Source: Candidatus Caldarchaeum subterraneum (GTDB lineage: Archaea; Thermoproteota; Nitrososphaeria_A; Caldarchaeales; Caldarchaeaceae). Taken from it: a stretch of 64,000 bases of DNA. Positions 1 through 64,000 of the stretch are shown here, one piece after another; the stretch's first letter is position 1; each line of letters opens with the position of its first letter. Where the stretch lies: NCBI GenBank assembly GCA_000270325.1, contig BA000048.1, forward strand, positions 1,170,981 through 1,234,980, given 5' to 3'. Under the pieces are notes generated by a model, which worked only from the letters and a program-made list of their open reading frames with translations, had not been told where the DNA came from and made no database searches. The translations under genes were made by a program, and so were the position numbers.

Positions 1-36
1 AGGCCCGCATACTTGACCGGACTATACTACCGGAGC
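1..36 (-). tRNA. 5' part of a tRNA cut by the window edge (probably tRNA-Glu or tRNA-Asp)
   Basis: Read on the minus strand, positions 36 to 1 give an acceptor half GCTCCGG, then TA, a D stem GTAT pairing with a second GTAT across a D loop containing the conserved GG, and a 5' anticodon stem CGGGC followed by CT of the anticodon loop. The anticodon itself lies beyond the window edge. The acceptor and D-arm sequence resembles archaeal tRNA-Glu, but the identity cannot be fixed from what is visible. Confidence 0.7.
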
Positions 37-87
37 GGTTTATTGCGGCATGTGTTTGTTTGTTGCGGCGATATGTAGGTTTTTCGT

Positions 88-555
88 TTAGCTTTCGCGG
101 GCGTAGATGCTGACTATTCCTCTGAAGCCGAGGCGTGTGTAGAATTCGACTGCTATTTCGTTTAGGGATGGGAACTCGGCTGTGATTATTTCCACCTTGT
201 CTTTGAGCTGTTGCACGGCGTGGTCTAGTAGTTCGGCGCCGTATTTTTTTCTCCTGTACTCGGGGAGGAGATAGAATTCGACGATTTTCCCCTCTATTTT
301 CGGCTGGTAGAACAGTCTTTCGACTATGTCCGCTTTCAAGAAGCCCACCACTCTGCCGCTGTCCTCTGCCACGATGACAACAGAGTTCGGCGACTTGATG
401 GCCTCCGCGAAGTATTTTTTCGACGTTTCTGCGATGTCGTCTCTTGTCTTGAAGAGGGGGTCGAACTCTTCGTTGAGCCGTTTGAGGCGAATGTTTAGTT
501 CTACGAGACGTGGTATGTCTTTCTCCTCCGCCTTCCTGAAAACAAGTTCAGTCAT
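88..555 (-). CDS. GNAT family N-acetyltransferase
   Basis: A 155-residue single-domain GNAT protein, expected to move an acetyl group from acetyl-CoA to an amine. The acetyl-CoA loop is visible at residues 93-106, where a beta strand (VEFYLLPEY) leads into RRKKYG, the usual R/Q-x-x-G-x-G/A element. The C-terminal FYTRLGF motif near residues 138-144 is also typical of the fold. The start ATG is separated by one base from the stop of the upstream malic enzyme gene, so the two are probably cotranscribed. The substrate cannot be deduced. Confidence 0.85.
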   Translation of the reverse strand: MTELVFRKAEEKDIPRLVELNIRLKRLNEEFDPLFKTRDDIAETSKKYFAEAIKSPNSVVIVAEDSGRVVGFLKADIVERLFYQPKIEGKIVEFYLLPEYRRKKYGAELLDHAVQQLKDKVEIITAEFPSLNEIAVEFYTRLGFRGIVSIYARES

Positions 556-556
556 T

Positions 557-1879
557 TCAATCGACCTTTGGAAGCGGCTTTATGAAACGCTGGTCCATGA
601 GCGACATTAATAGCTTTCGCGACCGCTGAATTATCTTTTTGGCTCGGACAAACTCCTCATCGTAGTTAAGCGGGTTTCGCGCGACGTTTTCGTCGCGTGC
701 CTGTTCGGCGACCGATGCGGCTACGTGGATGTAGACTTCCCATTCATCCATCGTTGGGATGATGTGGTCTCTGTGCAGTTTTTCATCTGACACGTATTCT
801 GCGAGGGCTTGGGCGGCTCTTAGTGCCATGGTGTCGGTTATTGTGCGGGCTTTGACGTCAAGCGCTCCTCTGAAGACTGCGGGGAAGACGAGGCTGTTGT
901 TTACCTGGTTGGGGAAATCGCTGCGGCCCGTTGCGACCACGGCTGCACCGGCCTCCTTAGCCTCCCATGGCCACATCTCTGGAACAGGGTTGGCCAACAG
1001 GAAAACAACAGGGTTCTGCGCCATCCTCTGTATCCACTCCTTCTTTACTCTGCCGGGGCCAGGTGTAGACGCGGCTATCAACACGTCCGCGCCTTCGAGA
1101 GCGTCCGGGAGTTGGCCTGAGAGCTTGGCACGGTTGGTTTTCAGCGCAAGCTCGTATTTCCATGGATGTTTGAGCATCAGCTCGTCCATGTCCTCTCTCT
1201 CCGAGTAGAGAATACCTTTCGTATCGACCAGCATCATCTTAGAGATGTCGGCTCCTGCTTTTTCGAGGAGTCTTGCGGTGGCTATGTTTGCGGCGCCTGC
1301 GCCAAACAACACGATGGACACTTTGTTCAGCTTCTTGTTTGTTAGCTTGAGTGCGTTGATGAGTGCGGCTGTGGTGGCCGCCGCTGTTCCGAGCTGGTCG
1401 TCGTGCCAGACGGGTATAGACATCTGTTGCCGAAGGTTCTCGAGGATGTAGAAGCATTCGGGTGAGGAGATGTCTTCCAGGTTTATTCCCCCGAGACCTG
1501 GTTCAAGCGTCTTAACCACTTCAACAAACTTCTGCGGGTCTTTCACGTTCAAGCAAATAGGGAAAGCATCAACTCCGCCGAGGAACTTAAAGATGAGAGA
1601 CTTTCCCTCCATAACAGGTAGAGCGGCCTCGGGCCCTATGTCCCCGAGACCCAACACCCTCGAGCCGTTAGTAACGACGGCAATAGTGTTCCACCGCCAG
1701 GTATACTCGAAGCTCAGCTCCTTATTCTCACTAATTGCTTTCGAGACAGCGGCTACTCCTGGCGTGTACCACACCGAAAAGTCTTCAAGAGACTTCACAG
1801 GGATCTTGGGTACAATCTCGAGCTTGCCCCCATAATAGGGAGCAGATTTTACGGCAAGTTTGCCGTGTTCATCACTCAT
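557..1879 (-). CDS. malic enzyme (malate dehydrogenase, oxaloacetate-decarboxylating)
   Basis: A 440-residue protein of the short malic enzyme family, which decarboxylates malate oxidatively to pyruvate with reduction of NAD(P). Visible features are the catalytic tyrosine in WYTPG (residues 37-41), a lysine in EGKS (91-94), metal ligands in NLEDISSP (133-140) and HDDQLGTA (159-166), and the Rossmann loop GAGAAN (193-198). It lacks the phosphotransacetylase-like extension of long bacterial MaeB proteins. A TATA-like element at 1903-1910 lies about 27 bases ahead of the ATG, which suggests a leaderless message. It would feed pyruvate to the PPDK encoded at 27.1 kb. Confidence 0.93.
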   Translation of the reverse strand: MSDEHGKLAVKSAPYYGGKLEIVPKIPVKSLEDFSVWYTPGVAAVSKAISENKELSFEYTWRWNTIAVVTNGSRVLGLGDIGPEAALPVMEGKSLIFKFLGGVDAFPICLNVKDPQKFVEVVKTLEPGLGGINLEDISSPECFYILENLRQQMSIPVWHDDQLGTAAATTAALINALKLTNKKLNKVSIVLFGAGAANIATARLLEKAGADISKMMLVDTKGILYSEREDMDELMLKHPWKYELALKTNRAKLSGQLPDALEGADVLIAASTPGPGRVKKEWIQRMAQNPVVFLLANPVPEMWPWEAKEAGAAVVATGRSDFPNQVNNSLVFPAVFRGALDVKARTITDTMALRAAQALAEYVSDEKLHRDHIIPTMDEWEVYIHVAASVAEQARDENVARNPLNYDEEFVRAKKIIQRSRKLLMSLMDQRFIKPLPKVD

Positions 1880-1957
1880 GAAAAATATTGTCGATTGTGT
1901 TGATAAATATGTTTAGTTTGCTTATCTTTAAAAACCGGGTGCCGTGTTAACTGTGCG
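1880..1957. promoter_or_regulatory. divergent promoter region between malic enzyme and the Fe-S oxidoreductase operon
   Basis: This 78-base spacer holds two TATA-like elements facing opposite ways. ATAAATAT at 1903-1910 serves the minus strand and lies about 27 bases from the malic enzyme ATG. TTTAAAAA at 1927-1934 serves the plus strand and lies about 28 bases from the ATG at 1958. Both spacings match archaeal transcription starting at or next to the start codon. Confidence 0.6.
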
Positions 1958-3967
1958 ATGGAGCCTATCCGGGAGACATATATTCTGATGCCGCCTGGAA
2001 CGGACCTTTTGATGTATATTGTCCTTGTGCCTTTTGCGTTGGTGTTTGTTTTCGGGGTTGTTTATCGGCTTAGGCGTTTGGGTGTGAGGAGCTTTGGCGA
2101 GTTACTTTACAGTGTTTTCAGAGGTGTTGGCTACATGGCTAGGTATGGGTTGTTGCAGCGTAAAGTTGTTTCCGAGCATTTGGCGGGGCTTATGCATCTG
2201 TTGATATACACAGGCATCATCGCGCTCTTCATAGGCACCACCCTCGTCTTCATAGACTATGACATTTTACGTGTTCTAGGTCCTCGGCTTCTCCGCGGAG
2301 ATTTCTATCTCGGTTTCGAGTTTGTCCTCGACGTGATGGGTGTGGCGTTTTTGCTCGGATTAGCTCTCCTCATTTACAGGCGTTTCATCAGACATGAGCC
2401 GAGGCTTCGGAACAGGTTGGAGTATTCCATGGCTCTGGCGGGTCTTCTGTTTATTGGGTTGTCGGGATATGTTCTGGAGGCTATTAGGCTCACAGTTGAG
2501 CCGAGGCCGTGGAGCGGATATAGCTTCGTCGGCAAAGCTATGTCAACGGTCTTCTTCGTAAACCTGCCAGCGGAGCCGCTGACTCTGCTTTATCGGGGGA
2601 TTTGGTGGAGCCATGCAGTGGTAGCTTTCGCGATGGTTGCTGTGCTGCCCTATTCACCTCTTGGACACATGTTCTCCACCCTCTTGAACATCGCGGTCAA
2701 CGCGCCTAGGCAGCTTCCTCTCGGTAAGATGAAAACACCTTTCAGGATAGATGAGCTCGACCCCTCAGCAGACATCAAGCTTGGTTTCAGGAGTTTGACG
2801 GAGCTTGGGTGGATGGAGAAGCTGGGTCTCGACGCGTGCACAGACTGCGGAAGATGTGAAGCCGCTTGCCCTGCTTATGCTGCAGGCACACCGCTTTCCC
2901 CTCGTGACATAGTGCAGAAGCTTCGGAGACAGCTTTGGAGAGGTGATGGCCTCGACGAGGACGTGTTCGCTTCTGGTTTGATTGATGAGGAGGAGGTTTG
3001 GGCGTGCACAACCTGCTCAGCATGCATAGAGGCTTGCCCTGTGTTGATCAGGCCTATGGACTACATTCTTGAGATGAGGCGGGCCCTCACCCTCGAGGGT
3101 AAGCTGGATAAACGCAAAACAGCTATGTTGACCAACCTGAGCAGATACGGCAACCCATACGGCTTCGACCAAAGCGAGAAAGAGAAGTTCTTCGGGGAGC
3201 TTGCCGAGATGGGTGTGCAGACCCTTGATGAGAAACCTGACGCCGAATACGTTTACTGGATTGGATGCGCCTCGATATATGATGCACGTGGACGAGAGAT
3301 AGCTAAAAGCGTTGCAAAAATCTTGCTCAAAGCAGGCGTATCATTCGCGGTTCTCGGTGTTGAGGAAACATGCACAGGCGACCCCGCCCGCCGCATAGGT
3401 GAAGAGGGGCGTTTCCAAGAACTTGCCCTCCAAAACATCGAGACGCTCAAACAGAAATCTGTGAAGAAAATCATAGTGAACTGTCCACACTGCTTCAACA
3501 CTTTGAAGAAAGAATACAGAGACTTTGGGCTCGAGCTGGATGTGAAGCATCATTCACAGGTAATCGGTGAGCTTCTGAGGACGGGTAAGCTCAAGCTCAC
3601 GAAACCCCTCTCCGAAAAAATAACGCTTCATGATTCATGCTACATAGGGAGAATCAACGATGTCTTCGAGGAGCCGAGGCTTGTTATACAGGCGGCTAAC
3701 AAGGGCGGAACCTATGTGGAGATGAGTAGAAGCGGGCGTAAAAGCTTCTGCTGCGGTGCCGGAGGAAGCACCTACTGGTATGAGGTGAGGAGAACGGATA
3801 GAGAAAGCGTTATACGGCTTAGGCAGGCCATGGAGACGGGAGCCTCTGTCCTCGCCGTCGAATGCCCCTACTGCATGCAGATGTTCGCCGACGCAGCACG
3901 AGTCACCGGCGTCGACCAGAACCTCAGAATAAAGGACATAGCGGAGATAGTCGCGGAAAGCATCTAG
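1958..3967 (+). CDS. membrane-bound Fe-S oxidoreductase (HdrD/GlpC-like, ETF-linked)
   Basis: A 669-residue protein with three parts. The N-terminal third has about five hydrophobic segments (for example residues 16-38 and 80-105), resembling a NarI-type membrane domain. Next are two [4Fe-4S] motifs with cysteines at 294, 297, 300, 304 and at 350, 353, 356, 360. The C-terminal half holds two cysteine-rich CCG-type domains, the second with CCG at about 598-600. This layout is known from proteins that pass electrons from electron-transfer flavoprotein to the quinone pool, and etfB and etfA follow directly. The likely role is an ETF:menaquinone oxidoreductase. The quinone partner is inferred. 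Confidence 0.85.
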   Translation: MEPIRETYILMPPGTDLLMYIVLVPFALVFVFGVVYRLRRLGVRSFGELLYSVFRGVGYMARYGLLQRKVVSEHLAGLMHLLIYTGIIALFIGTTLVFIDYDILRVLGPRLLRGDFYLGFEFVLDVMGVAFLLGLALLIYRRFIRHEPRLRNRLEYSMALAGLLFIGLSGYVLEAIRLTVEPRPWSGYSFVGKAMSTVFFVNLPAEPLTLLYRGIWWSHAVVAFAMVAVLPYSPLGHMFSTLLNIAVNAPRQLPLGKMKTPFRIDELDPSADIKLGFRSLTELGWMEKLGLDACTDCGRCEAACPAYAAGTPLSPRDIVQKLRRQLWRGDGLDEDVFASGLIDEEEVWACTTCSACIEACPVLIRPMDYILEMRRALTLEGKLDKRKTAMLTNLSRYGNPYGFDQSEKEKFFGELAEMGVQTLDEKPDAEYVYWIGCASIYDARGREIAKSVAKILLKAGVSFAVLGVEETCTGDPARRIGEEGRFQELALQNIETLKQKSVKKIIVNCPHCFNTLKKEYRDFGLELDVKHHSQVIGELLRTGKLKLTKPLSEKITLHDSCYIGRINDVFEEPRLVIQAANKGGTYVEMSRSGRKSFCCGAGGSTYWYEVRRTDRESVIRLRQAMETGASVLAVECPYCMQMFADAARVTGVDQNLRIKDIAEIVAESI

Positions 3968-4012
3968 GACATGGTTTTTTAGATGGGCTCGTATCGGATG
4001 ATGTCGAGAACT

Positions 4013-4798
4013 ATGCCAGATATCGTGGTTTGCGTCAAACAGACTGTTGACGTTTATCAGTTGAAGCCGCATCCCGAGACTCTTGCGCCGCAGCTCTCTC
4101 AGGCACAGTGGAAGAACAGCGACTTCGACCTCAACGCTGTTGAAGAGGCTGTCCGCATAAAGGAAAAGAGTGGAGGCAAGGTGGTTGTGGTCAGCGTGGG
4201 GCCTGAAGTTAAGCAGCTTCTGGTGAGAGAGTGTCTCGCCATGGGAGCAGACGAAGCCTACATCCTCTCAGACCCATCTCTCGCGCAGGCAGACGGCGGA
4301 GCGACCGCAAAAGCTCTCGCAGCGGTCATAAAGACAGCTTCGCCGAAATGGGACATGATATTATGCGGAGAAGCCTCTCTGGACCAGAACGCTTACCAAA
4401 CAGGTCCACGTCTCGCAGAAATGTTCAACGTTCCACATGTTTCATACGTTAACAAGCTTGAGGTAGGCGGCCGTGTGTTGAAGGCATGGCGAGCCGTCGA
4501 AGACGGAGTGGAGGTTGTTTCATGCAGCTTGCCAGCTGTGGTCACGGTGGGATTGGAAATCAACACACCACGTCTCCCAAGCCTGTTAATGATTAGGGCC
4601 GCGCAGAAAAAGCCCCTCAAAGAGCTCGCACTCAGTGATGTTGGGCTCACGAAGGAGGACCTGAGGCCGAAGGCTGAGACACTCGAGGTCAAGGCCTTGA
4701 AGACCGAGAGAAGACGACAAGTTTTCGAGGGAAAGGTCGAGGAGCTGGCCGAAAAACTAGCGGAAACAATCATGGCAAACATGGGTGGTAGAAGATGA
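4013..4798 (+). CDS. etfB: electron transfer flavoprotein beta subunit
   Basis: A 261-residue EtfB beginning MPDIVVCVKQTVD. In-frame ATG codons at 3983, 3998 and 4001 would add up to ten residues, but the internal start matches family N-termini. The segment FDLNAVEEAVRIKE and the following VVVVSVGP strand are typical of EtfB. It pairs with EtfA to carry electrons from flavin dehydrogenases to the Fe-S oxidoreductase encoded just upstream. Its last four bases overlap the etfA start (ATGA), which points to translational coupling. Whether this ETF bifurcates electrons cannot be told from the sequence by eye. Confidence 0.93.
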   Translation: MPDIVVCVKQTVDVYQLKPHPETLAPQLSQAQWKNSDFDLNAVEEAVRIKEKSGGKVVVVSVGPEVKQLLVRECLAMGADEAYILSDPSLAQADGGATAKALAAVIKTASPKWDMILCGEASLDQNAYQTGPRLAEMFNVPHVSYVNKLEVGGRVLKAWRAVEDGVEVVSCSLPAVVTVGLEINTPRLPSLLMIRAAQKKPLKELALSDVGLTKEDLRPKAETLEVKALKTERRRQVFEGKVEELAEKLAETIMANMGGRR

Positions 4799-5736
4799 AG
4801 GTCCTCGTCGCTGGTGAAAAACCTGAGCAAGTCATCACAACAGCCAGCTACGCAAAATCACTCAATCCAGCACAAATCGTCGCAGCAGCCTTCAAACCCT
4901 TAACGGAAAACGAGCTGGCGATGCTCGGCGGAGCAGGAGTTGAAAAACTCATCCACCTACCTGAAAAATATCTAGCGGCTGGAGCGGCGGCCTCTGCAGC
5001 GGCTTTGGCCGAGCTGGTGAAAAAACTCGACCCAAACCTCGTTCTAATCTACGCGTCGAAGAAAGGCGTAGAGATATGCGGTCGATTGGCGCAGCGGCTT
5101 GACGTGGCCTATGCCTCTGAAGCCTTCGCTATCGAGAGAGATGGGAATGGGTTTGTGGCTAAACGCCTTGTGCTGGGCGGTGGATACGTTGCCACTGTCT
5201 CGCTTAACAGCAAACCCGCCTTGGCTTCGGTAAAGGTATCGGCGCCGGAGACGTCTAAGGGCCCGAAGCCTGCTGTGGAGGAGTTTGACCCAAATGTAGT
5301 CGCGCCGGCTGTCGATTTGTTAGAGACCATCAAGCCTGAGAAAACGCGGGTGGACCTTGAGAAGGCTAGTTTGATTGTGTCTGTTGGGCGCGGTTTCAAG
5401 AAAAAGGAGGATTTGTCGCTGGCGGAAGAGCTTGCTAAGCTGATTGGCGCAGAGATTGGATGCAGCAGGCCGATATCCGGTGACCTCAAATGGCTAGAAG
5501 AGGAGCGGCACATAGGATTATCAGGTAAACGTGTAAGACCCAACCTCTACATAGCGCTGGGCATATCGGGGCAGGTGCAGCATCTCGTCGGAATGCGTGA
5601 CAGCAAAACCGTGATAGCAGTCAACACAGACCCCAACGCCCCGATGGCCACGGAATCAGACTACTACTTTGTTGCAGACCTCTACAAAATCCTACCACTT
5701 ACCATCGAAATTCTCAAAAAGAAACTGGGCAGTTAA
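4795..5736 (+). CDS. etfA: electron transfer flavoprotein alpha subunit
   Basis: A 313-residue EtfA. The C-terminal FAD-binding domain is recognisable from SVGRGFKKKEDL, GCSRPISGDLKWL, LYIALGISGQVQHL and AVNTDPNAPM in the family order. It overlaps etfB by four bases and lies three bases ahead of the MobA-like gene, so it sits inside one operon. No acyl-CoA dehydrogenase gene is in the window, so the electron donor is unknown. Confidence 0.95.
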   Translation: MKVLVAGEKPEQVITTASYAKSLNPAQIVAAAFKPLTENELAMLGGAGVEKLIHLPEKYLAAGAAASAAALAELVKKLDPNLVLIYASKKGVEICGRLAQRLDVAYASEAFAIERDGNGFVAKRLVLGGGYVATVSLNSKPALASVKVSAPETSKGPKPAVEEFDPNVVAPAVDLLETIKPEKTRVDLEKASLIVSVGRGFKKKEDLSLAEELAKLIGAEIGCSRPISGDLKWLEEERHIGLSGKRVRPNLYIALGISGQVQHLVGMRDSKTVIAVNTDPNAPMATESDYYFVADLYKILPLTIEILKKKLGS

Positions 5737-5739
5737 AAC

Positions 5740-6348
5740 ATGCACTACCTGACAACCGTTCTCGCTAACCAAGACCCAGGCGGACGCAGAGGCCTCATAA
5801 AAATAAACAAGAGGCCCATGATAGAATATGTGCTCGACGCTGTTCCTGAAGACACCGATGAAATCGTCATCATGACTCGGCAGGCGTCTCTAAGCGAGTA
5901 CAGGGGCATAGCCGAGAACTATGGGGCGGAGCTGTGGGACGCTGGACCAGAGGAGCTCGATATCCGTTTCCATCTTGAGCAGCTTTTCCGCGAGAAATCA
6001 TGCGAAGCCGTGGTCGCCCTCTCCTGTGACACACCGCTCATCAACAGAGAGGTGGTTATGTTTCTACGAGATGTTGTCACACGCTTTTCAGCGGGGATAC
6101 CGCGGCCTGTTTTTGACAAGCCCGAGTTCACCCCCGCCTCTTACCGCGTCAAGCCATTTCTCCAAGCCATGGACCAGAATCCGGAGCTAAAGATGGTCGA
6201 CCTCGTGAAACATGTGGGAAACGTTTTATACATATCTCTTCAGAGCTTCAAAATTTTTGACGACAAGCTTCGTTTCCTCGTCAAGGTTCAAACACAGTCG
6301 GATGTCAGGAAAGCTGCTCAGATTCTTCAGTCGGCTACGGGGGAGTAG
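5740..6348 (+). CDS. MobA-like nucleotidyltransferase
   Basis: A 202-residue protein with a nucleotidyltransferase Rossmann fold resembling molybdenum cofactor guanylyltransferase. The N-terminal nucleotide loop is altered: the usual LAGGxSxRMG reads LANQDPGGRRG, followed by the conserved lysine-containing IKINKRPMIEYV. The metal-binding acidic motif appears as ALSCDTPLI near residues 88-96. Molybdoenzymes are encoded at 7.9 kb and 40.9-44.5 kb, so a molybdopterin role is plausible. The modified loop means another NTP-dependent activation is possible. Confidence 0.6.
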   Translation: MHYLTTVLANQDPGGRRGLIKINKRPMIEYVLDAVPEDTDEIVIMTRQASLSEYRGIAENYGAELWDAGPEELDIRFHLEQLFREKSCEAVVALSCDTPLINREVVMFLRDVVTRFSAGIPRPVFDKPEFTPASYRVKPFLQAMDQNPELKMVDLVKHVGNVLYISLQSFKIFDDKLRFLVKVQTQSDVRKAAQILQSATGE

Positions 6349-6350
6349 GT

Positions 6351-7331
6351 TTGCTTCCTCTGGGCAAGCTTCCGGAGAAGGTTTTGAAGGATGTTGTTCT
6401 GCGTAGAGTGGGTGCGAGACGGAAAGACGTTGTTCTCTGGCCAAGTTTCGGCGAAGACGCGGGAGCAGTCAAATCGTCGAAGGACATCTACATAGTTTCC
6501 ATGGACCCGATCACCGGCTCTAAAAGCTTCGTCGGCTGGCTCGCTGTCCACGCTTCGGCTAACGATGTCGCAGTATGCGGTGGAAGACCACAGTGGTTCT
6601 CCTCCACCATACTGTTGCCGAGAGGCAGCACAGCAGCCGACCTCAAGAAAATCGTCGACCAGATACATCTCGCATGTAGACGGATGGATGTGGCTGTTGT
6701 GACTGGCCACTCGGAGGTCGCCCCCTTCGTCTCATCACCAGTCGTCATAGGCCACATGACAGGCAAACTAGTTGCGCCAACCCCCGTGACCACCAGCGGA
6801 GCAAAACCCGGCGACGAAATTCTTTTAGTAAAGTCTCCGGGGCTTGAAGGCGCAGCAATATTATCCGCTGACTTTGCTGACATACTTAGACGTAAAGGCT
6901 TCACAGAGAGGGAGCTGAGGGTGGGTTCTCTGCTTATCAAAAAGACATCAGTCGTTGAGGAGGCGTTGTCTCTGGCTTCGACGGGTGTAAATTGTATGCA
7001 TGACCCGACGGAGGGAGGTCTTCTCGGCGGATTGTATGAAGTTGCCGAAGCCGCTGGTGTTGGATTCGAAGTCGACAGGTCGAGGGTGCCGATTCATCCT
7101 CTCGTGCAGCGTATCTGCGAAAAAATGGATATTGACCCTCTCAGGCTAATAAGCTCTGGAGCACTGATAGCCACCGCCCCACGTTTCAGCAGCAGAGTTC
7201 TTGCAAAGGTAGGCGGACGGATTATAGGAAAAATACTTTCCCGTAAACAGGGGATGAGGGTAATCGAGGACGGCCGTGAGGAGAGAATCAAGGGCCCCAT
7301 ACAGGACGAGCTGTGGAGAATCATCTCCTAA
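6351..7331 (+). CDS. HypE/AIR synthase-related protein
   Basis: A 326-residue AIR synthase-related (PurM-like) ATP-binding protein, starting at TTG two bases after the previous stop. The N-terminal half carries GEDAGAVK (an ATP/Mg2+ motif), SANDVAVCGGRP and the GHSEV strand, and the C-terminal half has HDPTEGGLLGGLYEVAEAAG. The order is as in HypE. True HypE ends with a short tail whose cysteine is carbamoylated for hydrogenase cyanide ligands, but this protein ends in DELWRIIS without a terminal cysteine. No other hydrogenase gene is seen, so a hydrogenase role is doubtful. Confidence 0.75.
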   Translation: MLPLGKLPEKVLKDVVLRRVGARRKDVVLWPSFGEDAGAVKSSKDIYIVSMDPITGSKSFVGWLAVHASANDVAVCGGRPQWFSSTILLPRGSTAADLKKIVDQIHLACRRMDVAVVTGHSEVAPFVSSPVVIGHMTGKLVAPTPVTTSGAKPGDEILLVKSPGLEGAAILSADFADILRRKGFTERELRVGSLLIKKTSVVEEALSLASTGVNCMHDPTEGGLLGGLYEVAEAAGVGFEVDRSRVPIHPLVQRICEKMDIDPLRLISSGALIATAPRFSSRVLAKVGGRIIGKILSRKQGMRVIEDGREERIKGPIQDELWRIIS

Positions 7332-7368
7332 GCCCAATCCTTAAAACCACGTGAAACATATCTATGGT

Positions 7369-7878
7369 ATGGATGTTTTTGAAGCGATAAAAACCCGGCT
7401 GGAGATAAAGGAATTCGCCGATAAACCGGTTCCACGCGAGGTTGTTAAGGAGATTCTCGAGGCGGCGAGGCTTTCGCCTAGCGGGCGCAACACCCAGCAC
7501 TGGCGTTTTATCGTCGTTGAGGGAGCGGATGAGCTAAAGCAGCTGGCTGAAATGAGCACGTCCGGTAAATGGGTTGCAAACGCTGCGCTAGCGGTGATTG
7601 TTCTCACTTCTCCAAAGTATCCATGGCATTTGTTTGACGCTGGAAGAGTAGCCGCTCACATGCAGCTCGCGGCTTGGAACAGGTCCGTCGGCTCACGTGT
7701 GTACACGGGTTATGACGAAAAAGCTATGCGCACAAAATATGGAATCCCACAAGAATACCACGTAGCCTGCGTCATAGGTTTCGGCTACCCGAAGCAAAAA
7801 ATAATTGGCCGAAAAAACAGACAGCCCATCGAGGCTCTCGCCTTCAGCGGCAAGATGGGCAACCCAATTAAACTATAG
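7369..7878 (+). CDS. nitroreductase family FMN oxidoreductase
   Basis: A 169-residue nitroreductase-fold protein. The N-terminal helix and basic patch (KTRLEIKEFADKPVP) and SPSGRNTQHWRF are the FMN-binding hallmarks of the family. The ATG at 7369 is preferred over an upstream GTG at 7351 because a TATA-like CTTAAAACC at 7339-7347 lies about 26 bases ahead, fitting a leaderless message. The substrate is unknown. The stop is two bases from the tail of the opposite-strand molybdoprotein gene. Confidence 0.85.
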   Translation: MDVFEAIKTRLEIKEFADKPVPREVVKEILEAARLSPSGRNTQHWRFIVVEGADELKQLAEMSTSGKWVANAALAVIVLTSPKYPWHLFDAGRVAAHMQLAAWNRSVGSRVYTGYDEKAMRTKYGIPQEYHVACVIGFGYPKQKIIGRKNRQPIEALAFSGKMGNPIKL

Positions 7879-7880
7879 AC

Positions 7881-8375
7881 TCAGCGGATTGCGTCTAAAC
7901 CAATCCTCGACAACGCCGTCGACCGAGCCGTCCCCTCCACATACTCGCTCGTCAACTCTATCTCCTCAAGCCACTTGATACTCTGGTAACACTGTTGACC
8001 AGGGAAAACAAGCCTGAGAGGGCCACCGTGCTCGGCGGGGATTTCTTTTCCACGGTACCGGTAGGCGACCACCATTTCCTTAGCCTCGGAGACCGGAAAA
8101 CACTCAGTGTATTCGCCTGACTTGAAGACCGCATACCTAGCATCGGGCATGACACCCACCCGCTCGAGGATAGTGGCGACTTTGACTCCCTGCCACTCGG
8201 TATCAGGCACAACCCATCCCTCCAGACATCTAAAATCAAAAGTCAACGACACTGCGGGAAGACGCATCAGCTCGTTGAGCGAAAACTCAACCGTTTTCAA
8301 GACCTTGCCTCGAACAAGTAGAAAATCTCTCCCTTTCTTCTGGCTGGGAAAAGTCGGCAGGTCCTTAAGAGTCAC
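7881..8375 (-). CDS. sulfite-oxidase-fold molybdopterin-binding oxidoreductase
   Basis: A roughly 164-residue molybdopterin-binding domain of the sulfite oxidase/YedY family. The single conserved cysteine expected to ligate molybdenum is in DFRCLEGW. Pterin-contact motifs such as EHGGPLRLVFPG and QSIKWLEEIEL follow in family order. A GTG at 8375 is chosen as start: a longer frame opens with TTG at 8417, but its first codons overlap a TATA-like AAAAGTTATA at about 8398-8408, correctly spaced for a start at 8375. No signal peptide or dimerisation domain is present, so it is probably cytoplasmic. The substrate is not known. Confidence 0.82.
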   Translation of the reverse strand: MTLKDLPTFPSQKKGRDFLLVRGKVLKTVEFSLNELMRLPAVSLTFDFRCLEGWVVPDTEWQGVKVATILERVGVMPDARYAVFKSGEYTECFPVSEAKEMVVAYRYRGKEIPAEHGGPLRLVFPGQQCYQSIKWLEEIELTSEYVEGTARSTALSRIGLDAIR

Positions 8376-8461
8376 GTATAAACAATTTCCGAAGCTGATA
8401 TAACTTTTTATCCGCAACCTTAAATAGCGAAGGCCATTGAAAGTCTCTCAGGCTGGGAAAC

Positions 8462-11400
8462 ATGACCGCGCCGTTGCCCTCGCGGAGATATGACCCTCAA
8501 GCGGTTGAGAAAAGTGTTTCGGAGCTTTGGAAAAATCTGAACATTGTGGGCAAAGTTTTTGAGGCTAACAGTGAGGGGCCTCTTTTCTCTTTTCTCGAGG
8601 GCCCCCCAACCGTCAACGGGTACATGCACATAGGCCATACAAGAGGCCGTGTCTACAAAGACATTGTTCTCCGCTACAAAACCATGAGAGGCTACAACGT
8701 CTGGCGCCGAGGTGGATGGGACTGTCAAGGACTGCCCACCGAGATAGAGGTGGAGAAAAGACTCGGAATCACCAGCAAAAGAGACGTCGAGAAAATCGGT
8801 CTCGAGAGGTTTGTCGAGGAGGCAAACAAGGTGGTGGACCATTACCTCAGCCACTGGAGAAGGGCCAGCGAAAGACTGGGCCTCTGGCTAGACTATGACA
8901 GAGCCTATGAAACCCGGCGGGATGAATACATGGAGCATGTGTGGCATCTGTTGAAGAAAGCTCATGAAATGGGGGACTTGGTGGAGAGTCTAAGGGTTGT
9001 GCCCACGTGTCCACACTGCGAGACCGCGTTGTCTCAGCATGAGATGGCGCAGGGCTATGAGGAGGTTTCCGACCCATCCATCTACGTCAAAATGCCTCTC
9101 GAAGAGGGTGGCTACGTCATAATATGGACCACAACCCCGTGGACGCTGCCGGGCAACGAGGCAGTCGCCGTCAAACCCGACGCCACATATCTCGAACTCC
9201 AAGTTGGCGAAGAAAGATGGTATGTTGCAGAAAACCTGTTGACATCATTCACGGAAATAACACAGACCAAAAACTACAAGATTGTCGCAAAGGTTGACGG
9301 AATTTCTCTTGTGGGAAAAACCTATCACCATCCTCTTCTCGACAAGGTCCCGCATCACGCGGACCACAGACACATCTTGGTGGCCTCTGATCATGTTTCT
9401 CTCGAGGAAGGCACAGGCTTCGTCCACATCGCCCCCGGTCACGGGCCCGAGGACTATGAAATAGGCGTAAAAAACGGGTTAAACATCTTTTGCCCGGTCA
9501 CCTCATATGGAGTCTTTACGGCCGAAGCCGGTGCATACTCGGGGCTTTCAGTCTGGGAGGCCTCTGAAAAAATCATCCAAGATTTGAAAGAGAAAAATCT
9601 GCTGGTGAAGCGGGCGGAGATTGTTCACAGCTATCCACACTGTTGGAGATGCGGCAGCAAGCTAATCTACTTGGCGAGCGTGCAGTGGTTTCTCCGCGTC
9701 GACCGCATTAAGCAACGCATGGTTGAGGAGAACAGGTCTGTGAAATGGTGGCCTGAATGGGCTGGCTCGAACCGTTTCGGCGACTGGCTCTTGAACGCAC
9801 AGGACTGGTGTATAAGCCGCAGCAAGATATGGGGCACACCGCTGAATGTATGGAGGTGCGAGTCATGCGGCGAGAAACGTGTAGTTGGCTCACGGGCCGA
9901 GCTTGAGGAAGCTGTCGAGAAACCAGCTGTCAAACGTCTTCACAGGCCTTGGGTGGACCAATATGTATTCAAGTGCGAAAAATGCGGTGGATTGATGAGG
10001 CGTGTTCCATTTGTTCTCGACACATGGATTGACTCTGGCGTGGCATTCTACGCAAGCATAGACGCTCTCCGTAACACCGAGTTGTTCAAGAAACTCTTCC
10101 CATACGACTTTATCACCGAAGCCATAGACCAGACCCGAGGATGGTTCTATACACTCTTGTTCACATCCACCCTACTCACAGGAAAAGCGCCCTTCAAATC
10201 CGTGCTCAACCAAGGGCATGTGCTCGACGAATTCGGCAAAAAAATGTCCAAATCACGTGGCAACGTCATATGGGCTGAAGACGCTTTCAACACCTACGGA
10301 GTAGACCCTCTGAGAATCTATCTGGTGAGCAAAGCAGAGCCATGGAGCACGATTAACTTCGTCCCCTCAGAAGTCAGGGAAACAGCCGAGGACCTGAACA
10401 TATTGTGGAACATTTTCGCCTTCGCCTCCACTTATCAGAAGCTTGATAAATTCGACCCACGGATGCACAAGTTAACCAGCTATCTGCATCTCCTTAGGCC
10501 GGAGGACAAATGGATACTGTCACGTGTTAACGACCTCGTCGCCAAAGTCACAAACTATCTCGAGGAAATGGAGATACATAGGGCCTTGAGGGAAATCATG
10601 AGCTTCATCGTAGAGGACCTCAGCAGAACCTATCTCCGGTCTGTGAGGAGGCTTGCATGGACAGAGGCAGAGACGCCTGAGAAGATGGCTGCCTACGCGT
10701 GTCTACACTACGTTTTGAGGAAGACTCTGCTTCTTCTCGCCCCCTTCGCTCCATACACCGCCGAAATCCTTTACCAGCTTCAGAAAACAGAAACAGACAA
10801 GGAGAGCATACATTTGGAGAACTGGCCTCAGCTAGACACCGAGCTATACTCGCCGAAAATCATAGAACAAATGAATATTGTCAAAGAGGTTCTGACCGCT
10901 ATCTTGGCGGCCCGTCAAAAAGGCGGACGAAAACTACGCTCACCCGTCGCACATGTAGTGGTGGCGGCGAAGACGCAGGAATGCCATGAAGCTCTTGAGG
11001 CCTTTCACTCATTTGTTAAAGAAAGCGTCAACACAGAGATGCTCGAAGTCTTGCCTCCGGGAAAAGTGTTTACAGAGCTTAGGTGGGTTGTGGAGGCCGA
11101 CCTCGCCCGCCTAGGGCCGATGCTAGGCAGAAAACTTCCCGAACTCCTTACATATCTTAAACAAGCTGATGGCTCGACGTTGAAGAAAGAACTCGAGACG
11201 GAAAAAGGTCTACGCGTCAAATTCTCAGACATGGAGAGGTTTCTGCCCGCAGAGTTCTTCAAAATCCACGCCGAAGCGCCATCAAACTACTCCACTGTCG
11301 ACACAGCAACGGCCACGGTTTATGTCGACCTTAGTGTTTCGCGGGAGCTGGAGGCTGTTTCAGCTGCACGCGAACTCATTCGCCGCATTCAAGTCATGAG

Positions 11401-11650
11401 GAAAGAGGCGAACCTCGACATACTGGAGAAAATAGAATGCATCGTTCAATTAGACGACCATGCTTTCAGAACCCTTTTGGCCGAGAAGAAGAGCTACATC
11501 GAGACCGAGACCCGTTCGAGAATAGTTTTCACCGACTCGGCTACCCCAATACCCGATGGATTTTTTGTAAGGCCCTGGGATGTTGACGGTGTAGAGATAA
11601 GAATAGGGTTTAGAAGATTGGCCGATAACGTTTATAATAAGCCGGCGTAG
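8462..11650 (+). CDS. ileS: isoleucyl-tRNA synthetase
   Basis: A 1062-residue class I aminoacyl-tRNA synthetase that charges tRNA-Ile. HIGH is present as HIGH at residues 56-59, and the KMSKS loop is at 594-598. The CP1 editing region (IWTTTPWTLPGNEAV), zinc-binding cysteine pairs (CPHC, CWRC, CESC, CEKC) and WFYTLLF upstream of KMSKS fit IleS rather than ValS or LeuS. The length is normal for archaeal IleS. It heads a plus-strand run with a zinc-ribbon membrane protein, an LSm protein and SAM synthetase. Confidence 0.96.
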   Translation: MTAPLPSRRYDPQAVEKSVSELWKNLNIVGKVFEANSEGPLFSFLEGPPTVNGYMHIGHTRGRVYKDIVLRYKTMRGYNVWRRGGWDCQGLPTEIEVEKRLGITSKRDVEKIGLERFVEEANKVVDHYLSHWRRASERLGLWLDYDRAYETRRDEYMEHVWHLLKKAHEMGDLVESLRVVPTCPHCETALSQHEMAQGYEEVSDPSIYVKMPLEEGGYVIIWTTTPWTLPGNEAVAVKPDATYLELQVGEERWYVAENLLTSFTEITQTKNYKIVAKVDGISLVGKTYHHPLLDKVPHHADHRHILVASDHVSLEEGTGFVHIAPGHGPEDYEIGVKNGLNIFCPVTSYGVFTAEAGAYSGLSVWEASEKIIQDLKEKNLLVKRAEIVHSYPHCWRCGSKLIYLASVQWFLRVDRIKQRMVEENRSVKWWPEWAGSNRFGDWLLNAQDWCISRSKIWGTPLNVWRCESCGEKRVVGSRAELEEAVEKPAVKRLHRPWVDQYVFKCEKCGGLMRRVPFVLDTWIDSGVAFYASIDALRNTELFKKLFPYDFITEAIDQTRGWFYTLLFTSTLLTGKAPFKSVLNQGHVLDEFGKKMSKSRGNVIWAEDAFNTYGVDPLRIYLVSKAEPWSTINFVPSEVRETAEDLNILWNIFAFASTYQKLDKFDPRMHKLTSYLHLLRPEDKWILSRVNDLVAKVTNYLEEMEIHRALREIMSFIVEDLSRTYLRSVRRLAWTEAETPEKMAAYACLHYVLRKTLLLLAPFAPYTAEILYQLQKTETDKESIHLENWPQLDTELYSPKIIEQMNIVKEVLTAILAARQKGGRKLRSPVAHVVVAAKTQECHEALEAFHSFVKESVNTEMLEVLPPGKVFTELRWVVEADLARLGPMLGRKLPELLTYLKQADGSTLKKELETEKGLRVKFSDMERFLPAEFFKIHAEAPSNYSTVDTATATVYVDLSVSRELEAVSAARELIRRIQVMRKEANLDILEKIECIVQLDDHAFRTLLAEKKSYIETETRSRIVFTDSATPIPDGFFVRPWDVDGVEIRIGFRRLADNVYNKPA

Positions 11651-11660
11651 AGGTGACGCG

Positions 11661-12323
11661 ATGGTCAACCCAAGGCTCGGCATCATCTTAGGGGCGGTGG
11701 GCGTCGTTGTTGTTCTCCTCCCCATACTTGTCCTGTTCATAACAGGCGGATATGATTCACCCATCCAGAGGTTCTATGACTCGCCTCTGGCGCCGGGGTT
11801 GCCTATGGGGGTTCTGGTGACGGCCGCGGGAGCCGCCGTAACAGCGGTCGGCTTACTAATCTTCATAAGAGGTATGAGAGCAGGGCCAACGTATCCAGCG
11901 GCTCCGCCCACCATCCGCAGGCCCTTGTCTAGGCCTCGGCAGGAAAACAGAGAGCTTGAACAAATAGAGCAGGAAATTTCAAACCTACTCGACAGCCAGC
12001 CCGCTATGGAGATAAGAACTGTTACGCAGCCTCCGCCCAAGCGAGCTCCGGCGAAACAACAAGCAGTAGCTGAGCAGACAGCGGAAAAGAAAGGTGGAAT
12101 GGTTGTAGTGACCCGTGGAGTGGATATGGTTTGTCAATCCTGCGGAGCGGTTAACCCGCTGGGCTCGAAGGTATGCTCATCATGCGGCGCCCAGCTCTTT
12201 CAACCAGACCCGAAGGCCCAGCCATGCCCCGTCTGCGGCGCCCCCCTCGACGAAACATATAAAATAGGAGAAAACATAGTCTGCAAAATCTGTTTCAGCG
12301 AACTCAAACCAAAAGCAGGTTAA
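11661..12323 (+). CDS. membrane protein with C-terminal zinc ribbons
   Basis: A 220-residue protein of unknown function. Two hydrophobic segments lie near residues 6-30 and 46-70, followed by a proline- and glutamine-rich linker containing a short acidic helix. The C-terminus has zinc-ribbon cysteines: CQSC, CSSC, CPVC and CKIC. The protein is probably anchored with its zinc domain in the cytoplasm. A clear Shine-Dalgarno AGGTGA precedes the ATG. It follows ileS by ten bases, so they are likely cotranscribed. Confidence 0.7.
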   Translation: MVNPRLGIILGAVGVVVVLLPILVLFITGGYDSPIQRFYDSPLAPGLPMGVLVTAAGAAVTAVGLLIFIRGMRAGPTYPAAPPTIRRPLSRPRQENRELEQIEQEISNLLDSQPAMEIRTVTQPPPKRAPAKQQAVAEQTAEKKGGMVVVTRGVDMVCQSCGAVNPLGSKVCSSCGAQLFQPDPKAQPCPVCGAPLDETYKIGENIVCKICFSELKPKAG

Positions 12324-12363
12324 AATACGCCTAATAAGGCCGTTTACCGTAATCGGTGCGTGG

Positions 12364-12597
12364 ATGTTGGAAGCCACTAAACCTTTGACAACGTTGATGC
12401 GGCAGATAAACAAGCCCGTTAGGGTTTTTCTGAAGAACGATGCACGCTACGAGGGGACCATGGTCGAGTGCGACGGCTACATGAACATGCTTCTCGAACA
12501 CGTCGTCGAATACATGGGAGACAGCAAAACCGCCGGCTACCCTAAAGTCCTGATACGCGGAAACAACATCATGTACATCATCTTCGCCGAAAAATAA
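12364..12597 (+). CDS. LSm/Sm-like archaeal RNA-binding protein
   Basis: A 77-residue Sm-fold protein. The Sm1 motif is visible as RYEGTMVECDGYMNMLLE and the Sm2 motif as LIRGNNIMYI near the C-terminus. Archaeal LSm proteins form heptameric rings that bind U-rich RNA and take part in RNA processing. The length is normal for the family. Confidence 0.93.
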   Translation: MLEATKPLTTLMRQINKPVRVFLKNDARYEGTMVECDGYMNMLLEHVVEYMGDSKTAGYPKVLIRGNNIMYIIFAEK

Positions 12598-12656
12598 CAC
12601 TGTAGAAAGGGTTTAGACCTTAATATTGAGGCTTTTTTAGGAGAAGCGAGGCATCT

Positions 12657-13886
12657 ATGAGGAAGTCCTTTGTAACCGTTGAGCCGCTTGATAAAACACC
12701 TGTCGAGAACCAGGAGATTGAGATGGTTGAGCGAAAAGGCCTGGGCCACCCTGACTACATAATAGACAGCGCCTGTGAGGAGGCCTCACTACACCTTTCT
12801 CAGTACTATTTGTCGAATTATGGGCAGATTCTCCACCACAACCTGGACAAGGGGCTGCTGGTTGGCGGTAGAGCATACAACAGGTTTGGCTATGGGAGGC
12901 TTGAGGAGCCGATAACCATCATCATAGCTGGAAGGGCTTCGACATCTGTTAAGACTCCGACGGGTGAGGAGAAAATCCCCTATCGAGAAATAATCACAGA
13001 GGCTGTGCGGTCTATGGTGAAGAGGAATTTCAGGTTTCTCGACTTTGACCAGCACATCGAGCTCGAGATCCGCGTGAGGGAGAGCAGCCCGGACCTGAAA
13101 GCGGTGGTTGAGATGGGCAAGGAGATGCCGCTTGCAAACGACACCTCATATGGTGTGGCGTTTTATCCATTCACCACACTGGAAAACCTCGTCCTCACGA
13201 CTGAGAGGCATCTCAACTCTCCGCAGTTCAAGTCAAGGGTGAAGGAAAGCGGTGAGGACGTCAAGGTGATGGGGCTGAGGAAAGGCTCCAAAATCACGTT
13301 GACAGTCGCCGACGGCATAGTAAGCACATTGACCAAGGACCGGGACCACTACATAGCAGTCAAAGAGCAGATAAAGAAGGAGGTTGAAGACTTGGCGGCT
13401 AAACTCGCAGGAAACCATGACGTTGAAGTCTACGTAAACACCGCCGACAAATATGGAACAAACATCGGCGACGAGGTTTTCTACCTAACTTTCACAGGCA
13501 CGTCCGCGGAGCACGGGGACGACGGCAACACAGGCCGCGGAAACCGGGCCAACGGCCTCATAACACCCAACAGACAGATGTCACTTGAGGCAACCGCTGG
13601 AAAAAACCCCATCAGCCACGTCGGAAAGATATACAACGTCGCCGCGGGCCTTGTAGCGCGCCGAATATACGAGGAGACCAAACGTGTTAAGGAGGTTTAT
13701 GTGAGGATGCTGAGCCAGATAGGGAAGCCGATTAACGAGCCGCTCTCAGTGTCTGTACAGGTTATTCCCTATGACAGGATGGACGTTGGCTTGGTGAGGG
13801 ATATCGAGGGAATCGTCTACGACGAGGTCGCAAGCATCAGACGCGTCACAGAGTTAATTATATCGAGGCAGGTGTCGGTCTTCTAA
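12657..13886 (+). CDS. mat: archaeal-type S-adenosylmethionine synthetase
   Basis: A 409-residue enzyme that makes S-adenosylmethionine from methionine and ATP. It belongs to the archaeal MAT family, which is highly diverged from bacterial MetK. Family motifs are ERKGLGHPDYIIDSACEEAS near residues 25-44, the HGDDGNTGRGNRANG loop and GKNPISHVGKIYN. A TATA-like TAATATTG at 12621-12628 and a purine-rich GGAGAAG ahead of the ATG are seen. The stop interlocks with the nucS stop on the other strand in the shared tetranucleotide CTAA. Confidence 0.96.
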   Translation: MRKSFVTVEPLDKTPVENQEIEMVERKGLGHPDYIIDSACEEASLHLSQYYLSNYGQILHHNLDKGLLVGGRAYNRFGYGRLEEPITIIIAGRASTSVKTPTGEEKIPYREIITEAVRSMVKRNFRFLDFDQHIELEIRVRESSPDLKAVVEMGKEMPLANDTSYGVAFYPFTTLENLVLTTERHLNSPQFKSRVKESGEDVKVMGLRKGSKITLTVADGIVSTLTKDRDHYIAVKEQIKKEVEDLAAKLAGNHDVEVYVNTADKYGTNIGDEVFYLTFTGTSAEHGDDGNTGRGNRANGLITPNRQMSLEATAGKNPISHVGKIYNVAAGLVARRIYEETKRVKEVYVRMLSQIGKPINEPLSVSVQVIPYDRMDVGLVRDIEGIVYDEVASIRRVTELIISRQVSVF

Positions 13887-14605
13887 AGATGGGCGTCAAG
13901 TCCTCTCTGTTTTCTCAAAACCTCCATACATGTTCGCGGCGTTAGACACCTGAATTCCAAGTTCATGGTTTTCATCAGGCTGAGGGCATGTTTGGTGGCT
14001 GAGGGAGCCGCTATGATGCCGCGGGGCCTTTTTCCCCACTCTTCCGCGAGGCTTTCAAGGTAGCGGCCTAGCTGTTTGACATCCTCTGGTGTGGCAGCCC
14101 GTCTCTTCAACTCAACCACGGTGAACACGCCGTTTTTGTCGACCCCGAAGACATCGACTTTACCCGCTCTTCCAGCAGCACGTTCCTCCTCCACAGCCCT
14201 AAACCCCTCCTCAATAAGCTCCGGCCGCATCAACACCGCCCTCTTCATCTCAGCCTCCGACGCATACATAACCATCTCAGCCTCATCCACCAGCTGGTAA
14301 ACGTTGACCTGCGGCTCGCCGTGAAACCTGATTTTCAGCACCTCATCTGCACGAGCCGCCCGTAACACCACCGCATCATCCTCCATGTAGAGCTCGATTT
14401 TTGAGCCGCTCGGCTGCCAGTTAACCGGCTCATATCCAGAGGGCCTGTGTACCAAGACGCTTCCATCACGTTTGATGATGACGAGTCTCTCGCCTTCACC
14501 GAGTTCTGACGAGGCGCGGCCGACGTAGGATATGCTGCATCTACCCGCTATAACCGCAACATGCCCTGCGGCGATTGCCTGCCTTATCTTCTCTGTCCAC
14601 TTCAT
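13883..14605 (-). CDS. nucS: NucS/EndoMS endonuclease
   Basis: A 240-residue NucS. The N-terminal half is the beta-rich dimerisation and DNA-binding domain (residues about 1-115). The C-terminal half is the RecB-like nuclease domain, with catalytic residues in KVDVFGVDKNGVFTVVELKRR and a QLGRYLESL helix. NucS/EndoMS cuts mismatched duplexes in archaea and actinobacteria and also interacts with PCNA, which is encoded at 30.3 kb here. It is the last gene of a six-gene minus-strand run and lies four bases after the GT39 stop. Confidence 0.93.
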   Translation of the reverse strand: MKWTEKIRQAIAAGHVAVIAGRCSISYVGRASSELGEGERLVIIKRDGSVLVHRPSGYEPVNWQPSGSKIELYMEDDAVVLRAARADEVLKIRFHGEPQVNVYQLVDEAEMVMYASEAEMKRAVLMRPELIEEGFRAVEEERAAGRAGKVDVFGVDKNGVFTVVELKRRAATPEDVKQLGRYLESLAEEWGKRPRGIIAAPSATKHALSLMKTMNLEFRCLTPRTCMEVLRKQRGLDAHL

Positions 14606-14609
14606 CGGG

Positions 14610-15959
14610 CTACCTTGGAAGGTTTAGCAGCTCGAGTATATGTATGTGGGTGTCTGATTTGACGGGGAAGTAGATGAAGAACCAGATGAGCTGGAGAGCG
14701 GCTATTCCATATAACACGTATCTCGAGAACCTATCCTCGCGCAGCATCATGGAGAGGCCTAGGGCTACTGCGGGAAGTGTTGGTAAAAAGTAGAAGGTGT
14801 AGACCCATCGCTGGAGAAGATGCGCGAGAAGGAAGTAGGGTAGATAGCTCATCGCAATCCACGAGAAGACAAACAGATTCACAGTGTCCGCACCCCTGCT
14901 CTTCACCGCCATGTAAAGCGAGTAAACAAGCACGAGGGCTGTAGTCCACCAATAGGGGCTGTAGACACCGTAGTAAGCTACCGGGTGCCACACCCTGTCA
15001 CCGGCTGTCACGGTTACAACCATGTAGGGTGCGGCGGCGAAAGGTGATATGGGTGAAATCCAGCTTAGGGGTAGGTCGACGATGGATGTGCTGCCGTCTT
15101 GGTTGACTACTGTGCAGCGGAGCGGTAGCTCGTATTCTGTGCAGTTGTATTTGAGCTGGGCGTGGTAGTTGAGCATGTAGTCGAGATGTGCGAATGGGTT
15201 GCTATAAGCCCTGAACCCGATGTCGTAGACCGTGAGCCCAGCCATAAACACGGCCAACCCAATCAGAACTGTTTTCTCGAACAAGGGTGACCAGTCTTGG
15301 AGGCTTTCCATTATTTTCCTGTGTCTGCTGTAGATTGCTAGGAAGCTGAAGAGGAGGAGGCCTGCGACGTTGAAGACTATGGAGGTTTTTGACAGGAGCG
15401 CCAGCCCGAAGAAGATGGCTGTGCTTGTGTAGCGGGTTTGGAGAAACATGTAGGTTGCTAGGAAGAGGAAGAAGAAGGCGGGGCCGTCGAGCATGGCTAT
15501 GGTGCCTATGTTGAAGAACATTACATCCGCCGCTATCAGCAATGTTGTGAAGAAGGTGGCGAATCTGCTGCGGGTTAGGCGGTATGCTATGAGAGGTATG
15601 AGTGCGACCGCTGCGGAGGAGAGGAGAGAAGGCATCAGCCGCCAGCCAACTGGGTTGTCGCCGAAAACCAGCATAGAAGCCGCTATAAGCAGCTTCGAAA
15701 GAGGCGGATGCTCGTGGTTCACCGACTCGCCCCTCAACAGTTTTCTAACAGCTGGAACATAGTGTGCCTCATCGAATACTAGACCGCCTTCAACCCGTGT
15801 CTCGCCATCGACAACCTTGACCTCTGGAGACGGTGAGTTGATAATCATGAGTCTAAGTCCAAGCAGTATGATGAAGACAGCTACTGCGAGTTTTTGGTCA
15901 AACCCTAGCTTCTTCACAAATGCGGGGAGAAGGTTTTGAGGCTTCAGCACAATTTTCAC
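14610..15959 (-). CDS. GT39-type membrane glycosyltransferase (PMT-like)
   Basis: A 449-residue integral membrane protein with about ten hydrophobic segments. The first outer loop carries the acidic motif DEAHYVPAVRKLL, followed by HEHPPLSKLLIA. This pattern is that of the dolichyl-phosphate-mannose:protein mannosyltransferase (GT39) family and related GT-C enzymes. It probably moves a sugar from a polyprenyl phosphate donor to a protein or lipid outside the cell. Its start overlaps the elp3 stop by four bases. Confidence 0.85.
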   Translation of the reverse strand: MKIVLKPQNLLPAFVKKLGFDQKLAVAVFIILLGLRLMIINSPSPEVKVVDGETRVEGGLVFDEAHYVPAVRKLLRGESVNHEHPPLSKLLIAASMLVFGDNPVGWRLMPSLLSSAAVALIPLIAYRLTRSRFATFFTTLLIAADVMFFNIGTIAMLDGPAFFFLFLATYMFLQTRYTSTAIFFGLALLSKTSIVFNVAGLLLFSFLAIYSRHRKIMESLQDWSPLFEKTVLIGLAVFMAGLTVYDIGFRAYSNPFAHLDYMLNYHAQLKYNCTEYELPLRCTVVNQDGSTSIVDLPLSWISPISPFAAAPYMVVTVTAGDRVWHPVAYYGVYSPYWWTTALVLVYSLYMAVKSRGADTVNLFVFSWIAMSYLPYFLLAHLLQRWVYTFYFLPTLPAVALGLSMMLREDRFSRYVLYGIAALQLIWFFIYFPVKSDTHIHILELLNLPR

Positions 15960-17455
15960 CGGTCTTTGACCATGTAGGGCCCCTCGAGACGATATCCAAG
16001 CCTAGCATAGTATCCTCTAACGCCGGCTCCGCTGATTACAGCCACTCTGCTGAGCCCGTGCTCCTCGTAGACTATGTTTTCCGCTTCTTGCATAAGCTGC
16101 TTTCCTATGCCTCTGTGTTGGGAGGTTGTTTCATCGGCAGGTGCTCCGACGGCTTTCATCGAGCCGTATACATGAAGCTCCCTAACCAGTCCAGCGTCCT
16201 CCAGCTCAGTCCTCAGGGTTCTTGGAGGTATTCGTACCCTCACAAACCCGAGAAGAGCGTCAGCCTCCTCATCCTCGACCGAGACAAAATACTCCAACCC
16301 GCCTGAAGCACGGTAAACCAGCCGTTTCAAAACAGCTCTCCTCACGTCGACAGGCCGGTTCCTGTGTCCATGTTCTCTGCACCGTATGCATCGACACATA
16401 CCGCCCAATTCTTTCTCAACCATTTGGCGGAGGTTCGGGATATGGAGGCCGTCGAGAACTATGTTGAGCGGGATTTCCCGCTGTATCCGCGCTATCCTCA
16501 CATAGGGTGGCACTCTCTTCATGAATTCTTTCAAGACATAGACGAGCTCATCGTCGGAGTAGGGTTTGTAGAGGCCGTGTCGCCACATCGTCTCAAGACC
16601 TGTGCCGGGGAGAACGAGTGTTGGATAGATTTTCAGCTGGTCTGGTCTGAATCGGTCGTCGTCGAAGAGTGTGGTGAACATGTTTAGGTCTTTGTGAGGT
16701 GTTGAGCCGGGGAGATTAGGCATTATGTGGTAGCATACCTTGAAAGCCGTGTCCTTGAGGTCGGCGGTCGCCTCAACCACGTCTTCCACACTATGTCCCC
16801 TGTTCAGTGTAGTGAGAATTTTGTCGTCGAGGGCTTGGACACCTATCTCAACCCTTGTTACACCATACTCAACCAGTTGCACAGCCTTCTCTCTCTTAGC
16901 CCAGTCAGGCTTCGTCTCCACAGTTATTCCCGAGACATGTATAGCGGAGGATGTGTTGATGCGCAGCGCCTCCTCGAGACTGCTGCTCGCAACGCCGTTC
17001 AAGGCGTCAACACACTCCTTTATCATCCATCGCTGAAACTCCGGCGGACTTGCTGTGAACGTGCCCCCGATTATTATTAGCTCCACCTTATCCACACGGT
17101 GGCCCATGTGCCTGAGTCTGTTAACAGCTGCTTCAACCTGTTTTCTCGGGTCATATCCCAGCTGAGCCGCTGTCTTGACAGCGGCTTCTTCACCGGTGTA
17201 GCTTTGAGGTGTTCCCAGAGGAGCTCCTCCGGGGCAGTAGATGCATTTTCCATGTGGACATGTGTAGAGTGGTGCAACAATCGTTATGACCGATACGCCG
17301 CTGAGGGTTTTGGCGGGTTTGCGTGTAATGTTTGACTTGAGCAGCTGGGCTAACTCATCGTCTGATGGATACTTCTCAAGCTTGAGGCTTATCGCTAGTT
17401 GTTTTTTCAGCCGCTCCACTTCCCGCCTTGTGAGCTGCGCCGCGTTTGCGGTCAA
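15956..17455 (-). CDS. elp3: Elp3-family radical SAM tRNA-uridine carboxymethyl synthase
   Basis: A 499-residue Elp3. The radical SAM cluster cysteines are C66, C71 and C74 in CPHGKCIYC. The motif GGTFTASP follows, and the C-terminal acetyltransferase domain shows SQHRGIGKQLM and GYYARLGY. Elp3 installs carboxymethyl groups at C5 of wobble uridine in tRNA using SAM and acetyl-CoA. It sits between the LLM oxidoreductase and the GT39 gene with three-base spacing and a four-base overlap, respectively. Confidence 0.95.
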   Translation of the reverse strand: MTANAAQLTRREVERLKKQLAISLKLEKYPSDDELAQLLKSNITRKPAKTLSGVSVITIVAPLYTCPHGKCIYCPGGAPLGTPQSYTGEEAAVKTAAQLGYDPRKQVEAAVNRLRHMGHRVDKVELIIIGGTFTASPPEFQRWMIKECVDALNGVASSSLEEALRINTSSAIHVSGITVETKPDWAKREKAVQLVEYGVTRVEIGVQALDDKILTTLNRGHSVEDVVEATADLKDTAFKVCYHIMPNLPGSTPHKDLNMFTTLFDDDRFRPDQLKIYPTLVLPGTGLETMWRHGLYKPYSDDELVYVLKEFMKRVPPYVRIARIQREIPLNIVLDGLHIPNLRQMVEKELGGMCRCIRCREHGHRNRPVDVRRAVLKRLVYRASGGLEYFVSVEDEEADALLGFVRVRIPPRTLRTELEDAGLVRELHVYGSMKAVGAPADETTSQHRGIGKQLMQEAENIVYEEHGLSRVAVISGAGVRGYYARLGYRLEGPYMVKDR

Positions 17456-17458
17456 GGT

Positions 17459-18391
17459 TTAGAGCCGCCTCTTGACTGCCCGACAGATTGAGGCGATGCT
17501 TTTAAGGGCTTTCATAAATCGCGGCCCCAGAGGTCCTGCGAAAACAACCTCGTCAAAACCCATGTCAACCACCTCGTCGACGAATTCGCGGAGCCTCCCA
17601 GGCTTGCCCCAGACGCTGAAAAAGTCAACCCACTCCCTCCGCGCGACTTGGTAAAGCCTGTCCCAATTTCGGCTTATTACAAGCTCTTCAACCTCCTTCC
17701 GGTGAGCCTCGTCGACACCTATTCGGTTCAGGTAGCTTAGCGACGAACCTATCATAAGGTAGGCGGCGTAGGGCACTGCGGTTTTCCACGCCTTCTCCTC
17801 ATCATCGTGAATAGATGTCATCAGATAGGCTGCGCGGGTAAATCCCTTAGCCACATCATCTCCCAGCAGACGAATAGATTCATTTAACATCTCGAGGTTG
17901 GACCAGTTGATGAGTACGCCGTCAGCTTTTGTGGATGCCTTAACCATGCGTGGGCCCTGGGCGCCAACGTATACCATGATATCCGAGACTCTATAGGTCT
18001 CGAGCCTCTTCAGGTAGTTCCGCATCTCCTCGACAGCCCACATCACCTTTTCAACAGGCTTCTCCCGTGTATAGCCCAGCTGTTTGAGAACTGATGCGTC
18101 ACCGGCGCCGATAGCCATCCTCACCCTATGGGGGGCGAGCTCCCACAAAGTGGCGGCAGCCTGAGCCATCTGAGCTGGATGGTATACATATGGGTTGACA
18201 ACGGCGGGGCCCAGCAGAATACGCCGAGTGTGGCGGGCTATGGTGGAGAGGGTGATGAAGCTGTTTCGGTTGAAAAAATGTTCACTGACCCACAAGCCGT
18301 CAAACCCATGCTTCTCAACCAACACAGCGGCCATCGAAAGCTTCCACAACGGGTCCTTCGGCACAACCTCGACTGAGAACCTTATGCTCAG
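17459..18391 (-). CDS. LLM-class (F420-dependent type) oxidoreductase, apparent CTG start
   Basis: A bacterial-luciferase-like TIM-barrel protein resembling methylenetetrahydromethanopterin reductase. From the first standard codon (GTG at 18364) it has 301 residues but lacks the first beta strand. Reading nine codons further up to CTG at 18391-18389 supplies SIRFSVEVVPKDP, the strand expected at an LLM N-terminus. An in-frame TGA lies just beyond that, so no ATG, GTG or TTG can provide it. The CTG overlaps the upstream stop as CTGA, with GAGGTGA about six bases before it. F420 use is plausible because F420 genes lie at 33-35.6 kb. Confidence 0.8.
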   Translation of the reverse strand: MSIRFSVEVVPKDPLWKLSMAAVLVEKHGFDGLWVSEHFFNRNSFITLSTIARHTRRILLGPAVVNPYVYHPAQMAQAAATLWELAPHRVRMAIGAGDASVLKQLGYTREKPVEKVMWAVEEMRNYLKRLETYRVSDIMVYVGAQGPRMVKASTKADGVLINWSNLEMLNESIRLLGDDVAKGFTRAAYLMTSIHDDEEKAWKTAVPYAAYLMIGSSLSYLNRIGVDEAHRKEVEELVISRNWDRLYQVARREWVDFFSVWGKPGRLREFVDEVVDMGFDEVVFAGPLGPRFMKALKSIASICRAVKRRL

Positions 18392-18600
18392 CGAAACTCA
18401 CCTCGCAGAGCCCTCTGCGTCTTCTCAGGCTCACATATGCGACAGGCTTTGAGAAGAACTCTGAAACCTTTACCATGCCACAGTTCATCCTCCACAAAAT
18501 ATCCAAAAAGCTCCCAGCCGAGCTCGGGAGGGACAAGGTTGCTGTTGACGCTAGACATCAACACCTCGAGAAGCTGCTCAGCAACCCGTCTTCTCTTCAT
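18388..18600 (-). CDS. small conserved-looking protein of unknown function
   Basis: A 70-residue protein with a basic start (MKRRRVAEQLLEVL), a central ELGWELFGYFVEDELWHG segment and a CRIC motif near the C-terminus. I do not recognise the family. It is judged real because it fills the space between the hydrolase stop (11 bases upstream) and the LLM gene with a four-base CTGA overlap, and because its composition is protein-like, not that of an antisense shadow. Confidence 0.6.
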   Translation of the reverse strand: MKRRRVAEQLLEVLMSSVNSNLVPPELGWELFGYFVEDELWHGKGFRVLLKACRICEPEKTQRALRGEFR

Positions 18601-18611
18601 TCCAGCTATGC

Positions 18612-19436
18612 TCAGCTACGTAGAAATCGCAATATAACGTTGTTGAACGACTCCGCCTTCTCCTCGTGAACGCTGTGTCCAGCATCGGGTTCGACATGTA
18701 TCTCGGCTCCGATTTTCTGAGCCAGCTCCAAGTTTTTCTGAAACGGCACCACATTATCCATTCCGCCGAGGACAAACAATTTCGGGCACCTGATATCGTA
18801 AACGGAATCCGTTCGAAACTCACGCCATATATTGCCCGCTTCAACCAAAACAGGTCCAGCCCTCTTAACAGACTCGTAGTAGCCCTCTACAGCCTCATCA
18901 TCCAAGGCACTCTTGTCAACATAGATGTTGCTCAGAACGCGTTTTATGAAATATTTTCTGACGAATAACCGGGTTATCAAGACGCTGAAGAACCTGTTCC
19001 GAGCCAGCTCCATCGCCAAGGGCCTGCGGCCATCATCTCCTCCCAACAAGCTCGGATTAACCAGGACAAGCCTCTCAACCTTCTCAGGATATTTCACCGC
19101 TATGTGCGCCGAAATGGCTCCACCCATAGAGTGACCCACCAGGCCAAACTTCTCTACACCAAGTCTACCAAGCGTCTTCATCAAAATGTCTGTAACAGAT
19201 GAAAGGCTAATACCTGTCGGAGGCCTCTTTGACAGCCCGAAGCCGGGAAGGTCCAGCGCCAACGCTCTGAAATGTTGGGAGATCACGGGCAGTGTTTTGC
19301 GCCAGCTAAAGGAGGAGGCGGCCCATCCATGAAGAAACACAACAGGCTGCCCAACACCCCGCATAACATAGAAAATGTTCACACCATCCACGTCTATCGA
19401 AGAACCCATGGCCACATGCTCAGACCAGCTGACCAA
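18612..19436 (-). CDS. alpha/beta hydrolase
   Basis: A 274-residue alpha/beta hydrolase. The oxyanion motif is FLHGW (residues 34-38), the nucleophile is S103 in GHSMGG, the acid is D227 in GGMDNVV and the base is H254 in AGHSVHEE. There is no signal peptide, so it is cytoplasmic. A TTG at 19436 and an ATG at 19409 are both possible starts. A TATA-like GGTATAAAAC (read from the plus strand) at 19463-19472 lies about 30 bases ahead. It opens the minus-strand run ending at nucS. The substrate is unknown. Confidence 0.88.
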   Translation of the reverse strand: MVSWSEHVAMGSSIDVDGVNIFYVMRGVGQPVVFLHGWAASSFSWRKTLPVISQHFRALALDLPGFGLSKRPPTGISLSSVTDILMKTLGRLGVEKFGLVGHSMGGAISAHIAVKYPEKVERLVLVNPSLLGGDDGRRPLAMELARNRFFSVLITRLFVRKYFIKRVLSNIYVDKSALDDEAVEGYYESVKRAGPVLVEAGNIWREFRTDSVYDIRCPKLFVLGGMDNVVPFQKNLELAQKIGAEIHVEPDAGHSVHEEKAESFNNVILRFLRS

Positions 19437-19501
19437 CCCAGATAACCAACACCCACAATCCAGGTATAAAACGGTTCCTAATAGCCGGCAAGAGGAAGGC
19501 G

Positions 19502-19514
19502 AAAAAAATATATG
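19502..19514 (+). promoter_or_regulatory. TATA box of the left-handed beta-helix transferase gene
   Basis: The A/T run AAAAAAATATATG is centred about 28 bases ahead of the ATG at 19537, the distance expected when an archaeal transcript begins at its own start codon. Confidence 0.55.
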
Positions 19515-19536
19515 CTCACCCTATGAATTGAAACTA

Positions 19537-20244
19537 ATGTCGGGGTTCATCTCCCCGCGTTCAAGAATCAAGGGCACGGTCTCGCCAAACGCATATGTGT
19601 TTGGTGCGACGGAAATAGGGGAAGCCACGTTTGTGGACGATATGGTTACAATAGGTTTTCCATCTCGCCACCGTCTTCTACAAGCCATCGAAAAGAGAAT
19701 CGCAGGCAACAACTCGGTCATGGAGGACGCGAGCCTGGGCAGCTTCATCGGCCCGGGATGTTTGATAAGGAGAGGATGCATAATCTATGACGAGGTCATT
19801 ATCGAGGGCGATGTGGAGCTTGGACACAACGTGTTGATTCGCTCGGGGACGATGATTCGGGCCGGCTCCAGGATAGGCAGCGGCTCGATGCTGGATGGGA
19901 CAGTGTTGGTTGGCCGCGGTGTCAACATACAGTCCAACGTCTACATTCCACACCTTACAAAAATTATGGACAACGTCTTTATTGGACCCAACGTTGTGAT
20001 GACCAACGACCCTTACCCCGTGGGCTCGCCTCTGAAGGGGCCCACCATAGCTACAGGGGCAATAATTGGAGCGGGTGCAGTGATTCTTCCGGGTGTTGAA
20101 GTGGGTGAAGGCGCTGTGGTGGGCGCGGGTTCTGTTGTTACGCGGAACGTTCCGCCTAGAGTGGTTGTCTTCGGAAACCCTGCAAAATATGCCTATGACG
20201 TGGATGAATACAATAGGAAGAAGCAGGCATACCTGAAGAAATGA
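19537..20244 (+). CDS. left-handed beta-helix (hexapeptide) acyltransferase
   Basis: A 235-residue hexapeptide-repeat protein that starts MSGFISPRSRIKG. The frame is open upstream to 19375, but that part overlaps the hydrolase gene and its promoter, so the ATG at 19537 is chosen. Repeated [V/I]-G-x-x-x-x turns run through most of the protein. The C-terminal part (NDPYPVGSP, GAGAVILPGVEVGEGAVVGAGSV, VFGNPAK) resembles sugar N-acetyltransferases of the WbbJ/PglD type. It may acetylate a nucleotide sugar. The substrate is not determined. Confidence 0.85.
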   Translation: MSGFISPRSRIKGTVSPNAYVFGATEIGEATFVDDMVTIGFPSRHRLLQAIEKRIAGNNSVMEDASLGSFIGPGCLIRRGCIIYDEVIIEGDVELGHNVLIRSGTMIRAGSRIGSGSMLDGTVLVGRGVNIQSNVYIPHLTKIMDNVFIGPNVVMTNDPYPVGSPLKGPTIATGAIIGAGAVILPGVEVGEGAVVGAGSVVTRNVPPRVVVFGNPAKYAYDVDEYNRKKQAYLKK

Positions 20245-20312
20245 ACACCTATTCTCAAAACCTTAAAAACAACCTCGCGTCTAAGAAATCAGGTGAGGCT
20301 GAGGAGTAAATA

Positions 20313-20621
20313 ATGGCCGAAATATGTGCTACATGCGGTCTACCAAAATCGATATGCGTTTGCGAAACAATAAGCCGGGAGCAGCAGCGTGTCAAGATTA
20401 AGCTTGAGCTGAGAAAATGGAACAAACCCACAACAGTAATCGAGGGGCTGAACGGCAGCAAAAAAGATTTGCAGGAGATAGCTTCGAAGCTAAAGTCTAC
20501 TCTAGCATGCGGCGGTGTGGTGAAGGACGGGGTGATTCTGCTGCAGGGCGACCATCGCGAAAGAGTCAGAAAAGCGTTGGTGGACCTTGGGCTTTCTGAA
20601 GAAAATATAGAGGTAATTTAG
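20313..20621 (+). CDS. translation initiation factor aIF1 (SUI1 family)
   Basis: A 102-residue SUI1-domain protein. An N-terminal zinc-binding segment has CATC and CVC. The SUI1 core follows: [40 protein letters not shown]. aIF1 binds the small ribosomal subunit and monitors start-codon choice, which matters here because many genes begin with TTG or GTG and two seem to use rarer codons. A Shine-Dalgarno-like GGTGAGG precedes the ATG. Confidence 0.94.
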
Positions 20622-21541
20622 GCTGCCACTGTTTCTAGAACGTCTTTGAGACCCTTGAACCGGTTTCGCACAGTCACTTCGGTGACTCCGGCCGCTTTCG
20701 CTATGTCTTTTTGTGTAAGATTTTGTGTGGTTTCTTGACAGGCCATGTAGAGGGCGGCCGCCGCTATTCCGACGGGGTCTTTGCCTACGGTGGCTTTACG
20801 TTTGACCGCCTCATTCAGCAGACGGATGGCCTCTTGGACAGTTCTCTGGTCCAGCCCAACCTTGGCCGCAATCTTGTTAACGTATATCGACGGGTCCGCA
20901 ACCGGGACTTTCAACCCAAGATGCTTCAGCAACAGCCTGTAGCCCTGTGCGATGGTTTTTCGCTTGACGGCTGGGTAGCTGCGTTCAAATTCTCGAAGGT
21001 CCCTGGGTGTGCCCAGCATCCTGCATGCGGCGTAGGTGGCTGCAGCCATGATGGATTTAATGGACCTTCCTCTCACGAGACCTGCTCTAAGGGCTCTTCT
21101 ATAGATGAGCATAGCTCTTTCTGCAACTGTCTGCGACAGCCTTAGCTTATCGACATATATCTGAAGAATGTTCACAGCTTGCTGCAAGTTTCTTGTTTCG
21201 CTCGAGTTTATCTGAGACGTGGCGTCAAGCTTCTTCAGCCTGATCATCTTCTCCCGTGTCTCTTTCGAGAGTTTGCGGCCTGAAGCGTCCTCATCCACAC
21301 CCTCTATTACCGTTGAGAGACCATGGTCCCTATACATAGGTGAGAGAGGAGCTCCTACTCTGCTTCTGCTCCCCTCCTCGTCTTCAAGGTTTCTCCACTC
21401 GGGGCCCATGTCCACATCTTTTTCCTGTATGACGAACCCGCAGACCGAGCAGGTAATCTCACCGGTTCTCTGGTCCGTTACCAGCATCTCGTTCCCACAC
21501 TCGGGACATAGTGCGACTTCTTTCCAAGTTTTTCTAACCAA
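20618..21541 (-). CDS. tfb: transcription initiation factor TFB
   Basis: A 307-residue TFB, the archaeal counterpart of TFIIB. The N-terminal zinc ribbon uses C12, C15, C31 and C34. The B-reader/linker region ([15 protein letters not shown]) follows, then two cyclin repeats ending with the recognition helix [21 protein letters not shown]. The start is TTG at 21541, preceded by GGTGAT. Its stop interlocks with the aIF1 stop in the tetranucleotide TTAG. A 7-base inverted repeat lies 28-49 bases upstream. Confidence 0.96.
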
Positions 21542-21568
21542 CTTTTATCACCTTTTTCAGACGTATAG

Positions 21569-21590
21569 GAGAGGAGTTTTTCATCCTCTC
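21569..21590. promoter_or_regulatory. inverted repeat upstream of tfb
   Basis: GAGAGGA (21569-21575) and TCCTCTC (21584-21590) form a perfect inverted repeat around an eight-base loop. It lies between the tfb start codon and a TATA-like TATAAG at about 21593-21598 read from the other strand. It could be an operator near the transcription start or a hairpin in the tfb leader. Confidence 0.4.
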
Positions 21591-21621
21591 GCTATAAGTC
21601 TTTCGCTTATTACATCAGCAA

Positions 21622-21640
21622 AGCAATATATAAATATTAT
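21622..21640 (+). promoter_or_regulatory. A/T-rich core promoter in the tfb-cysS spacer
   Basis: The stretch AGCAATATATAAATATTAT is a strong TATA-like element in the 144-base divergent spacer. It would place the cysS transcript start near 21655, giving a leader of about 30 bases before the TTG at 21686. It could also serve the minus strand. Confidence 0.5.
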
Positions 21641-21685
21641 GCACCCAAATGAGATAAATAGCCACACCCAGCAAAATCTACCAAG

Positions 21686-23113
21686 TTGATAAAGATTTTC
21701 AACACATACTCACGCAGCCTCGAGGTTTTCGAGCCCCATCTCCCCGGACACGTCACCATGTATGTATGCGGACCCACAGTATACGATGTAGCACATCTGG
21801 GTCATGCGCGGACTTACGTGGCTTTTGACGCAGTTATACGTTTTCTCGAGTTCATGGGATATCGTGTCAAGTATGCACGGAACGTGACGGACGTGGGTCA
21901 TCTGCGTGAAACTGGTGAGGACAGGATGATTGTGGGGGCGGAGCGGCTGAGGAAGCATCCTATGGAAGTTGCAGACAAGTATATGATGGAGTTTTTCAGA
22001 GACATGGATGCTCTCGGGATAAGAAGGCCCGACATCCAGCCCAGAGCAAGTATGCACATCCCCGAAATCATAGAAGCTGTCGAGAAACTGGTCGACAAAG
22101 GCTACGGCTACGTCATCGACGGAAGCGTCTACTTCGACATCAGCAAATTCCCCGACTATGGAAAGCTCTCCAACATAAAACCCGAGGAGCTGCTCATGCA
22201 CCGCATCGACCCTGACCCACGGAAAAAACATCCCGCAGACTTTGCACTCTGGAAAGAGTCACCGCCGTCTTACCCATTCTCATGGAAAACACCTTGGGGG
22301 AGAGGTTTTCCGGGATGGCATATAGAGTGCTCGATAATGAGCATGAAGTACTTGGGTGAGCAGATAGACATACACGGAGGCGGCCAGGAGCTGATTTTCC
22401 CACATCATGAAAACGAGATAGCCCAGTCAGAGGCCTTGACGGGTAAGAAACCCTTCGTCAAATACTGGATGCACACCGGTGAGCTGACGGTGGGAGGCCG
22501 AGGCATGCACAAGAGCTACGGAAACTTCATCACCATACAGGATGCGCTCAAAACATATCCATCCGACGTGCTGCGCCTCTTCATACTTTCCGCACACTAC
22601 CGGACTCCTCTGGACTATTCCGAGAAAGCGATGGAGCAAGCGGCGGAAAACTTCGACAAGATCACAAACTTTTACGAGAACCTGTCACTCATAGCCGAAG
22701 AGGATAGAGACAAACCCCGCGACCCATCACTCGACGAGCTCGGCGATGTTTTCAAACAAAGTTTCATAGAAGCTATGTCGGAAGACTTCAATACACCCAA
22801 CGCGCTCGCAATCGTTTACGACTTTATGAAAAAGGTCAACACGAGGTTGGACGACATCGGACACGAGCAGGCGGCCCATCTGCGGCAGCTCTTTCTCGAG
22901 ACATGTAGGGTCCTTGGACTGCTTCAGAAAATTGAGCGGAGAAGCTCCGCAGCCGAGGTCATGGAGTTCGTAAAGACACTAGTCGAGGTCCGTAGAGAAT
23001 TACGAAAAAGAGGCATGTATGACCTGGCGGACAGAATTAGAAACATGTTGGCTGAACGCGGCATCGTCGTCGAGGACACCAAGGAGGGCGAGAGAATAAG
23101 GATAGTGAGGTAG
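21686..23113 (+). CDS. cysS: cysteinyl-tRNA synthetase
   Basis: A 475-residue class I aminoacyl-tRNA synthetase. The zinc-ligand cysteine and HIGH-equivalent are in [18 protein letters not shown]. The substrate motif [14 protein letters not shown], the zinc histidines in [13 protein letters not shown] and the KMSKS variant MHKSYGNF follow in order. The start is TTG, chosen because [10 protein letters not shown] immediately after it is the usual CysS opening. The length is normal. Confidence 0.96.
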
Positions 23114-23120
23114 ATGAGAC

Positions 23121-23831
23121 GTGAAGGCTGTTTTGCTTTCGGGAGGCTATGGTAAACGTCTCAAGCCCTTGACAGAGTCTCTTCCAAAGCCTTTACTCGA
23201 GGTCGCGGGCAAGCCAATTATTGTTTGGCAAATTGAGTGGCTAAAAAAACATGGCATAGACGAGTTTATCGTCTGCGTCGGCTATTTGCGTGAGAAGATC
23301 ATCGAGACGCTTGGCAGCGGGCATAGGCTCGGTGTAAAAATCGGCTACTCTGTGGAGGACGAGCCTCTCGGCACGGGAGGGGCTCTTAAGAACGCTGAGC
23401 ATCTGCTGAAATCTGACAAAGTTTTTCTCGTCCTCAACGGCGATGTTCTCACAACCCTGAACCCGCTCAAACTAATCGACAGCCTCGGTTCATCGATTGC
23501 ATGCATGGCTTTGACCCGTCTCCCATCGCCCTACGGGATAGTGGAGTTTGATAGGGAAACCCGTTTGGTGAAAAGGTTTGAGGAGAAGCCGCGGCTTCCT
23601 AACTACATCAACGCAGGTGTCTACGCATTCACGGCAGATGTTTTAAGCTATCTGCCCGAGCAGGGAGACCTCGAGAAACAAACTTTCCCACGTCTCGTGG
23701 AGAAAAAAGCCTTGATGGCTGTTTTGTATGAGGACGATGATTGGATAAGCATCGACAGCCACAAAGACCTTGAGGAAGCCAAGCGTGTGGTGGCGAAGTT
23801 TAGCCAGTTAAAGGAAGCTTCACAACCATGA
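23121..23831 (+). CDS. sugar nucleotidyltransferase (GlmU-N/ManC-like)
   Basis: A 236-residue NTP transferase. The nucleotide loop is LSGGYGKRLKPLTESLPKPLLEVAGKP, and the metal-binding aspartate is in NGDVLT. LGTGGALKNA and EKPRLPNYINAGVY are typical of sugar-1-phosphate nucleotidyltransferases. It begins with GTG seven bases after cysS. It lacks the C-terminal hexapeptide domain of full GlmU. The product sugar cannot be named. Its 3' end overlaps the convergent GNAT gene by 32 bases. Confidence 0.87.
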   Translation: MKAVLLSGGYGKRLKPLTESLPKPLLEVAGKPIIVWQIEWLKKHGIDEFIVCVGYLREKIIETLGSGHRLGVKIGYSVEDEPLGTGGALKNAEHLLKSDKVFLVLNGDVLTTLNPLKLIDSLGSSIACMALTRLPSPYGIVEFDRETRLVKRFEEKPRLPNYINAGVYAFTADVLSYLPEQGDLEKQTFPRLVEKKALMAVLYEDDDWISIDSHKDLEEAKRVVAKFSQLKEASQP

Positions 23832-24312
23832 CGTAGGCGTCTTCACCGTCGGCGTAGTAACGTCGCTGCACCTCTTTGACGACAAACCCGATTTTCCTGT
23901 AGAGCTTAATGGCGACGTGGTTGCTGACACGGACTTCTAGAAACGCCTCCTCACATCCATAATCGTTTGCGAGAGAGTAGAGAGCTCGGCGAATAAGCTG
24001 TTCCCCGATACCTCTGTTCCGATAATTGGGTAGAACAGCCACTGAAACAATATGGCCAGCTCGGCGAATCTTGAGGAAATCGATTTTTGAGAAGACGCGT
24101 TCAACCCTGCACATTATGTAGCCGACCAGCTTGTCGCCTACCTCAGCGACCCAGAAAGCCTTTGGATAATCTTTGGCAAGCTCATCAAAAAAGCTGTAGG
24201 TATAGTTCTCGGGGAGACAGAGCCTGTTGATGTTCATGACATCTATTAAATCGGTTTGAGTAACATTCCGAAACACGACATCGATGTCGCCCTGCTTGGA
24301 GGCTTGCTGCAT
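23800..24312 (-). CDS. RimI-type GNAT N-acetyltransferase
   Basis: A 170-residue GNAT resembling archaeal RimI/Ard1 N-terminal acetyltransferases. Key parts are LCLPENYTYSFFDEL near the start, the acetyl-CoA loop RNRGIGEQLIRRAL, LEVRVSNHVAIKLYRKIGF and the closing ADGEDAYVMVV. Archaeal members acetylate protein N-termini cotranslationally. It overlaps the nucleotidyltransferase gene tail to tail by 32 bases. Confidence 0.87.
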   Translation of the reverse strand: MQQASKQGDIDVVFRNVTQTDLIDVMNINRLCLPENYTYSFFDELAKDYPKAFWVAEVGDKLVGYIMCRVERVFSKIDFLKIRRAGHIVSVAVLPNYRNRGIGEQLIRRALYSLANDYGCEEAFLEVRVSNHVAIKLYRKIGFVVKEVQRRYYADGEDAYVMVVKLPLTG

Positions 24313-24350
24313 TCATTTTCGCGTATTACCGCTCTCATTTAAGAGTTTAG

Positions 24351-25058
24351 CTACACCAAGACAACAAGCTCCCGAGGAGACGTAGGCCTGTATGCGAGCA
24401 TCTGTCCAAGACCCCGTGAAACATAAAGCCTCTTGTTTCCCCAGCTGTACCATCCCCTTGTATACCTAGAGTTGCTGAGTAGCGTGACGCCGTTGATGAC
24501 TATGCCGCCGTGGGTGTGGCCTGCGAATATTAAGCAGTCTCCTGAAACGCTGTCGGCGACGTGTGGGTCGTGTGCAAAAACCAACCCATTAGCCTTAAAC
24601 GGTTCGTAGCTTCTGTTGTCACGCCAATCGATTCCATGTATTTTGCCGAGGTAACGGCTCTCAGCAACGCTCCTCACCTCTCTATACCCCATGGCCCGCA
24701 GGTTTTCACGGAGCCATTCATCGTATCCGCTCCAGTAATCATGATTGCCCAGCACGAAGAACTTCTCAGAACCCGGTAGCTCGGATAGAAATCTTCTTAC
24801 ATAGCCGAGGTCTGTTGTGAGCTCGTCAACCATATCGCCGCCCAGAACAACAGCATCAGGCTCCTCTCGGTCGAGTACAGAAAGTAATTGGCTGGTTTGG
24901 ATGTTTTCGCTGTGTATGTGCAGGTCTGGTAGGAAGACGGCTTTGGCCCCGAGCCCGATGTCGATGACGGTTTTGTCGAGACGCTGTGAATTGTCTGTGA
25001 TGAAGAAAGCGGCGGAGCCTGCGAGCATAATTGACGTGATGACGTCTCTTCTCCTCAA
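24351..25058 (-). CDS. calcineurin-like metallophosphoesterase, membrane-anchored
   Basis: A 235-residue phosphoesterase. Metal-binding motifs run DLHIH, GGDMVDE, GNHDYW, AHDPH and GHTHGG. The N-terminus has MRRRDVITSIMLAGSAAFF, a basic patch and short hydrophobic segment that could be a membrane anchor or Tat-like signal. The layout resembles YkuE-type phosphodiesterases that act on lipids or the cell envelope. The substrate is unknown. Confidence 0.85.
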   Translation of the reverse strand: MRRRDVITSIMLAGSAAFFITDNSQRLDKTVIDIGLGAKAVFLPDLHIHSENIQTSQLLSVLDREEPDAVVLGGDMVDELTTDLGYVRRFLSELPGSEKFFVLGNHDYWSGYDEWLRENLRAMGYREVRSVAESRYLGKIHGIDWRDNRSYEPFKANGLVFAHDPHVADSVSGDCLIFAGHTHGGIVINGVTLLSNSRYTRGWYSWGNKRLYVSRGLGQMLAYRPTSPRELVVLV

Positions 25059-25104
25059 TCTCTTTCCATGTTTTTATTGTGGGGAATTTAGGGTTTGGTG
25101 ATGC

Positions 25105-26106
25105 ATGTTCTCCAGCATATCTAACACAGTTACCGAGTCGAGGTTTTTCGTTATGCCGCATGATAGTAACGCGATTGGCAGGCTGCATGGAGGTGTGTTG
25201 ATGGAGTGGATGGTTTCGGCGGCTGCCCTTTGCGGGGTCAGGTTCAGCAAGGGCGAAGTGGTGTTGGCGGCGTTGGACGACCTCTTCTTCATGAACCCGG
25301 TCTCCGTCGGCGACATGGTTGTGGTCAAGGCATGGGTCGAATATTCAGGTCATTCATCGATGGAGGTCGGGGTCTCAGCCTACGCATATCCAAGAATCGT
25401 CGGAGAACCCATGCTCACCACCACATCGCACATGGTTTTTGTAGCAGTCGATAGAACAGGTTCACCAAGGCCCCTACCCACAAAAATCAAACCCACAAAA
25501 GAAGAGGAGCAGCTCTATTCGTTGGCCGAGAAAAGAGCTGAGAAAAGAAGAAAAATGCTTAGCGACAGAAAAGCTATGAGCCTCGACATATCGGAGTATG
25601 GTCCTGACGCCCGTTTCAGGATGAAGTCCTCACATCTGGTTGCCTCCTCTGATGCTACGATGGGGGGAATAATGTCGGGAGGAAAGCTGCTACATCTTCT
25701 CGACGAGATGGCTGGTGCTGTGGCTATTTCCTATGCGAGGACCGTTGCTGTCACAGGGGCCGTTGACTCAACAAGCTTCCACTATCCTATACGGCAGGGA
25801 AGCATCGTCGATGTTGAGCTGGTATTAACGGGAGTGGGCAGGTCCTCTGCAGAGGTTGCCGCAAAAGTCATCACGGAAAACCCATCCAGCGGTGTGAGAA
25901 GACACGCGGCCACAACCTTTTTCACCATGGTCGCAGTTGACTCGGCTGGAAAACCAGTGCCCATGCCGCCTTTTGAGCCGTCTAACGAAGGCGAAGAAAA
26001 GAGGTTGAGGGAAATGAGGACTAGACGCGAGGATAGACAGAGGCGTCTTAAAGAAATGCAGATTTTTGAACCGCTGCATAGCATGATTGCGCATGGGAGA
26101 GGGTGA
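25105..26106 (+). CDS. double-hotdog acyl-CoA thioesterase
   Basis: A 333-residue protein with two hotdog domains in tandem. The first has GRLHGGVLMEWMVSAAAL at about residues 25-42 and DDLFFMNPVSVGD. The second has GGKLLHLLDEMAGAVA and DSTSFHYPIRQGSIVDVE. This tandem form occurs in acyl-CoA thioesterases of the ACOT/BFIT group, which hydrolyse acyl-CoA. The gene overlaps the following LLM oxidoreductase gene by about 14-20 bases, so the two are coupled. Confidence 0.87.
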   Translation: MFSSISNTVTESRFFVMPHDSNAIGRLHGGVLMEWMVSAAALCGVRFSKGEVVLAALDDLFFMNPVSVGDMVVVKAWVEYSGHSSMEVGVSAYAYPRIVGEPMLTTTSHMVFVAVDRTGSPRPLPTKIKPTKEEEQLYSLAEKRAEKRRKMLSDRKAMSLDISEYGPDARFRMKSSHLVASSDATMGGIMSGGKLLHLLDEMAGAVAISYARTVAVTGAVDSTSFHYPIRQGSIVDVELVLTGVGRSSAEVAAKVITENPSSGVRRHAATTFFTMVAVDSAGKPVPMPPFEPSNEGEEKRLREMRTRREDRQRRLKEMQIFEPLHSMIAHGRG

Positions 26107-27082
26107 AGAACTGGGCCTCTGCATCAGAAGCGTAGACCTTACCCCACAACAGTTTATAGAAGTGGCTAAGCGTGCTGAGGAGCTGGGGTATAGCTCGCTG
26201 TGGATGACGGAGGAAATGTCGAGGGCCTCACCGATAACGCTCGCCGCAGCCGCTCTACACACCAAGCGAATAAAACTCGGAGCAGCCATTCTCAACATCT
26301 TCGCACGAACACCCATGGCTACGGCGATGGAGGCAGCCACACTTCAAGAGCTTTCACAGAACCGTTTTATCCTAGGCCTCGGCGTAGGCGGGCCTGACAT
26401 TTCCCGAAAGGGACATGGAGCAGACATATCAAACCCTGTTCAAAAAATGTCTGAATACATAGAGATAGTCAGAAAATTTCTCACTGGAGAGCGGCTCAAC
26501 TACGCTGGCAGACACTACCGCGTCGACGGTGTTCGTCTCTGGATAAAGCAGCCGAGGCCAACCGAAATATATCTAGCGGCCCTCAACCCTCAAATGCTCA
26601 CTCTCGCAGGAGCAAAAGCAGACGGCCTGATACTCAACCTCTTCGACCCCCGCGCAGCAGAATACGTCCACAAAGCGATAAACAAAGGCCTCAAAAACTC
26701 ACATGACCAGAATAGACCCTTCAAGAAATTCTCATTCGTACTGGCTGCGGCGTCGAGCGAACCAGAATATTTCTCCGCCTTGAAGAGATCTGTTGCCTTC
26801 TACCTTAGTTCACCTGCTTACAGGAGAATAATGCGTGAAGCCGGCCACGGCGAAGCTGTTGAAAGGTTTGCCACAGTATTGGAAACTCGTGGACGAGAGG
26901 CGGCGGTCGAGACAATAGACGATGATGTTGTTGAAAGTGTTTCGGTTATCTGTGACAGGGATGTCTCCGATCAGCTTGAGAGATACCGTAAAGCAGGAGT
27001 CACACCTCTAATTTATCCGCAGCCTCGTCCAGGCAACGAGTACCAAGACATACTATCCATCCTCGCAGCGGCCATAGAGTAA
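26093..27082 (+). CDS. LLM-class F420-dependent-type oxidoreductase
   Basis: A TIM-barrel protein of about 329 residues in the luciferase-like family, close to methylenetetrahydromethanopterin reductase. Landmarks are AKRAEELGYSSLWMTEE, KLGAAILNIFARTP, the flavin-side motif GLGVGGPDI, and LKADGLILNL-like AGAKADGLILNL. It begins at ATG 26093, or TTG 26087, inside the thioesterase gene. With F420 synthesis genes in the window, F420 is the likely cofactor. The substrate is unknown. Confidence 0.87.
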   Translation: MGEGEELGLCIRSVDLTPQQFIEVAKRAEELGYSSLWMTEEMSRASPITLAAAALHTKRIKLGAAILNIFARTPMATAMEAATLQELSQNRFILGLGVGGPDISRKGHGADISNPVQKMSEYIEIVRKFLTGERLNYAGRHYRVDGVRLWIKQPRPTEIYLAALNPQMLTLAGAKADGLILNLFDPRAAEYVHKAINKGLKNSHDQNRPFKKFSFVLAAASSEPEYFSALKRSVAFYLSSPAYRRIMREAGHGEAVERFATVLETRGREAAVETIDDDVVESVSVICDRDVSDQLERYRKAGVTPLIYPQPRPGNEYQDILSILAAAIE

Positions 27083-27096
27083 ATCATTTAAATGAT
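27083..27096. promoter_or_regulatory. perfect 14-base palindrome covering the ppdK TATA box
   Basis: ATCATTTAAATGAT is its own reverse complement. Its centre TTTAAA lies about 28 bases before the ppdK ATG at 27118, so it occupies the TATA-box position. A protein bound to it would block promoter access. It may also simply be a symmetric core promoter. Confidence 0.5.
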
Positions 27097-27117
27097 AGAA
27101 CACTATCTTATTGCGGC

Positions 27118-29781
27118 ATGTCTTCGAATGGTTTAGTCGGGCTCTTCGAGGAATTCAAAAACTTGGGCAAGTTTGAACTCGGTGGCAAAGGCTATGGCCT
27201 TGTGCAGATGAGCGCGATTGGATTACCTGTTCCCCCGGGGATTATTATTCTAACCACGGCTTGCAAGATGTATTATCGTGAGGGTGGAAGGATTCCGGAA
27301 GGGTTGTTTGAGGAGCTGATGGAAAAGCTGAGAATTTTGGAGAAAAAAGTGGGGAAAAGGCTGGGAGACCCCAGTAACCCTCTTCTCCTATCCGTGAGGT
27401 CTGGCGCTCCTTACTCGATGCCGGGAATGATGGATACAATTCTCAACCTCGGCATCAACGACGCCGTTGCCGAGGGATTGGCTAAATTAACCGGTGACCG
27501 GCGGTTTGCCTACGACGCATACAGACGTTTCATCCAGATGTTCGCCCGCATCGCCATGGGTGTAAAAACCGACAGATTCGAAAAAATTCTTGAAGAGACG
27601 AAGCAGAGGCTAGGCGTAAGGTTCGACATAGAGATTCCCGCGGAGGAGTTGCGGAAAATTGTTGAAGAGTTTAAACGCATAGTCAAAGAGGAGACTGGGA
27701 GGGAGCTGCCTCAAGACCCCTCGGAACAGCTTAAGATGGCTGTCGAAGCGGTGTTCAAGTCCTGGAACAATCCACGAGCAATCGAGTATAGAAAGTTCTA
27801 CAAAATACCTGACGACCTTGGCACAGCAGTCAACATCCAGATGATGGTTTTCGGCAACCTTGGCGAAAACTCCGGCACCGGCGTCGGCTTCACACGCGAC
27901 CCTTCAACAGGTGAGAAAAAGCTCTTCGGAGAATACTTGCCAAAGGCGCAGGGCGAGGATGTGGTCGCTGGAATAAGAACGCCCTATCCACTCTCACAGG
28001 TTGAGCCGCAGCTTTATCGGCAGCTATTGGAGATGGCTGAGAAACTTGAGAAACACTTCCGAGACATGCAGGATTTCGAATTTACGGTGGAGAACGGAAA
28101 ACTCTATCTCCTACAGACAAGAAACGGGAAGAGAACAGCGCAGGCCGCGGTCAAGATAGCTGTTGACATGTTTGAAGAGGGGCTGATAACTGCTGAGGAG
28201 GCTCTGTTAAGGGTGGAGCCGAAGGAGCTTAACCAGCTTCTTCACCGACGAATCGACGCATCGTTCAAGGGGAAACCCATAGCAAAAGGCCTCAACGCCT
28301 CGCCCGGAGCCGCGACAGGCAAAGTGGTCTTCGACACCGATGAGGCCGCGGAAAGAGGTAACAAGGGAGAGAAAGTTATCCTTGTGAGGCCTGAGACAAC
28401 CCCCGAGGACATCAAAGGGATTATTGCAGCGCAGGGGGTTTTGACATCACGTGGAGGAATGACGAGCCATGCAGCCGTTGTGGCCCGTGGAATGGGCAAG
28501 CCAGCTGTCGTGGGATGTGAAAGCATCAAGATAAACATGGATGAACAATTGTTTGTAACGGCTGATGGGGTGACTGTGCGACACGATGATGTGATAACGA
28601 TAGATGGCTCGACGGGCAACGTCTACCTCGGAGAGGCTCCCACCACAGAGCCTGAGATGACCGGGGAACTCAACAAGCTTCTCAGTCTTGCAGACCGTTT
28701 CAGGAGGCTTGGTGTAAGAGCTAACGCAGACACACCCGAGGCAGCCGCCAGGGCGAGGTCTTTCGGCGCGGAGGGCATAGGGCTCTGCAGAACCGAGCGG
28801 ATGTTCAACGCCCCCGAGAGGCTACCTATTGTCCGCGAAATGATAATGGCTGAAACATCTGAAGAACGACGGCGGGCTCTTGAGAAGCTTCTCCCATTCC
28901 AAGTCGGCGACTTCATAGGCATATTCACCGCGATGAAGGGGCTGCCTGTGACGGTGCGTCTGCTCGACCTGCCTCTACACGAATTCCTTCCACCGGCCGA
29001 GGAGATACTGAAGGAGATGTTTGAGCTTGTCCAAAAGCCGGGAAACGAGAAGGAAATCGCAGCTAGACAGGAGCTTCTCAGGAAGGTTCTGGCACTCAAG
29101 GAGCATAACCCGATGCTGGGGCATCGTGGATGCCGACTGGCCATACGGTATCCAGAGATTTATGAGATGCAGGTGCGTGCGATACTGACAGCCGCCATAG
29201 AGGTTCGGAGACGACACGGCGAGACAGCGAAAATCCAAATCATGCTACCGCTGGTAAGCGAGAAGAACGAGCTCGCATATCTGCGAAAAATAATCGAGGA
29301 AACGGCTGAGAAGCTGTTCAAAGAGCTTGGCGAGAGAATTGACTACAAGGTGGGCACGATGATTGAGACGCCGAGAGCGGCTTTGACGGCAGCGGAGATA
29401 GCTGAGGTCGCAGACTTCTTCTCATTTGGTACCAACGACCTCACCCAGACGACCTATGGCTTCAGCAGAGACGACGCAGAGGCCAAGTTCATGGCAGACT
29501 ATCTCGAGAAAAACATCGTGAAACACAACCCCTTCGAATCCATCGACACCCGTGGAGTAGGCAGGCTTGTTGAAATGGCTACAGCCGAGGGAAAAAAGGC
29601 CAACCCCCACCTCGAAGTGGGCATCTGTGGAGAACACGGAGGCGACCCGGACAGCGTCAAATTCTTCCACAAAGCAGGCCTCGACTACGTTAGCGCCTCA
29701 CCATATAGAGTGCCCATAGCTCGGCTTGCCGCTGCACAGGCCGCCGTCGGCGAAGGCGTAAAAATCGCGGCCACCGTTTAG
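27118..29781 (+). CDS. ppdK: pyruvate, phosphate dikinase
   Basis: An 887-residue PPDK, full length for the family. It interconverts pyruvate, ATP and Pi with PEP, AMP and PPi. The N-terminal ATP-grasp domain has SVRSGAPYSMPGMMDT. The swivelling phosphohistidine is H451 in GGMTSHAAVV. The C-terminal PEP/pyruvate barrel carries the catalytic C837 in GICGEHGGDP. With malic enzyme at 0.6-1.9 kb it links C4 acids to PEP. The message is probably leaderless, from a palindromic promoter. Its stop interlocks with the opposite gene's stop in TTAG. Confidence 0.97.
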   Translation: MSSNGLVGLFEEFKNLGKFELGGKGYGLVQMSAIGLPVPPGIIILTTACKMYYREGGRIPEGLFEELMEKLRILEKKVGKRLGDPSNPLLLSVRSGAPYSMPGMMDTILNLGINDAVAEGLAKLTGDRRFAYDAYRRFIQMFARIAMGVKTDRFEKILEETKQRLGVRFDIEIPAEELRKIVEEFKRIVKEETGRELPQDPSEQLKMAVEAVFKSWNNPRAIEYRKFYKIPDDLGTAVNIQMMVFGNLGENSGTGVGFTRDPSTGEKKLFGEYLPKAQGEDVVAGIRTPYPLSQVEPQLYRQLLEMAEKLEKHFRDMQDFEFTVENGKLYLLQTRNGKRTAQAAVKIAVDMFEEGLITAEEALLRVEPKELNQLLHRRIDASFKGKPIAKGLNASPGAATGKVVFDTDEAAERGNKGEKVILVRPETTPEDIKGIIAAQGVLTSRGGMTSHAAVVARGMGKPAVVGCESIKINMDEQLFVTADGVTVRHDDVITIDGSTGNVYLGEAPTTEPEMTGELNKLLSLADRFRRLGVRANADTPEAAARARSFGAEGIGLCRTERMFNAPERLPIVREMIMAETSEERRRALEKLLPFQVGDFIGIFTAMKGLPVTVRLLDLPLHEFLPPAEEILKEMFELVQKPGNEKEIAARQELLRKVLALKEHNPMLGHRGCRLAIRYPEIYEMQVRAILTAAIEVRRRHGETAKIQIMLPLVSEKNELAYLRKIIEETAEKLFKELGERIDYKVGTMIETPRAALTAAEIAEVADFFSFGTNDLTQTTYGFSRDDAEAKFMADYLEKNIVKHNPFESIDTRGVGRLVEMATAEGKKANPHLEVGICGEHGGDPDSVKFFHKAGLDYVSASPYRVPIARLAAAQAAVGEGVKIAATV

Positions 29782-30194
29782 ACGGTTTCAAACTCTTTTT
29801 GACGTGCCTCTCCTTGAACTAATCTATAGCGTGCCAAGTTTCCGCTCCCCGTTCTCTCCAGCCACCCTCTCTCGGCGAGCCTAGCCAAATAGGTGGAAGC
29901 GGTGCTGAGGGGGATTGGTTCACGGAACTCATACTGGTAGGCCTCCGCTATTTCGCGGGAAGTGAAGAAAGAGTAGGGGAAATGCTTCTCTATGACGCTC
30001 ATTAGCTTGGTTAGTTTGTTGCCGCGGATGTTTTCACCCTGTTCAGGTGCTCCGCTCACGAGTTCGAGAAAATCAGCAAGCTGGTAGAGCTTCTCCCGCG
30101 TGAGAGAGCCCTCAAACGTTATGGCTATCTTATCCCCGTCGCCTGTCTCCATCTCAAACTTGACCTTCTTTCTCCGCGGCGCCAACTCAGCCAA
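29778..30194 (-). CDS. winged-helix DNA-binding protein
   Basis: A 138-residue protein. The first half is a beta-rich segment (FEMETGDGDKIAITFEG), and the second half looks like a winged helix: FTSREIAEAYQYEF, LSTASTYLARLAERGWLERTGSGNLARYRL. It is a probable transcription regulator of unknown target. It lies between ppdK, with which it shares interlocked stop codons, and PCNA on the diverging side. Confidence 0.7.
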   Translation of the reverse strand: MAELAPRRKKVKFEMETGDGDKIAITFEGSLTREKLYQLADFLELVSGAPEQGENIRGNKLTKLMSVIEKHFPYSFFTSREIAEAYQYEFREPIPLSTASTYLARLAERGWLERTGSGNLARYRLVQGEARQKEFETV

Positions 30195-30294
30195 ACCCCG
30201 CTAACTAGCGCCGGCTTTTATCCGTTGGATGGCCAAAGCCCCCCTTCATAATCTCCTGTAATCACCTCAACAATACCACGGTCATACAGTACAA

Positions 30295-30304
30295 GAATAT
30301 ATTC
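30295..30304 (+). promoter_or_regulatory. TATA box of the PCNA gene
   Basis: GAATATATTC, itself a 10-base palindrome, is centred about 26 bases ahead of the PCNA ATG at 30326. The spacing fits a leaderless transcript. Confidence 0.6.
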
Positions 30305-30325
30305 ACCTGTTCACCACTTGACGGC

Positions 30326-31096
30326 ATGAGCGAATCGCAGCCTACCTTCAAGCTAACCCTACCATCGGCAGACTACTTCGCATCCATCGTGAAAGCCATC
30401 TCAGCTGTAGTGGATGAAGGCTCCTTCACAGCCGATAGCGAGTCTCTCAAGCTCACGGGAATGGACCCCGCACACGTTAGCCTCGTCAACTTTGTTTTCA
30501 ACCGTGAAGCGGCGGAGGAATATGTCTGCGAGAAACCGGTTGAGATCAAGGTTAACATTTCTTCGCTCTACAAGTTTTTGAAGAGGGCTGGAAACGAATC
30601 TCTAACTATCGAGTATGATGAGGATAACAAGCGTCTCACAATTGTGTTCGTAAACACAGCCGCACGCAAGGAAAGGAGGTTCGTGATGAGCACACTTGAG
30701 CCGGGCGCGGGGCCGACACCAATTCCCAAGCTCACCTTCGATGCAAAATGCAGAGTCGACACCGCGGCGTTCTACGAGGCAGTAGACGACGCAACCATCG
30801 TCAGCGACTACGCGCGAATCATCATCAGGCCAAACGAGCTGGTCATATCGAGTAAAAGCGATGTCCAGACTCATGTTACACGGCTCGAGAAAGACGGCAG
30901 CCTCGTCCACGAAATCTCTACGGACAAAGAGGTCTCAGCCAGCTTCAGCCTCGCCTACCTCGAGAAAATAATGTCAGCCAGCAAAACGCTCTCCGACGAA
31001 ACAGGAATAGAACTCTCAACAAACAAGCCGATCAAACTCAGCTTCCCCCTCACAGGCGGCAAAATAGAATTCCTGATAGCCCCCCGCCTCGAATAA
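30326..31096 (+). CDS. pcn: DNA polymerase sliding clamp PCNA
   Basis: A 256-residue PCNA. It forms a ring that tethers polymerases and other DNA enzymes. Family motifs include LKLTGMDPAHVSLV near residues 44-57, SLTIEYDEDNKRLTIVF and the C-terminal PIKLSFPLTGGKIEFLIAPR. The length is normal. Likely partners encoded here include NucS. Only one PCNA is present in the window. Confidence 0.96.
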   Translation: MSESQPTFKLTLPSADYFASIVKAISAVVDEGSFTADSESLKLTGMDPAHVSLVNFVFNREAAEEYVCEKPVEIKVNISSLYKFLKRAGNESLTIEYDEDNKRLTIVFVNTAARKERRFVMSTLEPGAGPTPIPKLTFDAKCRVDTAAFYEAVDDATIVSDYARIIIRPNELVISSKSDVQTHVTRLEKDGSLVHEISTDKEVSASFSLAYLEKIMSASKTLSDETGIELSTNKPIKLSFPLTGGKIEFLIAPRLE

Positions 31097-31128
31097 ACAT
31101 ATTATACAACCCTCAGAAAAGTAAAACA

Positions 31129-31204
31129 GGGGCCGTGGTCCAGCTTGGTCTAAGATGCGCGGCTCGGGCCCGCGAGGTCGTGGGTTCAAATCCCACCGGC
31201 CCCA
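31129..31204 (+). tRNA. tRNA-Pro (anticodon CGG), no intron
   Basis: A 76-base cloverleaf. The acceptor stem GGGGCCG (31129-31135) pairs with CGGCCCC (31197-31203), with discriminator A at 31204. The anticodon stem CGCGG/CCGCG (31158-31162, 31170-31174) encloses loop CTCGGGC, with anticodon CGG at 31165-31167. The T arm is GTGGG TTCAAAT CCCAC (31180-31196). CCA is not encoded. There is no intron at position 37/38. Confidence 0.95.
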
Positions 31205-31277
31205 CAGCCGGGGCTGCAGCGTGTCTTTGTTGTCTCGGTAACCTTTTTAGATTGGATTTTGATAGAGTCACTTGTTC

Positions 31278-32372
31278 ATGGGTTTTGTATACGACGGCGT
31301 CATCGACTCGTTGAAGCTGACGGTGGAGAAGCACTTCAACGTGGCGAACACGTATTTTGAGGCGGGTGTGTTGACGTTTGAGGTTCTCGACGGAGAAATC
31401 AAGACGGCCTTCAAAAATTGTTTAGCGGAGCTCAAGAAAATAGGTTTCCTCGCCTCCGCGCGACGTGAACAATCGGTTATCAAGTTGCGCGTTTTTCCAT
31501 ACAATAGGCCCACTAGGAACGATGTCAAGATACCTCTGGTCCTCGCCACAGCAACTGTGGGAACCGTCACCGTAGACGGAATCCTCAGGTCGAGCAGCCC
31601 AATCTTCAGCATAATTTCGCCGGGTTTCGGGCTAAACTCCATTATAGTGAACGGAGTACTTTTTTCACTGGCCCTGCTCGGTATAATCTTTATCCATGAA
31701 ATGGGTCACAAGATTTCCGCCAAAATAGACGGTGTCGCGGCAAGCCTCCCCTACTTTATTCCAGGGTTGCCGGGCGTTTTACCTACATTGGGGGCTGTTA
31801 TTTTCCAGAAGGAGCCGTTGGCTAACAGGGATGATATGTTTGACTTGGGTGTGAGCGGCCCTGTGGCCGGGTTTGTTGTCGCAGTCTTGGTTACTTTCCT
31901 CGCTTTTGAGACCGCTGTCTGGGTGCCTGTAGACCGTTACCAACAGGTTTTAGAGACCATCTCTGGTCAAGGCGCTTTCGTGCAGCCGCCTCTGATTTTT
32001 TACCTGATCGGGATGTTTTATGAGAGGCAGGGCTATGTTCCGTTTTTCATGACCGTGGGATTTGCGGCATGGCTGGGGATGGTTGTCACTGCGTTGAACC
32101 TTATGCCGATTTGGCAGCTGGACGGTGGCAGAATATTTAGAAGCTTCCTCTCACGGCGGCAGCATATGATTGCGTCTTACGCGGCTTTGGCGCTTTTGGT
32201 TTTGGCGGGTTATTATTTCATGGCTCTTCTGCTGATTTTGATGATGGGGCGGAGCGTGGACATCGTTCCTCTAGACGAGGTTTCTCCCCTCTCTTTCTGG
32301 CGAAAAATTTCGCTAATCGGCGTTGCCGCTATGTTTGTCCTCAGCTTCGTCCCCCTCAGCCGCATATTCTAA
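31278..32372 (+). CDS. site-2 protease family membrane metalloprotease (M50)
   Basis: A roughly 364-residue integral membrane protein. The zinc-binding HEMGH is at residues 140-144 in a transmembrane helix (GIIFIHEMGHKIS). The second family motif, NLMPIWQLDGGR, with its zinc-ligand aspartate, lies further on. Site-2 proteases cut substrates within membranes. The first 75 residues form a soluble domain of unknown role. The ATG at 31278 is preferred over a TTG six bases upstream. The end overlaps the convergent LarA-like gene by 60 bases. Confidence 0.9.
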   Translation: MGFVYDGVIDSLKLTVEKHFNVANTYFEAGVLTFEVLDGEIKTAFKNCLAELKKIGFLASARREQSVIKLRVFPYNRPTRNDVKIPLVLATATVGTVTVDGILRSSSPIFSIISPGFGLNSIIVNGVLFSLALLGIIFIHEMGHKISAKIDGVAASLPYFIPGLPGVLPTLGAVIFQKEPLANRDDMFDLGVSGPVAGFVVAVLVTFLAFETAVWVPVDRYQQVLETISGQGAFVQPPLIFYLIGMFYERQGYVPFFMTVGFAAWLGMVVTALNLMPIWQLDGGRIFRSFLSRRQHMIASYAALALLVLAGYYFMALLLILMMGRSVDIVPLDEVSPLSFWRKISLIGVAAMFVLSFVPLSRIF

Positions 32373-33377
32373 AACCCGCGTCCCAACTCCGTTCTCCACA
32401 AAAAGCACATGGGCCTCCCTTGACTTGAGCCGACGTGCATAGGTCATCGCTTGGTCGAGTGTATCGAACTGTCTTGCTGCGAGGAGATGGCTTACAATAG
32501 ATGAGGGGAGAGCTGTGACGAGACACATTCTTTGACGAGACGCAACCAACCGCCACGATTCGATGTCTTTAGCCAAACAACGGTTGTCTATCTGCATCTT
32601 GTTTAGAAGAGCGTCGATGAATGTTTTTCCTCCAAGTCCTTCGGAGCATTCGAGTGCGAGAATGAAAACCTTGTTCTCTTGGAGCTCCAGCACCGTGCTC
32701 GCGATGTTTGAACATGTTTGAAGCCTCGAGTCAACTGGGTGTCCAGGGCCTCCTACAACAACGACCTGAGGCTCTTTAGAAGGAGTGTATGCGGATGTTC
32801 TCATCACCTCGTTTCTCAATTCGGTGTCAGAGACGTCATCTCCTGAATAGACCTCGGACACCACCCCTCCTCTGCCCACAACAGGTGCGACGACGCAGCT
32901 GAAGGTCCTGAGCCCAACTGTCTCGAGAAAATCCTCATGAGTCAGCACATCGCCATTCCAATAAACCGCTGGGGAAACAACAACAACATCGGAATACTCA
33001 TCCAAAGAATTTGATGGGAGAGCCGAGATTTTTCCCACACCATGTTCAGATACAATTGTCTTAACCATGTTCACCAAAACTTTTTCAATGCTTTCATCAC
33101 AGTATCTCCATCCCGAGACAAACACCTCCAACCCCTCCAAGCTACCACCATTTTTTCTGACAGCATCAAGCACCGTCTCTACCACTTTATCGAACCCTGT
33201 CAAGCCATGCACATAGTCAATTATGATGGCGCGTGTCTCTGAAGATATGTGTTTCATGAGATTCTCCACCAGTTTCTCGGAATTGTTCCATTGTTTCGCC
33301 GGCTCTAGCACCTCGAAGTTGTCCTCGAGGTCTGTGAAGATCATGGTGCGTCCGTAGCGTAACCAGAGCTCAACCAT
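32313..33377 (-). CDS. LarA-family protein with degenerate active site
   Basis: A 354-residue protein that aligns by eye with nickel-dependent lactate racemase LarA. The best match is C-terminal: GGPGHPVDSRLQ, ALECSEGLGGKTF and FDTLDQAMTYARR correspond to LarA segments in the same order. The N-terminal strand AIIIDYVHGLTGFDKVV sits where LarA has its SDHTRP motif, but the HTRP residues are not kept. The LarA GFSGGRKS segment, whose lysine anchors the nickel-pincer cofactor, has no counterpart. It is about 70 residues shorter than LarA. It is probably not a racemase; its function is unknown. Confidence 0.65.
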   Translation of the reverse strand: MVELWLRYGRTMIFTDLEDNFEVLEPAKQWNNSEKLVENLMKHISSETRAIIIDYVHGLTGFDKVVETVLDAVRKNGGSLEGLEVFVSGWRYCDESIEKVLVNMVKTIVSEHGVGKISALPSNSLDEYSDVVVVSPAVYWNGDVLTHEDFLETVGLRTFSCVVAPVVGRGGVVSEVYSGDDVSDTELRNEVMRTSAYTPSKEPQVVVVGGPGHPVDSRLQTCSNIASTVLELQENKVFILALECSEGLGGKTFIDALLNKMQIDNRCLAKDIESWRLVASRQRMCLVTALPSSIVSHLLAARQFDTLDQAMTYARRLKSREAHVLFVENGVGTRVLEYAAEGDEAEDKHSGNAD

Positions 33378-33400
33378 CCAGTTTCAATATGGCGGCTAAC

Positions 33401-33408
33401 ATAAATAT
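33401..33408 (+). promoter_or_regulatory. TATA box of the F420 gene cluster
   Basis: ATAAATAT is centred about 26 bases before the ATG at 33431. This supports that start over the in-frame ATGs further upstream and suggests a leaderless operon message. Confidence 0.55.
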
Positions 33409-33430
33409 GGTTTTGCAGGTTGGTTGTTTG

Positions 33431-34048
33431 ATGGATTTCCTCACGCTGATTAAAAGTAGGCGGAGCTCGAAGAGCCTTGGTGTGGGTGAGGTTCCTTTTG
33501 AGGTTGTTTTGAAGGCTTTGGAGGCGGGTGTGTGGGCAGCTAATGCGCATAACGCTCAGCCGTGGAGGTTTGTGGTGGTTTCTGACCCTGATGTGAAGAG
33601 GAGGCTTATCGAGGAGATGGGCCGGGAGTGGCTATCCGACCTCTTGGCTGATGGCGTCGATGAGGCGAAGGCTAGGCAGATAGTCGAGTCCTCTAACGGC
33701 AGAAGCATGAGGGCCTCGTACATCATAGTCGCCTGTTTATGCATGCGTGACATGGATGTCTACTGGGATTCCAAACGCAGTAGATGCGAGTATGTTATGG
33801 GTGTGCAGAGCGTTGCAGCCGCGTTGCAGAACATTCTGCTAGCGGTTCATGCCTTGGGTTATGGCGCGTGCTGGCGTTGTTCTCCGCTTTTCGCACCCGA
33901 GGCTGTTAAACGTGTTCTGGGTTTGCCGAGCAGCTATGAGCCTATGGCCTTCGTGGAAATTGGGCTTAGAGGGGGAGAGACGACAGGGCGGAGAAAACCA
34001 CTGGGCGAGGTTGCTTCACTCAATCGATGTGGTGAACCGATTTGTTGA
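33431..34048 (+). CDS. nitroreductase-family protein, possible dehydro-F420-0 reductase (FbiB C-domain-like)
   Basis: A 205-residue FMN-dependent nitroreductase-fold protein, starting MDFLTLIKSRRSSKSLG. ANAHNAQPWRFVVV is the FMN-phosphate-binding motif, and LPSSYEPMAFVEIGLRG is near the C-terminus. Its stop overlaps the cofD start by four bases (TTGA), and cofC follows. In mycobacteria the C-terminal domain of FbiB is a nitroreductase-fold enzyme that reduces dehydro-F420-0. Position and fold suggest the same reaction here, without the gamma-glutamyl ligase domain. This assignment is inference. Confidence 0.7.
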   Translation: MDFLTLIKSRRSSKSLGVGEVPFEVVLKALEAGVWAANAHNAQPWRFVVVSDPDVKRRLIEEMGREWLSDLLADGVDEAKARQIVESSNGRSMRASYIIVACLCMRDMDVYWDSKRSRCEYVMGVQSVAAALQNILLAVHALGYGACWRCSPLFAPEAVKRVLGLPSSYEPMAFVEIGLRGGETTGRRKPLGEVASLNRCGEPIC

Positions 34049-34974
34049 CAGCTCTTGCGGGAGGAGTAGGTGGCTCAAAACTCCTCACAGGCCTCAGACA
34101 CGTCATGTATCCCGAAACAGGGGCCGTCGTGGTCAACACAGCCGACGACGAAAATTTCTACGGGCTCCACGTCTCACCCGACATAGACACAATAATCTAC
34201 CAAATGGCTGGCATAGGCGATGACGCCAAGGGATGGGGCATCAAGGATGACACCTTCAACGTCCTCGAGATGCTAGGCCGCATGGGGCTCGAGACATGGT
34301 TCAAGATAGGTGACAGAGACTTCGCCACACACATTTACCGAACCATCAGGCTAAACGAGGGCGCCTCTCTAACACAGGTCACGGCAGAGCTTGCGGAAAA
34401 GCTTGGTGTCAGCTGGCGAATTCTCCCCATGACCGACGACCCTGTCAAAACGATCGTCGAAACAGAGATTGGCCCGTTGCCTTTTCAAACATATTTCGTC
34501 AAACACCGTTACAGCCTCAAGGTTCATGGCATCCGTTTCCAAGGCATAGAGAAGGCCAAGCCTGTAAAAGAGGTCGTCACGGCTCTGAGCCACGCCCAAC
34601 ACATCATAATACCTCCCAGCAACCCCGTTGTCAGCATCGGGCCAATACTTGCGTTACAGGGTGTGAGAGATTTGTTGAGAAACAGCAACGCCACAATTCT
34701 CGCTGTCTCACCTATCGTAAGAGGACAAGCGCTCCGCGGCCCGGCAGCAGAGCTTATGAAAAGCATGGGATACGAGCCTTCACCTGTTGGAGTAGCAGAG
34801 ATGTACCATGACTTTCTCGACATACTCGTTTTCGACACAGCTGATGAGGAGCTGTTACAGGATGTCAAGAGGCTTGGAGTGAAGCCGTTGACAACAGAGA
34901 CAATCATGGAGAGCTTCGAGGATAGAGTGAAGCTTGCAACCTTCTGTTTGAAGGCCGTTGGATACAGGTCTTGA
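34045..34974 (+). CDS. cofD: 2-phospho-L-lactate transferase CofD
   Basis: A 309-residue CofD, which joins the activated phospholactyl (or phosphoenolpyruvyl) group to Fo in F420 synthesis. The N-terminal LAGGVGGSKLLTGL is the family nucleotide loop; NTADDENFYGLHVSPDIDTI and PPSNPVVSIGPIL are further signatures. It starts with TTG at 34045, overlapping the previous stop as TTGA; TTG at 34042 is an alternative. It overlaps cofC in the same manner. Confidence 0.95.
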   Translation: MTALAGGVGGSKLLTGLRHVMYPETGAVVVNTADDENFYGLHVSPDIDTIIYQMAGIGDDAKGWGIKDDTFNVLEMLGRMGLETWFKIGDRDFATHIYRTIRLNEGASLTQVTAELAEKLGVSWRILPMTDDPVKTIVETEIGPLPFQTYFVKHRYSLKVHGIRFQGIEKAKPVKEVVTALSHAQHIIIPPSNPVVSIGPILALQGVRDLLRNSNATILAVSPIVRGQALRGPAAELMKSMGYEPSPVGVAEMYHDFLDILVFDTADEELLQDVKRLGVKPLTTETIMESFEDRVKLATFCLKAVGYRS

Positions 34975-35561
34975 AGAACGTAGCTATCTTGCCTGTCAAG
35001 AACCTGGCTCAAGCTAAGTCAAGGCTATCAACCGTTCTTCCCATGGATAGTCGTCTGAACCTTGCTAGGAAGCTGTTTAACCACGTGTGGAAAACATGTT
35101 TGGAGGCTGGTCTACGGCCCTACGCAGTAACATCGGATAAAAATCTCGCTGCCGAGCTGGGCAAAAACGCAATACCGGACACGGGCCACGGGCTGAACAG
35201 AGCCATCAAACATGCTCTCGAAACGCTGAAGCCCACAAGCTACTTCATCATTTTACCTGACTTGCCAATGCTAACAGCCACGGACCTTAAGACAATATAT
35301 GAGATTGGTTGTGAATACGTTGTATGTCCCGACAAAAAACTCCGCGGAACAAACATCATTTACGTAAACAAGTGGGATGGGTATCAACCATGCTTCGGGG
35401 TAAACAGTTTCATGAAGCATTTGCGTCTACACATTTGTCCAAAGATTTACTATGGATTGGGCACGGCCCTCGACATAGACGAGCCGAGTGACCTATCTCT
35501 TCTTGCCCTTCTTTCTTCTTCCTCTCCTCGCAAAGACAAACAGCGTGGCTACAAGGATTAG
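34971..35561 (+). CDS. cofC: 2-phospho-L-lactate guanylyltransferase CofC
   Basis: A 196-residue CofC, which activates phospholactate or PEP with GTP for F420 synthesis. It starts TTG, overlapping the cofD stop (TTGA). Family motifs are LPVKNLAQAKSRL at the N-terminus, ILPDLPMLT and CFGVNSFMKHLR. Its last 69 bases overlap the convergent propeller-like gene, and the basic, serine-rich C-terminal tail (SSSSPRKDKQRGYKD) is the translated part of that overlap. Confidence 0.93.
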   Translation: MKNVAILPVKNLAQAKSRLSTVLPMDSRLNLARKLFNHVWKTCLEAGLRPYAVTSDKNLAAELGKNAIPDTGHGLNRAIKHALETLKPTSYFIILPDLPMLTATDLKTIYEIGCEYVVCPDKKLRGTNIIYVNKWDGYQPCFGVNSFMKHLRLHICPKIYYGLGTALDIDEPSDLSLLALLSSSSPRKDKQRGYKD

Positions 35562-36872
35562 GGGAACAAGTAGCAGCATCTCCGAGAAGAGGATGGGGAA
35601 TGTGGCTGGGTTCTGCGGAGCCGTTGTTTCGACTACGGTTACTTGGACGCCTGTGGGCGAGCTTCTATAATCGGCTTCACCTATTTTCTCCAACACGCTG
35701 TTGCCCGCCTTGTCTGTTGCGTTGACGAAAAACTCCGTCTTCGTCACCCCTTCGCCCGGTCGATAGACAGTCACCCAGAAGCCCCCCACCTCATCCATAG
35801 GAATTGCACGCGGGTCAAGCGGAAAAGTTCCCTGATACTCGTAGAGCTGCACCATAACTTTGTCAAGGTCGTTATCAGGGTCACCAACTCTTACACGTAC
35901 AGTTGTCGAGCGGTCGGCGGAGGTCTCCAATCTCTTTTCCGAAATTACAGGAGGTAAGGAGTCGAATAGCAGGTATAGCTTGTTGCTCTGCCCGTCGAGG
36001 AACCATATGCTGTATGGGCGTGATGCCGCAACCGAGACCGGAACCTGTTCAGCTAACCTGCTCTCTCTGAAGCCCTGCTGGTCGACGACGCCTACAACCC
36101 TGCGTGAAACGCTCACATAAACCAGCTTATCATCCAGCGCAACGGCGTCTGTGACGAATGTGGCGCTCGGTAAAGGTGTTTTGGATGTGACGGCTGAGCC
36201 GACAATTCTTAGAACGGTGTCATCCCCTCTTACAACCCAGACAGCCCGGCCAGAAGCCTTAACCAATGAGCCCAAGCCGTCGAGCCGAACACGTGAAACA
36301 CCATCGCCCAATGTGATTAATTCATCAAGAGATTCGGAGAGGCCGTAGAAAACTCCGTCGGCTGCTGAAACGGCTTTGATGCTTTCTGAAACTCGGACAT
36401 TCCAGCTGGCAGCAACCTGTCGAGACACGGGGTCAAGCTTCTCAACACGGCCTAGCCGTGGATAAACAACGTAAACTCCTGTATCGTCGCCTGCAAGAGA
36501 TGACGCGGAAGCCTCCAGCTCCACTGTGTCAACTTTCTTTGAGTCGAGGTCCACCAGAGCGATTCTGCCGCCCCCTTGGAGAAGAGCTGCAGCGAAGTTC
36601 TTTGAAAAAACGGTCATCACAACCGGAGCCCCCACCTTAACCTCTAGATACGACCCTATGTCCATGTAGTAGAGACCAAGCACATCTCTATCGCGGAAAG
36701 CCAGAGCCACCACAGAGTCGCCATCCGTGTCAACACGCAAAGCAGTTCCGCTGAATCCTAGCTCAACCAGCCGAGGCGGCGACAACCCCTCGACACCTGC
36801 AACCAACAAAAACAACAACCCTATCAAAAGCAGAACAACCGAAGCCCTCAAACCAGCGAATCCACAAAACAC
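35493..36872 (-). CDS. secreted, membrane-anchored propeller-like protein
   Basis: A 459-residue protein of unknown function. The N-terminus has a signal-like hydrophobic stretch (ASVVLLLIGLLFLLVAGVEG). The body repeats strand-rich units such as DVLGLYYMDIG, KVDTVELEASASSLAGDDTGVYVVYP and LVYVSVSRRVVGVVD, as in beta-propellers. An Ig-like segment follows (DPDNDLDKVMVQLYE). A C-terminal transmembrane helix ends in a basic tail (RRGRRKKGKKR). It is probably displayed outside the cell on a C-terminal anchor. Confidence 0.7.
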   Translation of the reverse strand: MFCGFAGLRASVVLLLIGLLFLLVAGVEGLSPPRLVELGFSGTALRVDTDGDSVVALAFRDRDVLGLYYMDIGSYLEVKVGAPVVMTVFSKNFAAALLQGGGRIALVDLDSKKVDTVELEASASSLAGDDTGVYVVYPRLGRVEKLDPVSRQVAASWNVRVSESIKAVSAADGVFYGLSESLDELITLGDGVSRVRLDGLGSLVKASGRAVWVVRGDDTVLRIVGSAVTSKTPLPSATFVTDAVALDDKLVYVSVSRRVVGVVDQQGFRESRLAEQVPVSVAASRPYSIWFLDGQSNKLYLLFDSLPPVISEKRLETSADRSTTVRVRVGDPDNDLDKVMVQLYEYQGTFPLDPRAIPMDEVGGFWVTVYRPGEGVTKTEFFVNATDKAGNSVLEKIGEADYRSSPTGVQVTVVETTAPQNPATFPILFSEMLLLVPLILVATLFVFARRGRRKKGKKR

Positions 36873-36893
36873 CTTCTCAAAAGTCTTTACACA

Positions 36894-36967
36894 TGCGGCG
36901 GGCGGGATTTGAACCCGCGACTCCCAGCGTGGCAGGCTGGTGTCCTACCAGGCTAGACGACCGCCGC
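36894..36967 (-). tRNA. tRNA-Gly (anticodon GCC), no intron
   Basis: A 74-base cloverleaf on the minus strand. Acceptor GCGGCGG pairs with CCGCCGC, discriminator A. The anticodon stem CCAGC/GCTGG encloses loop CTGCCAC, with anticodon GCC. The T arm is GCGGG TTCAAAT CCCGC. CCA is not encoded and no intron is seen. Confidence 0.95.
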
Positions 36968-37011
36968 ACGTTTGAATTGTTTGTTGACGATTTATTTAAA
37001 GGATTTTCTGG

Positions 37012-38265
37012 TCAGAGTGTCACGGTGTCGTTGATTTGGGGGGCTGTGGCTTCGAGCCCGAGCTCCTGCTGGGCCCATGTGGAGAGAGTTTTGCACATTT
37101 CTGGCTCTCCGTGGACAGTGAAGATTTTGGCGTTCGTCTCGATTTTTCTCAGGTAGTCGTGGAGCTGCGATCTGCCGGCGTGTCCTGAGAACCTGAACTG
37201 TTTGATTATGCAGTTGGCTGGCTTGTCTAGGTTGTCGATCACGAGTCTTCCTTGGTTGAGGAGAATTTCGCCCGGTGTCCCAGGTATTTGGAAGCTTGAG
37301 AGGAAAATCGCCGATTTCTCGTCCTCAACTATCTCGGGCGCATAGTAGAGAGCGGGCCCTCCCTTCAACATACCTGCGGGGGTCACGATGACACCAGGCT
37401 CCGAGAGCGCCGTCTCCCGTCCTCTGCGTCCCTTGACGAAACGTGTTTTCCTACTGGCTTTCTCGAGGATGTCCACGTTATCCACAAACCTCTTATCCGA
37501 GAGATATGTTTCGAGTGTTTTCTTGGCCATGCCGTCGAGCCAGATAGGGTGGGGAAAGTTGTGAGCAGCGAGTATGCAGAGAATCTCCTGCGAACGGCCC
37601 ACGGAGAAGGCGGGCACCAAGACTCTCCCACCATTCTCCACCACCTCGCGACAGGCTTTGACAAACTCTTTCTCCAGCTCCTGCCTTGGGTTATGGTCTT
37701 CGTGGGCATAGGTCGACTCTATTATGACCGCGTCCACGTCACCTATGGTTGTGTCGGCTCCGTCAAGCATCCGGGTCTTGACAGTTGTGAAGTCGCCTGT
37801 GTAGACCAGTGTTTTGTCTCCGTTGACCAGTACTTGGGCGCTCCCCGGTATGTGGCCCGCGTCAACCAGCTCTATCTCAAGGTCGCCGACTGTGAAGGGC
37901 TCACGATAGTAGAAGGTCCGCGTGTTTCGCAGCATCTTTTCCAGTTCCTGGTTTTCAAAGAGGAGGTATTGTCCGGAGAGTTTTATGAAATCTTTTATGA
38001 GGAGTGTCGCGGTGTCTCTTGTCATCGACGTTGTGTAGAGTTTTGGGTTTCTGTTGATGTAGAGCATGGGGATTCCGCCTGAGTGGTCGAGGTGTGCGTG
38101 GGTGAGGATTATTGCGTTGAGCTTCTTTGTTTCAACCGGCATAGGGAACTCCGGGTGGTCGTTGAGCATGACGCCATAGTCGAGAAGGATTCTGGTGTTC
38201 TTGTAGCTGACCAGTATCCCTGACCTACCGACCTCTAGGCATCCCCCTAGAAAAGTTATCTCCAT
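37012..38265 (-). CDS. beta-CASP metallo-beta-lactamase ribonuclease (aCPSF2-like)
   Basis: A 417-residue protein with the zinc site HAHLDH (residues 56-61), and further ligands in GHIPGSAQV and YTGDFTT. Beta-CASP motifs include ESTYAHEDH, RFSGHAGRSQL and FTVHGEPEM. It lacks the N-terminal KH domains of aCPSF1, so it best fits the shorter archaeal aCPSF2 group of RNA-processing nucleases. It lies between tRNA-Gly and a small membrane protein gene. Confidence 0.9.
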   Translation of the reverse strand: MEITFLGGCLEVGRSGILVSYKNTRILLDYGVMLNDHPEFPMPVETKKLNAIILTHAHLDHSGGIPMLYINRNPKLYTTSMTRDTATLLIKDFIKLSGQYLLFENQELEKMLRNTRTFYYREPFTVGDLEIELVDAGHIPGSAQVLVNGDKTLVYTGDFTTVKTRMLDGADTTIGDVDAVIIESTYAHEDHNPRQELEKEFVKACREVVENGGRVLVPAFSVGRSQEILCILAAHNFPHPIWLDGMAKKTLETYLSDKRFVDNVDILEKASRKTRFVKGRRGRETALSEPGVIVTPAGMLKGGPALYYAPEIVEDEKSAIFLSSFQIPGTPGEILLNQGRLVIDNLDKPANCIIKQFRFSGHAGRSQLHDYLRKIETNAKIFTVHGEPEMCKTLSTWAQQELGLEATAPQINDTVTL

Positions 38266-38309
38266 CTCTTTTCCTCTGTTTTCCTGGGTTTTGTTGATTT
38301 ATCCACCAT

Positions 38310-38552
38310 TTATGTTTGACAGGTGAGAAAAGCGCCAAGCAGCCCTATGAGGTATCCGGATACACCCATCGAGACCCCGAGGTCGAAGGCCGCGTCGCGT
38401 TTGAGGTATTTTGAGAAGAAGGGAAGCGGAAACGGTGTCTCAGCTCCGCCGCCCTCGTACTGCTGTGTCTTGTAAACATCCCAGCATAGCCAGAACCCGC
38501 CGGCAGTTAGCATTCCCCCCACCACGGATAAAAAAATTCCCACAACAGCCAT
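38310..38552 (-). CDS. small membrane protein, two transmembrane segments
   Basis: An 80-residue protein of unknown function. Hydrophobic segments at about residues 3-24 and 58-77 flank a soluble loop (YKTQQYEGGGAETPFPLPFF). It lies 44 bases upstream of the beta-CASP gene on the same strand and diverges from the deoxyhypusine synthase gene. Confidence 0.6.
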   Translation of the reverse strand: MAVVGIFLSVVGGMLTAGGFWLCWDVYKTQQYEGGGAETPFPLPFFSKYLKRDAAFDLGVSMGVSGYLIGLLGAFLTCQT

Positions 38553-38581
38553 GCAAACTTCCCTGTGAGAGGGTTTCTTAA

Positions 38582-39535
38582 TTGTTTCGCGGGTTTATAG
38601 CTGGCGATTCAGCGGATAAATTCATGTATGTTGAGGATGTGAGGCTAGTGAAGGGATGTTCGGCGGCGGAGCTTCTGCGGATGATGGGGCGGATGGGTGG
38701 ATTTATGGGGGCTCATCTTGCCGAGGCGTATCAGCTTCTCAGGGATGTATTGTCTGACCGAGAGTGTCTGAGGATGGTTTCTTTCACGGGCAACCTTGTG
38801 GCAACAGGCCTGCGGGGTGTTCTTGTGGAGATGCTGCGGAGAAAATGGTTCGACTTGGTTTTTACAACATGCGGGGCCGTTGACCACGACATCGCCCGCA
38901 CAAGGTCGCGTTATAGGATTGGCAGTTTTGACGCCGATGACTGGGAGCTCGCCGAGAAAAACATCCACCGACTCGGCAACGTCTACATCGACCAGCAAAG
39001 CTATGGATTGGTGGTTGAGCGTGAGGTCGCGGAACTCGTTGGAGAGCTTGGCCATGGAGCTGAACTGCCCGTGTATGAGGTTTTGTGGAGAGTCGGTGAG
39101 AAGCTTGGCTCAGAAAATTCATGGCTTTACTGGTGTCACAGACACAAGGTCCCCGTCATGGTTCCGGGAATTTTCGACGGCGCCTTTGGATACCAGTTGT
39201 GGCTACGCGGAAAGATTAGGCTAAGCTATGAAAAAGACCAAAACCTTCTCAACGAGGTGATGTGGAGCAGCCGCAGGAAAGCGGGGCTCATAATCGGCGG
39301 CGGAATATCGAAACATCACCTGCTCTGGTGGTCTCAGTTCGGGGGAGAAGGGCTTGAAGCAGCGGTTTACATCTCAACAGCCGATGAATATGATGGCAGT
39401 TTGAGCGGGGCGAGGCCCCGAGAAGCCGTTACATGGCATAAAATCTCTTCAAAGGCGCGACATGTCTTCGTGAAAACAGATGCGACGGTTGCACTGCCCA
39501 TTCTTGTGCTGGCGCTACTGGAGGAACTCGAGTAG
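38582..39535 (+). CDS. dys: deoxyhypusine synthase
   Basis: A 317-residue enzyme that transfers the aminobutyl group of spermidine to a lysine of aIF5A. Recognisable parts are TGNLVATGLRG, TTCGAVDHDIAR, NSWLYWCHRHKVPVMVPGIFDGA and the active-site segment EAVTWHKISSKA, whose lysine forms the enzyme intermediate. It starts with TTG; GAGAGGG lies about ten bases ahead. A DOHH-like HEAT protein gene at 44.5 kb may act on the same substrate. Confidence 0.93.
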   Translation: MFRGFIAGDSADKFMYVEDVRLVKGCSAAELLRMMGRMGGFMGAHLAEAYQLLRDVLSDRECLRMVSFTGNLVATGLRGVLVEMLRRKWFDLVFTTCGAVDHDIARTRSRYRIGSFDADDWELAEKNIHRLGNVYIDQQSYGLVVEREVAELVGELGHGAELPVYEVLWRVGEKLGSENSWLYWCHRHKVPVMVPGIFDGAFGYQLWLRGKIRLSYEKDQNLLNEVMWSSRRKAGLIIGGGISKHHLLWWSQFGGEGLEAAVYISTADEYDGSLSGARPREAVTWHKISSKARHVFVKTDATVALPILVLALLEELE

Positions 39536-39537
39536 GC

Positions 39538-40758
39538 TCATGTTTCCTGCGTCATGTACTCGGACAAGTTTTTCTTTATCAAGTTGACCGCTTTTTCGAC
39601 ATCCTTTGTAGAGACGAAGATGCGGATGGATGAGCTTATTGTTAATACTCCGAAGAGGTTGACTCCCTGTGTGGCGAGCGGCTGGACCGCTTTGAAGATA
39701 ACGCCTGGGACGAGCTCAAGCATAGCGCCGTAAATTTTTATCAAGCTCAGGTTGGGGAAGTGGCTTACTGCTTTTCCCAGCCTGTTCTGGACAAAATAGT
39801 CATGCAGCTTCTCAACTATCTCCCCGTCTCCACGTAAATAGAGTATCAGCGATTCTTCTTCCACAGAAGCTGCTGCGAGTTTTCCTCCAGCGCTTTCAAC
39901 AGACTTCACCGCCGCGGCTATCTTAGATGGCTCACCCATCGACTCGCCGATTATCGTGACCATGGTGATGTTTGTGTCGTCGACTACGACGTTGAGTCGC
40001 GGTATCTCTGAGCCGAGGATAAGTGTACCAGTGGTTTCGAGAGTATCTAGGGAGCCTATTCTAATTTTTCCCCGTGGATGGAGAAAGAGAAGGGCTTTGG
40101 AGTGTATCACTTTTGCGCCGCCTTTGCTTAGGCGGAAAACCTCTTCAGCTGTCAGCACTTCAAGCACCTCCGCCTCAGAGTCTTTACGCGGGTCCGTTGA
40201 ATATACGCCTGAAACGTCTTTCACCAGTATTACTTCGTCTGCGTCGAGACAATTGGCGAGCACGACTGCTGTTGTGTCGCTGCCTCCGCGGCCCATGGTT
40301 GTGATTTTTCCGTCGATTGTCAAGCCTACGTATCCGCATACAACTGGGACCTTCCCCTGCTCAACGAGCTTGGCGAGACCCTCTGAGACTTTTTGTCTAC
40401 ATGTTTCAAGAAGAGGTGTGGCGTCGAGGTGCTGGTTGTTCGTGATTATGGGCCAGTGGGGCGAAGCGGGGTCGATTAAGACGCTGTCGACCCCTTGTCT
40501 CCTGAGAGCCAGTGTAAAGAGTCGCGCGCTCGTTCTCTCACCCATAGCTAAGATTTCGTCAAGCATCTCAGGCGGCGCGTCGGGATGCAGCCTCTGGCTG
40601 CTGCGGAGAAGCTCATCCGTAACACCCTTGAGGGCAGAGACCACGACAACCACTTTGTTACCTTTCTCCAGCAGGCCCTTTATCCAAGAAGAGGCTCTCT
40701 CGATGCTCACCTCGTCGGCGAGAACCGAGCCACCAAGCTTAACAACATATTTACCCAA
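39538..40758 (-). CDS. aspartate kinase
   Basis: A 406-residue aspartokinase with N-terminal kinase domain (VVKLGGSVLAD at 4-14, GRGGSDTTAVVLA near 156-168, VYSTDPR) and two C-terminal ACT-like domains (NITMVTIIGE and LSLIKIYGAML). It makes aspartyl phosphate for lysine, threonine and methionine synthesis. ACT domains in the family bind regulatory amino acids, so feedback control is likely. Its stop lies two bases from the deoxyhypusine synthase stop. Confidence 0.95.
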   Translation of the reverse strand: MGKYVVKLGGSVLADEVSIERASSWIKGLLEKGNKVVVVVSALKGVTDELLRSSQRLHPDAPPEMLDEILAMGERTSARLFTLALRRQGVDSVLIDPASPHWPIITNNQHLDATPLLETCRQKVSEGLAKLVEQGKVPVVCGYVGLTIDGKITTMGRGGSDTTAVVLANCLDADEVILVKDVSGVYSTDPRKDSEAEVLEVLTAEEVFRLSKGGAKVIHSKALLFLHPRGKIRIGSLDTLETTGTLILGSEIPRLNVVVDDTNITMVTIIGESMGEPSKIAAAVKSVESAGGKLAAASVEEESLILYLRGDGEIVEKLHDYFVQNRLGKAVSHFPNLSLIKIYGAMLELVPGVIFKAVQPLATQGVNLFGVLTISSSIRIFVSTKDVEKAVNLIKKNLSEYMTQET

Positions 40759-40855
40759 CTAAGCACCCCCTCAAGGAACTCAACAATAAACCCAAGCAGA
40801 CCATTTAGCGGCGGCTTCCCCATTCAATTTCGGCGAATTCGCACAGGGTCTCCTT

Positions 40856-43126
40856 TTATTTAACGGTTAAACCAGCCTGCTTAACCAGCCAATAGATTTT
40901 CTCAGGCGTCATGGGCGCTGACAGCGGCCGGACCACGACAGCGTCGTATATTGCGTTGGCGATTGCGGGTGCCACTGAGATTATGCCTATTTCGCCTATC
41001 CCTTTGGCGCCGAATGGCCCCTCTTCCTCGAAGCTCTCGACCGGGATTACCTCTATTTCGTTGATGTCTTTTATGCTTGGGATAAGGTATGTGGAGAGGT
41101 TGGTGGTCTTCAGTATGCCTTTGTCGATTTTAGGTTCTTCAAGGAGTGCGAATCCAAGCCCCTGAGCCGCCGCCCCCTCCAGCTGGCCTGTCAAGGTCTG
41201 TGGATTAACTACTTTTCCCACGTCTGCTATGCTGACGAGCTTGGGCACTGTCACAGTCCCAGTCAAGATGTTGACCTCGACCTGCGCCAGAGTTGCTCCG
41301 AACATGTAGAAGAGATGCGGTATCTCAAGAGAGCCTGGAATAGGCTCGAGACGTGGAACATCATATACCCCGATAACCTCCCTCGAGAGACCATGTTTCT
41401 CAAGCATATGCGCAATCTCTTCAAATGAATGGCTGAAACCTGGTCCAACAACGTGCCCGTTCTCAAACCGGGCCTCTGCCCCCTTTTGTCCGTAGAGGTT
41501 TGTCAATAACTCTTGGATGTGGGTGAGCAAGTTTTCCGCCGCTTTTTTCAACGCGTTTCCTGCGAGGAATAGCTGCCGTGATGCTGATGTTACGCTTGTG
41601 TCTGGTGTTTTGCCTGTGTCTGCGAAGACAACTTCCACTTTCTCGATGTCTATTTTAAAGAGGTCGGCGGCCAGCTGCGCCACGGCCTGTACAACGCCTT
41701 GCCCAATTTCTGTGAAGCTTCCCTTCACCGTTAATCCCCCATCCCGTCTAAGCTCAACAGCCACGCTTCCCTTGTCGGGCAAGGCGCCGAGCGTGTAGCC
41801 TTTTATCGCAGCCGCTACACCAACTCCTCTCCTAATCCAGGGTAGCCTATTTTCAGACTTTAGTGTCTCTTTTTGACGCCACAACGGATGGTTTCGCGCC
41901 GCTTCGAGGCACTGCGCTATCCCAACGCTGGTCTCGAGCTTGTTGCCGAAAACCATTACATCTCCCCTTCTCAGTGCGTTGCGAAGCCTGAACTCTATAG
42001 GGTCCATGCCGAGCTTGTGTGCAAGCTGGTCAACCTGCTGCTCCATAGCGAACATCACTTGCGGTGCTCCGAATCCGCGGAACGCAGATGCAACCATGTT
42101 GTTGGTGTAGACAAGCCAAGCCTTGATGTCGATGTTGGGTATTTTGTAGGGGCCGTTGCAGTTCTCTATGGCGACGTCGAGGACAGCATGTCCAAGTGCG
42201 GTGTAGGCTCCTGTGTCGTAGATGATTTCCACATCGTTTGCCAAAAGTTTTCCATCAGCTGAGGCCCCTGTCTTCATCCTGACTATCGAGGCGTGACGCT
42301 TTGTCCCAGCAATGGTTGACTCGTCTCTGTCCCAGACGAAGCGAGCTGCTCTCCCTGTTTTCCATGTGACAAGCGCGAGATAAATCTGAACCGAGACATC
42401 ATCCTTTCCGCCGAAGGCTCCGCCAACATGTGGAATAACAACCCTCACCTTCTCGGGGGGAAGCTGAAGCGTTGAAACAATCTCGTGATGATCTCTGTAC
42501 GGTGACTGTCCTCCCGCAACAACAGTTATCACACCTTTTTCATCGATGTAGGAGAAGCCTGCCTCTGTCTCGAGAAACATGTGTATCTGAGGAGCTGTAC
42601 GGTACTCGTTTTCTACGACAGCCTCCGAAGCTTTGAACCCCTCTTCGACGTTGCCGAAGGTTATGCGGGTGCTTCGGGAAATGTTTCCACCTTCATGGAT
42701 TGGGAATGCATCGGGCTTCAAGGCCTCCAACGGGTCCGAGACAACCGGCAAAGGCTCATACTCCACAACAATTTCCTCAACACCCTGCTCAGCCTCCTCC
42801 TTGGACTCCGCCGCCACGATAGCGACAGTGTCCCCTATGTACCTCACCCTGTCATCGCATAACACGGGCCTGTCCCTCACGAAGACACCGTACCTGTTGT
42901 TGGGCACATCACGATGTGTAAAAACAGCCACGACTCCTGGACTCTTTAAAGCTCTGGAGACATCTATACGCTTAATCGCTGCATGGGGGTATTTGCTTCT
43001 ACACGCAGCCACCCATAGCATGTTGTCCAAAAACATGTCAGACGCATACTTTGTCAGCCCCCTCGCCTTCTCCAACGCATCTCTCCGCACAACCTCTCTA
43101 CCAACCCACGCAGTGGACTGTTTCAT
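40856..43126 (-). CDS. molybdenum hydroxylase large subunit (xanthine dehydrogenase family)
   Basis: A 756-residue molybdopterin-binding subunit. The start at ATG 43126 overlaps the FAD subunit stop as ATGA; the frame is open to 43180, but those codons lie inside the neighbour. Cofactor motifs include GGAFGGKDD, SAFRGFGAPQ and TEIGQGV. The active-site glutamate is in GAKGIGEIG. The AYRCSFR loop of form I CO dehydrogenase is absent and the xanthine/aldehyde oxidase form AFRGFG is found instead. The substrate may be an aldehyde, a purine or an aromatic compound. Confidence 0.92.
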   Translation of the reverse strand: MKQSTAWVGREVVRRDALEKARGLTKYASDMFLDNMLWVAACRSKYPHAAIKRIDVSRALKSPGVVAVFTHRDVPNNRYGVFVRDRPVLCDDRVRYIGDTVAIVAAESKEEAEQGVEEIVVEYEPLPVVSDPLEALKPDAFPIHEGGNISRSTRITFGNVEEGFKASEAVVENEYRTAPQIHMFLETEAGFSYIDEKGVITVVAGGQSPYRDHHEIVSTLQLPPEKVRVVIPHVGGAFGGKDDVSVQIYLALVTWKTGRAARFVWDRDESTIAGTKRHASIVRMKTGASADGKLLANDVEIIYDTGAYTALGHAVLDVAIENCNGPYKIPNIDIKAWLVYTNNMVASAFRGFGAPQVMFAMEQQVDQLAHKLGMDPIEFRLRNALRRGDVMVFGNKLETSVGIAQCLEAARNHPLWRQKETLKSENRLPWIRRGVGVAAAIKGYTLGALPDKGSVAVELRRDGGLTVKGSFTEIGQGVVQAVAQLAADLFKIDIEKVEVVFADTGKTPDTSVTSASRQLFLAGNALKKAAENLLTHIQELLTNLYGQKGAEARFENGHVVGPGFSHSFEEIAHMLEKHGLSREVIGVYDVPRLEPIPGSLEIPHLFYMFGATLAQVEVNILTGTVTVPKLVSIADVGKVVNPQTLTGQLEGAAAQGLGFALLEEPKIDKGILKTTNLSTYLIPSIKDINEIEVIPVESFEEEGPFGAKGIGEIGIISVAPAIANAIYDAVVVRPLSAPMTPEKIYWLVKQAGLTVK

Positions 43127-43995
43127 ACATTCACCATCCTCATCATTTGCCAAAGCGTCATGTAGAGATAATTCACGCACATCTCCTTTCTATAGGACGC
43201 CGAGCCCCGCACATCATCTATCGGCGAAATAGAGGTTAGACACGCTTGTGCCGCCTTCAGGATAACATCCTCACTTAGACGTTGGCCGATGAGTGTCTTC
43301 TCCGACTCCGTGGCTCGGACGACCGTTGGCGCAACAGCTCCAAGAGCTATTCGCGCATCTTTTACATATCCGTTCAAAACCTCGAGAAGAATCGCGCCGT
43401 TGACAACCGAGATCGCGTCACCCTGCCTAAGCCCGTGTTTGAAAAACATCCCTATCTGGTTCTGCTTCATGGCGGGGAAGGAGACCTCGGTGAGGAGTTC
43501 GCCGCTCTGAAGGTCGAGCTTCTTATAGCCTTTGTAGAACTGCTCGATAGCCACCTTGCGTGTCCCTGTTTTGCTCCTAAGGGATAGTGTAGCGTTGAGG
43601 ACGTAGAGGGCTGGCAACGAGTCGGCGGCCGGCGAGGCGTTTACTATGTTTCCTCCTATCGACGCCTTGTTCAGTATCTGCACCGACCCTATGGTGGCCG
43701 CCGCCTCTGCCAAAACCGGCGCATGCCTCTGAATTATAGGTGACTCTGTTATGGTCGCGAAATCGGTTAATGCGCCGATTTTGATTGTCCCGTTGTCCTG
43801 TTTGATGTAGCGGAGCTCGTCGAGCATGTAGATGTTGAGAAGGTTAGGTGCTTTTTGCTGGGATTTTCTAAGCTGGATTATGAGGTCTGTGCCACCCGCT
43901 AAAACAGCCAACTCTCCTCTATGCTTGTCGAGAAGTTCAAGCGCCTCTTCGAGGTTCTTGGGTGTGAAGACATCGATGTAGCTAAGGGATTTCAA
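43123..43995 (-). CDS. molybdenum hydroxylase FAD-binding subunit
   Basis: A 290-residue FAD-binding subunit of the CoxM/XdhB type. The FAD motifs AVLAGGTDLIIQLR (about residues 32-45) and TIGSVQILNKASIGGNIVNASPAADSLPAL are clear. It carries electrons between molybdenum/Fe-S centres and the external acceptor. It overlaps both neighbours by four bases. Confidence 0.94.
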   Translation of the reverse strand: MKSLSYIDVFTPKNLEEALELLDKHRGELAVLAGGTDLIIQLRKSQQKAPNLLNIYMLDELRYIKQDNGTIKIGALTDFATITESPIIQRHAPVLAEAAATIGSVQILNKASIGGNIVNASPAADSLPALYVLNATLSLRSKTGTRKVAIEQFYKGYKKLDLQSGELLTEVSFPAMKQNQIGMFFKHGLRQGDAISVVNGAILLEVLNGYVKDARIALGAVAPTVVRATESEKTLIGQRLSEDVILKAAQACLTSISPIDDVRGSASYRKEMCVNYLYMTLWQMMRMVNV

Positions 43996-44462
43996 ACACC
44001 GTCACCGGCCAGCGACTCCACAGCCTTCAAAATCTTGACGTAGCCCGTGCATCTACAGAGGTTTCCTCGCAGCCACTCCCTAATCTCCCCATCAGAAGGG
44101 TTAGTTATCTTGCTCAGCAAAGACGCCGTAGCCACTACAAACCCCGGTGTGCAGTATCCACACTGCACCGCCCCATGCCGTGCATAGGCTTCCGCCACTT
44201 TTTCATCGACAGCCTCAACGGTTGTCACCTCTCTTCCCTCAACCTGTGAAATAAGCGTTAGACAGCTGTGAACAGCTCTGCCGTCAAGCAGCACCGTGCA
44301 TGCGCCGCAGTCCCCGCTGCTGCATCCATCCTTCGTCCCTGTTAGATGAAGAATGTGGCGGAGAACTTCGAGGAGAGTGTATCCCGGCGGCGCCCTAACT
44401 CTTACCTCCTCCCCATTCAGCCTGAAAGTGAATTCTTTCTCAACGCGAGGATATGGCATCAT
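43992..44462 (-). CDS. molybdenum hydroxylase [2Fe-2S] subunit
   Basis: A 156-residue protein with two [2Fe-2S] clusters. The N-terminal plant-ferredoxin-type cluster uses CSSGDCGACTVLLDG plus a cysteine in VHSCLTL; the C-terminal cluster uses CGYCTPGF and CRCTGY. It passes electrons from the molybdenum site to FAD. It is the first gene of the three-subunit operon. Confidence 0.95.
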   Translation of the reverse strand: MMPYPRVEKEFTFRLNGEEVRVRAPPGYTLLEVLRHILHLTGTKDGCSSGDCGACTVLLDGRAVHSCLTLISQVEGREVTTVEAVDEKVAEAYARHGAVQCGYCTPGFVVATASLLSKITNPSDGEIREWLRGNLCRCTGYVKILKAVESLAGDGV

Positions 44463-44501
44463 ATACCTTGTCTACACGGCCTTAATATATTCTCCCGTTG
44501 T

Positions 44502-45020
44502 TCAGCCCCCTGTCTTGCGTGCGAACTCTGCAGCCTTCTCGTCCACTGATTGTGTGAAAAGCCTTCTGCAGAACTCTATGTTGCTTAGCGCTATGATGGC
44601 GGAGTCAACCACTTCAGGAGCCTCGTCCTTCAAAGCTTCGAGTAGGTCTGGCACTGGGTCTGTTCTCCCTATTACCCCAAGGGCTATGGCTGATTCGTGG
44701 CGGACTATGGGGTGCGGATCCCTCTTCACAGACTCAACAAGGTAGGGAATCGCCTCACGGTAACCCAGCTGCCCGAGACTATAAGCGGCCTCATGACGCA
44801 CAATAGGGTTATCGTCATGCAGCAGCACCTCGGCGAGGTCTTGAATATAATCTCTGCCGCCTATCTCAGCCAAAATACATGTAGCCCTGGCGCGGATAAC
44901 AAAGTCATCACTCTTCAACAGAGACCTGAAATATTCGGCATCCTTCTCCCTAAACTTTTCCTCCATCTCGAAAAATATCTTCAAACGCTCCTCCGGAATC
45001 TTCACAGCCCTAAGTTCCAA
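44502..45020 (-). CDS. HEAT-repeat protein resembling half of deoxyhypusine hydroxylase
   Basis: A 172-residue HEAT/PBS-lyase-repeat protein starting at TTG. About four helical repeats are visible. Two carry His-Glu pairs, VRHEAAYSLGQLG (H76-E77) and VRHESAIALGVIG (H108-E109), spaced 32 residues apart. Deoxyhypusine hydroxylase binds its di-iron centre with four such HE motifs in two four-repeat halves, so this protein looks like one half and might work as a dimer. A scaffold role like other HEAT proteins remains possible. It lies upstream of the molybdenum hydroxylase operon on the same strand. Confidence 0.75.
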   Translation of the reverse strand: MELRAVKIPEERLKIFFEMEEKFREKDAEYFRSLLKSDDFVIRARATCILAEIGGRDYIQDLAEVLLHDDNPIVRHEAAYSLGQLGYREAIPYLVESVKRDPHPIVRHESAIALGVIGRTDPVPDLLEALKDEAPEVVDSAIIALSNIEFCRRLFTQSVDEKAAEFARKTGG

Positions 45021-45078
45021 AAAACATCTAAAAAATTTTCACCTAGCAAGATTTTTTACAGCGCTACGCGAGTGGTTC

Positions 45079-45348
45079 GTGTTGAGAGTCGAGCTGCTAG
45101 GACCTCTAAGGGCTGTGGTGGGGAAAAGGTTTATTGATATAGAGTTAAAGGAGCCGATTAAGCTGAGGGAGGTTTTCATGATGTTTGATGAAGAAGTCCG
45201 GAGGATGATCATGGATGAGGCTGGGCGTCCTCAGCCTGGGCTGCTTATACTTGTTAACGGAGTTGATGTGAGGTACCTAACTTGGCTGGATACAGTGGTT
45301 GACGAGGATGATGTCGTGACACTAATTCCTTCTATACACGGTGGCTAA
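45079..45348 (+). CDS. MoaD/SAMP/Urm1-like ubiquitin-fold protein with C-terminal GG
   Basis: An 89-residue beta-grasp protein ending IHGG. The C-terminal diglycine is the activated end in sulfur carriers (MoaD, ThiS) and in archaeal ubiquitin-like SAMPs. GLLILVNGVDVRYL and DEDDVVTLIPSIHGG are typical of the MoaD group. It starts GTG at 45079, or TTG at 45082. It is followed within one base by cgi121, whose Shine-Dalgarno overlaps the terminal glycine codons. Sulfur transfer for molybdopterin or tRNA thiolation, or protein tagging, are all possible. Confidence 0.85.
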   Translation: MLRVELLGPLRAVVGKRFIDIELKEPIKLREVFMMFDEEVRRMIMDEAGRPQPGLLILVNGVDVRYLTWLDTVVDEDDVVTLIPSIHGG

Positions 45349-45349
45349 G

Positions 45350-45883
45350 ATGAGGGTGGGAAAAGTTTTTGACCTGTTTTTCGCCGCGGGCGTGGTGTGG
45401 CTGCGGGACGAAACTGCTGATGATTTTGTGGAAAAAATGCGTAGCGTTGTGGATGATGCTCAGGTATTCGACGCAGACTCTATTCTTGACTGGGATGTTT
45501 TCGACGCCGCGCTTATGAACGCTGTTTTAGCCGTGAAGGCCTCTAGGCAGAGGGCGCGCAGCCTCTCAACCGAGGTGTTGATGCGGCTTGCCGCCACCAC
45601 GCAAATCAGGGAGGCAATCGCCAAGGTTGGGCTAAAGCCCGGCAGTATGCGAGCGGTTTTTCTGGTGGTGGGAAGCTCTAGGGAACAGGTCGAGGAGAAG
45701 GGTGCCAAGGTACTGTCGCTTGCGGGTGGTGGGGAGACGGATCTGCCGAAAAATCCTGACCAGACGCGGTTCGAGGAACTCTACGGAGTTTCTGAAAAAG
45801 TTTACAAATCTGTCCAAGCAAAAACAAGCATAGAAGCGCTCAAGCTGGCTATCATGCAGAAAATAGCCTCAACCCTCATCTAA
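45350..45883 (+). CDS. cgi121: KEOPS complex subunit Cgi121
   Basis: A 177-residue protein recognised as Cgi121 by FDADSILDWDVFDAALMNAVLA, the LSTEVLMRLAATTQIREAIAKVGL helix pair and MRAVFLVVG. KEOPS makes the t6A modification of tRNA together with TsaC/Sua5, which is encoded tail to tail directly next to it. ATG 45350 is chosen because GGTGG lies at 45340-45344; GTG 45341 is an alternative. Confidence 0.87.
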   Translation: MRVGKVFDLFFAAGVVWLRDETADDFVEKMRSVVDDAQVFDADSILDWDVFDAALMNAVLAVKASRQRARSLSTEVLMRLAATTQIREAIAKVGLKPGSMRAVFLVVGSSREQVEEKGAKVLSLAGGGETDLPKNPDQTRFEELYGVSEKVYKSVQAKTSIEALKLAIMQKIASTLI

Positions 45884-46487
45884 GCCCAATCCTTTTCTCA
45901 ATCTCTTCACGGGATAATACGCCCTCACGAAGAACAACCACTTGGCCATCCTGAATTTTCACAACGGTGGATGGCAATAGATGATGTGTTCGTCCCGCGT
46001 CCACGACAACATCCACCTTTTCGAGAACGCTTGAAGGTATCTGGTCGATCGTTGTCGCCGATGGTTCGTCTGATATGTTCGCGCTTGTGCCAACCAGGGG
46101 CCTATGGGCCTTCTGCATTATCAGGAGAGGAACAACATGTGCGGGCATTCTCACCCCAACTGTCTTCTCACCGGCGGTAACGAGCTCGGGCAGCTCAGGT
46201 TTCTTCGCCATGACGATTGTCACTGCCCCAGGCCAAAGACGTATGGCTGCCTCCAGCTCCTCTTCAGTCGGCACCGCAACCTCATGGAGCTGGTCAAAGT
46301 CGCTTACTAGAACAGGGGCGGGCTTTTTTTCCCGTCTCTTAGCATGAATAACCCTTTCGACGGCCTCGATTTTGAAGGGGTCGCAGCCGATGCCATAAAC
46401 AGTATCTGTCGGGTAAACAATTACTCCACCGCGTTTAACTGCTTCGGCCGCGGAGTTTATTGCTTCAAGTAAACCATGTTTACGCGT
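45876..46487 (-). CDS. tsaC: threonylcarbamoyl-AMP synthase (TsaC/Sua5/YrdC), apparent ACG start
   Basis: A YrdC-domain protein of about 203 residues making threonylcarbamoyl-AMP for tRNA t6A. The first standard start codon (GTG 46274) would drop the family core. The frame continues upstream through KRGGVIVYPTDTVYGIGCD and IHAKRREKKPAPVLVSD, both conserved YrdC segments, and contains no ATG, GTG or TTG before an in-frame TGA at 46493-46491. The best candidate start is ACG at 46487, just after GGTGGTGA (46498-46491) and inside the end of the preceding gene. SANISDEPSA and VVVDAGRTHHLLPSTVV follow. A sequencing error at the start is the alternative. Confidence 0.85.
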   Translation of the reverse strand, partial: TRKHGLLEAINSAAEAVKRGGVIVYPTDTVYGIGCDPFKIEAVERVIHAKRREKKPAPVLVSDFDQLHEVAVPTEEELEAAIRLWPGAVTIVMAKKPELPELVTAGEKTVGVRMPAHVVPLLIMQKAHRPLVGTSANISDEPSATTIDQIPSSVLEKVDVVVDAGRTHHLLPSTVVKIQDGQVVVLREGVLSREEIEKRIGLR

Positions 46488-46845
46488 TTTTCACCACCGC
46501 TATCTTGCTCAAATGGTTCATGTGGCAGGGTGGCCCGTCCTCGAGCCAATTGTAGTAGGGGTAGTTGCATGGACCGCTTGGGCCCACGTTTAGGCATCTG
46601 ACCTTGACGCCTCGTGACATAGTCTGAAATTTTTCATCCCCGCAGTAGGGACACTTCATCCCCTCTTTCCAGAGATATACATGGCTCTCCTCAGGATTAC
46701 CGCATGCGACCCACACCCCAAGCTCGTGACCCTTGGGACAACGCGGCTTATCCAGCCTCAGCAACAAATATGGAACAGACTCGCCGCAGACATCGCATTT
46801 CAAGAAATCCACCTCTATTTCGAACCATACACCGGTGTAAGCCAT
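46480..46845 (-). CDS. cysteine-rich zinc-binding protein of unknown function
   Basis: A 121-residue protein with metal-binding pairs CDVC, CPKGH, a single ACG, CPYCGDE, then CLNVGPSGPC and PCHMNH. The spacing suggests two or more zinc ribbons. I do not recognise the family. The ATG at 46845 overlaps the end of the BCAT gene by 31 bases; a GTG at 46812 would avoid the overlap. Its stop overlaps the start of tsaC. Confidence 0.7.
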   Translation of the reverse strand: MAYTGVWFEIEVDFLKCDVCGESVPYLLLRLDKPRCPKGHELGVWVACGNPEESHVYLWKEGMKCPYCGDEKFQTMSRGVKVRCLNVGPSGPCNYPYYNWLEDGPPCHMNHLSKIAVVKNA

Positions 46846-47747
46846 TCTTTGTACCGCGGCTCGAGGCCTCTAACGATGTTGTGGTAGAGTTTGCTAAGCT
46901 TGCTGGTGACGGGGCCTGCGGCTCCGTCTCCGATTCTCCTTCCGTCGACCTCCACTATCGGAGTTATCTCAGCAGCCGTCCCAGAGAAAAACAGCTCATC
47001 GGCGGTGTAGAGCTCTGTCCGAGAAATCTGCCGCTCAACAACCCGAAAACCCTGGTCCGAAGCCATCTTTATCACTGTGTCACGGGTAATTCCCTCGAGA
47101 ATGGATGAGGAAATCGGTGGAGTCGCTAAAACCTCGTTCTTGACGAGGAAAAGGTTCTCACCCGCGCCTTCGCTTACGTAGCCCTGATGGTCGAGTAACA
47201 GCGCCTCGTCGTAGCCCATCATCTTGGCCTCTGTAGAGGCGAGTATGGAGTTCAGGTAGTTGGCCGCAGCCTTCGCTCTAGGCGGCATAGAGGTGTCGGG
47301 AAGCCTTCGCCACGACGAAACACATACCCGAAGACCGGTTTTATCGAAAAACTTCTCCAGCGGAAAAACTATGATAGACGCTCTTATCGGCAGTTCTCTC
47401 GCGTTAAGTGACATGATGTTTTCACCCGCGTATATTATTGGCCTGATGTAGACGTTGGACCTGTAGCCGTTTGCTCTTATGGTTTTGATAACCGCGTCCT
47501 GCAGCTGCTCAACGGTGTATGGGTTGTTGAACATCACTATCTTCGCGGATTCAACGAGTCTTTTGAGATGGTCTCGGAGACGGAAAACATAGATTTCCTC
47601 GTTTTGGCTGTAACCTCTTATGCCTTCGAAAACCGCTGTACCGTAGTGGAGAGCGTTGACGGTCACGTGGACTTTAGCCTGCTCCCAAGGAACGAGTTCA
47701 CCATCCATCCATACTGCCTTCAAGCCGCCAAAAGCCCGCCAAGCCAT
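46815..47747 (-). CDS. ilvE: branched-chain amino acid aminotransferase
   Basis: A 310-residue class IV aminotransferase. VNALHYGTAVFEGIRGY near residues 31-47, KAAANYLNSILAS with the PLP lysine nearby, YDEALLLDHQGYVSEGAGENLF and FFSGTAAEITP are IlvE signatures. It transfers the amino group between glutamate and valine, leucine or isoleucine. It sits in a six-gene minus-strand series from 49958 to 45876. Confidence 0.95.
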   Translation of the reverse strand: MAWRAFGGLKAVWMDGELVPWEQAKVHVTVNALHYGTAVFEGIRGYSQNEEIYVFRLRDHLKRLVESAKIVMFNNPYTVEQLQDAVIKTIRANGYRSNVYIRPIIYAGENIMSLNARELPIRASIIVFPLEKFFDKTGLRVCVSSWRRLPDTSMPPRAKAAANYLNSILASTEAKMMGYDEALLLDHQGYVSEGAGENLFLVKNEVLATPPISSSILEGITRDTVIKMASDQGFRVVERQISRTELYTADELFFSGTAAEITPIVEVDGRRIGDGAAGPVTSKLSKLYHNIVRGLEPRYKEWLTPVYGSK

Positions 47748-47764
47748 GCTTTAACGATTTTCCA

Positions 47765-48409
47765 TCAAATAGCCATCAAAACATGCTCGAGAAAATGCAT
47801 ATCGGGCAAAGCCCCTTCGAAGGATACTTTATCGTTTATTACGACTTTGGGAACGGCCATGACGTCGTATTTGTTGGCTAGATGGGGAAACTCGATGGCT
47901 TCTACCATGTCGGCTGTTATCAACTCATTCTCTATCGCCATTTGATGGGCTGTTCGGACGGCTCTTGGACAGTATGGGCATGTGGGTGTGACGAAGACCT
48001 GTATGTGCACGGGTTTGCTGATTTCCCTGACCTTGGCTCTGACGCTGGGGGAAAGCCTCGAGGCTCCCTTGCTGACATCTATGATGTCGTCCAGAAGAGC
48101 AGCGAACTCATAGCCCGCTGGCAGCCCAAAATACCTCACCTTATATTCCCTGGCACCATGCAGAAGCAGCGCCGGAATCTTATCCACACCCCATGCAGAG
48201 GCCTTATCAGCGTCACGCTCAAAATCAAAAACCTCAAGCCTAAGCTTTCCATCCCCAATCTCAACCAATTCCTCAGCCAAAGAACGAAGGTCAGCGCAGT
48301 ACTGGCACTCAAACTCCTGAGTGAAAACCCGCATCGTAACAGGGTTCACAAGGTTGCCCTCCAGCCTGCTTCTGACCGCTCTCCTATCTTTTTCACTAAG
48401 TAGTGGCAT
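47765..48409 (-). CDS. protein disulfide oxidoreductase (two glutaredoxin-like domains)
   Basis: A 214-residue protein with two thioredoxin-fold units. The N-terminal active site is CQYC, and the C-terminal one is CPYC in FVTPTCPYCPRAV. A cis-proline motif is seen in VMAVPKVVIND. This two-domain form is the archaeal PDO of thermophiles, which forms and shuffles protein disulfides in the cytoplasm. Confidence 0.92.
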   Translation of the reverse strand: MPLLSEKDRRAVRSRLEGNLVNPVTMRVFTQEFECQYCADLRSLAEELVEIGDGKLRLEVFDFERDADKASAWGVDKIPALLLHGAREYKVRYFGLPAGYEFAALLDDIIDVSKGASRLSPSVRAKVREISKPVHIQVFVTPTCPYCPRAVRTAHQMAIENELITADMVEAIEFPHLANKYDVMAVPKVVINDKVSFEGALPDMHFLEHVLMAI

Positions 48410-48440
48410 GGTCTATCTGTTGCTTTGACTGATTTAAGGC

Positions 48441-49628
48441 TTAGCCTGCATCTCTCAAGTTGTTCATGAAGGTTTCTATTCCGTCGTTTAGGGTGTAGCC
48501 GAGTTGTTGGAAGGTGTCTCTTAGCGCTGCTAGGGTTGGCACGATGTATCTGCTGCTCGCGGTTACGCACATGTGTCCTATCCGGATTATTTTGTTGTGT
48601 AGTTGGGCGAGGCCTCCGCCTATCATTATGCGGTGTTTCTGCAACATTATCTGCCCGACTTTTCCACCGTCTTTCCACAACGATGAGGGTAATGCAACCG
48701 CTGTAACCACGGGGGATGCGTCTCTCTCCTCGGGCAGTGTCTCCAGGCCCATGGACCTGACGGCTTTTCTGAAAGCAGCTGACACAAGCCTGTGGCGTCT
48801 GTAACGGTTTTCCAGCCCCTCTTGAAGCAGGGCCTCTGCAGCGGCTTTGAAGCAGAGGACAGCGTGGGGGCTTATGGTAGTTGGATAGGGGTGACCGATT
48901 GAGGACCACTCGTCTATGTAGTGTCGCCAGACGCCGAGGTTTGTGAAAAAGGACCTTGGCTGTGTCCTTCTCCTTCTAAACGCTTCCCAAGCCCTATCGC
49001 TGACGGCCACAGGAACGGTGCCGGGGATGCTGCCGAGACATTTGTTGGCATATCCGACGCAGAAATCAATCCCCCAGCTGTCAAACTCCATCTCAACACC
49101 GCCGTAAGATGAGATGGCGTCAACAACAAAGAGAGCATCATGCTGCCTAGCCACTTTTGCATACTCTGGAATAGGGTTCAACACACCCGTCGACGTCTCG
49201 TTTTGGACTGCGAGAACCGCCTTGACGCCCTTGTTTTTGCTAAGCACGTTGTCGAGCTCGTTGGGGTCAACGACCTTGCCAAGCTCAGCCGTCACCTTTA
49301 AGGTCTCTGCGCCCGTCAAAGACGCTATGTCAGCCAGTCTTTCGCTGAAGAATCCGTTAACAACAGCGACCACTTTCTCCCCTGGCTCAACCAGGCTAAT
49401 CACACCCGTCTCGAGTGCAACGGTGCCGGGTGTGGGCATCATGAAAACCTCTTGCTTGGTCTTGAATATTGCAGCCGCAAGCTTGAGGGTTTCGCTGTAG
49501 ATGGGTGCCCACTCGGGGCCGTAGTGCGCCATGATGGGAGAGTTGAGTACACGTTGGACAGCTGGATGAAGCTCCGTGGGCCCGGGAATCATCAAAACGG
49601 TTCTCTCGCCGAAAAAGTTCGTGCTCAT
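48441..49628 (-). CDS. class V aminotransferase (alanine-glyoxylate/serine-pyruvate type)
   Basis: A 395-residue PLP enzyme. MIPGPTELHPAV at the start, MPTPGTVALETGV, VVDAISSYGGVEMEFDSWGID and the PLP-lysine segment GYANKCLGSIPG are characteristic. The probable reaction is transamination of serine or alanine with glyoxylate or pyruvate. It stands 31 bases ahead of the disulfide oxidoreductase gene on the same strand. Confidence 0.9.
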   Translation of the reverse strand: MSTNFFGERTVLMIPGPTELHPAVQRVLNSPIMAHYGPEWAPIYSETLKLAAAIFKTKQEVFMMPTPGTVALETGVISLVEPGEKVVAVVNGFFSERLADIASLTGAETLKVTAELGKVVDPNELDNVLSKNKGVKAVLAVQNETSTGVLNPIPEYAKVARQHDALFVVDAISSYGGVEMEFDSWGIDFCVGYANKCLGSIPGTVPVAVSDRAWEAFRRRRTQPRSFFTNLGVWRHYIDEWSSIGHPYPTTISPHAVLCFKAAAEALLQEGLENRYRRHRLVSAAFRKAVRSMGLETLPEERDASPVVTAVALPSSLWKDGGKVGQIMLQKHRIMIGGGLAQLHNKIIRIGHMCVTASSRYIVPTLAALRDTFQQLGYTLNDGIETFMNNLRDAG

Positions 49629-49664
49629 TACATTTTTCCTTCATGTGGCGGGATAAAAGTATGA

Positions 49665-49958
49665 TTAACCGTTCAGCATCAAGTTAATCTGCTCAGCCAT
49701 AAAATGGTTGCGCACCTCCACATACACCTTCGCGACCCCGGGTGTTTTGGACGCTATTCTTTTCGCAGCCTCGGCGTAGATGAGCAATTTTGGAGAATAA
49801 GGGTCCCGTGCATACAGTATTATGTGGAGAATGTTTTCCCCCATCTTCTCTATCACGACGTCGCATTCGAGAAAGATTTCTGGAGCGTTTGAGACAGGGT
49901 TCCTCAGCTTGGCGAGAGCTTTTCTCACCTCCTCGGCGAGGTCCGTCATCATCGGCAT
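49665..49958 (-). CDS. small alpha/beta protein of unknown function
   Basis: A 97-residue protein predicted as alternating helices and strands: ILHIILYARDPYSPKLLIYAEAAKRIA then VAKVYVEVRNHFMAEQINLML. The pattern slightly recalls the MIP18/DUF59 fold, but the family's conserved cysteine region is not apparent. I cannot assign a function. It heads the minus-strand series that includes the class V aminotransferase. Confidence 0.55.
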   Translation of the reverse strand: MPMMTDLAEEVRKALAKLRNPVSNAPEIFLECDVVIEKMGENILHIILYARDPYSPKLLIYAEAAKRIASKTPGVAKVYVEVRNHFMAEQINLMLNG

Positions 49959-49993
49959 ATGTTGCAGGGCTGAAATAAGGTTATAACGGGGAT

Positions 49994-50338
49994 GTGTCGA
50001 GTTTCTCCGTGGTCGACGAGCTCCGGAAGATAATTGACGAGCTTCAGCAGGTTGAGAAGGTTGTAGACGAGATTAACGAGTTGGCTAATTCGATGAGAAG
50101 GGCTCTTCTCGACATGGCGTATGTGGAGGCGGAGAAGAGGAAGCAGGCTGTTTTGGAGGAGATGCGTGCCTGGCAGAGCCGGCTGTACGACGAAGAAGTT
50201 GGCAAAGCCGAGGAGGCTGCGAGGGAGATTCAGGCTAAGGGCGTGTACGAGGTTGAGAAAGTCAGGAGAAGAGCCGAGCAGGTTAAGCCTCAGGCCGAGG
50301 AGCTGGTGCGGAAAACTCTTCTCGGTATTCGGGGCTGA
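49994..50338 (+). CDS. atpH: A-type ATP synthase subunit H (peripheral stalk)
   Basis: A 114-residue protein that is almost entirely charged coiled coil (DELRKIIDELQQVEKVVDEIN, then KAEEAAREIQAK). Length, composition and position directly before subunit C fit subunit H, which forms the peripheral stalk with subunit E. Identification depends partly on the neighbour because coiled coils are weak evidence alone. Confidence 0.7.
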   Translation: MSSFSVVDELRKIIDELQQVEKVVDEINELANSMRRALLDMAYVEAEKRKQAVLEEMRAWQSRLYDEEVGKAEEAAREIQAKGVYEVEKVRRRAEQVKPQAEELVRKTLLGIRG

Positions 50339-50344
50339 GCAGCC

Positions 50345-51400
50345 GTGGTGACTCTCCGCGGAGACCCCGTATACGCGGTCACCAAAGTATACGCATTAAA
50401 GTCTATGTTGCTGCCAGCGGCTGGTCTCGAGGACCTCGCATATTCAAAAAACCTGTCAGACTTCGTCGACAGGCTTCGAGCAACCACATACGGCCCATTC
50501 CTCGCCCAACTACAGAAACCATACACAGCCGTCGAGGTCGAAAAAGCTCTCACACGTGGACTCGTGAACATACATCATAAACTGGTTCAGACAGCCAACA
50601 GGCCTAACCTGTTAAAGGCGCTGTTTACCCGATACGTTTACTTCAACATCAAGACCATTCTCAAGTCACGGGCACTGGGCTTGTCCCAGGATGAGATTTT
50701 GAAGCGGATAGACCTTTATCCAGAGGAGCTTACAGGTGTCCGTGACACTGCTCTGAGAGCTTTGACTGCTAAGGACTTGGGAGAGTTTCTTAAAGAGTTT
50801 CTCGCCACACCTTATCACGGTATCGTGCAGAAGGCGGTCGAGGTTTGGAATAATCGGAGAGATTTCTCCGCAGTCGACGCTGTGATCGACAGGGACTACA
50901 TCGAGCAACTGTACAAAGCGTATAGGAGAAGTCCAAGAGATGAGAGGAAGCTTCTCCAGTCTGCCATGGTTCTGGAAATAGACATGAGAGCTTTGGCTAT
51001 TGCGATTAGAGGTCGGCTGTGGGGTCTGGTGCCCAGTGTCTTGAAAGAGTTCCTGCCCGAGGAGACTGTTGAAGTGCCGAGACAGTTGTTAGACGCTTTG
51101 GTCGAGTCCGATGACGTGAAAAGGGTGTTGTCTCAACTGCCTGAGAAACCGGTGTTCAGCAGAATACAGGCAGAGCAGGATGTTGCGCAGGTTGTTTCAG
51201 CCATCGAGGAGACGGTGAAAAGCTACCGCGTGAAATGGGCTTCACAAAGCTTCTACAAAACACCCTTCAAACAGCTGAACCTCATAGCCTTCATCTATCT
51301 AAAAGAGGCTGAGGTACGAAACCTCTCAACAATCGCGAAATACATCGAGGAAGGTGTCTCAGACGTCTCGGTCATCAAAAGCTCGCTGCTGTTTGTTTAG
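50345..51400 (+). CDS. atpC: A-type ATP synthase subunit C
   Basis: A 351-residue helical protein of the V-ATPase d/AC39 subunit C family, the central-stalk cap over the membrane ring. Matching parts are AVTKVYALKSMLL, EVEKALTRGLVNIHHKLVQ, LEIDMRALAIAIRGRLWGL and NLIAFIYLKEAEVRNLSTIAKYI at the C-terminus. It begins GTG at 50345, six bases after atpH. No other ATP synthase genes are in the window. The 3' end overlaps tusA by 42 bases. Confidence 0.88.
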   Translation: MVTLRGDPVYAVTKVYALKSMLLPAAGLEDLAYSKNLSDFVDRLRATTYGPFLAQLQKPYTAVEVEKALTRGLVNIHHKLVQTANRPNLLKALFTRYVYFNIKTILKSRALGLSQDEILKRIDLYPEELTGVRDTALRALTAKDLGEFLKEFLATPYHGIVQKAVEVWNNRRDFSAVDAVIDRDYIEQLYKAYRRSPRDERKLLQSAMVLEIDMRALAIAIRGRLWGLVPSVLKEFLPEETVEVPRQLLDALVESDDVKRVLSQLPEKPVFSRIQAEQDVAQVVSAIEETVKSYRVKWASQSFYKTPFKQLNLIAFIYLKEAEVRNLSTIAKYIEEGVSDVSVIKSSLLFV

Positions 51401-51670
51401 CCTGTTAACTTTTTTGGCGGTTATTTTCCAGACACCCGGCTGGACAACCTCAGTGCTTATGTATTCTTGTTTGTTGTTGCGTATAGAGCGTGGCAGTGTC
51501 TCGGTGGAGGGCGGGTTATCGGTAAGAATTTCGAGAAGGGATTCTTTTTCGACGGCTTTAAGAGCCTGGGCCAGGAAGAGCTGCGGATAAGGGCATGAGT
51601 AGCCGCGGACATCGAGCACATATCTTCTCTCGTCGACCTTTTTCAGCATTTGTTCGATGTTCTGTGTCAT
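51359..51670 (-). CDS. tusA: TusA-family sulfur carrier
   Basis: A 103-residue TusA/SirA-type protein. The sulfur-binding cysteine is in DVRGYSCPYPQLFLAQAL, the family CPxP motif at about residues 26-29. The C-terminal tail (KKVNRLNKQQRAFDDRDV) is longer than usual and is encoded within the overlap with atpC. It is divergent from a YeeE-type transporter gene; the two families are often paired for thiosulfate or persulfide sulfur use. Confidence 0.88.
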   Translation of the reverse strand: MTQNIEQMLKKVDERRYVLDVRGYSCPYPQLFLAQALKAVEKESLLEILTDNPPSTETLPRSIRNNKQEYISTEVVQPGVWKITAKKVNRLNKQQRAFDDRDV

Positions 51671-51785
51671 GCTTTCTTTTGAGACTTGGTTGTTTAAATA
51701 GATTCCGCTGTTATTAGTTTTGTATTAGTCTTAACTAATAATAGGTTTATATTAGGGAAACATTCAACAACAACGAAAGAGTGAG
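51671..51785. promoter_or_regulatory. tusA-yeeE divergent regulatory region with an inverted repeat
   Basis: The 115-base spacer holds ATTAGT-CTTA-ACTAAT at 51724-51739, a perfect 6-base inverted repeat with a 4-base centre, plus another TTATTAGT about ten bases to its left. TATA-like TTTATATT at 51746-51753 serves the transporter and TTTAAATAG at about 51689-51697 may serve tusA. A regulator bound at the repeat could control both genes. Confidence 0.5.
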
Positions 51786-52979
51786 GTGAAGAAGGTGTCA
51801 CGAAAAACCTACGTGTCTGCTTTTCTGATTGGGCTTGTATCCGTTGCAATAGCTATTGCGGTGTACTCGGTGACTGGGCGCGGCAGTCTCTGGGGGATAA
51901 CGGGAGGTGAATCCAAGATCGGCGGCCACTTATACAAGTTTCTCGGCTTACCTGTCGAGTTGCTGACCTACTATCAGCAGTTCAAGCTCGTGCCCGTTTT
52001 CTCAGACGCGGCTCAAACAATCGTGGTAGCAATATTGCTGGGCGGGGCGCTGCCGGCTCTACTGTCTGGACAGTTTCTGCTCCGACATCTACCCAACAGA
52101 TGGATGCTTCTACAGGCTGTTTCTGGCGGGTTTATGCTTGGCTATGGCTCGAGGCTTGCGCTGGGGTGCAACATCGGCAACTTCCTCTCGGCGTGGACGG
52201 CGGCAGGCATCAACGCCGTAACATTCACCGCTGCGCTGCTCGTAGGAGTTTATGCTGGCCTCAAGATTACTGAGAGGGTTTTCATGTTCCGTGCAAGGGC
52301 TCATAAATTCTCCTACCTACCTCCCACGCGGTTGCAGAGAGTTGTGGGCGCGGTGTTGGCTTTGCTGGGCGTTGCGTTGATACCTTTTCTGCCGCCTCTG
52401 GTTGCTGTGTTCTGGGCCGCGGGGATAGCGTTGGGGGCGCTGGGGACATTTTCCGGAATTTGCTTCGGCTCATGCTACCGAGACCTCGTCAAACAAGAGA
52501 TTGCGAGCTGGGTCAACGTCAAAGCGATTGGGATAATTCTTCTAACCTTCTCAACAGGAATATACGTTATCCAGCTTCTCGGAATACCTGTCAGCTTCGG
52601 CGGCGTGGTTCCCAACATTAGCCAGATACAGATAGCTCTGGGCGGCCTTATTTTCGGGGTGGGAATCGCCTTAGCGGGTTCATGCATCTACAGCACAGAG
52701 TGGAGAGCTGGAAGCGGCAGCATCTACAGCATGACGGTGTTGCTCTCGACAATTTTCCTCGGCATGCCCACTCTCGCCCTCCATTATGACTTCTGGCGGG
52801 CAATCATACCGCCCATACTGCCATCCTTCAGCCTCTACACCCTCAGCCCGACCTTAGCCTACCTTCTACCGTTGAGCTTCAGCCTCGGCCTCATAACACT
52901 TGGAATAAGCCGCGACACAGGCCTCAGACAAACACTGACAAACCTGAAAATAATCCTTCCAACATCCCATAAACACTAA
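51786..52979 (+). CDS. YeeE/YedE-family sulfur-compound transporter
   Basis: A 397-residue integral membrane protein with around ten hydrophobic segments. It has the three cysteine/glycine signatures of the YeeE/YedE sulphur transport family: GSRLALGCNIGN, FSGICFGSCYRD and GIALAGSCIYSTEWRAGSGS. Bacterial YeeE imports thiosulfate through a cysteine relay and works with a TusA-like protein, encoded here by the divergent neighbour. It begins at GTG 51786. Confidence 0.9.
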   Translation: MKKVSRKTYVSAFLIGLVSVAIAIAVYSVTGRGSLWGITGGESKIGGHLYKFLGLPVELLTYYQQFKLVPVFSDAAQTIVVAILLGGALPALLSGQFLLRHLPNRWMLLQAVSGGFMLGYGSRLALGCNIGNFLSAWTAAGINAVTFTAALLVGVYAGLKITERVFMFRARAHKFSYLPPTRLQRVVGAVLALLGVALIPFLPPLVAVFWAAGIALGALGTFSGICFGSCYRDLVKQEIASWVNVKAIGIILLTFSTGIYVIQLLGIPVSFGGVVPNISQIQIALGGLIFGVGIALAGSCIYSTEWRAGSGSIYSMTVLLSTIFLGMPTLALHYDFWRAIIPPILPSFSLYTLSPTLAYLLPLSFSLGLITLGISRDTGLRQTLTNLKIILPTSHKH

Positions 52980-53004
52980 AAACCATCTTTTTTCTCAACT
53001 TTTT

Positions 53005-54111
53005 ATGAGGGCTCTTGGAATAGATCCGGGCACGGGCAATTTCGACATCCTCTGCATCGAAGACGATGTGGACCACGTTGTTCTTGACGAAACCATTTCG
53101 TCGTCGACGGTGGCTGAGAGGCCCGCGGAGGTTGTAGAACTGGTTCTCTCCGCTTTGCCTGATGTAGTTGTCGGGCCGTCGGGCTATGGCCTCAGCTTCA
53201 AGAAACTGAGCGAAATCGATGAGAGGGATCTTGCGTTGACAACTTTGGAGAGGAGGAGCGACTATGGAGCACCTGTGCTGTCGGGTGTGAGGTCGATGCT
53301 CCGCATGCTGCGTGAAAAAAATGTGAACGGGTATACTCTGCCGGGGGTTGTCCAACTAAAATCAGTCCCCATGCACAGAAAATACAACAAAATCGACATG
53401 GGCACAGCGGACAAAACATGCGTGACAGCTTACGCGGTGTGGGACCAGTCACGGGTCCACGGAGCGCGGTATGATGAAACATGTCTGATCTGTGTGGAGA
53501 TGGGTCTGGGCTACAACGCGGCCATGGCGGTTGAGAACGGGAAAATTGTGGACGGAGTAGGGGGGACCATTTTTCCCGGTCCTGGCTATCTCTCCATCGG
53601 GCTGATGGACGGCGAGCTTGCCTATCTCTTAGACGGTTTCAGCAAAAAGACGCTTTTCGAGGGGGGTCTTTCATGGATTGCAACGGGGTCAAAGGTCGAG
53701 GTCGAAAAATTCGCCGCAGGTCTGACCACCGATTACGCCGATGCTTTCCGCTGTTTTGTCGAGGGCGTCGGTAAGGCGGTTGCTATGCTGGCGGCGGTCA
53801 TGGATAAGAGGCCACGGGAGGTTATTTTGACCGGCCGTCTTTCAAGGGTTGAATCCATACGAGAGGCCGTGGCCTCTTGGCTTCAGAGGAAGCTGGGGTT
53901 CAAGGCGAGAAGGCCCTTGAATGTTTTCGCGAAGCGTGCCAAGGATGTGGCCATGGGAGCGGCTCTGATAGCCAACGGCCTTGGAGGGGGAAAATACTCC
54001 GAGCTTGTCGAGAATCTTGAAATAAGGAGGGCGCGAGGCAGTGTTCTTGACTATGTTCGGCTGAGTGGGTTTGAGGTTGAGAAAATAATTGGTGAGCTAA
54101 GGTCTGACTGA
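53005..54111 (+). CDS. DUF1464 family ASKHA-fold protein
   Basis: A 368-residue protein of archaeal family DUF1464. The N-terminal phosphate loop GIDPGTGNFDI and later VEMGLGYNAAMAVENGKIVDGVGG and EVILTGRLSR are typical of the acetate-kinase/Hsp70 fold, hence predicted ATP-dependent kinase activity. The substrate is unknown. Its 3' end overlaps the beta-RFAP synthase gene by 15 bases. Confidence 0.85.
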   Translation: MRALGIDPGTGNFDILCIEDDVDHVVLDETISSSTVAERPAEVVELVLSALPDVVVGPSGYGLSFKKLSEIDERDLALTTLERRSDYGAPVLSGVRSMLRMLREKNVNGYTLPGVVQLKSVPMHRKYNKIDMGTADKTCVTAYAVWDQSRVHGARYDETCLICVEMGLGYNAAMAVENGKIVDGVGGTIFPGPGYLSIGLMDGELAYLLDGFSKKTLFEGGLSWIATGSKVEVEKFAAGLTTDYADAFRCFVEGVGKAVAMLAAVMDKRPREVILTGRLSRVESIREAVASWLQRKLGFKARRPLNVFAKRAKDVAMGAALIANGLGGGKYSELVENLEIRRARGSVLDYVRLSGFEVEKIIGELRSD

Positions 54112-55032
54112 GACACGTGCACCGTGGTTCACCGCGGTTGTTGCATAAACATTCCAGTTGTCGCCGAGATGCTTCCTAACCTCGAAAACCGCATTCTCGG
54201 CCTCTAAACGGTCTCCAAACAAGCCGTAGACCGCGGGCCCCCACGAGCTCTGCCCAACACCCTTCGCACCAGCCATCCGCAAAAGTTGAACAGCCTCAGC
54301 CATCCTGAAAACACCACCCTGCACAGATGCAAAATACTGTCCAACAAGCCGCTGAAGAATCGATAAACATTCCCCAAACCCTGTCAGGTCTCTCTCAAGT
54401 AATGTGGGTAAGAGGCAGCCGAGTATGAGGTGGCTTATCTCCATGCATGTCAGAGGCTCTTGAGGTGGTAGCGTAGCGAAGAGCCGCCTCTCTTGCTGCT
54501 CATCAAGGCCCATGACATCACCGGGATATGCAACAACAAACCACCAGTCCTCGGGAAACTCTAGCCTGATGAAAGAGCCGAGACCTGTGCGGTTAGCTTG
54601 TCTGGGAAGCTGGACAACGAGGCCGCCGTTTGCAAATAGATGAGTTCCAACAGAGGATACTTCACCGATTCCCAGAACCTCAGCGATACGGTGAACCTGG
54701 AACTCTACATCCATGGCCTTGCAAATTGCTGTCGCCAGCGCAAGCCGAAGCTGTGTCCGCGACCCAAACCCCCTATGTACAGGAATTCCAGACTGCACTT
54801 TTATCCCACCCTTGAATTTTTTGCCAAGGCTCCTACACAATAAGGTGACAACGTTTTCCGCCTCCTCCGAATCGATGCCTTCGACTTGTTCGCTGCTCTC
54901 GGTGTTTACCGTGACACGTAGGCTTGGCTGCTTGATAGATACTCCGACGCCTCCCCATCTCCTCCCAAAGTGCTGCCCGAGCTCGAACAACCCCATATGA
55001 AGCCTTGCGTAGGCCTCGACCTCAACAATCAA
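54097..55032 (-). CDS. beta-ribofuranosylaminobenzene 5'-phosphate synthase
   Basis: A 311-residue GHMP-fold protein of the beta-RFAP synthase family, which joins 4-hydroxybenzoate (or 4-aminobenzoate) to phosphoribosyl pyrophosphate in the first committed step of methanopterin synthesis. Motifs include the opening ARLHMGLFEL, GIPVHRGFGSRTQLRLALA (glycine-rich loop) and GAKGVGQSSWGPAVYG near the C-terminus. It overlaps DUF447 by four bases. Confidence 0.92.
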   Translation of the reverse strand: MIVEVEAYARLHMGLFELGQHFGRRWGGVGVSIKQPSLRVTVNTESSEQVEGIDSEEAENVVTLLCRSLGKKFKGGIKVQSGIPVHRGFGSRTQLRLALATAICKAMDVEFQVHRIAEVLGIGEVSSVGTHLFANGGLVVQLPRQANRTGLGSFIRLEFPEDWWFVVAYPGDVMGLDEQQERRLFATLPPQEPLTCMEISHLILGCLLPTLLERDLTGFGECLSILQRLVGQYFASVQGGVFRMAEAVQLLRMAGAKGVGQSSWGPAVYGLFGDRLEAENAVFEVRKHLGDNWNVYATTAVNHGARVSVRP

Positions 55033-55652
55033 CCCAGCACACCCAGTTTCTTCAGCTCATTTACAACCTCATCACATATTTGGAGATAAACAGGGTTGGA
55101 TGTGACACGTCTGACAAGAGCACTATAATCCAGAATCTTCTCAGCCAGCGAAACAGCTCTACTATGCTCAGAACTGTGGGCGAAGACCTTGACCCGGGTA
55201 TAGTGTATAAGCATCTCAACTATGGCGTGGCTTGCTCTTGAATATGGTCTTGTGACTGGCTGGGCGGATGTTATGGTGATGGGGGTGAGTGTGACGGTGG
55301 CTCTGTCAGGTGTGTCGGCAGAGATGTTTTCAACCACCGCTTCTATCCACGCCTCTGCTCCGTCGAGGAGTGGTGCTGTCACCTTTTCCCCTCGTCTATG
55401 TGGCAGCGGTTTATTGAAGACAGCGGCGTAGAAGTGATAGGGTTCGTTGGTGACGTTGACGGCCGCGGCTCTATGGGATAGTAGGTTTCTGTAGGTCTCT
55501 GTGTTGGTGTAGGGCTTGACGATAAGATGCTCATCGTCTATGAGGCCGCATCCCATGGCCGCGAAATGTGGCTCGCCGTTCTCTAAATAGGTCGAGACAA
55601 TCACCTCATACCAGCTGTCAGTCCTAAACCCCAGTTCCGAGACCTTTTTCAA
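55029..55652 (-). CDS. DUF447 family protein (methanopterin-associated)
   Basis: A 207-residue protein of family DUF447, predicted to have an FMN-binding split-barrel fold: WYEVIVSTYLENGEPHFAAMGCGLID near the start, then an extension ending EVVNELKKLG. In methanogens and methylotrophs this family accompanies methanopterin synthesis genes. Here it is flanked by E2 and beta-RFAP synthase with four-base overlaps on both sides. Its exact reaction is unknown. Confidence 0.85.
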   Translation of the reverse strand: MKKVSELGFRTDSWYEVIVSTYLENGEPHFAAMGCGLIDDEHLIVKPYTNTETYRNLLSHRAAAVNVTNEPYHFYAAVFNKPLPHRRGEKVTAPLLDGAEAWIEAVVENISADTPDRATVTLTPITITSAQPVTRPYSRASHAIVEMLIHYTRVKVFAHSSEHSRAVSLAEKILDYSALVRRVTSNPVYLQICDEVVNELKKLGVLG

Positions 55653-56785
55653 ACTCCCGCAGCGGCCTTGATATTTTCGAGATGATGTTTCAGAGAGTTG
55701 ACGAACCTTGCCATCGTCCCACCGTCAACAGCCCTATGGTCCATCGTAACGGCGATTTCCATCACCTGCCCAACCACCACTTTGTCGTTTTTCACCACAG
55801 GCCTTTTCTCCACACGCCCGACCCCCACGATAGCTATCTCTGGGTAATTGATTATCGGAGTTCCGGACAATGAGCCGAGGGACCCGTAGCTTGAGATGCT
55901 TATGGTTCCGCCTCTCACGTCATCGAGGGAGAGTTTTCCGTTTCGGGCCTTCTCAGCCAGCTCCTCGATATTGCGGGCAAGAGTCCATACATCTTTTGAC
56001 TCGACGTTTTTGACGATTGGCACTAGAAGCCCGTCCGGTGTGTCGACGGCTATACCGATGTTCACAGATTTCGATAGCACTATCTCGTTTCTCTCCTCGT
56101 CAATCCAGCCATTCATCGCAGGCACATCCCTCACGGCTGCAACAACAGCTTTCATAATCAGCGGCAGGTATGTCATCTTCACACCCTTCTCATCCTGCAT
56201 AGACCGGAGCTCGTCCCTTAGTTTCACGAGCTCCTCGGCGTCGACGTTTTCAAAAACCGTGACTAGAGCAGCCCGTGACTTGGCCTGCACAAGCCGGTCG
56301 GCGATGATGCGGCGAAGGCCTTTGATGGGTATCCGAGTCTCCTCAGCCGACGCTGCTCTTCTAACATCCTCTTCAGTGATTCTACCTCCTGGCCCTGTTC
56401 CCACAACCGTTGAAAGGTCTACGCCGAGCTCTTTTGCGAGCTTCTTGACGGCGGGAGTGGCCTGAACCTTTGCAGCCTTTTCAACGGGCGGAGGAGGTGA
56501 GGCAGCCTGAGTAGCTGCGCCCTTTTCCTCAACAGGTGTTTCTACCAGCTCTTCTGTCTCTATTTCGATGAATGGGTCGCCGACTTTGAGCACTTGCCCC
56601 TCTTTGGCGAGAAGCTTGGTTACCCGGCCCTTGACTGGAGATGGAATTTCAACCGTCACTTTCACTGTCATAACCTCGACCAGCGGCTGATACTTCTCCA
56701 CAAAGTCGCCTTCTTTCACCAGAAACTTCAGAACCTCACCCTCGGCTATTCCTTCTCCGACATCAGGCAGCTTGATGACAACCAT
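55649..56785 (-). CDS. 2-oxoacid dehydrogenase E2 (dihydrolipoamide acyltransferase)
   Basis: A 378-residue E2 with lipoyl domain (1-75), an Ala/Pro/Glu linker, peripheral-subunit-binding domain (about 113-145, VKKLAKELGVDLSTVVGTGPGGRITEEDV in two runs) and the catalytic domain ending with MDHRAVDGG. The lipoyl lysine is K42 in VEVMTVKVT; the aspartate usually just before it is valine here. No E1 or E3 gene lies in the window, so the substrate 2-oxoacid is unknown. Confidence 0.92.
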   Translation of the reverse strand: MVVIKLPDVGEGIAEGEVLKFLVKEGDFVEKYQPLVEVMTVKVTVEIPSPVKGRVTKLLAKEGQVLKVGDPFIEIETEELVETPVEEKGAATQAASPPPPVEKAAKVQATPAVKKLAKELGVDLSTVVGTGPGGRITEEDVRRAASAEETRIPIKGLRRIIADRLVQAKSRAALVTVFENVDAEELVKLRDELRSMQDEKGVKMTYLPLIMKAVVAAVRDVPAMNGWIDEERNEIVLSKSVNIGIAVDTPDGLLVPIVKNVESKDVWTLARNIEELAEKARNGKLSLDDVRGGTISISSYGSLGSLSGTPIINYPEIAIVGVGRVEKRPVVKNDKVVVGQVMEIAVTMDHRAVDGGTMARFVNSLKHHLENIKAAAGV

Positions 56786-56791
56786 TTCAAA

Positions 56792-57961
56792 TCATCCCTG
56801 ACTAACAGTTGAAACCGTGTTTTTTCCTTTTCGCATGGCGAGCAAGGTGAGCGAACCGGCCAAGGCCAGTGCGGCTGGATAGCCGAGAGCAACGGCGTAT
56901 CCAAACCGTTCCGCTATTAGGCCGGCTAATATTGGTGCGGTTGTGGGACCTGCGAGGCCTGCTATGAAGAACATGGTGCCAAGGTACTGTGATGCCTGTG
57001 GGCCGTGTGTTTTGACGAGGTGGCTGTAGACTAGGGGGAAATACATGGCTGTAACGAAAGCTTGAAGGGTCATGGCCACTGGGTAGACGGGGTTGTATGG
57101 GGCGAGAATCATGTAAATGTTCGAGAAGAGGTTGGCAACCGTCACGATGAGGGCAACCCTGTAAAATCCATATCTGTCATGCAGGTATCCGCCCAAAGGC
57201 TGTCCAAACACACCAAGAAACCTGCTCACACCCACAACCGTCGCCACGAAAGTTTTCTCAAGCCCAAAAGTGTCGACAAGATGCAGTGGCACTATCGCGA
57301 CGACGCCGAGATTTCCCACCAGATTGGCTATTGTGACAAGCGTTAGGGCGAGGAAGCCTGCTCCCAGTATTTTTCCACCGCTCTCCTGCACTTTAGCGGG
57401 CATCTGCCTATCCATGCGGAAGAAAAGAAGCAAACCAAGGCCTGCGAACAGTGGAATTAGAGACCACAAGGCGAACATGTAGGATACACCAGCGGCTGAG
57501 ACGAGAAACGCCAGTATGATGGGCCCGAGAGTTTGGCCCGCGGGGGCGGCAGACTCGTGCACACCTATGATGAAGCCTTGTCGACCACCTTTGAAGAGAG
57601 TCCCCAGCCACGGTATAGCCGAGGGGAGATGAAGAGAGAGAAATATGCCTGTCATAAAAACGGCCACGTAGAGGAAAAACCTGTTATCGAGTAAAGCAGC
57701 GGCAAGCATGAACGCCGCCGAGCCAAGGGCAGCAGCCGCAGCCGCGTTTCTGTACCCTGTTTTGGCGGGGATTCTTCCCGCCAACACCGCAAAGCTGTAG
57801 AAGCCGAGGTTGAGTATTCCTGGCACCGCAGCGGTCTCGGGAGTGGACAAACTGTATCGCTGGCGTAGAAAAGGCGTTATCGCAGAGATGCCCACACGTG
57901 TTCCGTGGCTCCAAAACCATGAAAACCAAGTAAACAAAAGAGCGGCAAACTTTTTCCTCAT
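56792..57961 (-). CDS. major facilitator superfamily transporter
   Basis: A 389-residue membrane protein with about twelve hydrophobic segments. The MFS loop motif appears as RQRYSLSTPE near TM1-2 and as GGYLHDRYGFYRV between TM8 and TM9, and GVHESAAPAGQTLGPII is a mid-protein helix. The substrate cannot be inferred. It is six bases from each neighbour, inside a minus-strand five-gene operon. Confidence 0.87.
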   Translation of the reverse strand: MRKKFAALLFTWFSWFWSHGTRVGISAITPFLRQRYSLSTPETAAVPGILNLGFYSFAVLAGRIPAKTGYRNAAAAAALGSAAFMLAAALLDNRFFLYVAVFMTGIFLSLHLPSAIPWLGTLFKGGRQGFIIGVHESAAPAGQTLGPIILAFLVSAAGVSYMFALWSLIPLFAGLGLLLFFRMDRQMPAKVQESGGKILGAGFLALTLVTIANLVGNLGVVAIVPLHLVDTFGLEKTFVATVVGVSRFLGVFGQPLGGYLHDRYGFYRVALIVTVANLFSNIYMILAPYNPVYPVAMTLQAFVTAMYFPLVYSHLVKTHGPQASQYLGTMFFIAGLAGPTTAPILAGLIAERFGYAVALGYPAALALAGSLTLLAMRKGKNTVSTVSQG

Positions 57962-57967
57962 AGGTGT

Positions 57968-60025
57968 TCAGCTCAGCAGTTTGACAAACTCTTCGAGACT
58001 GGTTACAGGCATTCTGCAGCTATAGTTTTCGCAGACATAGGCGGTCACAGGCCCCTTGGCTGGTTTGTCGGCCACGAGACGTGTGTATTTCTGCAGCGTG
58101 TCCCTGTTGCCGTTATGTACCACGACTACGCTTCTAAACGGCTTGAACTCCCTATATAGATGAGCCAGATATGGCCGTGCCTCCTGCGGCGACTCTGTGA
58201 CCAGCACAACCTCCATCCTACTTGTATGGAAACCCGCCAACACCGTGATAAGCCCGGTATGTTCAGCCGGCGCTGCCTCCAGCCGAGAAGCGAAGCACTT
58301 GAGCGTCTCCTCAACATATTGGAGATACTTAGTTTCTCCGGTGAGTTCGGAGAGTTTTAGAAGCGCAGCTGCGGCCAGGGTGTTTCCCGATGGCGTGGCA
58401 CCATCATAGGCATCTTTTATCCGCGTAACTCCGGCCACATCCTCCACAGTATAGTAGAACCCTCCGTCAACATTGTCCCAGAAAAGCTCAACCATCCTGT
58501 TAGCGACATCGACAGCCACCGCGAGGTATCTGGGCTCAAAGCTCACCTCAAAAACGTCAAGCAAGGCGTTGACCACGGCTGCGTAGTCGTCGAGAAAACC
58601 GTTGATGGATGCTCCGTTTTTGTATATGCGGTGGAGGGTGTTGTTAAGCCACATGTTGGAGATGATGAAGTCGATGGTTTTCAAAGCGGCGTCAAGGTAA
58701 CGCTTCTCGCCAGTGGCACGGTATCCCGTGCAAAGTGCCGAGACAGCAAAGCCGTTCCATGCGGCGATTATCTTGTCGTCTACGCCTGGTGCTGGCCTTT
58801 TCCTCCTCGCATCCAGTAGCTTGTTCTTCGCCTCTTCAAGCATTTGTTTGAGCGTAGGCTCGTCTACACCCAGCTCGGCAGCAAGCTCCGCGGTTCTTTT
58901 CCGCATCGTTAAGATGTTTTTTCCATGCTCGAAGTTGCCTGTGTCGGTCACAGCGTAGGTTTTCGCGGCAATCTTCGCCAACTCGGGGCCGAGAATTTGC
59001 CCCAATTCACCGAGTCTCCAGACATAGTATGCGCCTTCTCCCTCGGGGCTGTCTGCGTCTACCGCAGAGTAGAAGCCGCCTCCGGGATTCATCATCTCAC
59101 TCACCAGCCAGTCGAGGGTCGATGCTCCAATTTCCCGGTAGAAACTATCTCCCGTGATAAGGTAGTGATTCATGTAGACGCGGGCTAGCAGGGCGTTGTC
59201 GTAGAGCATCTTCTCAAAATGTGGCACAAGCCAAACACGGTCAGTCGAATATCTGAAGAAGCCGCCTCCAAGATGGTCGCGTAAACCGCCGCGAGCCATG
59301 TTCTCGAGAGTTGTTGAAACCATGCGGACAGCGGCTGACTCCTTCTCCAACACGCTGTAGACTTGTAGAAAGTCGAGGTATACTGGCATGGGGAACTTGG
59401 GTGCTCCGCCGAAGCCTCCGTAAAGGCTGTCGAAGGATGTGGCGAGGATGTCGAAGGCTGTGACGACGAGGTTGTGTGAAGGTGTGGTGACAGATTTTTC
59501 AGTGGTGTAGAATGATTTGAGTAAGCTGACGTTTTGCTCAGCCGCTTCCATAACCTGCTTAGGGTCTTTTCTCCAAAGCTCCGCAACTCCACGCAGTATT
59601 TCGTCGAGGCCCCGTAAACCTCCTCTCCTTCTCGGGGGGAAATATGTGCCGCCGAAAAATGGTTTCAGGTCAGGTGTGAGGAAAACAGTGAGAGGCCATC
59701 CACCATGTCCAGTCATCATGATGACAGCCTTCATATAGACCTCGTCTATGTCTGGTCTCTCCTCACGGTCCACCTTTACAGGCACAAAAAAAGTGTTGAG
59801 AAGCTCCGCTATTTTCTCGTCCTCGAAAGACTCCTTCTCCATGACGTGGCACCAGTGACATGATGAGTATCCTATGCTGAGGAAAATGGGTTTGTTCTCC
59901 CCCCTCGCCTTCTTAATGGCTTCTTCACCCCATGGATACCAGTCTACAGGATTGTAGGCATGCTGAAGAAGATAGGGGCTCCGCTCGTTGATTAACCGGT
60001 TGGGCTTATGCATGCCATCAGGCAT
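57968..60025 (-). CDS. DUF255/YyaL-type thioredoxin-fold and (alpha/alpha)6 barrel protein
   Basis: A 685-residue protein. The N-terminus has [22 protein letters not shown], then a thioredoxin-like CHWCHVME motif and [14 protein letters not shown]. The rest is a helical six-hairpin barrel region ([25 protein letters not shown] in parts). Family members (YyaL/spermatogenesis-associated 20) have unknown function. ATG 60025 is chosen because a TATA-like CATATAACT at 60050-60058 lies about 29 bases ahead; ATG at 60013 is an alternative. Confidence 0.9.
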
Positions 60026-60091
60026 GTTTATCCAGCTAAAGAGCATATTCATATAACTTGGCTTCTCGTCGGTGATGGGGCTGAGCTGTGC

Positions 60092-61183
60092 ATGGATGTT
60101 GAGAGAAGGCTTGAGCTTATCATGAGGCAGCCGACGGAGGAGGTTTTAACACCCGAGGAGCTACGGGCTCTTCTCGAGACCGAGGCATCTCCAATAGCCT
60201 ATGATGGTTTTGAGCCAAGTGGGCTGGCCCATATCCCCTTCGCTCTTCTACGTGCCATAAAGCTCCGGGACATGCTGGAAGCAGGTTGCCGCTTCAAGCT
60301 TTTGCTGGCGGATTGGCACGCGGCAATTAACAGGAAAATGGGTGGCGACCTCGAGAAAATCAGGAAAGTAGGTGAATATTTTGTAGAAGTATGGAAAGCC
60401 TCAGGCATAGACACCAGCCGCGTAGAAATCGTCTGGGCGAGCGACCTGGCCGCCGACAGAGACTACTGGCGTCTGGTTATCGAGGTGTTGCAGAACACGA
60501 CTTTGCGCCGTGTTCTCAGATGCTTGCCCATCATGGGCAGGAAAGAGGGTGAGCTGCAGGAGGCTGCCCAGCTCCTCTATCCCGGTATGCAGGTCGCGGA
60601 CATATTCAAGCTCGAGGCCAAAATATGTCAGCTCGGACTCGACCAGCGGCGAGCCAACATACTCGCTAGAGAAATCGGGCCAAAACTCGGATTCTGGAAA
60701 CCCGTGGCCGTTCACCATCACATGCTCATGGGGTTAGAGGGCCCAACGGGTCCGAAAGGTCTCGAGGAAGAGGAGAACCTCGACATCCAGATAAGCTCTA
60801 AGATGAGCAAAAGCATCCCCGAGTCAAGCATCTTTGTCCACGACGACGCCGAAACCATCAAGAGAAAAATAAACAACGCATACTGCCCACCACGACAGGC
60901 AACAGGCAACCCGGTCCTCGAATACTGCAGATACATAATCTTCCCACTCAAGCAAACAATCGTGGTTGAGCGACCTGCGAAATACGGCGGCGAAATCACC
61001 TACACCAACTATCCATCCCTCGAGAAAGACTATTTAGAAGGAAAGCTTCATCCACTCGACCTCAAAAACACCGTCGCACGCTACCTCGACGAACTCCTAT
61101 CACCGATAAGAAAATGGTTCGAGACCAATCATCGTGCAAAAGAGCTGTATGAATTTGTTAAGTCGCAGGAAATCACAAGATGA
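60092..61183 (+). CDS. tyrS: tyrosyl-tRNA synthetase
   Basis: A 363-residue class I synthetase of the archaeal/eukaryal TyrRS type. The specificity region [13 protein letters not shown] holds the HIGH equivalent; [28 protein letters not shown] and the KMSKS loop [11 protein letters not shown] follow. The ATG at 60092 matches family N-termini (RRLELIMR). The frame is open upstream to 60008 but that part faces the DUF255 promoter. Confidence 0.94.
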
Positions 61184-61252
61184 GCAAAAAAAGGTTTTCA
61201 AGCATCTATGTTCGTCAATTGCTTACCATCATCTTTGGCCGAGAGACAAAAG

Positions 61253-61260
61253 AATATAAT
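61253..61260 (+). promoter_or_regulatory. TATA box of the ribonucleotide reductase gene
   Basis: AATATAAT is centred about 27 bases before the ATG at 61284 in the 100-base spacer after tyrS, the spacing of a leaderless promoter. Confidence 0.55.
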
Positions 61261-61283
61261 ATGCATCGTGAGTAATTGAAGCC

Positions 61284-64000
61284 ATGACTGTTGTGGAGCA
61301 GAAGAAAGCTTCAGAGGGTTTGAAGATAAATCGTTTCTACACCGATGGACGCGATGTCTTCTCCTACTTCAAGTGGGAGAGGAGGACTTCTCAGATAAGG
61401 GATTTGGCTGGCAACGTCATTTTCGAGATGAAGGATGTCGAGGTCCCCAGCTTCTGGTCGCAGGTGGCGACCGACATTCTTGCCCAGAAATATTTTCGGA
61501 AGACAGGTGTTCCCCAGTACGACGAAAACGGTCACCCCATTCTTGACAAAGACGGCAAACCCGTGCTGGGGCCGGAGAGGTCGCTAAAACAAGTTGTTAG
61601 GAGACTGGCCGGTTGCTGGAGATACTGGGGAGAACGGTTCAACTATTTCGCTTCACAAGAAGATGCACAGGCATTCCAAGACGAAATAGAGTATATGCTG
61701 ATAAGCCAGATATGTGCGCCTAACTCTCCGCAGTGGTTCAACACAGGGCTTCACTGGGCCTACGGCATAACTGGCCCACCGCAGGGCCATTACTACTATG
61801 ATGAGGAGCTTAAACAGGTTGTTCCTTCGAAGGATGCCTATTCGCGGCCACAGGCTCATGCATGTTTCATACTGTCCATCAAAGATGATTTGGTTAACCC
61901 CGGAGGTATAATGGATACATGGGTTAAGCAGGCTCGTATCTACAAGTATGGAAGCGGCGAGGGCTGCAACTACTCTACTTTGAGGGCCAAGGGTGAGCCT
62001 CTTTCGGGAGGAGGCGTCTCAAGCGGTGTCATGTCGTTCCTCAAGGTGGGAGACGCTGTGGCCGGCTCCATCAAGTCAGGTGGGACAACGCGGAGAGCGG
62101 CCAAGATGGTTGTGCTGAACATCGACCACCCCGAGATAGAGGATTTCATCGACTGGAAGATGAAGGAGGAGCAGAAGGTCGCCGCGTTGGTCGCAGCAGG
62201 CTATTCACCAGATTTCGAAGGCGAAGCATACCAAACCGTATCAGGCCAGAACTCCAACAACTCTGTCAGAGTGACCAACGAGTTTATGCGCGCTGTTCTC
62301 GAGGACAGGGACTGGGCGCTCACAAGGAGAACAGACGGTAAACCCGTGAAGTTTGTCAAAGCCCGTTATCTCTGGGAGAAAATTGCGAAAGCTGCTTGGG
62401 CTTGCGCAGACCCGGGTCTACAGTTCGACACCACGATAAACGAGTGGAACACGTGCCCCGAGACAGGTAGAATAAACGCCACCAACCCCTGCTCGGAGTT
62501 CAACTTCCTCGACAACACCGCCTGCAACCTAGCATCCCTTAACCTCGTAAAATTCTACGACGAGGAAAAAGGAGTGTTCGATGTGGAAGCCTTTAGACAC
62601 GCTGTGCGGCTGTGGACGATAGTGCTTGAGATAACGGTTGGTATGGCCCAGTATCCTAGCCCAGAGATTGCGGAGATGAGCTACAAGACTAGGAGTCTTG
62701 GCCTCGGATACGCAAACCTTGGAGGATTGTTGATGAGGATGGGGCTGCCATATGATAGTGACGAGGGCCGCGCGGTCGCCGCCGTCATAACGGCTTTGAT
62801 GACCGGCGAAGTTTATGCAACATCAGCGGAGATAGCGAGTATTGCGGGCCCGTTTGAAGAGTTTGAGAAAAACCGTGTTCATGTTCTGAGGGTTTTGAAC
62901 AACCACCGTAGAGCCATATACCAAGCTAAGCCCCATGAATATGAGGGACTCGAGATTAAGCCGCATCTACCACCGCTTGAGCTGGCTCCAAAGTATCTTC
63001 TCGATGAGGCGAGGGCCAGCTGGGACCGTGCTGTCGCGATGGCGGAGAAATACGGCGTCAGAAACGCTCAGGCAACCCTGATAGCGCCGACGGGGACAAT
63101 TGGGCTTTTGATGGACTGCGACACTCTCGGCGTAGAGCCAGACTTCTCACTCGTTAAGCTGAAGAAGCTGGTGGGCGGAGGCTATTTCAAGCTTGTCAAC
63201 AGGTCGCTTGAACCGGCTCTGAGAAAACTGGGGTACAGCGAGAAACAAATTAGAGACGTCATCGAATACGTAATCGGTACAAACACTTTACACGGCAATC
63301 AGCCCGTCAACTACAACGCGCTGAAAAAGCGGGGACTCACAGACACAGAGTTGCAGAAGATAGAGCAGCTACTCGTGTCGGCTACTCGTTTAAGCGATGT
63401 CATCAACCCGCATACACTCGGTGTCGAAGCCATGAAGAGACTCGGCATCCCCGAGAATGTCTACAAAGCACCGGACTTCTCACTGCTCAAGTATCTGGGC
63501 TTCAGCGACGAGGAGATCAGAGTTTCGGAAGATGTTATCTGCGGCTCCTTGACGGTGGAGGGTGCGCCGCATATCAAGCCTGAGCACATTCCGGTGTTTG
63601 ACTGCGCTGTTCCAGCTGGACGGAAGGGTAAACGCTTTGTCCACTACAGGGCCCATATCTTGATGATGGCCGCTATCCAGCCGTTTCTGAGCGGTGCGAT
63701 AAGCAAGACAGTGAACATGCCCAATGAGGCGACGGTGGAGGATGTGGCACAGGTTTACATGGATGCGTGGAGGCTCGGCCTAAAATGCATAGCAATCTAC
63801 AGGGATGGTAGTAAGCTGTCCCAGCCCTTGACGACAGCTAAGAAAACCGAGGAGCAGGCGCCTCGGCCGGTTCGCCGCCGCCTACCCGCTGAGAGAAAAG
63901 CCATCACACACAAGTTCAGGGTCGGAGAGCAAGAAGGATACATAACAGTGGGCCTCTACGAGGACGGTGCACCGGGTGAAATATTCATCAAGATGGCGAA
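61284..64000 (+). CDS. nrdJ: adenosylcobalamin-dependent (class II) ribonucleotide reductase, 3' end outside the window
   Basis: The open frame runs 905 codons from ATG 61284 to the window edge without a stop. CAPNSPQWFNTG near residue 147, the glycine-rich SGGGVSSGVMSFL, NPCSEFNFLD (thiyl-radical cysteine region), LIAPTGTIG and the late VICGSLTVEG mark a class II NrdJ that makes deoxynucleotides using vitamin B12 coenzyme. No R2 partner gene is seen. The C-terminal part (FRVGEQEGYITVGLYEDG) is the typical tail domain. No intein was noticed. Confidence 0.95.
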   Translation, partial: MTVVEQKKASEGLKINRFYTDGRDVFSYFKWERRTSQIRDLAGNVIFEMKDVEVPSFWSQVATDILAQKYFRKTGVPQYDENGHPILDKDGKPVLGPERSLKQVVRRLAGCWRYWGERFNYFASQEDAQAFQDEIEYMLISQICAPNSPQWFNTGLHWAYGITGPPQGHYYYDEELKQVVPSKDAYSRPQAHACFILSIKDDLVNPGGIMDTWVKQARIYKYGSGEGCNYSTLRAKGEPLSGGGVSSGVMSFLKVGDAVAGSIKSGGTTRRAAKMVVLNIDHPEIEDFIDWKMKEEQKVAALVAAGYSPDFEGEAYQTVSGQNSNNSVRVTNEFMRAVLEDRDWALTRRTDGKPVKFVKARYLWEKIAKAAWACADPGLQFDTTINEWNTCPETGRINATNPCSEFNFLDNTACNLASLNLVKFYDEEKGVFDVEAFRHAVRLWTIVLEITVGMAQYPSPEIAEMSYKTRSLGLGYANLGGLLMRMGLPYDSDEGRAVAAVITALMTGEVYATSAEIASIAGPFEEFEKNRVHVLRVLNNHRRAIYQAKPHEYEGLEIKPHLPPLELAPKYLLDEARASWDRAVAMAEKYGVRNAQATLIAPTGTIGLLMDCDTLGVEPDFSLVKLKKLVGGGYFKLVNRSLEPALRKLGYSEKQIRDVIEYVIGTNTLHGNQPVNYNALKKRGLTDTELQKIEQLLVSATRLSDVINPHTLGVEAMKRLGIPENVYKAPDFSLLKYLGFSDEEIRVSEDVICGSLTVEGAPHIKPEHIPVFDCAVPAGRKGKRFVHYRAHILMMAAIQPFLSGAISKTVNMPNEATVEDVAQVYMDAWRLGLKCIAIYRDGSKLSQPLTTAKKTEEQAPRPVRRRLPAERKAITHKFRVGEQEGYITVGLYEDGAPGEIFIKMA

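Follow-up and report, generated by a model that had tools for sequence, protein, structure and literature searches.

Introduction

Deoxyhypusine hydroxylase (DOHH) is a symmetrical dyad in which two four-repeat arms jointly hold two irons (PMC8153317, PMC3306375). Its iron ligands are H56, H89, E90, H207, H240 and E241, and deoxyhypusine is contacted by the four glutamates of the His-Glu (HE) motifs and by two glycines (PMC9117371, which prints G65 where the human DOHH sequence gives G63). A sequence-only reading of the locus studied here had taken DOHH to be generally regarded as eukaryotic, in agreement with published statements that no archaeal DOHH is known (PMC6105217, PMC5178350, PMC8153317, PMC3306375). 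Such statements go back to 2012 and grant that hypusine is made in archaea. Native aIF5A of Sulfolobus solfataricus (S. solfataricus) carries hypusine, and deoxyhypusine synthase (DHS) alone yields only deoxyhypusine; YfcM (the EF-P hydroxylase) and the bifunctional DHS of Trichomonas are named in the same paper (PMC6105217). The phrases "archaeal DOHH" and "archaeal deoxyhypusine hydroxylase" occurred in no paper that we found, in a search that excluded preprints and covered few subscription papers, such that prior notice is possible. Likewise, we found no report on whether aIF5A is hypusinated in Caldarchaeum or in ammonia-oxidising archaea.

Results

A half-size HEAT gene with two HE motifs

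We analysed a 64,000-nucleotide stretch (hereafter the window) of the Candidatus Caldarchaeum subterraneum genome, which consists of one contig of 1,680,938 bp. The features relevant to this work are as follows (residues are numbered from the TTG at 45020):

44502-45005, minus strand: half-size DOHH-like HEAT protein, 167 aa, GTG start inferred from orthologues
44502-45020, minus strand: the same frame from the alternative TTG start at 45020, 172 codons, 172 aa
44790-44795, minus strand: His76-Glu77 codons (71-72 from the GTG), equivalent to human DOHH H56-E57 and H207-E208
44694-44699, minus strand: His108-Glu109 codons (103-104 from the GTG), equivalent to human DOHH H89-E90 and H240-E241
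44505-44525, minus strand: C-terminal tail FARKTGG, low pLDDT in the model
38582-39535, plus strand: deoxyhypusine synthase DHS1, one of two DHS genes in the Caldarchaeum genome

The sequence-only reading had assigned a HEAT protein to 44502-45020 without stating its strand. The open reading frame is indeed there, encoding 172 aa from the TTG, and it lies on the minus strand; the plus-strand frame of this segment is closed. Its start had to be moved, since in the orthologues the initiating Met falls on the position of V6 (MKIP.. or MIPEER..; ATG in L006, L007 and L040), from which we infer that the gene probably starts at GTG 45005 and that the protein comprises 167 aa. Pfam assigned HEAT_2 (6.4e-27) and HEAT_PBS (3.6e-15) to the product, and neither Pfam nor NCBIfam returned anything beyond HEAT repeats. 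Translation and Pfam together bear out the earlier placement of H76-E77 and H108-E109, 32 residues apart, within these repeats. The nearest named records, both from Candidatus Caldarchaeum, share 93% (L005) and 81% (L006) protein identity, as measured by a single-sequence search whose reach is limited to close relatives.

Of the distinct orthologues, 49/53 terminate exactly in F..xTGG-COOH, despite the low model confidence for this tail. The conserved C-terminal Gly-Gly recalls ubiquitin-like tails, and its role is unexplained.

The half-size protein carries the residue set of one DOHH arm

When the protein was compared with sequences in the PDB, human DOHH (4d4z) was its best natural match (1.1e-24), ranking below designed alphaRep/HEAT proteins only. 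By BLASTP, the one archaeal chain aligned with both halves of human DOHH (39% identity over 132 residues and 35% over 116), with the HE motifs in register, and a profile of the half-size family matched them about equally well, at 65.8 and 67.3 bits (the human query sequence was checked against 4d4z, residues 1-289 being identical). The profiles of PBS-lyase HEAT families, in contrast, remained far below their curated cut-offs: 35 vs 300 bits for NblB, 24 vs 330 for CpcE and 16 vs 220 for CpcF. A high raw profile or fold score cannot in itself be taken as proof of kinship with DOHH, and we rejected it as such, because designed HEAT repeats outscore DOHH. For the same reason we relied on residue-level conservation: it is the HE, G and Q residues that separate DOHH from idealised HEAT repeats, whereas overall sequence and fold scores do not.

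At this level, the claim that the protein matches one half of the DOHH di-iron ligand set held firmly. H76, H108 and E109 align with the iron ligands of both arms (H56/H89/E90 and H207/H240/E241), and E77, G83 and E109 with the deoxyhypusine-binding residues E57, G63 and E90 (E208, G214 and E241). Across 26 aligned orthologues H76, E77, G83, H108 and E109, i.e., the counterparts of every iron-binding and substrate-contacting residue in one arm of DOHH, were invariant, as were Q84 (human Q64/Q215) and R43 (R24/R175). The two halves of human DOHH are identical to each other in 53 columns, 16 of which are invariant in the 26 family members, including H56/H207, E57/E208, H89/H240, E90/E241, G63/G214 and Q64/Q215.

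The two HE motifs also keep a fixed spacing (HE-30-HE), which was found in 53/53 distinct proteins of the half-size family (hereafter family A; all fetched loci), down to 35% identity. Ordinary HEAT proteins, when aligned to the same profile, did not show the arrangement; the few HE pairs in aligned 830-aa HEAT proteins belong to the sequence HEAAHQ, apparently an HExxH motif as in M1-type peptidases. Given its presence throughout family A and in 30/30 sequences of a paralogous family (family B, below), and its absence from ordinary HEAT proteins, the HE pair is, as judged from these alignments, not a product of chance. The observation that would have reduced the protein to an ordinary scaffold, namely HE pairs unconserved in its close relatives, was thus not made.

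A predicted fold resembling a DOHH arm

A monomer model generated with AF2 from a four-sequence alignment reached a pLDDT of 83.6 (>90 around the HE motifs) and contained eleven helices, with the HE motifs occupying corresponding positions in helices 67-80 and 99-112. Searching with this model in Foldseek returned 4d4z as the top natural structure (E 2.5e-4, TM 0.62 by query; rmsd 2.6 Å over 132 columns, 36% identity), followed by proteasome HEAT subunits as the next natural class (6e-3). As modelled, the protein has the same fold as a DOHH arm.

Deoxyhypusine synthase and the surrounding genes

The DHS reported 5 kb from the half-size gene was likewise verified: DHS1 is identified by PF01916 (6.9e-88) and NCBIfam NF002294 (374 bits, over the cut-off of 350) and lies 4,967 bp away. 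DHS1 is also 5 kb from the half-size gene in genome G041, and in G128, a genome of the same taxonomic family (f1), the half-size gene is contiguous with two DHS genes on L040:

4126-5049, plus strand: DHS1
5032-6066, minus strand: DHS2
6142-6642, plus strand: half-size gene

Here, the half-size gene is divergent from DHS2, with 75 bp between them. Given this arrangement, the link to DHS is stronger than from the window alone. A general DHS neighbourhood was considered and rejected, as the proximity holds in Caldarchaeum species (5 kb) and in G128 and not in family f3 or the other lineages examined, in which the neighbours of the half-size gene include Rad50/Mre11-like genes (assigned by eye). 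In f3, the two DHS genes are paired tail to tail and the half-size gene is located elsewhere.

Many relatives carry two DHS genes, often arranged tail-to-tail. For the second DHS of L040 the best-scoring match is NF002006-type DHS; what it contributes alongside the first is open.

The Caldarchaeum genome encodes, in addition to its two DHS genes, a single aIF5A, whose loop (KSKPGKHGSAK) contains the modifiable Lys, and, for spermidine, AdoMetDC and SpeE, whose genes neighbour each other. With all of these present, the genome encodes what precedes hydroxylation in the pathway. Within the window, a xanthine-dehydrogenase-type operon lies 39 bp downstream of the half-size gene, an arrangement common to L005 and L006 and absent from more distant relatives. 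A Sua5/TsaC-like gene (45876-46490, minus strand) has a frame that is open further upstream than the listed open reading frame, with no ATG, GTG or TTG there.

Distribution of the family and association with COX1

Our genome searches were centred on the phylum of the window and sampled 398 genomes across it. Matches at 1e-6 were obtained in 92/398 genomes, of which 81 were counted as carrying half-size family A, the remainder being long HEAT proteins. Family A occurs in the window's own family (f1) and in f3, f7 (nearly all genomes), f41, f45, f58 and f59; by inference, f7, f41 and f45 are ammonia-oxidising lineages, and the family is close to universal among the genomes of such lineages. Within its own order it is present in 6/44 genomes. 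The orthologue of G385 (L074, 2774-3645) appears split over two frames, reflecting either a frameshift or an error in sequencing. When 80 genomes without family A, mostly COX1-bearing and including f21 (presumed Sulfolobaceae), were searched with the profile, only HEAT proteins of 830-950 aa were obtained, and no f21 genome contained the half-size gene in this search. Considering that Sulfolobus has hypusine, another archaeal route must exist, and the half-size DOHH-like protein is not the sole archaeal solution.

COX1 was present in 80/81 family-A genomes vs 74/317 others (Fisher 3e-39, uncorrected for relatedness), the only family-A genome lacking it being 81% complete. This phylum-wide association is fitting for an O2-dependent enzyme. 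Within the window's own order it was not significant (5/6 vs 19/38, p = 0.20), and several COX1-positive relatives there lack the half-size gene.

Beyond cellular genomes, phages gave no match to the half-size protein, plasmids gave seven (31-43% identity, mostly annotated as HEAT or hypothetical; the HE pair was not checked), and viral contigs gave one weak, pattern-selected match. The latter, on the phage-like contig L087 (2868-3296), is a 142-aa HEAT protein with two VRHE motifs, whose gene lies between a portal-like gene and one resembling an S49-type protease (read by eye).

A paralogous half-size family

A second family of half-size HEAT proteins, family B (L059, L060, L061, L063, L070 and L088-L117), was found in 30/398 genomes, in every case alongside family A; family B was not found in the Caldarchaeum genome. 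Its 30 distinct sequences all show HE-30-HE, the family has a 9-residue insertion, and its top PDB match is DOHH, above the designed proteins. In five family-B sequences aligned in detail, the Gly of the first motif was absent from 4/5 and the Gln from 5/5. Family B is a candidate for a second enzyme or a heterodimer partner. In a 20-row tree the human DOHH halves paired with each other (99/99) on the A side of the A/B split (100/100); the branches of this tree are long and its root is unknown.

Discussion

Taken together, these results establish a real, conserved half-size DOHH-like family. The protein does not satisfy the definition of DOHH as a single chain: instead of eight HEAT repeats in two symmetrical arms it has 167 aa, corresponding to roughly one arm and an additional N-terminal hairpin, and instead of four HE motifs per chain it has two, which are invariant and would amount to four only in an inferred homodimer. 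Since the one-chain, four-HE definition fails, we call it a variant rather than DOHH proper, one that probably works like DOHH, its function being inferred. On the reading that we favour, it resembles DOHH as it was before its internal duplication.

We therefore favour, with moderate confidence, the reading that the gene encodes a DOHH-like, homodimeric, O2-dependent aIF5A hydroxylase, in which the dimer, the iron, the O2 chemistry, the activity and the substrate are all inferred. For O2-dependent hydroxylation of deoxyhypusine in IF5A, which defines DOHH, the evidence here is merely indirect and comes from the DHS, aIF5A and spermidine genes and from the association with COX1. Four HEAT hairpins would correspond to one DOHH arm with one His/His/Glu iron site (H76, H108, E109), and the same chain would bear one set of substrate residues (E77, G83, E109). 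Two chains may then pair about a twofold axis, like the two arms within a eukaryotic DOHH chain, and together build a di-iron centre that activates O2; in DOHH, this centre is marked by a stable peroxo intermediate. With DHS1 supplying deoxyhypusine-aIF5A as the putative substrate, this centre would hydroxylate deoxyhypusine on aIF5A once DHS has acted.

A DOHH-type HE-motif iron oxygenase could instead act on a substrate other than aIF5A, such as a protein, a polyamine or RNA, which we regard as a possibility to be kept in mind, if an unlikely one. The occurrence of hypusine in Sulfolobus without the half-size gene implies that aIF5A hydroxylation can be separate from it (PMC6105217), and a phage-like contig encodes another double-VRHE HEAT protein. 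Moreover, family B retains the HE spacing but has no Gln and, for the most part, no substrate-binding Gly, and hence the HE-30-HE scaffold has diversified. Family A, however, retains the E/G/E set with which DOHH binds its substrate, and its gene adjoins two DHS genes in G128.

That the protein is merely a non-catalytic HEAT scaffold, or that its HE pairs are structural, seems improbable to us: both pairs are invariant at fixed spacing in all 53 sequences and absent from ordinary HEAT proteins, even if HEAT_PBS proteins are commonly scaffolds or binders and designed HEAT repeats outscore DOHH overall. We give still less credence to a mononuclear 2-His-1-carboxylate iron enzyme acting as a monomer, or to an obligate heterodimer with another half. 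A single chain does provide the two His and the Glu that make up an iron site, but DOHH uses both arms (PMC8153317); similarly, a second HE half (family B) exists in many f7 genomes, but the Caldarchaeum genome is without family B and hence without a second half of that kind.

Extending the homodimeric hydroxylase to a whole group, we consider it an even chance that deoxyhypusine hydroxylation in Nitrososphaeria-type archaea is performed by a half-size DOHH acting as a homodimer, as would be expected of the enzyme before gene duplication and fusion gave rise to its eukaryotic form. If true, archaea would have their first known DOHH, and it would become possible to reconstruct how the di-iron site of eukaryotes arose. 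For one large group of archaea, the family supplies a concrete candidate for the final step of hypusine synthesis, so far unaccounted for, and a prediction of the archaea in which hypusine is to be expected. As a single-armed, ancestor-like counterpart of a di-iron enzyme with two arms, it would also make symmetric active-site assembly directly testable.

Among known systems, eukaryotic DOHH (human 4d4z/4d50; yeast Lia1) shares with the half-size protein its HEAT hairpins, an HE pair per arm (HE....LGQ, VRHE....LG), the iron-ligand and substrate-residue set of each arm, and the presence of DHS and IF5A in the same genome. It differs in having two arms, 302 aa and four HE motifs, as opposed to one arm, 167 aa and two, and in an HE spacing of 33 residues rather than 32, while the extra N-terminal hairpin, the C-terminal F..xTGG tail and the archaeal host are found on the half-size side only. 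YfcM and the bifunctional DHS of Trichomonas perform a similar task, completing the modification of a translation factor, and are, to our knowledge, not HEAT proteins with HE pairs. PBS-lyase-type HEAT proteins (CpcE/CpcF, NblB, YibA) have the HEAT_PBS fold in common with the half-size protein, with weak profile matches and a structural match weaker than that of DOHH. Designed alphaRep/HEAT proteins reach the top raw sequence and fold scores as idealised HEAT consensus repeats, yet they are artificial and the HE pair is absent from the aligned repeats shown.
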